Below, piece after piece: positions 1-33,828 of a DNA stretch of 33,828 nucleotides. The stretch comes from Candidatus Latescibacterota bacterium (GTDB lineage Bacteria; Latescibacterota; Latescibacteria; Latescibacterales; Latescibacteraceae): contig JAFGMP010000260.1 in the NCBI GenBank assembly GCA_016927495.1, positions 1 to 33,828 of the forward strand, read 5' to 3'. The notes under the pieces are model-generated. The model was not told the DNA's origin and did not search any database. It worked only from the letters and a program-made list of their open reading frames with translations. Numbering within the stretch: the stretch's first letter is position 1; each line of letters starts with the position of its first letter. A program made the translations under genes and the position numbers.

Positions 1-87
1 AGTCTTCTTCAACATATCTTTGCTTTTCCATGCAACACAATATATGCTAATAATCTCATTTTGTCAATGCTTAAGTTAGCGCTTATG

Positions 88-103
88 CCCATGTGTCTGC
101 CCT
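88..103. repeat. Half copy of the REP-like element
   Basis: CCCATGTGTCTGCCCT matches 7653-7668 at 15 of 16 bases. The other half of the palindrome is absent. It lies just past the end of the HDOD gene. Confidence 0.5.
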
Positions 104-167
104 TTTTTATTATGTCACTGCAAAAAGTTAAGTTACAAAACAATCTCCTTGCATCGCTGTATGAATT

Positions 168-1019
168 TTATGCCAGCATTTGGGAAAATTCCTCGGCATT
201 CTCTAATGCTGTCTTTGTAATCAACACAACTTTTTCAGCATCCATTCCATATTTTTGAGTACATAATTCGACAAGTTTATCCACTATGTTTTCATCGTAA
301 TTGTCCCGTATGTGCGAAACAATAACAATTGCAGGTTCCACATCGATATTTTTATTTTCGATGTGGTGATACAAAATAGCATTAATGAGATATTCAGGTA
401 ATCCCCATTCTTTGGCAATTAAAGCTCCGGTAGTGGAGTGGTCGAATCCTATGGTTTCAATTTCGAGTTTGTTGAAAGAAATTTCCCTGCTGCATTTCCA
501 GCGTTCAAAAATATTGCTGTATTCCTTTGGTTTGACGGTTATGAGAATGGGCAGCGCCATATCCTGAAGTAATCCGGAGGTAAATGACTCTATCTGTGTT
601 GCCGGGTGAAGATGCAATGCCAGCACACGAGCCAGGCTTGCCCGTTTTGCGGCAGAATGCCAGAACTCTTTCATATTGAAATATGGCATATCAACATTTG
701 GTAATACACTATGAACAGCCTGCGATAAAACAATAGTCTCTAATCGTGATCTGCCGAGAAGTGCCACTGCACGGTGAAGATTCATGACTCTTGTTGTTAG
801 CCCGAATGCCGATGAATTAACGGTTTTTAATATTTTTACATGTAATCCCGGGTCTCCTTCAAGTTGCTTTGCCACACTTGTCATTGAGAAATCCGGATCT
901 CTCAAGGCGGTGAGAACATTCATCACCGTTGCCGGAAAACTCGGTAATTCATAACCACCGAGAATACTCTGTAAATCGTTTTGAGGAGTTGTATTACGTT
1001 TTTTAAAAATATTCAGCAT
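168..1019 (-). CDS. HDOD domain signalling protein
   Basis: The 283-residue cytosolic protein is almost entirely an HDOD domain (about residues 22-220). It shows the family's DPGLHVKILKTVNSSAFG block (56-73), the LHRAVALLG helix (81-89), GLLQDMA (149-155), H194, the WGLP turn (205-208) and the HH pair (218-219). In HD hydrolases the third block reads GLLHD; here Gln replaces that His, as expected for HDOD proteins, which are regarded as non-catalytic signalling modules. There is no attached GGDEF, EAL or receiver domain, so the partner is unknown. Start: AAGGGG lies 5 nt before the ATG. The gene begins 9 nt after a pentapeptide/K+-channel gene on the same strand, so the two are probably co-transcribed. 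Family is sure; role is not. Confidence 0.9.
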   Translation of the reverse strand: MLNIFKKRNTTPQNDLQSILGGYELPSFPATVMNVLTALRDPDFSMTSVAKQLEGDPGLHVKILKTVNSSAFGLTTRVMNLHRAVALLGRSRLETIVLSQAVHSVLPNVDMPYFNMKEFWHSAAKRASLARVLALHLHPATQIESFTSGLLQDMALPILITVKPKEYSNIFERWKCSREISFNKLEIETIGFDHSTTGALIAKEWGLPEYLINAILYHHIENKNIDVEPAIVIVSHIRDNYDENIVDKLVELCTQKYGMDAEKVVLITKTALENAEEFSQMLA

Positions 1020-1028
1020 GGAAACCCC

Positions 1029-2039
1029 TTATTCAGCTCTTCGCGCGATCTTGCTGCTAAAAATAGAAAGTAAGCCGCCAAGCATGATATATCCTGTTAT
1101 TACTTCCAGCATCGCAACTATCTGACCTGGTGTGGATGCAGGCTTAACATCTCCATAACCCAGGGATGTCAATGTAACCACGCTGTAATAAAAAGGAGAG
1201 ATAACCGTTGGGTGTTCTCCATAATCAATATCGACAAAGGTATAAAGCAAAGCAAAGAAAAACGCCAGTATTAAAATCCAGAGACACCACCTGAGCATAC
1301 TGCGGCCGCAATCGCTGGTGATCCACCACAGATAATACAGGATGGAGGCAGCACGCCCTGAAGCCCTGAACTCTTTAATAAAATTCTGATCATGAACAAA
1401 ACGCCTCAGACGGTAAGCGCCAGCAAAATTAACATTACGTATATCGACACCGATCCAGCTTGCTTTTTCGAAACCGGTTACAAGCCTGAGCCGTGCCTCT
1501 CTCAAATCAGCATTGTTGAATATTGCGCCGGCAACATTGGTCATTGACATATCCGCATCCCTGAGATCGGTATTGGTTAGATCGGCATCAACTATGTTCG
1601 CCTCACGTATCCTGACACCGCGCAGGCATGCGTTACGTAGATCGGCGCCATTGAAATCCGCGAGACTAAGTGTGCTGCCCTCGAGATTGCAGCGAAACAT
1701 GTTAGCGCGTTGAAGGCAAGCCATCCCCAACCCGATCTGACTTGCATGAACCTCCTCCAGAACAGCCTCTGTCAGATCTGCTCCTGATAATTCGGCTTTA
1801 TCAAGAGTAGCGTTATGCAGGTTGGCGCCTTTAAGATTTGATTTAAATAACCGTGCACCGGATAGATTAGCACCTGACAGGTCAGCTCCTGACAGGTTCG
1901 CGCCGGATAAATCCAAACCCTGTAAGTCCTCACCGGCAAGATTTGCGCCGCTTAAATCGAATGGTTGCGCAAGTGTACGGATATTACCATCTTTTATATC
2001 GCTGATAAGTTTCCGGATGTCTTCATTCTTTTGGTTCAT
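1029..2039 (-). CDS. Pentapeptide-repeat protein fused to a two-helix K+ channel domain
   Basis: Residues about 28-187 are tandem A(D/N)Lxx pentapeptide repeats (for example SGANLSGADLSGANLSGARL), which fold as a right-handed quadrilateral beta helix. The C-terminal third is an Ion_trans_2-type pore: helix about 250-268, the selectivity-filter loop TLTSLGYGD at 289-297 and helix about 306-326. The filter matches the K+ channel signature TxxTxGYG with Ser for the last Thr. The pentapeptide domain should sit in the cytosol as a sensory or scaffolding part of a tetrameric channel. A short basic tail (KIARRAE) ends the protein. No clear Shine-Dalgarno precedes the ATG. An HDOD gene follows 9 nt downstream. 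The domain calls are firm; selectivity and gating are inferred. Confidence 0.88.
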   Translation of the reverse strand: MNQKNEDIRKLISDIKDGNIRTLAQPFDLSGANLAGEDLQGLDLSGANLSGADLSGANLSGARLFKSNLKGANLHNATLDKAELSGADLTEAVLEEVHASQIGLGMACLQRANMFRCNLEGSTLSLADFNGADLRNACLRGVRIREANIVDADLTNTDLRDADMSMTNVAGAIFNNADLREARLRLVTGFEKASWIGVDIRNVNFAGAYRLRRFVHDQNFIKEFRASGRAASILYYLWWITSDCGRSMLRWCLWILILAFFFALLYTFVDIDYGEHPTVISPFYYSVVTLTSLGYGDVKPASTPGQIVAMLEVITGYIMLGGLLSIFSSKIARRAE

Positions 2040-2356
2040 AACTGTTTCATAGCATGCTGATGGAAATAAAAAATTGCCGTAACTTTACACAAGTTCGTAT
2101 AGACTATAAAGAAAACCGAATCAAATATATATAAATTCAATACTTCTGCAAATTATTTTTTGCTTTATGAACATATAGCAACTATGATACGAATTGTTAA
2201 AATGAAAAATATTATTGTGCAAAAGATATTATATTCTGTTTTACTCATTATTATACTTTACAGAAAAAGATTTTACCTGTATTATATAATATAAAAAATG
2301 ATAAAAATATGAATGATATTAAAATAAATGATAAAAATGTTGAGAGGGATACCATC
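2040..2356. other. AT-rich divergent intergenic region
   Basis: This gap separates the minus-strand channel/HDOD genes from the plus-strand sulfatase genes and must hold both promoters. It is very AT-rich. A plus-strand promoter candidate is listed separately. An in-frame ATG at 2309 would extend the sulfatase by 16 residues, but it has no ribosome binding site and puts a charged stretch before the Tat motif. I see no other gene here. Confidence 0.5.
2257..2285 (+). promoter_or_regulatory. Candidate sigma70-type promoter for the sulfatase/DUF4159 operon
   Basis: TTTACA at 2257-2262 (5/6 to the -35 consensus) and TATTAT at 2280-2285 (5/6 to -10) are separated by 17 nt. Transcription would begin near 2292, giving a leader of about 65 nt to the preferred ATG at 2357. 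The surrounding DNA is so AT-rich that chance matches are likely, hence the modest confidence. Confidence 0.35.
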
Positions 2357-3820
2357 ATGAAAAGATCGTCAAGAAGATCATTTATTAAATCCGCAGCGGG
2401 AATTGGGGCAGGATCGTTATTATCGAAACAAACATTTGCTCAAGAGAAGAGGCCTGAATTTACCGGGCCCCTCACAAAAGAAAAGCTACCCGATGAAATA
2501 ATCACCACAAAACCGAACGGCCTCAATATCATTGTGATTATTGCAGATACTTTCAGATGGGACTACCTCGGATATAATGGCAATTCACGTATTCAAACTC
2601 CTAATCTCGATGCACTGGCGAAAGCTGGTGTATACTTTGAAAACTGCTATGCGGACGGTCTTCCGACTATCCCTGCGCGTCGTGTTATACATACCGGCAA
2701 CAGCATTCTGCCTGACAAAAATAAATGGCGACCTCTTGAAAAAACCGACATCACTTTTGCGGAAATCGTAGGTAAGGCAGGATTCACCAGTGGATTCGTT
2801 GTGGATACATTCCACCATTTCAAACCTGATATGAACTTGCATCGCGGTTTCGACAACTGGATCTGGATACGCGGTCAGGAATCAGACCCCTATAAAAGCG
2901 GACCGCGTAATTCTGTAAATCCCGCGGACTATGCACCAAAACATCTGTTGAATGAGTATTTTCATGAGCGTATCGTTCAGTACATTCTCAATACAAAAGA
3001 CCGTAAAAGTGAAGATGATTATTTCTGCGCACAAAGCTGCAGCGCGGCCGCTCACTGGCTTGAGGAAAACAAGGATAATGACGGGCCGTTTATGCTGTTC
3101 ATCGACATGTTCGATCCCCATGAGCCGTGGGATGCACCACCCCGGTTCAAAAAAATGTATCGAAATAAATTCCCCTTCGAGCGTTATATTTTTGGATATG
3201 GTGTTAATTTGGAGGATATTCGTGAAGATGATATACCCCTGCTGATCGATCTGTATTCTGCGGAGGTCACATTCAGCGATTATTGTATTGGACGCCTGCT
3301 GGATGATGTGAAGCGGCTGGGATTATGGGATAATACCATCATTGCATTCAGCACCGACCACGGAACTCATCTCGGTGAACAGGGATGTGTCCAAAAACAG
3401 GCGAAACTGCTTAACTCCTGCATCGGACGGGTACCGTTGATAATCAGGCACCCGCAGGATAGAACCTCATGGGGTAAACGTGTCGATGCGCTGACAAGCC
3501 ATATGGATTATCTGCCTACATTTCTGTCATTGCTCGGTGTCGATACCAATATAATGTTTGACGGCAGGAATATGTGGGACCTTGTTACGGGAACGGAAAA
3601 GAAACTGCGCGATTATGCAATTACCGGATATGGCAACTTCGGGTCGATTCACAACCATGAATGGCATTATCTGCAAAATGTGTGGGGCGACAATCCGGGG
3701 CTGGGGCCACAACTTTATGACCTTAAAAAAGATTTCGGTGAAGAAAAAAATGTTGTAAGCAGTAATCAGACTGTAGTAAATAACCTGAAGAAGATTTTGA
3801 ATGATTCGTTTAAGGTATAA
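2357..3820 (+). CDS. Tat-exported sulfatase-like hydrolase with Thr at the nucleophile position
   Basis: This is an alkaline-phosphatase-superfamily (sulfatase-type) protein of 487 residues. The start at 2357 is preferred: GAGAGG sits upstream at normal spacing and the product opens directly with a twin-arginine signal (SSRRSFIKSAAGIGAGS) ending near TFAQ. Family blocks seen: ADTFRWDYLGYNG (metal Asp64), LPTIPARRVIHTGN, FDPHEPW and STDHGTHLGEQG (Asp334, His335). In active sulfatases the second block reads C/S-x-P-S-R and Cys or Ser becomes formylglycine; here the position is Thr104 (codon ACT at 2666-2668), and the second metal Asp of the DD pair is Thr65. Thr is the nucleophile in NPP-type phosphodiesterases, so phosphoester hydrolysis is possible; a non-catalytic role is another option. 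DUF4159 follows 22 nt downstream. Confidence 0.88.
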   Translation: MKRSSRRSFIKSAAGIGAGSLLSKQTFAQEKRPEFTGPLTKEKLPDEIITTKPNGLNIIVIIADTFRWDYLGYNGNSRIQTPNLDALAKAGVYFENCYADGLPTIPARRVIHTGNSILPDKNKWRPLEKTDITFAEIVGKAGFTSGFVVDTFHHFKPDMNLHRGFDNWIWIRGQESDPYKSGPRNSVNPADYAPKHLLNEYFHERIVQYILNTKDRKSEDDYFCAQSCSAAAHWLEENKDNDGPFMLFIDMFDPHEPWDAPPRFKKMYRNKFPFERYIFGYGVNLEDIREDDIPLLIDLYSAEVTFSDYCIGRLLDDVKRLGLWDNTIIAFSTDHGTHLGEQGCVQKQAKLLNSCIGRVPLIIRHPQDRTSWGKRVDALTSHMDYLPTFLSLLGVDTNIMFDGRNMWDLVTGTEKKLRDYAITGYGNFGSIHNHEWHYLQNVWGDNPGLGPQLYDLKKDFGEEKNVVSSNQTVVNNLKKILNDSFKV

Positions 3821-3842
3821 CATGAAAGGCAGGTGATTTTTT

Positions 3843-5096
3843 ATGGCTGAAAATCAGGTCCGATCGCCACGATTCAGAGTTCCGTCAGACACAATTAATT
3901 TACGGAAACTCGAAAAAGAAACCAAAAAACTTCTCTTTCTGGGATTCCTTGCGGCTGTATGTATAAATGCCGCATTGGGAGCGGTTTTCACATATTTCAA
4001 AACCGACGTCAAAATCATGAAGCCATCTACCGTTGAGTTTATTTACGTAAAACCAAGGATGACTAAAGTTCTGGCGGTTAATAAAATATTCGGCAAGGTC
4101 AGAACATATGACAGAAAAAGAATAAGTGTAAGACAACCTGAAGTGGAAATGCAAACTCGGCTGCATTTGCCGCCCACCATGCAGCTTAAAACTGAATTGC
4201 CAGAAATGGAAGCCGAAATCGCTATTCTTCAGAATAAAACGATACCGGTTCCTGCAAAACTTGAATATGTTTTGTCAGCCACAAAAGAACCGGACAATAT
4301 GGTTTCCATGAGAGAAGAAATGATTTCTCTAAAAGATCTCGATACCGGAAGATATAAAGCTATGGTTATTCAGGATCCGCAAATCAAACAAAATATCAAA
4401 GGATTTATATATATACCGACGGTATGGGGTACACAACTCAAACCACCGGATCATCTGAAACGTGCTGTCCTGCACCTTGCCGAAGCGGTTAACCGATATA
4501 CCAATATCGAAGCATACATGGATCCTCATCTTATTCTCGATTCACGGAAACTGCACGAGATGCCGGTAGTATATATTACGACCGATACCGCATTCGAGCT
4601 TACCGATATCGAAAGCAGAAATTTAGGAGAGTATCTTCGCAACGGCGGCTTTGCCATTGTGGATAATGGAACACCCATGTACGAATTCGGCCAGGCGGAA
4701 GCATCGCTGAGGCAGATGCTGCGGGATGCGCTTGGCGCCGATGCACGGTTTTTGCCTATTCCGAACAGCCATCCACTTTACCATTGTTTCTTCGATTTTG
4801 ATGACGGGCCCCCAATCGGTGGAGAAATAGGAATAGCTGCCACCTTAACAACGGGTATACAGGGTGTGATAGCCCGCGGCTCTTTTATGGCGAAAGAGGT
4901 TTTTTATCTCGAGGGAATCTGGCTCGATAACCGTCTTGTCGCCATTTACTCGGACAAAGGGTATGCGACAAAGTGGAGTGAATATACTAATAACATTCCG
5001 CAGCTCAAAATGGGTGTTAATATGGTTGTGTTTGCTCTGACCCAAAAAGGCGGCATCGCACAGCAAAGAATGGAATTATTCACATATCGGCAATAA
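3843..5096 (+). CDS. Membrane-anchored DUF4159 domain protein
   Basis: The 417-residue protein has a cytosolic N-terminus of about 29 residues, one membrane helix (about 30-51, LLFLGFLAAVCINAALGAVF) and a linker rich in basic and Pro residues. A DUF4159 domain follows (about 187-410), recognised by its FIYIPTVWG opening, the VVYITTDTAFELTD block, GEYLRNGGFAIVDNG and the closing GVNMVVFALTQKG. DUF4159 resembles glutamine-amidotransferase-like folds, but I can name no enzymatic activity. The linker segment VEFIYVKPRMTKVLAV looks like the start of an envelope-energisation-type protein, though no TonB or TolR domain is evident. A purine-rich ribosome site (AAAGGCAGGTGA) precedes the ATG. It is the second gene of the sulfatase operon and a strong terminator follows. 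Confidence 0.82.
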   Translation: MAENQVRSPRFRVPSDTINLRKLEKETKKLLFLGFLAAVCINAALGAVFTYFKTDVKIMKPSTVEFIYVKPRMTKVLAVNKIFGKVRTYDRKRISVRQPEVEMQTRLHLPPTMQLKTELPEMEAEIAILQNKTIPVPAKLEYVLSATKEPDNMVSMREEMISLKDLDTGRYKAMVIQDPQIKQNIKGFIYIPTVWGTQLKPPDHLKRAVLHLAEAVNRYTNIEAYMDPHLILDSRKLHEMPVVYITTDTAFELTDIESRNLGEYLRNGGFAIVDNGTPMYEFGQAEASLRQMLRDALGADARFLPIPNSHPLYHCFFDFDDGPPIGGEIGIAATLTTGIQGVIARGSFMAKEVFYLEGIWLDNRLVAIYSDKGYATKWSEYTNNIPQLKMGVNMVVFALTQKGGIAQQRMELFTYRQ

Positions 5097-5153
5097 CCGG
5101 TTTTACCGATAGTATTTCAAATAAAACATATATAATAACCGCTTATAATTAAT

Positions 5154-5187
5154 GGCTTGAGAAAATAACTTCTCAAGCCGTTTTTTT
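5154..5187 (+). terminator. Rho-independent terminator after the DUF4159 gene
   Basis: GGCTTGAGAA at 5154-5163 pairs perfectly with TTCTCAAGCC at 5170-5179 (10 bp stem, 6-nt loop AATAAC). G and seven T follow immediately (5181-5187). It lies 57 nt past the DUF4159 stop codon and separates that operon from the gene at 5294. Confidence 0.92.
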
Positions 5188-5207
5188 ATTTTTAATTTGC
5201 TATCAAT

Positions 5208-5235
5208 TTGATAACCTCTGTATATATCTTATAAT
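5208..5235 (+). promoter_or_regulatory. Candidate sigma70-type promoter for the 5294 gene
   Basis: TTGATA at 5208-5213 (5/6 to TTGACA) and a perfect TATAAT at 5230-5235 are 16 nt apart. The predicted start near 5242 leaves a leader of about 50 nt before the ATG at 5294. Its position just after a strong terminator supports an independent transcription unit. Confidence 0.5.
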
Positions 5236-5293
5236 ATCCAGCAAGTGAAACTGATTCACAATACATTCACCGGATCAAAAAGGAAGGAATCGC

Positions 5294-7456
5294 ATGAAAT
5301 CGGATGCCGTTCGCAGAATGTTTCATTTTTTTATTGTCTTAATACTACCGGTTATTTCGTTGAGTTTATCCGAAAAATGTACCGCTCAGGAATATGCAGC
5401 CGTAAATACGGTGCAGGGTGTCAATTCAATGTCCGGTGACAGTAAAAAAGTACTCCCCATTTTCAGACATGGCGCATACGGAAATGAATACATAGAACTG
5501 AACAATGGTCATATACAGATAATCCTTTTCAGGCGGATAAATGGCTGGGCATGGGGCGAAATCTATACTCCTTCGGGCAAATTTATGGCTGTACTCGAAC
5601 ATCTTGGCGAAGTGATGCTGCGTGATCAGGACATTCCCATGAGGCTTGAGGCAGACAGTGTGTACACAAAGTCCGGACCGGAAGGAAAAAGCTTCATGTT
5701 TAAGGTTAAATCCACTGTTGTCAGAGAAAAACTCAAAGGAACGTCATTCGAAAAGTGGATGCTGTATCCTTTGGAACACCCGTGTGTTGTAGGAGAGGTG
5801 ACGCTTACAATTTCTCCGGATAAACCCATTATATATATAAAATATCGCCTTGAAGGCACAGCAAACTATTTCGTGCGCTATATACGGGGGCCCTGGCTCC
5901 GTGTGGGTGAAGAATCTTTCGGGATAAAGAAAGATGACGCTATTTTCCCGGGAGTGGAATGGCTTATTGACAGTGAATGGTCAAGCGGATCGGACTGGTT
6001 TAAGTATCCTTGGTCTGAACGGTTTGTACCGCATCCGAACAAGGTATCGATTCCGCTAATGGCGTTAAGTTATGAGGGTGACGGGATCGGTCTGGCATGG
6101 GAACCGAATCAGATTGCTACCCGCTGGTTCAATTTTCGGACTCAGAGACCGCAGCCGGTTTTCGCCGTACCGAATTTTATCGACAGGATGAATAACAGCC
6201 TTATGGGAATTATGATTCCCGATGCATCTGCAGAGGGAGAGGAAAACAAACCGTATGCCGATATACCTCTTGAATTGCGGGTTGGGCAGATGATTAATTT
6301 CGACGCAGAACTGTGGCTCAGCAAAGGGAACAGCCTGAATGTCGTTACCGACTGGGTACAACGTCATGGATTACCTGAGCCACCGGAACCGAAATGGCCA
6401 TTCGAAGAAACACTCTACAATATTGCCGGCGCATATAATTCCAATTTTTGGGTTGAAGGCAAAGGATTTCAGGGCAGGTCTCATGTGCCCGGTTTCCTCG
6501 ATCGTTATGTGCGTGAACATACAGGTACGAAACTCGGTAAAGCATTAAAAGAAAAAATAGATTGGTGCAACTCTCAATCCAATACAAAAGAGGCAAGTGA
6601 AGATACGGTCAAAAATGAATTGATAAAACAAGGCGATACTCTTCTTCAGTTACAGCATGAGGACGGATCATATTATTTCGATCCCGATGGCCGTCATTAC
6701 GTCAAGGATGACTTCAAGGTAGCCACTTCTTTTATAGAACCTATGGGTCATGCAGGTGATACGGCGCTCGATCTGTGTATGACTCCGGTGCCGACTCTTT
6801 TGAACATTGCGGAAAAAACCGGGAGGCAGGAATATAAAGAGGGTGCCAGAAAAGCCCTGGAATACTGTATTTCGATGACCCGCCCCGAAGGTGGTGATTA
6901 CTGGGAAACACCACTTCACGCCCCTAATCTTTATGCGGCAGGACATGCTGCAATAGCGTATTATCTGGGGTATAAAGCTTTCGGTGATGAGCGATATAAA
7001 GAAAAAGCGATTTACTGGATACGTTCGCTGATTCCCTTTACCCATCTATGGGAAACCCCCGCTGTCAATATGATGTATAATACCAAACCATGCTTATGTT
7101 CCAGCGACTGGTACTTTGCCAACTGGGTGCGTGACCATGTGCAATGGGAGGTGCTTTCGGTGTTCAAAGTATCGAGTGACTATGGTATAAAGTGGGAAGA
7201 GGTTGATCCTGAAATCGACTGGACTCGCTACTTCAAAGGTGTTACTGTGGCTGCTATACGATGGATGCATACCAGTAAAGACAATGACTGGCGGCCGCAC
7301 AACCTTCCTGAAACATATGAACCCTTCAAAAACGGTGAGTTCGATTATTGTTTTGCCGATACCCATAACAGCACAACAGGAAATTACGGGGGAGCGTTTA
7401 TCGGGCCTGAATTGATTGCAACAAATATATATACGATTCTTGACAGAAAGTGGTAA
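5294..7456 (+). CDS. Large secreted protein, probable carbohydrate-active enzyme of unrecognised family
   Basis: The 720-residue protein has a Sec signal peptide (hydrophobic core about 9-25, cleavage probably after TAQ near residue 32) and AAGGAAGG at good distance from the ATG. Residues about 55-370 are strand-rich with many aromatic residues (NGHIQIILFRRINGWAWGE, the SGSDWFKYPWSERF region), like a beta-sandwich. The remainder is helical: its TGRQEYKEGARKALEYCI, APNLYAAGHAAIAYYLGYKA and GDERYKEKAIYWIRS units resemble hairpins of an alpha/alpha toroid found in glycosidases, epimerases and polysaccharide lyases. I do not recognise a specific family or catalytic motif. It sits alone after a terminator and promoter, near a sulfatase-like operon, which agrees with a periplasmic glycan role. 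Function is inferred from fold impression only. Confidence 0.8.
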   Translation: MKSDAVRRMFHFFIVLILPVISLSLSEKCTAQEYAAVNTVQGVNSMSGDSKKVLPIFRHGAYGNEYIELNNGHIQIILFRRINGWAWGEIYTPSGKFMAVLEHLGEVMLRDQDIPMRLEADSVYTKSGPEGKSFMFKVKSTVVREKLKGTSFEKWMLYPLEHPCVVGEVTLTISPDKPIIYIKYRLEGTANYFVRYIRGPWLRVGEESFGIKKDDAIFPGVEWLIDSEWSSGSDWFKYPWSERFVPHPNKVSIPLMALSYEGDGIGLAWEPNQIATRWFNFRTQRPQPVFAVPNFIDRMNNSLMGIMIPDASAEGEENKPYADIPLELRVGQMINFDAELWLSKGNSLNVVTDWVQRHGLPEPPEPKWPFEETLYNIAGAYNSNFWVEGKGFQGRSHVPGFLDRYVREHTGTKLGKALKEKIDWCNSQSNTKEASEDTVKNELIKQGDTLLQLQHEDGSYYFDPDGRHYVKDDFKVATSFIEPMGHAGDTALDLCMTPVPTLLNIAEKTGRQEYKEGARKALEYCISMTRPEGGDYWETPLHAPNLYAAGHAAIAYYLGYKAFGDERYKEKAIYWIRSLIPFTHLWETPAVNMMYNTKPCLCSSDWYFANWVRDHVQWEVLSVFKVSSDYGIKWEEVDPEIDWTRYFKGVTVAAIRWMHTSKDNDWRPHNLPETYEPFKNGEFDYCFADTHNSTTGNYGGAFIGPELIATNIYTILDRKW

Positions 7457-7518
7457 AGTTATAAATAAAACAATTCATTTTATTTCGCCCAGATGATCAT
7501 ACACCCGATAAGTCATTT

Positions 7519-7540
7519 GGACGAACACACGGGATCGTCC
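7519..7540. repeat. Degenerate REP-like hairpin
   Basis: GGACGA (7519-7524) pairs with TCGTCC (7535-7540) around a 10-nt loop. The nine bases ACACACGGG (7525-7533) are also found, on the opposite strand, in the hairpin at 7641-7674, while the stem bases differ in a largely pair-preserving way. It is therefore probably an old copy of the same element. Confidence 0.5.
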
Positions 7541-7640
7541 CAACATGGTTATTCGTATATTTGTATCGATCATACATGTGAATACACCATGTAAATGATT
7601 AATTCTCTGATTATTTTGATTCACGTTACACCAATTATTT

Positions 7641-7674
7641 CGTAGGGGCAGACCCGTGTGTCTGCCCTGCTACG
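7641..7674. repeat. REP-like palindrome (GTAGGGGCAGAC type)
   Basis: CGTAG (7641-7645) pairs with CTACG (7670-7674) and GGGCAGAC (7646-7653) with GTCTGCCC (7660-7667). That gives 13 bp with a two-base bulge and a 6-nt loop. No T-run follows on either strand, so it is not a typical terminator. It lies in the 275-bp gap between the 5294 gene and the convergent aldo/keto reductase gene. A 16-nt half copy (15/16 identical) lies at 88-103. Confidence 0.75.
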
Positions 7675-7731
7675 GATTATTTCGGAATCCCAATGTTGTC
7701 ATTTTTGTTATACCAAACCTCAAAATAGAGC

Positions 7732-8760
7732 CTATGCATACCGTATCCGCCATTCATCCATCCATTTGTATTTCGGCGGCAGATATGCTCCTAATGTTCT
7801 GTCGGCTTTTTTGGACAGGTCTTTAAGTACTTTCTGATCTTCTTTGGTAAAGTCAGGATGCCAGAGCGAGTCGAGCGCATCCCATACTTCGCCGATAGTG
7901 TTGAGCGACGGCAGCACAGAAGCCACATCCTCATTCTGCCACATGTAGCGGTATGCCGCTTTCGGGTAACTTGTCCCGCGATAATCCGGTGAGAGCAGCC
8001 CCAAATACTGCGCATATGCAACCATCGGATCGCCGCCCATAGGTTTGATACCGAGAATCCCAATGTTTTTTTCACGGCATAGTGATATGACCGTGCTGTA
8101 GGAGTCCTGAGTATCGGCGCCCCATGCCTTGTTGTGGTGAAAATTAAGCGGCATCATAATATAATCCACCGGTTTATTCTCAACCGCGTAGAGGACTCCC
8201 GGTTCGTTATGTGATACGACGCCGACCGCACGGATTTTGCCCTGGTCACGCATCTTAAAGAGGATATCGAGATCACTTTCACCCTTGGTGTGATTGTCTG
8301 AGTCACGGTAAACAATTCGATAACAGTCTATGTAATCGGTGTTAAATGTACGAAGCGCTCCCTCGATTTCAGTCTGTACATCGTCCTGGACTGCTACAAG
8401 CGAGATCACAACCTTGTCACGTTTCCCGGCAAGCGATTTCGCCATCGGTTTAAACTGATGAAATATGCTGTGATCATAAATATCATAGATGTTGATACCG
8501 TTCTCGAAACCTTCCTGAATTTGACGGTCGCGGCGTTTTTCGTCCTTCAGGTTTTCTTCCGAGAGGTGCGAACCGAAACCGAGGCGGCTGACTTTAATTC
8601 CTGTTTTTCCGAGTTCCCTATATACCATTTCACGGTTTCCGGGTAACGGATAATGAGGGATTTTTTCAACATCCTTTTTTTTTGCATGTACTGCTGTGGC
8701 ACCCATGCTCAGTGTCGCAGCCCCCAGAGCCGATTTTTTTATCATGTCACGTCTTTTCAT
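7732..8760 (-). CDS. Tat-exported aldo/keto reductase homologue lacking the catalytic tetrad
   Basis: The 342-residue protein begins with a twin-arginine signal (MKRRDMIKKSALGAATLSMG, cleavage near VHA) behind AGGCGG. The mature part follows the AKR barrel: YRELGKTGIKVSRLGFG (48-63), the GINIYD strand, RTFNTDYIDCYRI, DQGKIRAVGVVSHN, GILGIKPMGGD and a C-terminal VASVLPSLNT segment. In AKRs the tetrad is Asp, Tyr, Lys, His. Aligned by eye, Asp93 is kept, but the Tyr position is Ser98, the Lys position (end of VVIATK) is Val122 and the His position is Val150. It is therefore unlikely to be a standard NADPH reductase. It is the last gene of a four-gene operon with three Gfo/Idh/MocA homologues. 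Family is firm; activity is unknown. Confidence 0.9.
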   Translation of the reverse strand: MKRRDMIKKSALGAATLSMGATAVHAKKKDVEKIPHYPLPGNREMVYRELGKTGIKVSRLGFGSHLSEENLKDEKRRDRQIQEGFENGINIYDIYDHSIFHQFKPMAKSLAGKRDKVVISLVAVQDDVQTEIEGALRTFNTDYIDCYRIVYRDSDNHTKGESDLDILFKMRDQGKIRAVGVVSHNEPGVLYAVENKPVDYIMMPLNFHHNKAWGADTQDSYSTVISLCREKNIGILGIKPMGGDPMVAYAQYLGLLSPDYRGTSYPKAAYRYMWQNEDVASVLPSLNTIGEVWDALDSLWHPDFTKEDQKVLKDLSKKADRTLGAYLPPKYKWMDEWRIRYA

Positions 8761-8864
8761 ATATACCGCCTTTTAAAATAGTTTTCGTGTCATATTCTTT
8801 ATTCATAAGTTACTTTCTTTAGACTCTGATTAAATAATATCGATTCAAATTAATTTTAAATTAT

Positions 8865-9968
8865 TTAACCGTAATTTCTGAGCAGCCACCGTCTGATTGC
8901 CTCCGAATAGGGGAGTGCATCGTCGCCACCGAGCGAATCCAGTATGACCGCTCTTCCGGTAAGCCGTGACCGGTTGGTCGCCACAAGCATGCGGTGTTGT
9001 TCGAGAATCGCCTCATATGGTCGCGGCGCTTTACGGTTGACATAAAAGTCATGCATGGCAGCAAACATGTGTTCGAAAATGGTGTCGGTATCGGCTTCAA
9101 ACAGTTTATTTTCTTTTGCGGCATAGACATCGATATGATAACTTCCCGGTTGGACACCGATATGATTCATGCCGATAATAGGCGGTTGACCATCCCGAGG
9201 TTTATAGGTAAGGACACTGAGCGCCGAACCGATAGGTTTTGTCTCGGTTAACCAGCTTCCGAGATCGAGCTGCGGACGGTTTCCTTCGATCCATCTGCCC
9301 ATATCCATGAGATATTCGCCGGTAAAATATGCGGACTCGACTCCTCCGCCGAATGAAGCATGGGCATAATTAAAAACATGGGGAAACATCCAGGTGAAGT
9401 GTGGTTCGGGACAATAGGCTTCATAAGCACGCAAAGGCCCTTTATCCTTTACAAATTGCTGCATTTCCGTAACAACCGGCTGGAATTCAAGGGAAGAAGC
9501 GCACATAACCGGGGCATCGTATGCACGAGCGAGTCGTATGACCTCCTCGGCATCGGCGATGGTGGCGGTAAATGGCCTGTTGATAAACACCGGTTTACCC
9601 GCTTCGAGCGCCGGACGGGCAAGTTCGAACACTTTACGGTAATCCGCATGTTCGACATGAACCACATCAGATTCTTTCACAAGCTCTACCGGATCGTCGA
9701 TTATTTTTTCGAACCGGAATTTTTCTTTCAGTGCCTGTGCAGCCTGAGGAACATCATCCCATACAGCATAAGGTATGCACTTCACTTTGCCGCGGAATTT
9801 TTCAGGTGGTTTGGTGAAGGACTCCACAAAACCATGTGAGCCCAGACCTAATTGTCCGATTTTAACTTTGCCCAAATCCTGAGCAAATGCCGGGGATTTC
9901 TGTGATGCCACAATCCCGGCGATACCCGTTGCGATGGTTGTTTGTAAAAACTTTCTTCGATTACTCAT
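8865..9968 (-). CDS. Tat-exported Gfo/Idh/MocA family protein (paralog A, NRP variant)
   Basis: The 367-residue protein has a twin-arginine signal (MSNRRKFLQTTIATGIAGIV, cleavage after FAQ near 30) and AAGGA before the ATG. The Rossmann part starts at KVKIGQLGLGSHG (34-46), a variant of the GxGxxG dinucleotide loop. The family's hallmark EKP, which carries the catalytic Lys, reads NRP at 130-132 (Arg131). The following conserved strand is ASSLEFQP. The C-terminal half holds FPHVFNYAHASFGGG and ends with LDSLGGDDALPYSEAIRR. It is about as long as typical family members. It lies between paralog B upstream and the aldo/keto reductase gene 104 nt downstream. Sugar binding in the periplasm is likely; a redox activity is doubtful, although export through Tat would allow bound NAD(P). 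Confidence 0.9.
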   Translation of the reverse strand: MSNRRKFLQTTIATGIAGIVASQKSPAFAQDLGKVKIGQLGLGSHGFVESFTKPPEKFRGKVKCIPYAVWDDVPQAAQALKEKFRFEKIIDDPVELVKESDVVHVEHADYRKVFELARPALEAGKPVFINRPFTATIADAEEVIRLARAYDAPVMCASSLEFQPVVTEMQQFVKDKGPLRAYEAYCPEPHFTWMFPHVFNYAHASFGGGVESAYFTGEYLMDMGRWIEGNRPQLDLGSWLTETKPIGSALSVLTYKPRDGQPPIIGMNHIGVQPGSYHIDVYAAKENKLFEADTDTIFEHMFAAMHDFYVNRKAPRPYEAILEQHRMLVATNRSRLTGRAVILDSLGGDDALPYSEAIRRWLLRNYG

Positions 9969-9989
9969 CTGTTTTTTTCCTTTATTTAT

Positions 9990-10071
9990 TTAACCACGAA
10001 GTCACTGGAACACAAAAAATAACTTTATTTTATTTTTTTTCTTTTTCTCTATCGCTTTGTAACTTTATCAC
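9990..10071. repeat. Degenerate dispersed repeat in the gap between paralogs A and B
   Basis: TTAACCACGAAGTCAC at 9990-10005 resembles, in reverse complement, TCTTTGTGTCTTCGCGTTAA at 26678-26697. The minus-strand reading of 10055-10071, GTGATAAAGTTACAAAG, resembles GTGACAAAGTGACAAG at 33542-33557. These look like worn copies of a dispersed noncoding sequence. The rest of this 108-bp gap is AT-rich with no gene. Confidence 0.35.
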
Positions 10072-10076
10072 TTTTT

Positions 10077-11174
10077 TTAATTCCTGTACGGTTTCAGTAC
10101 GAACTCACGTATCGAATCGTCATAAGGGAGCGCATCACTGCCGGTGAGAGTATCGAGTTTTTCCGCTCTGCCTGATAACCGTGACTTGTTAGTGGCGACC
10201 AGCGCGCGATGCTGTTCGAGAATCGCCTCGTAAGGCCGCGGCGGCTTACGGGTAACGAAAAAGTCGTTTTGCGCCAGAAACATGCATTCGAAAATGTTTG
10301 CAGCGTTGAGTTCGCCGCCCGAGATGAAATTTTTACTCTCCTGAAAAGCATATATAAAGATATTATATGTACCGGGAGCCTGCCCGATCTGATTTATACC
10401 GATGATCGGTGGTTGTCCGTCCCGCGGCTTGTAGGTAAGCAGGCTGAACGCAGAGCCGTAAGGCCTTTCGGGATCGACGAATTTACCGTTTTCTATGCCG
10501 ATATTACCCATTTTGATAATATAGTCTCCGCTGAAATATGCCGTATCGATACCGCCGCCGAGCGCTGCATGGGCAAAATTGATGACATGGGGAAACATCC
10601 AGGTGAAATAAGGCTCCGGGCAATAGGCCTCATAACTGCGCACCGGCCCTTTCTCCTTCGCAAACTGTTTCATATCCTCGATTTCCGGCTGAAATTCGAG
10701 CGATGAAGCGCACATAAGCGGTGAGTTGTGAGCGCGGGCGAGACGAACGACCTCCTCGGCATCGGCAATCGAGGCGGTAAACGGCCTGTTGATAAATACC
10801 GGTTTGCCTGCTTCTAAAGCCGGACGAGCGAGTTCCAGGACTTTACGGTAGTCCGCATGCATAACGAAAACGCCATCCGATTCTTTAACCACATCCTCAG
10901 GAGTTTTCATGACCTTTTCAAATCCCATGGAAAGCATTTTCTCAGCTACTCCGGGAACATCATCCCATACGGCATAGGGCCTGCATCGTATTATGTCTTT
11001 GAATTTCGGGGCCGGATTTTTAAACCGCCCGGCAAATCCGTGGGAACCCATACCAAGTTGTCCGAGCTTAATTTTATTCATGTCCTGTGCAAATGCTGGG
11101 GCGTGTCCGGCGGCAAGAATACCGCTGATGCCTGATATTCCCGCTTTTTGAATAAAGGTTCTTCGTGTGTCCAT
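10077..11174 (-). CDS. Tat-exported Gfo/Idh/MocA family protein (paralog B, NRP variant)
   Basis: Start choice: AAGG ends 8 nt before the ATG at 11174, and that product opens MDTRRTFIQKAG, a clean twin-arginine signal; the GTG at 11183 and ATG at 11180 are too close to the ribosome site. The 365-residue protein has KIKLGQLGMGSHG (34-46) as nucleotide loop, HADYRKVLELARPALEAGKP and FINRPF (Arg130 where the family has catalytic Lys), then ASSLEFQP. It is highly similar to paralog A over its whole length (shared EAYCPEP, FTWMFPHV, TYKPRDGQPPIIG, ALPY), so the two arose by tandem duplication. It is the second gene of the operon, 67 nt after paralog C. Catalysis is doubtful for the same reason as in paralog A. 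Confidence 0.9.
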   Translation of the reverse strand: MDTRRTFIQKAGISGISGILAAGHAPAFAQDMNKIKLGQLGMGSHGFAGRFKNPAPKFKDIIRCRPYAVWDDVPGVAEKMLSMGFEKVMKTPEDVVKESDGVFVMHADYRKVLELARPALEAGKPVFINRPFTASIADAEEVVRLARAHNSPLMCASSLEFQPEIEDMKQFAKEKGPVRSYEAYCPEPYFTWMFPHVINFAHAALGGGIDTAYFSGDYIIKMGNIGIENGKFVDPERPYGSAFSLLTYKPRDGQPPIIGINQIGQAPGTYNIFIYAFQESKNFISGGELNAANIFECMFLAQNDFFVTRKPPRPYEAILEQHRALVATNKSRLSGRAEKLDTLTGSDALPYDDSIREFVLKPYRN

Positions 11175-11241
11175 GTACATCACCTTTTGAATTGAATTTT
11201 TTAATCAATATGAATTCAGTGTATTTTATTAATTAACTTTT

Positions 11242-12318
11242 TTATGTATTCCTCTTAAGTACTCTGTCCAGTACATACCTTCGTATGCCGTCCGAATAGG
11301 GGAGTGCATCCTGCCCGCCGAGTGAATCGAGATTAACAGCGCAGCCCCTGAGTCTCGACACATTCGCTGCAACAAGTGTCCTATGCATTTCAAGAATTGC
11401 CTCATATGGCCGTGGAACTTTTCCGAACGAATAGAATTCGTTGAGTTTATCGAACATATTCATATCCCACTTACCTTTGAGGACAAAATTTCTGTTTTCT
11501 TTAGCCGCATAGACATCAACATGAAATCCGTTCTCGGTGGGGTAAGTCCCGATGTGGCACATGCCGATGATCGGCGGTTGTCCCTCACGGGAGGTGTAGG
11601 TGAGCACACAGAGCGATGTGCCGACCGGCTCTTTTTCTACCCGCCATTTACGCATATCGATTCCGAAATGACCGGTGAAATATACCGATTTTATCCCTCC
11701 GCCGAGAGCCGCATGTGCATAGTTCAGCACATGGGGGAAATGCCATGTGAAATGTGCCTCGGCGCCGTATGCCTCGTATGCCCGTACAGGCCCATTTTCC
11801 TTTAGGAACTCCTGCATATCGGTAACATCGGGGCCGAATTCAAGCGAAGAGGCGCTCATAAGGGGCGCATTATATCTTTTTGCCAGCCGGACGATTTCCT
11901 CCGCATCTTCGATTTTTGCGACAAACGGACGGTTGAGAAAAGTTGGTTTGCCCTGTTCGAGGCCAAGCTGCGCAAGTTCAAGCCCTTTACGGTAGTCCGC
12001 ATGCTCAATATGTATGCAATCGCAGTCTATCGCCAGTTTTACCGGATCCTTGTATACTTTCTCATATATATTTCCTTTAGCCACTTTTGCGGCTTCCTGA
12101 CAATCGTCCCAAATGGCATATGGTTTTGCCAGTACTTCTTTTTTATAATCGTCGGGAGGATTTTTGAAACGGGTCGCAAAATTATGCGAACCGAGACCAA
12201 GAACGCCGATTTTCTTCAATTTCATATCTTTTGCATATGCGGGAGCTTTGCCTGAGGCAACGATTCCCGCTATACCGGCAAGGGCAGTTTTTTTAACAAC
12301 GTTATTGATTTCTCCCAT
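11242..12318 (-). CDS. Exported Gfo/Idh/MocA family protein (paralog C, no twin-arginine)
   Basis: This is the first gene of the minus-strand operon, with AGGAAAGGAT before the ATG. The 358-residue protein has KKIGVLGLGSHN (35-46), HADYRKGLELAQLGLEQGKP and FLNRPF (Arg130 replacing the family's Lys), then ASSLEFGP. It shares PRPYEAILE and QDALPYSDGIRRYVL with A and B but is the most diverged of the three. Its leader aligns with the Tat leaders of A and B (TALAGIAGIVASGKAPAYA against TIATGIAGIVASQKSPAFA). However, the segment before it reads INNVVKK, with Lys-Lys in place of Arg-Arg. It may therefore use Sec, be Tat-exported as a complex with a paralog, or stay inside. Family call is firm. Confidence 0.9.
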   Translation of the reverse strand: MGEINNVVKKTALAGIAGIVASGKAPAYAKDMKLKKIGVLGLGSHNFATRFKNPPDDYKKEVLAKPYAIWDDCQEAAKVAKGNIYEKVYKDPVKLAIDCDCIHIEHADYRKGLELAQLGLEQGKPTFLNRPFVAKIEDAEEIVRLAKRYNAPLMSASSLEFGPDVTDMQEFLKENGPVRAYEAYGAEAHFTWHFPHVLNYAHAALGGGIKSVYFTGHFGIDMRKWRVEKEPVGTSLCVLTYTSREGQPPIIGMCHIGTYPTENGFHVDVYAAKENRNFVLKGKWDMNMFDKLNEFYSFGKVPRPYEAILEMHRTLVAANVSRLRGCAVNLDSLGGQDALPYSDGIRRYVLDRVLKRNT

Positions 12319-12631
12319 TTCTTGTATCCTTTCCTGTTATTATTTATTCTGATATTGAACAGTCACTATTTTCTTTCAAATATTAATGGTTCACATTCCG
12401 ATTGGCTTATTAAACAACAAATAAATGGTTGTATATCACCAGCAGAAATTGATTAAATTTCTTAATTTTACCGATATAATCAGGTAGGTTTTTCTAATAA
12501 TAGTTAAAAACGATAAAAAAACAAGTTGTGATTTACAGTTGGATTGCATTAAACTATAAAATCGGTTTGGATACGATTATATTGTATGATTATTTGTAAA
12601 TGTTTTCTTTAATGATCAAAGAAAATATATA
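12319..12631. other. AT-rich divergent intergenic region
   Basis: This 313-bp gap separates the minus-strand oxidoreductase operon from the plus-strand SulP operon and must carry both promoters. One plus-strand candidate is listed separately. I could not pick a convincing minus-strand promoter, operator or ORF. Confidence 0.5.
12532..12560 (+). promoter_or_regulatory. Candidate sigma70-type promoter for the SulP operon
   Basis: TTTACA at 12532-12537 (5/6) and TATAAA at 12555-12560 (5/6) are 17 nt apart. The predicted start is near 12567, about 65 nt before the ATG at 12632. AT-rich context lowers the value of the match. Confidence 0.38.
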
Positions 12632-14839
12632 ATGTTAAAGCAACGCATCAAAAGTCATGTGAATCTATTATTGCCGGGCATCAATGGTGGTATCGTCATA
12701 GGAATTTCGAATATTCTTTTTCTCGTATCCTATGGAGTTTTGATTTTTTCCGGTCCCCTTTCAGAATATGTTTTCAGAGGCATAGGCCTTATGCTGTTTG
12801 GGGCATTTGTCATAGGTATCATCACAACATTTACCAGTTCATTTCGCAGCACAATTGCCACTCCTCACTATAGTACGGCAGCCGTTATAGCGTTTATTGC
12901 GGCAGCGATAACCATTACAATGCCCATTACTGCAACATCAGAACAATCGTTTTATACTGTTACAGCCGTAATTGCTCTGATTTCAATTTTTGTGGGTGTA
13001 TTTTTCTTCTTAATGGGTGTGTTCAAGCTTGGATACCTGATTAGATTTATTCCTTATCCGGTTGTTGGCGGTTTTTTGGCAGGAGTCGGATGGTTGATAG
13101 TAAAAGGTGCTATAAATACCATGACAGGAATTACGCTTGATTTTTCACAACTGACCCGTCTCTTTCAATTCGCCATTGCTGTCGAATGGATACCGTGTTT
13201 AATATTCGCACTACTTTTACTCTTTGTTTTACGACGCCACAAACATTTTTTAATTCTGCCGTCAATGATCATAGTTACAATTATTTTGTTCTATATCGTC
13301 CTTTTTCTTACCAACACCTCTCTTGACGAAGCCAGAGAATCAGGTTGGTTATTTCAGAGAACCGAAGACACTGCACTGTGGCAACCGTTCACTGTGGTAG
13401 CTTTGTCTGAGGTTAATTGGACGATACTTTTCGGACAAATTGGAAATATTGGCTCAATATTAATCATCAGTGTTATCTCTTTCCTGCTTAATGCAACCGG
13501 GCTTGAGTTGGCTGTAAACCGGGATATTGATTTGAACAGAGAACTTCAATCGGTCGGTTTAGCAAATTTTGTTGCAGGATTTGGCTGTGGTCCGGTTGGT
13601 TGTCACACACTCGTAAATTCAACAATTGCACATAAAATGGGATCAAACAGTCGGCTTCCCGGTATCATTTCGGCTGTAATATGTGGCACTGCATTATTTT
13701 TTGGTGCTCCAATTATATCGTATTATCCAAAACCGGTGATAGGGGGTTTACTCCTATTTCTCGGATTAAGTTTCATCATTGAATGGATATATGATGCATG
13801 GTTCAGACTCCCAATAATAGAATACATTCTCGTTAATGTGATTTTTGTTATCATAGGAATATTTGGCATAGTACCGGGTATTATTGGTGGGCTATTTATT
13901 GCTGTTACGTTATTTGTGGTGCAATATAGTCGCATTGATGTTGTCAAACATGTGATATCCGGGGCTTATTATCAGAGTAATGTTGACAGAGCATTACCAC
14001 AAAGACTTCTGCTCAACGATAAAGGCGACCAATTGTTGATTCTGAAACTTCAGGGTTTTATCTTTTTTGGTACTGCAAACAATATACTTGAGGCAGTACA
14101 ACAGCGAGTGGAAAATCATACTAAATTGCCCCTGCGTTTTGTTCTGCTTGACTTTCAACTGGTAAACGGATTTGACTCATCGGCATTAAGCAGTTTTATA
14201 CGAATTATACATTTGTCGGAATCACACAATTTGACTATGGTTTTGACCAGTCTGCAACCTGATTATCAACGGCAATTCGAAAGCAAGGACTTTATCGAAA
14301 ACGATACTGATATATTAAAGATTTTCCCATATATGGATTACGGTGTTGAGTGGTGTGAAGACCAGATATTAATCGCTGAGAATGCGCTCATACCAATAAA
14401 AGACAGTATGTCAGACTTACAGGATATTACTTTTTCTTCCGAATCAGTATTTGAAAATTTGATGAAATATCTTGAACAACTGGATGTTGAAAAAAACCAC
14501 TATATAATTCATCAGGGGGAACCGTCGAATAATCTGTATTATATAAAGTCGGGTCAGGTAGAAGTACGTCTTGAGAGTGATAATGAAAAGATTGTTCGGT
14601 TACGAAAGATGAGGGCAGGTTCTGTTGTAGGTGAACTTGGTTTATATCTGAAAATACCTGCCTCGGCATCAGTAGTCGCAAGTGAACCGAGTATAATTTA
14701 TCGTCTGTCGATAAACTCCCTAAAGACAATGGAACAATCCGAACCTGAAATTGCCACGATTTTCCATAAATATATTGTTAATCTACTGAGTGAAAGACTG
14801 GCAAATACCAATAAAACCATTCGGATGTTATTACATTAA
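12632..14839 (+). CDS. SulP family anion transporter with STAS and cyclic-nucleotide-binding-like domains
   Basis: The 735-residue inner-membrane protein has three parts. Residues about 10-435 form a multi-helix SulP-type core (PGINGGIVIGISNI, RFIPYPVVGGFLAGVGWLIV, LEL plus NRDIDLNREL, GFGCGPVGCHT). A STAS domain covers about 455-575, with VLLDFQLVNGFDSSALSSF at 504-522. A cNMP-binding-like domain covers about 605-730 (IIHQGEPSNNLYYIKSGQVE, AGSVVGELGLYLKIPASAS). In true cAMP/cGMP receptors the phosphate cassette has P-R-x-A; here Arg is replaced by Ala677, so ligand binding is uncertain. SulP members carry sulfate, bicarbonate or other anions; the substrate cannot be read. The start has only a weak ribosome site. 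It is followed 27 nt later by a small membrane protein. Confidence 0.9.
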   Translation: MLKQRIKSHVNLLLPGINGGIVIGISNILFLVSYGVLIFSGPLSEYVFRGIGLMLFGAFVIGIITTFTSSFRSTIATPHYSTAAVIAFIAAAITITMPITATSEQSFYTVTAVIALISIFVGVFFFLMGVFKLGYLIRFIPYPVVGGFLAGVGWLIVKGAINTMTGITLDFSQLTRLFQFAIAVEWIPCLIFALLLLFVLRRHKHFLILPSMIIVTIILFYIVLFLTNTSLDEARESGWLFQRTEDTALWQPFTVVALSEVNWTILFGQIGNIGSILIISVISFLLNATGLELAVNRDIDLNRELQSVGLANFVAGFGCGPVGCHTLVNSTIAHKMGSNSRLPGIISAVICGTALFFGAPIISYYPKPVIGGLLLFLGLSFIIEWIYDAWFRLPIIEYILVNVIFVIIGIFGIVPGIIGGLFIAVTLFVVQYSRIDVVKHVISGAYYQSNVDRALPQRLLLNDKGDQLLILKLQGFIFFGTANNILEAVQQRVENHTKLPLRFVLLDFQLVNGFDSSALSSFIRIIHLSESHNLTMVLTSLQPDYQRQFESKDFIENDTDILKIFPYMDYGVEWCEDQILIAENALIPIKDSMSDLQDITFSSESVFENLMKYLEQLDVEKNHYIIHQGEPSNNLYYIKSGQVEVRLESDNEKIVRLRKMRAGSVVGELGLYLKIPASASVVASEPSIIYRLSINSLKTMEQSEPEIATIFHKYIVNLLSERLANTNKTIRMLLH

Positions 14840-14866
14840 ATTATTGAGCATATAAGGATACACCCT

Positions 14867-15607
14867 ATGAAACGATATAACTGGTATGTTATTGCGGGTA
14901 TTATGTTAATTACACTTTCAGCTTTATTGTACTCGATGCATTATTTTCTATTCCACGATTCACACCACATCTTTATTTACTTTGTGGGTGATATTGCTTT
15001 TGTACCGATAGAAGTTTTGCTGGTTACCATCATTATTCACCGTATGTTGAACATGAGAGAAAAAAAGACTATGCTGGAGAAATTGAATATGGTAATCGGA
15101 GCTTTTTTCAGTGAGGTCGGAACGTCGCTTTTGAAACAATTCGGGGAATTTCTGACGCTGCAAAATACCGTAAGCAGCCGTATGCTTACTATCAAAGACT
15201 GGTCAAAAATCGATTTTCAGGATTTTAAAAATAATCTTAAGGCAACAGACCTGTCGATTGATATAAAAAAAGGCGATCTCGAACAATTTCGTTTATCCGT
15301 ACTGGGGAAAAAAGAATTTTTACTCAGATTGCTGGAGAATCCCAATTTACTTGAGCATGACACTTTTACCGACCTTCTCTGGGCCGTAACACATCTGACG
15401 GAAGAACTGGCATACAGAGATAGCTGTACCGATCTTCCTGAAACAGACCTTCAGCATTTGACAGGGGATATGAAACGGGCCTACATTCTACTGGTGCAAG
15501 AATGGCTGGATTACATGCAGCATTTAAAGCAGAATTATCAGTACCTTTTTTCGCTTGCGGTAAGGATGAATCCTTTTAATCCAACAGCTTCACCCGTGAT
15601 AAGATAA
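14867..15607 (+). CDS. Two-helix membrane protein of unknown family
   Basis: The 246-residue protein begins behind AAGGAT (9 nt spacing). It has two N-terminal membrane helices (about 6-24 and 35-58) and then a long cytosolic helical region. The loop between the helices is short and His-rich (HYFLFHDSHHIF). The cytosolic part contains MLEKLNMVIGAFFSEVGTSL, a mid section rich in Leu/Asp/Lys and a conserved-looking tail ending FSLAVRMNPFNPTASPVIR. I do not recognise a named domain. It lies 27 nt after the SulP transporter and 4 nt before a beta-propeller lipoprotein, so it is probably translated with both and may be an accessory subunit or sensor of the transporter. That role is inference from spacing. 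Confidence 0.8.
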   Translation: MKRYNWYVIAGIMLITLSALLYSMHYFLFHDSHHIFIYFVGDIAFVPIEVLLVTIIIHRMLNMREKKTMLEKLNMVIGAFFSEVGTSLLKQFGEFLTLQNTVSSRMLTIKDWSKIDFQDFKNNLKATDLSIDIKKGDLEQFRLSVLGKKEFLLRLLENPNLLEHDTFTDLLWAVTHLTEELAYRDSCTDLPETDLQHLTGDMKRAYILLVQEWLDYMQHLKQNYQYLFSLAVRMNPFNPTASPVIR

Positions 15608-15611
15608 ATAT

Positions 15612-17237
15612 ATGCACATTTTTCGGTTTCTTAATTTAATACTCCATCTGACATTAATATTTCTCATCTCGTGCCAGTTACGGCCGACACGTTATCAAAT
15701 GAAAGTACTTGAACAGGGAGCGCCAATTCACGGATCAAATGGCGTTATGTTCGATACTAACAATCGTCTTTTCATTGCGTCGATGATCGGAAATGAAATC
15801 ATCGTCATGAATCCTGAAACAGGGAGAATTTTAGAAAGGTTTGGGTTAGAACACGGAGTCAAATCTCCGGATGATCTGACATTCGGGCCTGATGGATCTC
15901 TGTACTGGACATCTTTGCTTACCGGTGAAGTAGGCCGTTTGACAACTGAAGGAGTCAAGACCGGTCAAAATGTTCAGCAGGGTGTTAATCCGATAACTTT
16001 TTCGGATGACGGGCGTCTGTTTGTAGGTGTTCCAGGAGATGGAATCTATGAATTGGATCCGTACCTGATTAAACCTCCCCGATTCATGGTAAAAGATCCG
16101 GGTTCAATAAACGGTTTTGATTTTGGACCGGACGGATTCCTCTACGCTCCGGTTCGTTCAAAGGGAGAAGTCGTACGAATAGATGTTGATAATGGGTCAA
16201 TAACTACCGTTGCCGGGGGATTCGGCAGTCCGGTAGCTGTAAAGTTCGATTCCCGGAATCGTTTGTTTGTGGTGGATACCAATACCGGTCAGGTCGTACA
16301 CGTCGACCGGGTTAACGGTAAACGTGAGATTATAATCCAAATTACACCGGGATTGGATAATCTCGCATTCGACTCACAGGATCGAATGTATGTATCGCAC
16401 TTTCGCGATGGTTCGGTATTTGAGGTTTTTACTGATGGTTCTGTACGAACAGTCAGTCCGGGAGGATTGATATTACCGGGAGGCGTCGCTGTCCTTCTTC
16501 ATCCGGGGGGCGAATCGGTTTTTGTAGCCGATTATTACATGATCCATGAATTCAACGGACAGACAGGAGAAAAAATCAGTTCGGCTTTGACTTCTCACCC
16601 CGGTATCAGTAATGCATGCACTATAACGTCAGAGGATGGCATTCTGTTGACTTCGAGATGGATGTGGAGTAACGTTGTTCAGGCGGTTAATCCAAATACA
16701 TGTGAAGTCAAACTTGATATTCGTGATCTGAAAACACCGCTTAATGCTATTTATTACCGCGGCGACATCATTATTGCTGAATATGGAGAAAAACGTATTA
16801 TACGGGTTCACAACGAAAATCCAAATAACCGTGAGGTGCTGGCCGCCGGGTTTGAAGTCCCTGCCGGTCTGGCTGCGACGGATGAAAATGTATGGGCAGG
16901 CGATTGGGCTACCGGAACCATATACCGGATCATTGCCAATAGTGAAACATTAGCAAAACCGGAAGTTGTGGTTAAAGGTTTAAATCATCCTGAAGGTATG
17001 GCGGTGGCGTCGGACGGTAATCTGCTTGTGGTTGAAAGCGGGGACGGATGCCTTTCGTATGTCGATCTTACCAGTGGCCAAGTTTCAATAATAGCAAAAA
17101 TCCAGGCAGGTTTCCCCGGTTTATCTGACTATCCTCCTACAAACATGTTCACTGGAGTTGCCGTCGGACCTTCCGGTGTAATTTATGTTACCGGCGACAT
17201 TGAAAATATACTCTATCGCCTTGATCCGATACGGTGA
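15612..17237 (+). CDS. NHL/SMP-30-like beta-propeller lipoprotein
   Basis: The 541-residue protein has a lipoprotein signal (MHIFRFLNLILHLTLIFLIS, lipobox LISC with Cys21), so it is membrane-tethered outside the cytosol. The mature part is a chain of blades with the pattern (I/L)-xF-D/GPDGxLY-V: GVMFDTNNRLFIAS, DLTFGPDGSLYWTS, DFGPDGFLYAPV, VKFDSRNRLFVVD, LAFDSQDRMYVS, MAVASDGNLLVVE and GVAVGPSGVIYVTGD. Such propellers occur in NHL-repeat proteins, SMP-30/gluconolactonases and ligand sensors; I cannot place a lactonase metal site, so binding is as likely as catalysis. It starts 4 nt after the preceding stop codon, which ties it to the SulP transporter operon. No strong ribosome site, suggesting coupled translation. 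Confidence 0.85.
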   Translation: MHIFRFLNLILHLTLIFLISCQLRPTRYQMKVLEQGAPIHGSNGVMFDTNNRLFIASMIGNEIIVMNPETGRILERFGLEHGVKSPDDLTFGPDGSLYWTSLLTGEVGRLTTEGVKTGQNVQQGVNPITFSDDGRLFVGVPGDGIYELDPYLIKPPRFMVKDPGSINGFDFGPDGFLYAPVRSKGEVVRIDVDNGSITTVAGGFGSPVAVKFDSRNRLFVVDTNTGQVVHVDRVNGKREIIIQITPGLDNLAFDSQDRMYVSHFRDGSVFEVFTDGSVRTVSPGGLILPGGVAVLLHPGGESVFVADYYMIHEFNGQTGEKISSALTSHPGISNACTITSEDGILLTSRWMWSNVVQAVNPNTCEVKLDIRDLKTPLNAIYYRGDIIIAEYGEKRIIRVHNENPNNREVLAAGFEVPAGLAATDENVWAGDWATGTIYRIIANSETLAKPEVVVKGLNHPEGMAVASDGNLLVVESGDGCLSYVDLTSGQVSIIAKIQAGFPGLSDYPPTNMFTGVAVGPSGVIYVTGDIENILYRLDPIR

Positions 17238-17380
17238 ATGTGAATTTCTCTTTCCGATCTTCTATAATTTTTCATTTTTCCATACAAAATGTATTACATT
17301 ATATGCTACAATATATTAGAAAACAGTATGCGAAAAATAATTAATGCTATTTACAAGATTTTCCCGGAGGAATTGTCGTT

Positions 17381-18304
17381 ATGCTCAATAAATTAACCAT
17401 GGGTGTTCTTTTGGCCTGCATTTTGATCATAGGGTATGCTATAACACGTGAGGTGCCTTCGAAAAGCGAACAAGAAATAGTACATATTCAACGCGGTTCA
17501 GACCCTGAAATTGACAAATTCATAGGATACTGGGATGAAACAGAGTCACAGGTTATGTATGGAACTCTCGAAGTCTGGGATCTTCTGACAAAATGCTATG
17601 ATAATCCTCTTCATCCATCGGTAAAAGGGGCAGTTCTCACCGCAATTAATGCCTGCAGTTATGCAAAACTCGATATTAACAAGGAAACCACTCCGACCAC
17701 TCTTGTTGATAGACAACTGATACTGTATGTGATATCGGGTATTGGAACCATTACGTCAAACGGAGAAAATGCAGAACTACGTAGTGGAATCGGTGTCATC
17801 ATACCACCGGGTATACGATTTACTATGTCCAATAACGGTCCCGGAGAACTTTATTTATATATTGTCGAGGAACCGATACCCCGTGATTTCAAACCACGTA
17901 GCAATATGGTTGTAAAGGATGAAAACAACCTTCCTGTAAGTACGAATATTAACAGGTCTGACAGCGATGGCTGGTTATTCAGCAGGAATGATGGCCTTTC
18001 CACGCTTGTTGCGATGAATCCGGTAACTTATATCCCTCGAAGCCTTATCCCACCTCATATACACGATAAAGAAACGGAAGAGGTTTGGTTTGCCATTAGC
18101 GGAGATATTTTCATTCAGATAGGGAGACAGCGCCGTAAATTCCCCATCGGTTCGGCCTACAAGGTTCCTTCGGATGGCAGAACTCCCCACAGCAATATAA
18201 ACGCGACCCAAAGCCCTCAAAAGCTTATGTGGATGATGAAAGTACCGGTACAGGAAACAGCGCCCGCCGAACAAAAGCGAAGATCGATGAATGGTTTGAT
18301 TTAA
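17381..18304 (+). CDS. Membrane-anchored bicupin protein
   Basis: The 307-residue protein has an N-terminal hydrophobic segment (about 5-21) that is either an uncleaved anchor or a signal. Two cupin domains follow. The first (about 85-165) has the strand and Gly pattern (LILYVISGIGTITSNGE, GVIIPPGIRFTMSN) but lacks His ligands. The second (about 195-290) has the metal motif: PPHIHDKETEE (His226, His228, Glu233 or Glu234) and a later His270, so it can bind one metal ion. Bicupins include dioxygenases, isomerases and sugar-binding proteins; the substrate is not evident. GGAGG precedes the ATG at normal spacing. A 143-nt gap after the propeller gene suggests it may be separately transcribed. Confidence 0.82.
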   Translation: MLNKLTMGVLLACILIIGYAITREVPSKSEQEIVHIQRGSDPEIDKFIGYWDETESQVMYGTLEVWDLLTKCYDNPLHPSVKGAVLTAINACSYAKLDINKETTPTTLVDRQLILYVISGIGTITSNGENAELRSGIGVIIPPGIRFTMSNNGPGELYLYIVEEPIPRDFKPRSNMVVKDENNLPVSTNINRSDSDGWLFSRNDGLSTLVAMNPVTYIPRSLIPPHIHDKETEEVWFAISGDIFIQIGRQRRKFPIGSAYKVPSDGRTPHSNINATQSPQKLMWMMKVPVQETAPAEQKRRSMNGLI

Positions 18305-18328
18305 ATACGTCCATAAAAAAAGTAAAGT

Positions 18329-18433
18329 CTAACTTTCCTTAACAAATACCAATAGAACGGTTGCCGCAGTCGTTAAACCCAGTGAGATATACAATGGCGC
18401 AGTCATGGAAATGTTTTCCCAAAAGAATCTCAT
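18329..18433 (-). CDS. Possible 34-residue single-helix membrane peptide
   Basis: On the minus strand, 47 nt after the heparinase-like gene, there is an ORF for 34 residues: a short polar-aromatic start (MRFFWENISM), one hydrophobic stretch (APLYISLGLTTAATVLLVFV) and KES. Such a layout fits a small inner-membrane protein. There is no good ribosome binding site, and the codon before the ATG is a stop, so it is not the visible tail of an in-frame longer gene. A TATAAT at 18451-18456 (minus strand) lies just upstream. It could equally be a chance ORF or the remnant C-terminus of a lost transporter gene. Confidence 0.3.
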   Translation of the reverse strand: MRFFWENISMTAPLYISLGLTTAATVLLVFVKES

Positions 18434-18480
18434 TTACTCAAAGATTTGATATTATACATTCAGGTTAAAATCAATTTTTA

Positions 18481-21048
18481 TCATGGATTCATAACCACAT
18501 TTCCCGTTGTCCAGTCAAATATAACGGATTGATTGTCTATCCTGAAATTCCATATGTTTTCTGCCTGGTCAAGTAAAATTTTCACCGGTTTTTCATTTAC
18601 ACCACACCATGACAGCGCTACAGCATTTCTCCAGCGGTTTTTTTGTGTGCGGACACGTATAGAGAGTATATCCTCCTTTTCATTCCGTCTGCTCACCGCT
18701 TCAAACTTTTCGGCGTTCAGGATTGTACCCTCGGATGTGAGGTTATCGAACCGTAACAGCGCATTTTGACCGGCTAAAAATAGTGCCGAACCATCCTGAC
18801 GGGCTTCCTGCTGTTCGGGTATAAACCGTAGTTCAAGGTCGCTTTCACGATCGAGTTCGATATCGTCGACCACAATCAGCACATCTGGTTTTACAAACAC
18901 AAGATGCCGTATGTAACGTTTTAGCCCTGCACTTTCTGGATATGCTTCGGTCGCATCGCCGGCCATGTGATCAAACCGCTCGGTCGATACGGCGCGTATG
19001 ATGTGAGGCCGTTTTTTCATGGCATGGAGTTCGACAGCGTCAAATATCGCACCCCCACCGCCAGCCTGCATACCGCCGTCAAGATAGCGGGCGCCTCCCC
19101 CGCCGTATTGTTCACCGTCGTTGATCAGGAGTGTATTGTGCTGACCGGTATATTTACCCTGATTTTCGTTGTCTCGAAGCAGCCATTCGCCATTGCCGAA
19201 CAGCACAAAGTGGTTGGCATCGGGGTGAACATGATGCGCCGAGGAAGGGCAGTACGGCATTTCATACAGCGCATAATGACCGATATAGGGACCGCATTTA
19301 TAGAAAATGAAGGATTCATCGCCTGACCAGTCGGAGCGTGCGGAAATAAAATCCATATCTGTGAAATAATGCATTGTCGGCAGGTCGGTAGGTGACTTTG
19401 CTTCAACCGCAGGATCATACCACACAAGATTGAACCACTGCGAGGTCGGGATCAATACATCGGCATTGTCTAACTCCTGTGCAAGCCATTGGGCATATCC
19501 GTTTCGATATTCCCCGGCAAGAAAACGAAGCTGGTGATCCGGGCCGTATGAATCTCTCCGGTAACTATCGCCGTAATTGACAGTAATATTACGTTTTACC
19601 CATGCATTTTGCGGCAGTGACATATAGAGACGGTAGTTTGCTGTATTTCTGAACCACTCGCTGCCGAACATATCCTCATCGAGCAGGTCACGGGCAAGAG
19701 TCATGAATTTGAGCAGATGTTCCATCCCGTAACTCCAGTAGTTGATTCCTTCGTGGCTTGCTCCGTCCGGGCCGAGATAGTGCATGGTTCGCCGGTATCT
19801 GTCGAGGGGAAATCCGATCCATTGGGATGCATCATCTACCTCGTCGAACAGAGCCAGTCCGGCGATTGCCATACCGCTCGTATTGACCCAGAGATGATTT
19901 TGAAGGTATGCTTCATCCCATTCCGGCCAGGGTCGAATTTTGTATTCGTCAATGCCCGGTACAAGAGTTCCTTTTGCCGAAGCCTCGAACATTGCCGCAG
20001 TCCTTTTAACAAGCGTCTCACGGATAATACCGAGTGTTTCTTTGTCGAGGCTGTCATAGCACCAGTCGTACAAAAGACTAAGACCAAAGAGATGGTGTCC
20101 GGTGATGCAGTCCATGCCGTCAACCCAACCCGTACCCCATGTTTTATACCCGCAGGATGCAAGAGCCCATTCACGGGCACTTTCGAGGTATCGCTGCTTT
20201 CCGCTGATTACATAGGCCAATGCGAGGATCGGTATGTTGTTTCCCACAGGCACCTGCCACCATTGTTCGTCATACCTGCCATCATCATAACTCTGGTATT
20301 TCGGCGGCCCCTGTTCAACTAATTTGTCGGTATATTGTATAAATTCTTTCCACAGAGAAGCATGGGTTGTATTGACCGCGCTGCGTAATTCGATAATTTT
20401 ATCTTTGGTAAGATACAGTCGCGGATGAACGCCCCTCATTATTTCAAGTGACGCCGGAACCGGTTTAAGCCGGTATTTTCCGTCAATGGTGTAATGGTCT
20501 ATCGGTTCGATTTTGATGTCATCTATCGTGATATCTATGGATTTGGTACTCTTTGCTTCCATGAGAGTTTCACAGCCGGTATCGAGCACAAACCTGCAAA
20601 ATCTGGTTCCAAGCGGTGTACGAAATTCACCCGAAAGATGCTGCCAGGAACCTGAACAGATGGTGTCGTAAGATTCAAAATCACCGAATCCGAGAGAACT
20701 TTCAGCTTTTTCAGACATGAACTCACATTTCAGCGAGGGGATCGATGCCGTTGAATGGTCAGCGTTAATACGCATCCATACCGCGAGACGGTAATGCTGG
20801 AATTCCCGTATGGGATAACGGTTCGAAACAGCATAGTACACTTCACCATCCACAGATCCGCGAATTTGCATACCGGTACTTTCACGGTCATCGATAACAG
20901 TTTTTTCAATCTTCGACACCGTTACGGTCTTGGTCTGAGGGTGAAACAAATCTTGTCCAGATTCAAAATTTATCACAATCGATTCGTCTGCATAACATAT
21001 GCTATCTATCATAATCATTAAAATAAATGGTACGATGTATTTTTCCAT
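18481..21048 (-). CDS. Secreted DUF4962/heparinase II/III-like polysaccharide lyase
   Basis: The 855-residue protein has a Sec signal peptide (about 1-20, cleavage near CYA) and AGGAG 8 nt before the ATG. Residues about 24-185 look like a carbohydrate-binding beta-sandwich. Residues about 205-530 form a DUF4962-type alpha/alpha toroid (HPRLYLTKDKI, QNHLWVNTSGMAIAGLALF at 383-401, GASHEGINYWSYG at 429-441). The C-terminal part is heparinase II/III-like: MDFISARSDWSGDESF, then the His-rich SSAHHVHPDANHF (602-614), the usual HxHxD catalytic/metal block, and HNTLLIN. These enzymes cleave uronic-acid-containing polysaccharides by beta-elimination; the exact substrate (alginate, heparin-like or other) is not readable. 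It follows a DUF4838 lipoprotein gene by 15 nt, so the pair is an operon for glycan breakdown. Confidence 0.9.
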   Translation of the reverse strand: MEKYIVPFILMIMIDSICYADESIVINFESGQDLFHPQTKTVTVSKIEKTVIDDRESTGMQIRGSVDGEVYYAVSNRYPIREFQHYRLAVWMRINADHSTASIPSLKCEFMSEKAESSLGFGDFESYDTICSGSWQHLSGEFRTPLGTRFCRFVLDTGCETLMEAKSTKSIDITIDDIKIEPIDHYTIDGKYRLKPVPASLEIMRGVHPRLYLTKDKIIELRSAVNTTHASLWKEFIQYTDKLVEQGPPKYQSYDDGRYDEQWWQVPVGNNIPILALAYVISGKQRYLESAREWALASCGYKTWGTGWVDGMDCITGHHLFGLSLLYDWCYDSLDKETLGIIRETLVKRTAAMFEASAKGTLVPGIDEYKIRPWPEWDEAYLQNHLWVNTSGMAIAGLALFDEVDDASQWIGFPLDRYRRTMHYLGPDGASHEGINYWSYGMEHLLKFMTLARDLLDEDMFGSEWFRNTANYRLYMSLPQNAWVKRNITVNYGDSYRRDSYGPDHQLRFLAGEYRNGYAQWLAQELDNADVLIPTSQWFNLVWYDPAVEAKSPTDLPTMHYFTDMDFISARSDWSGDESFIFYKCGPYIGHYALYEMPYCPSSAHHVHPDANHFVLFGNGEWLLRDNENQGKYTGQHNTLLINDGEQYGGGGARYLDGGMQAGGGGAIFDAVELHAMKKRPHIIRAVSTERFDHMAGDATEAYPESAGLKRYIRHLVFVKPDVLIVVDDIELDRESDLELRFIPEQQEARQDGSALFLAGQNALLRFDNLTSEGTILNAEKFEAVSRRNEKEDILSIRVRTQKNRWRNAVALSWCGVNEKPVKILLDQAENIWNFRIDNQSVIFDWTTGNVVMNP

Positions 21049-21063
21049 GAGTGCAACTCCTGT

Positions 21064-23580
21064 TTATTTTATTGTCCATGTATGTTTTCTTGTGATTTTT
21101 TCACCCGGTGAAAGGTTTTTTTCAAACCCGAGAACTTCCATTTCAATCGTTTTAGTGTTGTTGTAACATATAAGGTGACAGCCCTCGATGTCTCCGGATT
21201 TGAAGCGATTTTCCATTGTCCACCCGTCGGCAGTGTTTGTGACATACCAGTACCCCTGTGGTTTGTTTTCACCATTACGGTAGAAATTACCTGCCTGTTC
21301 TTCCCGGTTTTTTCCCTTTGCGTCACGGAATCCCATTTTTGATTCAACCGGATTCGAATTTATCTCCATATGGCTTATAAGACGAGCATATTGTGTGGTT
21401 TTACTGATGTTAGTGATGCTCGATTCGAATTGAATATTTGTACCCTTTTTTGGTAACGTTATCGTCCGTTTGAAAATCAAACCTTTCGATCTTGCGGATT
21501 TACCCTCTTCGGCAGTGAGTGTGGCGGTAAGCCCATTTATTTCCACGTGATAATTATTGGCAAAACCGGTTCGTCCCCAGGTCATAGTAGTGGATTCTTC
21601 ATAACCGCCGTAAGCAGGATAAAAGTAGTTTAACGGGTCGGTTTTCCCGAGAATATCGGTGCCTGATGCTTTCAGTATTATGCTGACAATACGGCCTCCG
21701 AGATCGGGAACGATTTTGAGTACCAAATCCTCATTTTCAAGTTGTACGATGTTATGATTACGGAGTTTTTCGCCGAGTAAATCTTCATAAACGCAGTCAA
21801 ACGGTTCTTCACGAAGCCCATCGACATCCAGCTCGATCATATCCTTTCTGAATTGTTCATAATCCTGCCGGGTTACGGTGTTACCCGAAGGTGTATAGAT
21901 GTCACCATTGACAACAAGCTCTCCCGAGTTGAAGAGCAACTGAAGATACCGTACCGACATACGGTTCTTTCTTATATAATAGAAAGCTTCATCATTGTTT
22001 GATACAAGGCTTTCGGCATGTAAATATAAGCTGTCAAGATACGCCAGGTCATCGGGCGGCCAGTCTTCAGCAGTAATTCTGTCGTGGATTCCAAGATGAC
22101 GATCAGGATTTTCGATTCGGTCGTGTATATGGTCAAATATTTTTCGCATGGGCTCAAATGCATCCGCATATATCGCATGCATCCATTCGTTAATCAGAGA
22201 TTCCGGGTCACGGTCAGGATTCCACATCAGTTGAGCGGCAACCCATGCCCTTAATTCGCCGTTACTGCTGCCTGTATTACCGGCTCCCTGAAGAAACATG
22301 CCGCTTACCCTGTTGTCACGATAGGTTTTGATATCCCTTGTGAATTCCCTGAAATTAGGAAAGGGCAGGAGATATGCGTCGAAATTAGTCGCATAGTGCC
22401 AGATGAAAATATTTTCCGATATCTTTCCCCAGTCCTGAAGTGTGGTGTAAAATTTACGGCTTGCATCTGAAGTACACTCGGTGAATGGATGTCCCACACA
22501 AATGAAAAACGGGCACAGGCGAATGATCACATTATGACGGGGTTTGGTAATTTTTGGTGCTTTTTCGGTAATGGCATATGCCAGAGTACTGACATAATTA
22601 TCGGGATGTGTTTTTTCGATCTTTTCAGCCACACTATTGACAAAACGCAGGAACAAACCGGCTGTCGCGCCTTCTTCTTCAGTAATCCTTCTGCATTCGT
22701 CGCATTCGCACAACATGCCGACATCGTTTGCTGAGACCGAGAAGATGTGATGATCCGGCTCGCTGTCCATCCATTCGGCAAGGTTTTTGGCCGCAATGTC
22801 TACAATATCGGGATTGGACATACAGCGCTGTACCAATCCGGTCACACGTTTACCCCCGATAAGCGGGAAATATTCGGGATGAGTTTCATACAGGGCAGGT
22901 GGAATAAGACGGTCAAGTGTGTGAACACCGAGGACTCCGACTTTGCCGCCGCGGTGTTCATCGAGATCGGCGTGAGCGGCATTGAGCCTGTTCCGTGCGG
23001 CCCAGTCGGCGTCGCGGGCTTCTTTTATCGATGTGTCACGGGACATGAACTCTGGAATTATCTTCAAATCGAAAGCGCCTGCCTTTAATATTTTACCCTC
23101 GGGATACCGTGTTACCTTTTGGGTATACCATCTGAATCCGAAATGTTCAAGGAAGGTATAAACACCATACATAGTGCCCCTGAGTCGTCCACCTGCTATT
23201 ATAATATCAGGATGCTTCTTAAATCCTTCTAATGTTCGTATCACGAAGCCTTCATCACCAAGGCTATCGATGTCGATGGGATTTGCTTGATCGATCAAAG
23301 TTTGTGAAGTTTTTCCAAAACCTATAAATATCCTGCCGGCGCCTTTTGGAAGTTGCTCCATATCATCGGTGACAGGTAATTCTGCATCTGTTGCCAGTTT
23401 AATAAAGTGTCGAAGCTCTTCGGCGCTGTAGTGTTCCGATAAAGATGCATTTTCGGCAAGAATTATTGTGTAAGAACTTTTGCCGTTCTTTGCAATTTCA
23501 ATCGATGGGCCGCTGTCACAAGACAGTACAAATATTAATGAAACTATAAGCGATAGAAAAATTATTAGTTTATTTTGCAT
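21064..23580 (-). CDS. DUF4838 lipoprotein, glycoside-hydrolase-like
   Basis: The 838-residue lipoprotein has lipobox VLSC (Cys21) behind a hydrophobic leader. Residues about 28-170 match the N-terminal domain shared by GH20 and alpha-glucuronidases (SLSEHYSAEELRHFI, DIIIAGGRLRGTMYGVY, FLEHFGFRWY). A DUF4838 barrel follows (about 180-500) with the typical SVSANDVGMLCECDECRR (281-298; Cys291, Cys293, Cys296) and IFIWHYATNFDAYLLPFPN. The last 230 residues are a beta-sandwich similar to galactose-mutarotase-like domains. DUF4838 proteins are predicted glycosidases but the activity is not established to my knowledge. GGAG sits 6 nt before the ATG. It is the first gene of an operon with the heparinase-like enzyme. 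Confidence 0.88.
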   Translation of the reverse strand: MQNKLIIFLSLIVSLIFVLSCDSGPSIEIAKNGKSSYTIILAENASLSEHYSAEELRHFIKLATDAELPVTDDMEQLPKGAGRIFIGFGKTSQTLIDQANPIDIDSLGDEGFVIRTLEGFKKHPDIIIAGGRLRGTMYGVYTFLEHFGFRWYTQKVTRYPEGKILKAGAFDLKIIPEFMSRDTSIKEARDADWAARNRLNAAHADLDEHRGGKVGVLGVHTLDRLIPPALYETHPEYFPLIGGKRVTGLVQRCMSNPDIVDIAAKNLAEWMDSEPDHHIFSVSANDVGMLCECDECRRITEEEGATAGLFLRFVNSVAEKIEKTHPDNYVSTLAYAITEKAPKITKPRHNVIIRLCPFFICVGHPFTECTSDASRKFYTTLQDWGKISENIFIWHYATNFDAYLLPFPNFREFTRDIKTYRDNRVSGMFLQGAGNTGSSNGELRAWVAAQLMWNPDRDPESLINEWMHAIYADAFEPMRKIFDHIHDRIENPDRHLGIHDRITAEDWPPDDLAYLDSLYLHAESLVSNNDEAFYYIRKNRMSVRYLQLLFNSGELVVNGDIYTPSGNTVTRQDYEQFRKDMIELDVDGLREEPFDCVYEDLLGEKLRNHNIVQLENEDLVLKIVPDLGGRIVSIILKASGTDILGKTDPLNYFYPAYGGYEESTTMTWGRTGFANNYHVEINGLTATLTAEEGKSARSKGLIFKRTITLPKKGTNIQFESSITNISKTTQYARLISHMEINSNPVESKMGFRDAKGKNREEQAGNFYRNGENKPQGYWYVTNTADGWTMENRFKSGDIEGCHLICYNNTKTIEMEVLGFEKNLSPGEKITRKHTWTIK

Positions 23581-23888
23581 AATATACTCCGTTCTCCGAC
23601 TGAAAGATGATTTCTGATTTTGTAATAGTATGAAAAAAACTACATATTCTATGTGTTAAATGCAAATATTAATATTTATAGTTAACATTGAATCAATCTC
23701 TATTACGACAATTTAATTTTGTATTGATTAAACTATTGTTTGTGTAATCATCGTCATATTATCTGCAAATAATCATGTGTGCAAACAAACGATTTAATTG
23801 GAAAATTGTAAAGATTTTGGTATATTACTCGTTATTATCATTATCAACATTAACATTAATAACAACATTTATAACCGGAAAAACAACC
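23581..23888. other. Divergent intergenic region, AT-rich
   Basis: It holds promoters for the DUF4838 gene (minus) and the lipoprotein gene (plus). An imperfect inverted repeat (ACAATTTAAT at 23709-23718 against ATTAAACTATTGT at 23727-23739) could be an operator but is weak. The reading frame of the following gene is open from an ATG at 23775, which I judge not to be the start. No other gene seen. Confidence 0.4.
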
Positions 23889-26267
23889 ATGAGAAAAAGT
23901 TTATTTTTTGCTGTAATTTTGCCTTTTTTACTGATTATAGCATGTTCCGACAGTAATCCGACAGGGCCTGACGACAATGGTTCTGGCAGCGGCACCGTAC
24001 TCGAAACAAAAAAACAAAAAATTGATTCAGCGGGTGGCACTATAAGTCTTTCTGACGGTTCCAGTGTTGTGTTTCCTGCAGGTGCAATCAGTTCGCCGAC
24101 CGATTTTACCCTAAAGAAAATAGCGCCGGATTCATATTTCGATGGTGACGATCTGGAACGAATTGTACTTTCCTGCACCGGGAATGTGAACACATTCAAT
24201 TCAATGGTCGAGATTAGGGTGCCTCTTCCCGATGGTATGACGGCGGCCGATTCATCTCGTATCTTTGCAGGACTGATCGATGATGAATCCGGTGCGGTAA
24301 CGATTGAGCATACCGAAATCCGGATGATCGATAACAAACCTGTGCTGGTACTACCGACAAAGCATTTTTCAAATAGGTTGCTCGAATGGTTCGTAGGTCC
24401 TACACCGCCGGACAACTATGGTCCTCTTACGGTGACATATTTTAATCAGGGATCATCTAATTACTGTTGGGCTACATCACTGCAGATGGTTACAGAAGCG
24501 GTAAATCATGACAATAGCAATGAAATTTTCGATATAATAGGAAAAATGGGAGTCGATGAAAGTGGTATTACCGCCGGTAGTTTCCGATTCAGTTCCACTC
24601 TTGCGGGTATTGTGAGTTCACGAACCGGTGTGAAACCCGACCGTATGATCTGGGACTATATCAATGTGAATAACATGAAAGACTACCTGAAACGTGAAAT
24701 CGGAGTTCGCCAACATCCTGTGGCGCTCTTTAACGGTGTTTGGGAACATGCTGTTGTCATTGTAGGATATACCGGCAATACTTTTTACATCCATGACCCA
24801 GCCAGTACCACTAGTTCATCTATCGGTTATACCTCCAAAACATGGGATCAGATTGCCGGAGGGATTGGATTATTAACCAATATGGTGACGTTATCGATTC
24901 CCAAAAGCATTCAAAGCCCCGTAACCGATGTGACCGTAAACATAATGCCTGATGCGTTTGATTTTATCCGTCCCGCGGTCAAAGATGGTGAAAAATCGAA
25001 CTACTACCGGTTCAAATGGGATTATACGAAATCCGATGGCTACTCGTTTAAAGAGGATAATATAAAAGCAGTAGATGTGTTACCGGCAGAAGTGACCGTT
25101 CTTAAACAAACCGGTGACATCGAAATCTATAATGCATCGCGCACGGAATCGAAAACAGTTAGCGTGTGGATCGATATTTCAGCATCCGGTGCGCCAAAGG
25201 GTGAAGGTTATTATTCAGAGAACAAACTGGTTAATGTGGGACCAAATTCTCTTGCCACCATTTCTTTCGATGAGATAGAGGTCGATGAATTTCGCTGGAA
25301 TTCAGGTGGAAATACACAGTATCTGCTGAGCATTACCACACTTGTATCCAGTACTACAACCGACCGTGCTCAAATTTTCTTCAAGATACCGCCTGTTAAT
25401 CTTGAAATTGCGAAGATTTCGCCGGAATCGGGGAGTGTGGGAACGGAGGTCACCATCAAAGGTACCGGCTTCGGTATAGATAAGGATGCGTATTTGGTTA
25501 TTTTCGGAGTAGGCAGTTCTCTGGAAGTAAAGGCAACGGAGATTGTCTCGTGGAAGAGCAATGAAATAGTCGTGAAAGTACCTGCAAAAGCCTCGACAGG
25601 AAATATCGAGATCAGAGAAAATGTGTTTTTAAGTGATAAAAAAAGCAACGGCGTTCTGTTTACGATAACCGACAGTGTTACCTATTCCGCTACGGAAAAG
25701 AAAGACACGGTATGGAGTGAATACGGTACATTTGCTTCGTTTACCGCAAACTGGCAACTTACCGGGTCATATCCGGACACCACCATATACAATGATACCT
25801 ATACCATCGACCATTTTTTTAATGTGAAAACTCAGACGCCGGCAACGTTATTGGTTGATATATCGGCGAAACTTAAAATGGATACCCGTACGATTATCTC
25901 TGCATGGGACAGTACACAAATCGTACATGACTTTCATGATCTCAAACCGATCGATGCGATTTCCGATCCCGAAGATGACGAAACATGTATCCGTGTAAAC
26001 GGAACCTTTCCCTATACTGTCACCGGGACAAACGGCCATTTCACATTGGAATGTAACCTCAACCGGGGTGATTATTACCCGTACGATTATATACAGCTTA
26101 TGCCATTATTCGAGTATCAGATGGACACCCGCGTTTATTCAATCAAAGCGGCCAATTATGGAGCATTATTATCCACTGAGCTGAATAAGCGAAATGTTCT
26201 CAGACCTGTACCTATAAGTTTCAGAATCGGAGTCAATACCCGCTGGCAGTACTGGCCTGAGGAATAA
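23889..26267 (+). CDS. Lipoprotein with papain-like/C39-like cysteine peptidase and IPT/TIG domains
   Basis: The start at 23889 is preferred over 23775 because the product then opens with a normal lipoprotein signal (MRKSLFFAVILPFLLIIAC, lipobox Cys19), giving 792 residues. A Gly/Ser-rich linker precedes a ZU5-like beta domain (about 36-165; IDSAGGTISLSDGSSVVFPAGA). Next is a papain-like (C39-type) peptidase domain (about 180-345) with oxyanion Gln187 and Cys193 (YFNQGSSNYCWATS), His287 (WEHAVVIVGY) and Asp303 (IHDP), so all catalytic residues are present. An IPT/TIG domain follows around 550-635 (ISPESGSVGTEVTIKGTGFG), then a strand-rich tail of unknown type. It stands alone between two oppositely oriented operons. 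A surface-exposed peptidase or adhesin is likely; the target is unknown. Confidence 0.85.
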   Translation: MRKSLFFAVILPFLLIIACSDSNPTGPDDNGSGSGTVLETKKQKIDSAGGTISLSDGSSVVFPAGAISSPTDFTLKKIAPDSYFDGDDLERIVLSCTGNVNTFNSMVEIRVPLPDGMTAADSSRIFAGLIDDESGAVTIEHTEIRMIDNKPVLVLPTKHFSNRLLEWFVGPTPPDNYGPLTVTYFNQGSSNYCWATSLQMVTEAVNHDNSNEIFDIIGKMGVDESGITAGSFRFSSTLAGIVSSRTGVKPDRMIWDYINVNNMKDYLKREIGVRQHPVALFNGVWEHAVVIVGYTGNTFYIHDPASTTSSSIGYTSKTWDQIAGGIGLLTNMVTLSIPKSIQSPVTDVTVNIMPDAFDFIRPAVKDGEKSNYYRFKWDYTKSDGYSFKEDNIKAVDVLPAEVTVLKQTGDIEIYNASRTESKTVSVWIDISASGAPKGEGYYSENKLVNVGPNSLATISFDEIEVDEFRWNSGGNTQYLLSITTLVSSTTTDRAQIFFKIPPVNLEIAKISPESGSVGTEVTIKGTGFGIDKDAYLVIFGVGSSLEVKATEIVSWKSNEIVVKVPAKASTGNIEIRENVFLSDKKSNGVLFTITDSVTYSATEKKDTVWSEYGTFASFTANWQLTGSYPDTTIYNDTYTIDHFFNVKTQTPATLLVDISAKLKMDTRTIISAWDSTQIVHDFHDLKPIDAISDPEDDETCIRVNGTFPYTVTGTNGHFTLECNLNRGDYYPYDYIQLMPLFEYQMDTRVYSIKAANYGALLSTELNKRNVLRPVPISFRIGVNTRWQYWPEE

Positions 26268-26286
26268 AGATTTATCCGGTTATCCC

Positions 26287-26337
26287 CTTAGCTCAGCAGA
26301 ATTTGTTGCTTAAGTAGCTAAGTCATTGTTTTTATTT
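26287..26337 (+). terminator. Possible terminator after the cysteine-peptidase lipoprotein gene
   Basis: CTTAGCT at 26287-26293 pairs with AGCTAAG at 26316-26322, with a smaller AGCA/TGCT hairpin (26295-26298 with 26307-26310) inside. Five T occur at 26329-26333, but six bases separate them from the stem, so this is only a moderate candidate. Confidence 0.35.
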
Positions 26338-26340
26338 AAC

Positions 26341-26434
26341 TCACCCCCTCGTTCCCCCTCTCTTGAAAATAGAGGGGGATGACCACCCGACACGTTTTCC
26401 TTCTCTTGGCAAGAGAGAAGGGATTAGGGGATGA
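26341..26434. repeat. REP-like hairpin doublet with C-rich ends
   Basis: The ends TCACCCCCT (26341-26349) and AGGGGATGA (26426-26434) are inverted with one mismatch. Inside are two hairpins: CCCCCTCT/AGAGGGGG (26354-26361 with 26371-26378) and CCTTCTCT/AGAGAAGG (26399-26406 with 26414-26421). CACCCGA (26384-26390) also pairs with TCGGGTG (26437-26443) just outside. The layout is like bacterial interspersed REP doublets. Confidence 0.7.
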
Positions 26435-26556
26435 ATTCGGGTGTTGAGATGGGTTTCCAAGCTTAACAAAAGGGAAAACAGGAAAGATTTTTTTATAGGA
26501 CTGAATATATTCTTTTCCAATGTACTTCTGGCAAAATCCTTGGTTTTTTACTAATG

Positions 26557-26576
26557 CAACCAGTTTAAACAGGTTG
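26557..26576. other. 20-bp near-perfect palindrome
   Basis: CAACCAGTTTAAACAGGTTG is self-complementary except for one symmetric A:A mismatch pair. It could be a protein-binding site or part of a worn repeat, but it is far from any gene start, so a regulatory role is uncertain. Confidence 0.4.
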
Positions 26577-26677
26577 TTGTGGATTTATGGTCTCCTATAC
26601 AGGTCACAAATCTAATGAGTACACGATACGTCTCTGTGCAAATGAGTTAGGAGTTCCCTTATTAATAGTTTTTCGGG

Positions 26678-26700
26678 TCTTTGTGTCTTCGCGTTAATTT
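26678..26700. repeat. Fragment of a dispersed noncoding repeat
   Basis: The segment beginning TCTTTGTGTCTTCGCGTTAA resembles the reverse complement of 9990-10018. It lies directly beyond the stop codon of the ABC permease gene. Confidence 0.35.
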
Positions 26701-26714
26701 TTTTAAAAATATCT

Positions 26715-27449
26715 TCAATCAAGCAGCAACAGGGTTCTTTTGAACCGCGAAATGGCTAATTTCAGCAGCAGAAAGTTTACAATAATCAGTAACCCCAAAA
26801 CCATCATCATTACCTGGAAAAAACCGGCAAGATTTAGCATTCCGGCGATTGTATTTTTCATCCCGGAAGGCATAAACTCCGATATAATTCCCGGTGTGAA
26901 AACGATTACAATCAGTCCGATAGTGAGTGTCTGATGTGCCTGACGGACTGTCGATGCTCTGAGAGAAATAATGATACCGATGCATGAGGCACAACATGCG
27001 AGCAAAACGCTCAGTATCAAACCTGAAACAAAAATATCCGGTTCATAAAACACAAAATACCCGTCCCAGTGTGAAATATTGACGGTTATAAGGCCGAGAA
27101 AAATGACGATAACCGTTATGATAAGCGCGTAACACATCGCAGCGCAAATTTTCCCGAAAAGTATGGTTTTGTCCGAAAGACGGCTGGCAAGAAGCGTTTC
27201 GAGTGTGTGTCGTTCACGTTCACCGGCGAAAGAATCGGCAATCACTGCCACTACCATCATAATGGGTACAAACGCCCACGCCAACAATGAAAACGGCGTT
27301 TCGATCCATATCAGCCCGGTCTGCATCGGGAACAGAACGCCGAGAATCGTTGTGGGGATCAACATCATGATTACAGTTCCGCGCACAGTCCCGCGCTGAT
27401 GCAAAAATTCTTTGTATTCCTTCCACATGATGGAAAGTATATCGGTCAT
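26715..27449 (-). CDS. ABC-2 type transporter permease
   Basis: The 244-residue protein has six predicted membrane helices and the ABC-2 layout: a cytosolic N-terminus (MTDILSIMWKEYKEFLHQRG), the first helix pair, then the ADSFAGERERHTLETLLASRLSD loop (about 67-89) typical of ABC-2 and NatB-like permeases. Its start overlaps the stop of the ATPase gene by 4 nt (ATGA), so the two form an exporter. The cargo is unknown. They sit at the far end of the gal operon, 13 nt beyond the symporter; whether they serve sugar metabolism or are just co-transcribed is unclear. Confidence 0.88.
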   Translation of the reverse strand: MTDILSIMWKEYKEFLHQRGTVRGTVIMMLIPTTILGVLFPMQTGLIWIETPFSLLAWAFVPIMMVVAVIADSFAGERERHTLETLLASRLSDKTILFGKICAAMCYALIITVIVIFLGLITVNISHWDGYFVFYEPDIFVSGLILSVLLACCASCIGIIISLRASTVRQAHQTLTIGLIVIVFTPGIISEFMPSGMKNTIAGMLNLAGFFQVMMMVLGLLIIVNFLLLKLAISRFKRTLLLLD

Positions 27450-28381
27450 TTCTTTTCTTCCTCCATCAGTTTGAGGAATGCTTCTTCAAGGCTTGCAGCG
27501 CCTTTGCGTATTTCCTCGATTTGTATGCCTTCCTGAACCATGAATTTCACAAGAGGTGCAATCGATATATCACAGGTCAGCGAAATAATTAGCCGTGATC
27601 CGTTCATGGAAGTAGTTACGACTTCCGGCCTTTGATTCAATGCAACCAGTGCTCTTTCGGTAAAACCGCTTCCGAAAACTTCTACCTTTGCCTTGCCAGC
27701 ACGGGCGCGTAATTCATCGGGATGACCCACAACAAGGAGTTTACCGCGATTGATGACACCTACCTGATTGCAGAGCTTTTCCGCTTCCGCCAGATTGTGT
27801 GTAGTCAGAAACACAGTTAAACCTTCACGGTTAACCAGTGCGGCGAGGTCATCACGGAGAGCCGCCGCCGCTACCGGATCGAGACCGGCGGTAGGTTCAT
27901 CGAGGAAAACCATCGATGGGCGGTGAAACAGGGCGCGTGAGACCGCAAGTTTCTGTTTCATGCCACGGCTCCATGTTCCGACACGTTCCTTACGGTGATC
28001 CCATAGGTCAAGCGGCGTGAGAAGCTCTTTTATTCGTGTGATGCGTTCATGGGACGGCATAAGCCAGACGCGGCCATAAAAATCGAGGTTTTCCTCGGCG
28101 CTCAAACGCTCATAAAGCCCGGTATATTCGAGTAAAGCTCCTGATCGGAGACGTATTTCATCTGCATTAGAGCGAATATCATACCCGAGTACCTGTGCAT
28201 CGCCTGCAGTGGGATCGAGAAGGCCCAGAAGCAACCGTAACGTTGTGGTTTTACCTGATCCATTCGGGCCCAGAAATCCGAATACGATTCCTTCCGGAAC
28301 TTCTATGGTCAACTTATCGAGCGCTCTGACGTTACTGAAATCACGAGTGAGGGCAGAAGTACGTATTGCCGTTATACTCAT
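27446..28381 (-). CDS. ABC transporter ATP-binding protein
   Basis: The 311-residue ATPase has Walker A GPNGSGKTT (38-46), a signature WSRGMKQK (137-144, in place of LSGGQ), Walker B MVFLDEP (157-163) and the switch His195 (FLTTHNL). The C-terminal 90 residues after the ATPase core look like the extra domain of exporter ATPases of the CcmA/DrrA/NatA type. It begins 13 nt after the symporter gene and overlaps the permease by 4 nt. With the ABC-2 permease it should form an exporter with a 2+2 arrangement. Cargo cannot be read from the sequence. Confidence 0.92.
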   Translation of the reverse strand: MSITAIRTSALTRDFSNVRALDKLTIEVPEGIVFGFLGPNGSGKTTTLRLLLGLLDPTAGDAQVLGYDIRSNADEIRLRSGALLEYTGLYERLSAEENLDFYGRVWLMPSHERITRIKELLTPLDLWDHRKERVGTWSRGMKQKLAVSRALFHRPSMVFLDEPTAGLDPVAAAALRDDLAALVNREGLTVFLTTHNLAEAEKLCNQVGVINRGKLLVVGHPDELRARAGKAKVEVFGSGFTERALVALNQRPEVVTTSMNGSRLIISLTCDISIAPLVKFMVQEGIQIEEIRKGAASLEEAFLKLMEEEKK

Positions 28382-28394
28382 TGAAATATGCCAT

Positions 28395-29930
28395 TTACCA
28401 GAAAATGATATAAAGAACCAGCGTGATAATAATTATTGCTGTACCAAGACCAATTATCGACGGAGCCGGTTTCATATCGAAATCTTTTCGTACCGGCATT
28501 TCTTTCGGTTTGGTCAAAGGACTGATAACGGTGATAATTGCCATAACCGCAAGTAAAATCCCAAAGGTTATTGCCATTCTGTTAAGAAACGCTATCTCGT
28601 TGAAAAATTTCAGCAGAAAACCGTAAATGGGAACATTCAAAAGCAGCGCCGTGACTCCTGCCGCAGGGGGAGTTTTGGCAATGATCAATCCGAAAACAAA
28701 TGCGGCAAGAATACCGGGGGAGATAAAACCCTGGAACTCCTGAATAAAATTAAAAATTCCCTTGAATCTGTCGGCTCCGAGTTGCGGCGCAATTAAACAT
28801 CCAATAACAACGAATACCATAGTCATGATTCGTCCGACAGTGACCAGCGTTTTTTGGGAGGTGTTTTTTTTGAAATGGCGTTTGTATAAATCCATGGTGA
28901 AAATTGTCGATGCCGAGTTGAGCATCGATGCAAGAGAACTGATAACCGCTCCCGAAATGGCAGCGAAAATAAATCCCCGGATTCCGACAGGTATCAGATT
29001 TTTTATCAAAAGCGGATATGCGGCATCACTTGTTACGGTGAGTTGATCTTTGTATAATTGCGCTGCCATAATACCCGGAAAGATTATTATAAACGGTATG
29101 GTCAGTTTAAGGCCTGCCGCAAAGAGTATGCCGATTTGGCCCTGTTTAAGGCTTTGGGCAGCAAGTGTCCGCTGGGTTATATATTGATTAAGTCCCCAGT
29201 AATAAAAATTTGGAATCCACAGGCCCAAAACAAGAGCGGTCCATGGAATGACCGAATGGTCGCTGGGTAGTATCATGTGCAGTTTTTCGGAGTTGTTTTC
29301 AAAGAAATTACCAACACCGCCGACAGCATTGAAACTCAAAACCAGCGTAATCGCACCTCCGATTATCAATGCCGATCCCTGAAACAGGTCTGCCCATGCG
29401 ACAGCTTTCAATCCGCCCCAGGTCGTATACAGGGCAGCTATTCCACCGATAAGCCAGACAGCATGAATAAGTTTCATATCAAAAATAGTATTGAGGGTCA
29501 ATGCTCCGGAATAAACAACAGCCGCAATGGTAACAAAAACATAAATGAGCACCGTATAAAAAGCCATAATGGCCCGTGCCGCTGCATTATATCGGTATTC
29601 AAGATACTCGGGGATGGTATAAATGCCACTTTTCAGGAATTTGGGGAGGAAAAAAATGGCGACGATCACCAGTGTTATCGCTGCCATCCACTCATAACTT
29701 GCAACTGCAAAGCCCGAAATTCCGGCACCTTGCCCGGACATTCCTACAAAATGTTCGGTCGAAATGTTGGCAGCAATCAGCGAAAGACCGATCAGAGGCC
29801 AATGCAGCCCACGGCTGGCAAGAAAAAAATCCTCACCGGTTTCTTCCTTACGGCTTTTGTACAGACTGGTTCCGATTGCCACAACAAAAAAAGCAAAGAA
29901 AATTCCAATATCGAGTATACTCAGTTCCAT
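28395..29930 (-). CDS. Sodium/solute symporter (SSS family), probably for galactose
   Basis: The start at 29930 is chosen because AAGGAG lies 8 nt upstream; the ATG at 29936 would be only 2 nt from it. The 511-residue protein has about 13-14 membrane helices with SSS features: EDFFLASRGLHWPLIGLSLIAANISTE (33-59 region), YTIPEYLEYRYN (about 113-124), YTTWGGLKAVAWADLFQG (about 169-186), WGLNQYITQRTLAAQSLKQG and the Ser-rich SGAVISSLASMLNSASTIFTMD. SSS members of the SGLT type take up sugars with Na+. Its place directly after galK (26-nt gap) makes galactose the best guess for substrate, but SSS substrates are not readable from sequence. Confidence 0.9.
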   Translation of the reverse strand: MELSILDIGIFFAFFVVAIGTSLYKSRKEETGEDFFLASRGLHWPLIGLSLIAANISTEHFVGMSGQGAGISGFAVASYEWMAAITLVIVAIFFLPKFLKSGIYTIPEYLEYRYNAAARAIMAFYTVLIYVFVTIAAVVYSGALTLNTIFDMKLIHAVWLIGGIAALYTTWGGLKAVAWADLFQGSALIIGGAITLVLSFNAVGGVGNFFENNSEKLHMILPSDHSVIPWTALVLGLWIPNFYYWGLNQYITQRTLAAQSLKQGQIGILFAAGLKLTIPFIIIFPGIMAAQLYKDQLTVTSDAAYPLLIKNLIPVGIRGFIFAAISGAVISSLASMLNSASTIFTMDLYKRHFKKNTSQKTLVTVGRIMTMVFVVIGCLIAPQLGADRFKGIFNFIQEFQGFISPGILAAFVFGLIIAKTPPAAGVTALLLNVPIYGFLLKFFNEIAFLNRMAITFGILLAVMAIITVISPLTKPKEMPVRKDFDMKPAPSIIGLGTAIIIITLVLYIIFW

Positions 29931-29956
29931 GTACATGACTCCTTATAAGCCAATGT

Positions 29957-31141
29957 TTATGCCTTTTTAATTATATGAGCGCCATCAGAAATTCTGATAG
30001 GCCAGATTTCCGCTTTTGTGCCCGCAGGCAAAGTTACAGGTTTATAGGATTGTTGTATTGCTTGTTCCGCTGCATATATCTGAGTATTTTTTATAAGAGA
30101 TATAACGCATCCTCCAAAACCACCGCCGGTCATACGTGCTCCGGCAACTCCGTCCACTTCAGACAATATTTCAACCAGCATATCCAACTCTTTACATGAA
30201 ACCTCGAAATCATCTCTAAGGCTTTCATGTGATTGATACAGGCATGTACCAACAGTATTAATATCTCCTGCCTGAAGAGCTTCAACGGTGTTCAACACCC
30301 GGTCATTTTCGGTGATGATATGTTTTATTCTGCGAAAAACTATCGGATCACATGATTTTTTAAGCGGTCTCAGGTCTTCAATGGTTATATCTCTCAAACC
30401 TTGGATGTTTCGCTCGGGAAACACACTTTGAGCAAATTTCAAACCTTCTTCGCATTCCTGTCGTCTGCGGTTATATTCGGAATCCACAAGACCGCGGCGT
30501 TTCATCGAATCAATGACAAGCCACGAGTATCCCGGTGTGCTCATGGTAATGGTTTTTATTGAAAGATCGGTGCAGTCTATAAGAACTGCATGGTCTTTTT
30601 TGCCCGATCTGGATATATACTGATCCATAATTCCGCAATTCATACCCACAAAATCGTTTTCAGCTTTCTGGCACAGCAGCGCTGCATCAGCATCAGAGAG
30701 TTTGAATTGCTGCAATCCTTCAATTGCGGTAAGCACTGCCATTTCAAACGCGGCGGAGGAGGACAGGCCAGAACCGATGGGAACAGTACCGCCCACGACG
30801 AACCGGAAGCCCTGCAAGGGATGACCTGCATTTTCAAGCTCGGACAGCACTCCCAGCACATACCTGAACCAGGATACAGGATGCGCCGGATCATATGATC
30901 CGACGGTGCACGATGCTTCATTTCGGTAATCGACAGAATATCCGCTGATGGTATTATCCAAAGTTTCTGACACGGCGAAAATTATTTCACGGTCTATTGC
31001 AACGGGAAGCACGAAACCACCGGTATAATCCGTATGTTCGCCGATAAGGTTGACCCGTCCCGGTGCAGTGGCTATAACCTCAGGTTCGGACGACCATTTG
31101 TTTTTAAACGTATCAGTTACCTGTTTAAGAAGATTATTCAT
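29957..31141 (-). CDS. galK: Galactokinase
   Basis: GalK phosphorylates alpha-D-galactose with ATP to galactose-1-phosphate, the first Leloir step. The start at 31141 is preferred: GAGG lies 8 nt before it, while the ATG at 31189 would overlap galE and add 16 atypical residues. The 394-residue protein shows the galactokinase signature GRVNLIGEHTDYTGGF (28-43), the GHMP ATP loop PIGSGLSSSAAFE (121-133), the catalytic-base region CGIMDQYIS (Asp173) and the C-terminal GARMTGGGFGGC. Length is normal for the family. It lies 31 nt after galE and 26 nt before the symporter gene, in one operon. Confidence 0.97.
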   Translation of the reverse strand: MNNLLKQVTDTFKNKWSSEPEVIATAPGRVNLIGEHTDYTGGFVLPVAIDREIIFAVSETLDNTISGYSVDYRNEASCTVGSYDPAHPVSWFRYVLGVLSELENAGHPLQGFRFVVGGTVPIGSGLSSSAAFEMAVLTAIEGLQQFKLSDADAALLCQKAENDFVGMNCGIMDQYISRSGKKDHAVLIDCTDLSIKTITMSTPGYSWLVIDSMKRRGLVDSEYNRRRQECEEGLKFAQSVFPERNIQGLRDITIEDLRPLKKSCDPIVFRRIKHIITENDRVLNTVEALQAGDINTVGTCLYQSHESLRDDFEVSCKELDMLVEILSEVDGVAGARMTGGGFGGCVISLIKNTQIYAAEQAIQQSYKPVTLPAGTKAEIWPIRISDGAHIIKKA

Positions 31142-31172
31142 ATAAAGTACCTCAAAATGTGTTTCATAAATA

Positions 31173-32171
31173 TTATTTTTCATACCCATGAGGGAATCGC
31201 TGTTTCCATTCCCATGCGGAAAAGACTATATCGTCGAGGCTGCTCAAATCTTTTTTCCAGTTAAGCACATCGTGCGCTTTAGCAGGGGAGGCAACGAGTT
31301 CCGGTGAGTCACCCGGGCGGCGTTCGGTTATCTCATAGGGCACTTCACGTCCGGTAACACGTTCCACGGTATGGATGACTTCCAAAACGGAATATCCGGT
31401 TCCGGTACCGAGATTGAAAATATCGCTTGAACCACCGTTTAGCATATATGAAACGGCGCACATATGGGCCTGCGCAAGATCACGTACATGAATATAGTCT
31501 CTGATACAGCTGCCGTCTACAGTGTCGTAATCATCACCGAATACTTTCAGGGGAATGCCTGTATCAATCGCTCTAAATATAAGTGGTATAAGATGTGATT
31601 CTGGATCATGATCCTCGCCGTAAAATCCGTGGGCGCCACCTGCGTTAAAGTATCTGAGCGATACGAATTTAAAACCGTAAGCCCGGTCGAAGTCTTTAAG
31701 AATGGTTTCGACCATCATTTTGCTTTGACCGTACGGATTAATCGGAGCAAGACGTGCCTTTTCTGTCAGTGGTACAAATTCCGGGTAGCCGTACACTGCG
31801 GCGGTTGATGAAAATACCATACCTTTGACCCCGTGTTCAGCCAATTTATTAATTAAACTGATGGATTTAACAAGATTATTGTCATAAAACAGGGAAGGTT
31901 CCCGTACCGATATACCGACCTCGATGAATGCGGCAAAATGCATGGCAAAATCGATTCCCTGAGAGCAAATTTTGTCAACAGCGGAACTATCGGCTATATC
32001 TGCTTGAATATACCGGGCATCAGGATGAATTGCATCAGAATGGCCTGAGGAAAAGTTGTCGATAACGGTGACATTATGCCCGGCCTCAATAAGAGATGCG
32101 GTAGTAACACTGCCGATGTATCCTGCACCGCCGGCGACCAGAATATTGAGCGATGTATTAGTTACTGTCAT
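31173..32171 (-). CDS. galE: UDP-glucose 4-epimerase
   Basis: GalE interconverts UDP-galactose and UDP-glucose with bound NAD+. The 332-residue short-chain dehydrogenase-type protein has the NAD loop GGAGYIG (14-20), the VFSSTAAVYG strand (119-128) and the Tyr147-xxx-Lys151 pair (NPYGQSK), plus IRDYIHVRDLAQAH and the family's RRPGDSPELVASP near the end. Length is usual for bacterial GalE. Its ATG overlaps the galT stop by 4 nt (ATGA), so translation is probably coupled, and galK follows 31 nt later. Assignment as galactose epimerase rests on context as well as sequence; related 4-epimerases for other UDP-sugars look similar. Confidence 0.95.
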   Translation of the reverse strand: MTVTNTSLNILVAGGAGYIGSVTTASLIEAGHNVTVIDNFSSGHSDAIHPDARYIQADIADSSAVDKICSQGIDFAMHFAAFIEVGISVREPSLFYDNNLVKSISLINKLAEHGVKGMVFSSTAAVYGYPEFVPLTEKARLAPINPYGQSKMMVETILKDFDRAYGFKFVSLRYFNAGGAHGFYGEDHDPESHLIPLIFRAIDTGIPLKVFGDDYDTVDGSCIRDYIHVRDLAQAHMCAVSYMLNGGSSDIFNLGTGTGYSVLEVIHTVERVTGREVPYEITERRPGDSPELVASPAKAHDVLNWKKDLSSLDDIVFSAWEWKQRFPHGYEK

Positions 32172-33208
32172 TGGTTTCTCTTCAAATAATGTATTGTTGA
32201 AACATTTCTGAGCGCTTCTGCGGATTCCTCAGGAAATATGGGATTGACAATGTTGCCTCCACCGGATTCGAAGCCTGCCATGTATTTGAGTTTATCAGGG
32301 CTTCTTAGCGGTGGAAGGAATTCAATATGGAAATGATATGATTCCGGATTGATTTTACTTGAACAGGGAGCGTTCTGAAAAACGGTTATATTAGGGAATG
32401 GCATCTGAAACAAGTTATCAAATCTTACCATCATTTCTTTGTGAATTGCTGCCAGCGATTGTATTTCCTTTACAGATAATTCGGTTATGAACGGGACATG
32501 CCGCCGCGGGAAAATAAAAACCTCATAGGAAAGACGGGCAAAATACGGGGTGAAAGCGACAAAATCATCGTTTTCCGTTATTATTCTTCTTCCGTCAGCC
32601 AGTTCATCCTCGATAATTTTACAAAATATGCATGTATCTTTTTCTCTTTTGTGAAGCAATGCATGAGCATATCGGGTAGCAGGTATTCGCGGCACAAAAT
32701 CCGTGCAATATATCTGGCCGTGGGGATGAGGATTTGAAACGCCGATAATTTTACCTCTGTTTTCAAAAATCATGACATGCTGGATTTCTTCTATCGCTGA
32801 GAGTTCTTCGAACTGGTCATAGAACGACATAAAAACTGCATGAACTTCATCTGTGGTCATTTCTGCAAAAGTTACGTTATGTTTAGGGGTAAAACATACA
32901 ACCCGGCAGATGCCGCGGGCAGGATGTTCAGGCGTTTTTTGTTCGGAACTTTCATCCTGAGCCGTATTCATCGAAAGAGAAGGATAATCATTATCAAAAA
33001 CATATATGCCATCGTAATTTGGATTAACTTCACCCGATGCCCTTATAACTCCGGGACAGAGGTAGCAATCCGGATCATGCACTGGTAGTTCGTTTGGAGA
33101 CGATGAAACCACAGCGCCGCTCCATGGCCTGACACCGGTTGCAGGAGCTATAATTATCCATTCTCCAAGAAGGGGGTTCCATCGTTTTACCGATGATCTA
33201 TATGACAT
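32168..33208 (-). CDS. galT: Galactose-1-phosphate uridylyltransferase
   Basis: GalT transfers UMP between UDP-glucose and galactose-1-phosphate. The 346-residue protein shows NPLLGEWIIIAP (11-22), a Cys48-x-x-Cys51 metal pair (DCYLCPG) and the active-site NPHPHGQ block (159-165), in which the second His (His163) is the nucleophile by family comparison. IFCKIIEDE and the late NPESYHFHIEF also fit. Length is normal. It is the first gene of the operon; upstream lies a 620-bp gap with no further gene. Only a weak GAG-type ribosome site precedes the ATG. A regulator gene is not visible in the window, so control of the operon is unknown. Confidence 0.96.
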   Translation of the reverse strand: MSYRSSVKRWNPLLGEWIIIAPATGVRPWSGAVVSSSPNELPVHDPDCYLCPGVIRASGEVNPNYDGIYVFDNDYPSLSMNTAQDESSEQKTPEHPARGICRVVCFTPKHNVTFAEMTTDEVHAVFMSFYDQFEELSAIEEIQHVMIFENRGKIIGVSNPHPHGQIYCTDFVPRIPATRYAHALLHKREKDTCIFCKIIEDELADGRRIITENDDFVAFTPYFARLSYEVFIFPRRHVPFITELSVKEIQSLAAIHKEMMVRFDNLFQMPFPNITVFQNAPCSSKINPESYHFHIEFLPPLRSPDKLKYMAGFESGGGNIVNPIFPEESAEALRNVSTIHYLKRNQ

Positions 33209-33584
33209 ATTTTAACTCGGTTGAAAAAGATGGTTGTTTAACTTATAAGATGCCTGGTATCCACAACATAACCTCATGATGTTTCTCAATGTATTTCGTA
33301 TAATTCATTCAGGTATGGATTATGTTAACCGGAAGCTGTTTTTAAACCTATTTACGAAATATAATAGTATAGCCTGAAATGCTTTTAATTGCAAGAAATT
33401 TAGGAAAATACAACGATCTTTAAAACCCGATCGAATGAAAAATGTTTGAACAGCAGATGAATAAATAATTCAAAGTTCACAATTACAAGTTCAAAGGGGA
33501 CGACAACCGGGATTGCCGGGAGTAAGAAAGATAGCGTCTGAGTGACAAAGTGACAAGATACAGGATTTTTGTAATATATTTCCG

Positions 33585-33604
33585 GGGCACAACATTTTGT
33601 GCCC
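33585..33604. repeat. REP-like hairpin (GGGCACAA type)
   Basis: GGGCACAA (33585-33592) pairs perfectly with TTGTGCCC (33597-33604) around the 4-nt loop CATT. The GGGG-C start and CCCTG end resemble the 7641-7674 element with a different stem. Confidence 0.6.
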
Positions 33605-33612
33605 TGTGTTAT

Positions 33613-33700
33613 TGTCTGAACCTTGATTCGCTTGATTTGCCTGATTACTTGATTTAAAAATCATGGTAATCCTTTAATCAGGTAAATCATGGTTCAGACA
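33613..33700. repeat. 88-bp inverted repeat with TGATT-periodic arms
   Basis: TGTCTGAACC (33613-33622) is the exact inverse of GGTTCAGACA (33691-33700). Inside, both arms repeat a TGATT or AATCA unit about every 9 nt (TTGATTCGC, TTGATTTGC, CTGATTACT on the left; AATCATGGT, AATCCTTTA, AATCAGGTA, AATCATGG on the right). The arms therefore pair imperfectly over most of their length. This is a composite palindromic repeat, not a terminator, and has no coding potential. Confidence 0.8.
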
Positions 33701-33828
33701 GTTTCCACCCGAAAAAAAATTCCTAACATTTTTTCATTCCCAAAATATATATTAAGTTATGTATCTACATGTACTTATACAAAATACAGTTTAGATAGAT
33801 ATATGCTTCATTTCAATTAATATACTTA

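Follow-up and report, generated by a model that had tools for sequence, protein, structure and literature searches.

The window, a stretch of 33,828 nucleotides from a Candidatus Latescibacterota bacterium, contains four genes on one strand, all with intact open reading frames, of which three encode proteins of the Gfo/Idh/MocA fold (GFO1, GFO2 and GFO3) and the fourth a protein of the AKR fold. The intergenic gaps are about 58, 108 and 104 bp in the order GFO1-GFO2-GFO3-AKR. The genes and the codons of interest are the following:

11242..12318, (-) strand: GFO1, Gfo/Idh/MocA-fold protein of 358 aa, heading the putative operon; PF01408, 32.5 bits; marker residues by alignment NRP (R130), E160, H196 and W70
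11929..11931, (-) strand: codon of GFO1 R130, at the catalytic Lys position by alignment
10077..11183, (-) strand: GFO2, Gfo/Idh/MocA-fold protein of 368 aa from a GTG start (alternative ATG start at 11174); PF01408, 30.5 bits; marker residues NRP (R133), E163 and H199
10785..10787, (-) strand: codon of GFO2 R133, at the catalytic Lys position by alignment
8865..9968, (-) strand: GFO3, Gfo/Idh/MocA-fold protein of 367 aa; PF01408, 38.5 bits; marker residues NRP (R131), E161 and H197
9576..9578, (-) strand: codon of GFO3 R131, at the catalytic Lys position by alignment
9486..9488, (-) strand: codon of GFO3 E161, the coupled partner of R131; Arg in most Lys-bearing relatives (FNRRF/SSLRF)
9378..9380, (-) strand: codon of GFO3 H197, the active-site His of the family, kept by alignment
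7732..8760, (-) strand: AKR-fold protein of 342 aa; PF00248, 49.2 bits

All four proteins exceed the Pfam gathering cut-offs (24 bits for both PF01408 and PF00248), and both folds were upheld by Pfam, by PDB profile searches and by AlphaFold2/Foldseek. The best PDB match of the GFO3 model (pLDDT 87, pTM 0.84) was TM_0414 (3ezy; TM 0.65, Foldseek E about 1e-17), and that of the AKR model (pLDDT 81) was L-galactose dehydrogenase (7svq; TM 0.64 by Foldseek). An orthologous cluster is present in a second genome, and the GFO2 orthologue in genome G001 is 79% identical. The preliminary description had presented the locus as a single operon of unusual genes; the four-gene cluster is real, but it belongs to a genome-wide family of paralogues with recurrent pairs and trios, and 30 of the 77 Gfo-fold genes aligned from the source genome carry the Arg.

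Active sites of the Gfo-fold proteins

As had been read from the sequence at the outset, the three tandem Gfo genes carry NRP instead of EKP, with an Arg at the position of the catalytic Lys in every one of them. The numbering first given (Arg131, Arg130 and Arg130) holds for GFO3 and GFO1; in GFO2 the residue is R133 when counted from the GTG and R130 when counted from the ATG nine bases further on. A gap-free profile alignment to the solved structures 3ezy, 3uuw and 1tlt sets R131 on the Lys of EKP/DKP and matches E161 with the second of the two Arg residues in FNRRF. The EKP/DKP Lys that marks catalytic Gfo/Idh/MocA dehydrogenases is lacking in the three window genes, and also in 30 paralogues of the same genome.

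The further claim that the canonical active-site residues had all been lost could not be maintained, since the His of the K-D-H triad stays (H196, H199 and H197) and the AKR-fold protein keeps D93. The active-site His (H195 of the Pl-scyllo-IDH type) is present in 36/36 lettered Arg rows, and neither the 23 close members from four genomes nor the 24 diverse members show any variation at Arg131, Pro132 and His197; in the three CSP members Arg, Glu and His are all gone. In the window genes, Trp occupies the place of the Asp four residues before the active-site His; the Lys-bearing proteins most closely related to them also lack this classical Asp and vary in that column.

A second position, 30 residues past the Arg, switches together with it, the canonical Arg being replaced by Glu in the Arg clade, so that the motif shifts from [ED]KP ... 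R to [NSD]RP ... E. The combination of Arg and Glu occurs in 34 of the 38 informative Arg rows; among 71 Lys rows, Lys is combined with Glu in none and with Arg in 55 (Fisher p 4e-24, computed ignoring the shared ancestry of the rows). R131 and E161 could merely form a salt bridge.

In sequence phylogeny, the Arg class is one well-supported clade within the Lys-bearing [ED]KP family (SH-aLRT 97), which takes all Arg rows except one Planctomycetota row and also includes the CSP and RCP variants. Membership of the Arg class in GH109 was rejected because the clades are separate in the tree: the genes of the same genome with an EVPA/AVPA motif, which from this motif we take to be GH109-like, form a clade apart.

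Export leaders and distribution

All four proteins had been credited with export-type leaders. Tat-type motifs are present in GFO2 (RRTFIQKAG), GFO3 (RRKFLQTT) and the AKR-fold protein (RRDMIKKSA), but the leader of GFO1 is only hydrophobic and lacks a twin arginine, and none can be added because a start further upstream is barred by closure of the reading frame six codons before the ATG. The GFO1-type proteins of the genus likewise lack the twin arginine, and that of L045 lacks the whole leader; the CSP proteins in the CSP-CSP-NRP cassettes of L030 and L048 have no leaders. An RRx[FLMVI] leader occurs in 26 of the 30 Arg members of the source genome. Thus, export is predicted for most members of the Arg class from their Tat motifs, and GFO1 may be exported as well.

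In the 64 genomes of Latescibacterota and 294 of Planctomycetota that were searched, the Arg clade was found in only two Latescibacterota families, namely, the family of the window (f1), with 23-31 matches per genome, and a second one (f8), with 0-2 high-scoring matches per genome that carry NRP/SRP. The other Latescibacterota families and the Planctomycetota have DKP at the catalytic motif. A contig scan with one protein as the query gave no match, and a scan with alignment A1 yielded two matches, a Latescibacterota MAG and a distant one in Phycisphaerae. A search of the open-access literature turned up no paper dealing with Gfo proteins that have Arg in place of Lys, nor any on the Latescibacterota family described here.

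The AKR-fold protein, gene pairing and selection

The AKR homologue had been described as missing three of the four tetrad residues, and the canonical Tyr, Lys and His are indeed missing while the Asp is kept. The columns of Lys84 and His117, in which almost every Lys-bearing relative has K and H, hold V122 and V150. There is no Tyr at Asp+5; an invariant Tyr95 stands at Asp+2 of D93, and a gapped HMM alignment can set it in the tetrad Tyr column. The substitutions are conserved in homologues, with the Lys column changed in all members of the family and the His column in all but three, and D93, Y95, R148, H184, N206 and H209 are invariant in the family alignment. H184 and N206 were considered as new catalytic residues and rejected, being common to the Lys-bearing relatives. 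Compared with AKRs of the L-galactose dehydrogenase/AKR11-type class, to which the closest solved structures belong, the family shares the TIM barrel, PF00248, the active-site Asp and the GxxxH motif of its Lys-bearing relatives, but differs in the tetrad substitutions, in the invariant Arg148 and in the Tat-type leader.

The range of this tetrad-less AKR family is much like that of the Arg class, and adjacent pairs of the two folds recur: in 15 of 36 cases, an Arg-class gene is found no more than 5 kb from a tetrad-less AKR gene, compared with 1.8 expected (p 5e-11). Cassettes recur as well, SRPF-SRPW-NRPF in L313 and L303 in addition to CSP-CSP-NRP. No consistent substrate clue was found among the neighbouring genes. 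Neighbours with an FGE-sulfatase domain adjoin only some members (C385, C505 and C254) and were rejected as general partners. A 3-keto-glycoside route has no local support because the 14 3-keto-disaccharide hydrolase genes (PF06439) of the genome all sit away from Arg-class genes.

The cluster genes are under purifying selection, with dN/dS of 0.06-0.07 for GFO1, GFO3 and the AKR gene at a saturated dS of 2-3. It had been proposed that the proteins were selected for a different job, and this is borne out because Arg has become fixed across a large clade, a second active-site change is coupled to it and selection is purifying; the recurrent pairing of the folds points the same way. The opposite view, that redundant paralogues are drifting after duplication under relaxed selection, could appeal to the large numbers of paralogues and to the loss of the twin arginine or the whole leader in GFO1-type proteins. 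Nevertheless, we reject such decay as highly improbable in view of the low dN/dS (with the caveat of saturation), the invariance of Arg and His across 23 members, the coupled Arg-Glu change, the four intact frames and the orthologous cluster in a second genome.

Possible functions

The window genes share with the [ED]KP dehydrogenases, such as TM_0414 and the inositol dehydrogenases, the two-domain fold, the active-site His and the Rossmann fingerprint, with the glycines of the dinucleotide motif (GLGSHG/N) and the ribose Asp (D71) intact. The Arg class differs in the exchange of Lys for Arg and of the FNRRF partner Arg for Glu, in the lack of the K-D-H Asp and in a fixed Trp (W70) on the side of the Rossmann domain that borders the NAD ribose; 39/39 Arg rows have this Trp, against a mixture of residues in Lys rows. 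Erosion of the dinucleotide motif within parts of the clade (21/39 Arg rows have G41) means that some members may not bind NAD. The proteins might be ordinary NAD(P)-dependent dehydrogenases in which Arg131 (or His197/Glu161) stands in for Lys in classical sugar oxidation or reduction, as the intact fingerprint, the kept His and the fold matches, which are dehydrogenases, would suggest. However, this is unlikely, as Arg is a poor general acid/base, and the leaders of most members point to a compartment without NAD recycling. Furthermore, replacement of Lys, Asp or His by Ala abolishes the activity of scyllo-inositol dehydrogenase (PMC5969746).

Another possibility, which we regard as doubtful but clearly stronger, is that the proteins are non-catalytic exported binders or sensors, which would bind sugars or sugar acids in the periplasm, act as scaffolds or make up a heteromeric receptor. 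Gal80, which acts inside yeast and is not exported, and Kv-beta provide precedents for regulatory, non-metabolic roles of the Gfo and AKR folds. The loss of the Lys and of the Tyr, Lys and His of the AKR, the about 30 divergent copies per genome and the recurrent multi-gene cassettes, in which the CSP proteins lack leader, Arg, Glu and His, would all fit binding. Nevertheless, the active site retains its His, and a pocket position has gained a fixed charged residue, with no drift of polar residues; other folds normally serve periplasmic binding; and the neighbours of Arg-class genes did not consistently include a transporter or sensor kinase.

The preliminary description took catalysis to be lost in all four proteins; this is not established, because pocket positions are still occupied by the His and by a new Glu and because, in the GH109 and GH188 glycosidases, NAD-dependent chemistry is performed on the Gfo fold by His/Tyr residues rather than Lys (PMC10755693), which offers a mechanistic model for a Lys-free site. 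We consider a role in catalysis more likely than mere binding: with nearly even chances, the proteins have kept their folds but have rebuilt active sites that perform redox-neutral saccharide chemistry in the periplasm with bound NAD(H). The Tat pathway exports folded proteins, and thus the proteins probably cross the membrane folded and with NAD(H) already bound, as in GFOR. In the periplasm, their substrates would be saccharides derived from algal-type polysaccharides, and the reaction a transient oxidation, an epimerisation, an elimination or a hydrolysis. Glu161/His197 would take over the acid/base role of the Lys, Arg131 would hold an oxyanion or acidic group of the substrate, and the AKR-fold partner would belong to the same pathway or complex but not carry out an ordinary hydride reduction. 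Cofactor retention, substrate class, redox neutrality and physical association are what we infer. A parallel is provided by GFOR and AAOR, which bear Tat signals (PMC4628093) and are likewise periplasmic Gfo-fold proteins, a location predicted here from the leaders; however, GFOR belongs to the Lys-bearing family, and neither forms paralogue arrays adjoining an AKR.

The cluster is not a decayed operon standing on its own; its proteins vary known folds, and the Arg class and its AKR partners probably have a chemistry or a sugar-recognition role of an unassigned kind. More speculatively, and with somewhat less confidence than in binding alone, dozens of Tat-exported Gfo proteins with an Arg-Glu-His site might assemble into pairs and trios, among themselves and with a tetrad-less AKR-fold protein, as an undescribed periplasmic system that performs a new redox-neutral saccharide reaction or acts as heteromeric sugar receptors. 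The fold alone is the routine basis for annotating Gfo/Idh/MocA and AKR proteins as dehydrogenases or reductases, and here a large, conserved and mostly exported clade violates the residue rule underlying that annotation, in step with a second fold adjoining it. The activity of the Arg class would extend what is known of polysaccharide use in an uncultured phylum by a chemistry or a recognition system, and it would mark the point at which the automatic annotation of two very large families fails.

The probable operon and its neighbours

12318-11242, minus strand: GFO1, Gfo/Idh/MocA fold (PF01408), first in transcription order
11183-10077, minus strand: GFO2, same fold (PF01408), second
9968-8865, minus strand: GFO3, same fold (PF01408), third
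8760-7732, minus strand: AKR, aldo-keto-reductase fold (PF00248), last
12632-14839, plus strand: SulP-type permease divergent from the operon, which includes a STAS domain and ends in a cyclic-nucleotide-binding domain
5294-7456, plus strand: protein of 720 aa whose N-terminus resembles a signal sequence, encoded between the operon and a DUF4159 gene; no match in Pfam or NCBIfam
2309-3817: sulfatase gene near the operon (Pfam search)
1029-2039, minus strand: pentapeptide-repeat protein with a fused C-terminal two-helix ion-channel domain (PF00805 + PF07885)

GFO1, GFO2, GFO3 and AKR are likely to form one operon, because the intergenic gaps are short and all four lie on the minus strand. The folds assigned in the preliminary description were upheld by Pfam and by good AlphaFold2 models built from our own alignments (GFO3: pLDDT 87, pTM 0.84; AKR: pLDDT 81, pTM 0.81), which Foldseek matched to sugar and inositol dehydrogenases (TM_0414, 3ezy, TM 0.65) and to L-galactose dehydrogenases (TM 0.64), respectively. 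Genome G001 keeps all four genes at 74-80% identity; in G003 the AKR orthologue (L111) has no Gfo gene beside it. For the window-G001 comparison, dN/dS is 0.06-0.07 in GFO1, GFO3 and AKR (for GFO2 no dS value was obtainable), which, with dS saturated at 2-3, is to be read as well below 1 only; decay of these genes is very improbable.

A coupled change at two sites of the Gfo fold

The replacement of EKP by NRP proved real and fixed: Arg131 (GFO3 numbering), Pro132 and His197 do not vary in an alignment of 23 close members, drawn from four genomes of a single family, and Asn precedes Arg131 in 22. Among the 77 Gfo-fold genes aligned from the window's own genome, the Lys position holds Arg in 30 and Lys in 39 (one a doubtful alignment), with EVPA/AVPA in three and Ser, Cys or Pro in a few; judged by these 30, the window operon represents a single locus within a large family. 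The His197 column has His in every lettered Arg row, and Trp ends the second Rossmann strand in 39/39 Arg and 6/6 Ser/Cys rows.

Thirty residues past the Lys, Arg is the usual residue of Lys-bearing relatives (FNRRF in the solved 3ezy, 3uuw and 1tlt; SSLRF in Planctomycetota). This partner position is Glu in 34 of 38 informative Arg rows versus 0 of 71 Lys rows (Fisher p 4e-24, uncorrected for ancestry), the remaining Arg rows having Pro (three) or Arg (one, from Planctomycetota); one group of sequences from a second Latescibacterota family (f8) has Gly. Except for the Planctomycetota protein with Arg at the partner position, all Arg rows fall in a single clade with SH-aLRT 97, which is nested within DKP proteins and includes later CSP and RCP variants, so that the coupled change probably arose once and was then retained during extensive duplication. 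One Planctomycetota protein (L231 / L154, G216) carries GRP with the partner Arg unchanged, and would be either an independent single-step change or an intermediate.

The catalytic residues of Pl-scyllo-inositol dehydrogenase are Lys106, Asp191 and His195, and its Tyr135, 29 residues past the Lys, binds substrate (PMC5969746); by this analogy, the exchanged position very probably forms part of the wall of the substrate pocket. Ordinary dehydrogenase activity using the Arg is unlikely.

The AKR protein and the distribution of both families

AKR had been described as missing three of the four tetrad residues. In 25 members of the family, Asp93 and Tyr95 never vary; Lys is replaced in the Lys84 column throughout, and His in the His117 column with three exceptions (L043/L110, L129, L130), and no Tyr stands at Asp+5; ordinary relatives in the same alignment have the usual residues. 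Because a gapped HMM alignment is able to match Tyr95 to the catalytic Tyr, the threefold loss is likely rather than certain for the window protein. Arg148 is also invariant; His184 and Asn206 were rejected as new residues, being common to ordinary relatives. The tetrad loss may predate the partnership with Gfo proteins, because four weaker-scoring Planctomycetota AKR-fold proteins (L258, L259, L260, L270) also lack Tyr, Lys and His and share the Arg of the DLWR motif.

In a search of 64 Latescibacterota and 294 Planctomycetota genomes, high-scoring Arg-class proteins (Gfo fold, Arg for the catalytic Lys) occurred among the Latescibacterota only in the window's family f1, with 23 to at least 31 matches per genome (31 candidates scored), and in f8, with 0-2 mostly leaderless copies; the remaining families and the Planctomycetota yielded DKP proteins. 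Confinement to Latescibacterota is provisional, because two phyla were covered in depth and the contig scan with alignment used just two short peptide patterns. The AKR family, set off from other AKRs by a clear score gap, has much the same range (4/4 f1 and five f8 genomes). Co-occurrence of the altered genes elsewhere, a check proposed earlier, exceeded expectation in f1: of 36 AKR-family genes, 15 have an Arg-class gene no more than 5 kb away versus 1.8 expected (p 5e-11, optimistic because orthologous loci of different genomes, which are non-independent, were counted), and eight within 500 bp versus 0.6. Two further cassettes recur: SRPF-SRPW-NRPF, at L313 and, enclosing an AKR, at L303; and CSP-CSP-NRP, at L030 and L048.

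At five f8 loci (L240, L242, L243, L244, L245), an Arg-class gene that lacks a leader and has Gly as its partner residue lies in a conserved block whose neighbours, judged from sequence starts, resemble a phytanoyl-CoA-dioxygenase-type protein and an amidohydrolase.

Export and the reaction favoured

Export-type leaders had been attributed to all four proteins. An RRx[FLMVI] leader is present in 26 of the 30 own-genome Arg-class genes; GFO1 has no twin arginine, and upstream extension cannot supply one. The RR leader is present in the GFO1 relatives of genera g2 and g3, and a member at L045 lacks any leader; GFO1 itself would be partner-carried, Sec-exported or intracellular. Export seems linked to the f1 expansion, because most f8 members begin right at the Rossmann domain.

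Leaderless Gfo-fold pairs (L048 3574-5831; L030 7761-10723; also G000:C412) have CSP for EKP and Asp for the active-site His, and a Tat-leadered NRP member adjoins them; the CSP proteins are possibly exported by this partner. Since CSP members lack the Arg, the Glu and the His, at least some would be non-catalytic subunits. A non-catalytic binding role of the window proteins is conceivable, if rather doubtful.

Our preferred reading is a saccharide reaction, redox-neutral or rebuilt in some other way, in which NAD(H) would be retained, because the window genes keep the fold together with its Rossmann glycines, ribose Asp and active-site His, and because the Tat pathway exports its substrates folded. 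GFOR and AAOR, which bear Tat signals (PMC4628093), are precedents, and GH109 and GH188 perform such chemistry through His and Tyr residues (PMC10755693). Latescibacteria have been predicted to degrade sulfated algal polysaccharides (PMC4454575), and the window carries the sulfatase gene at 2309-3817.
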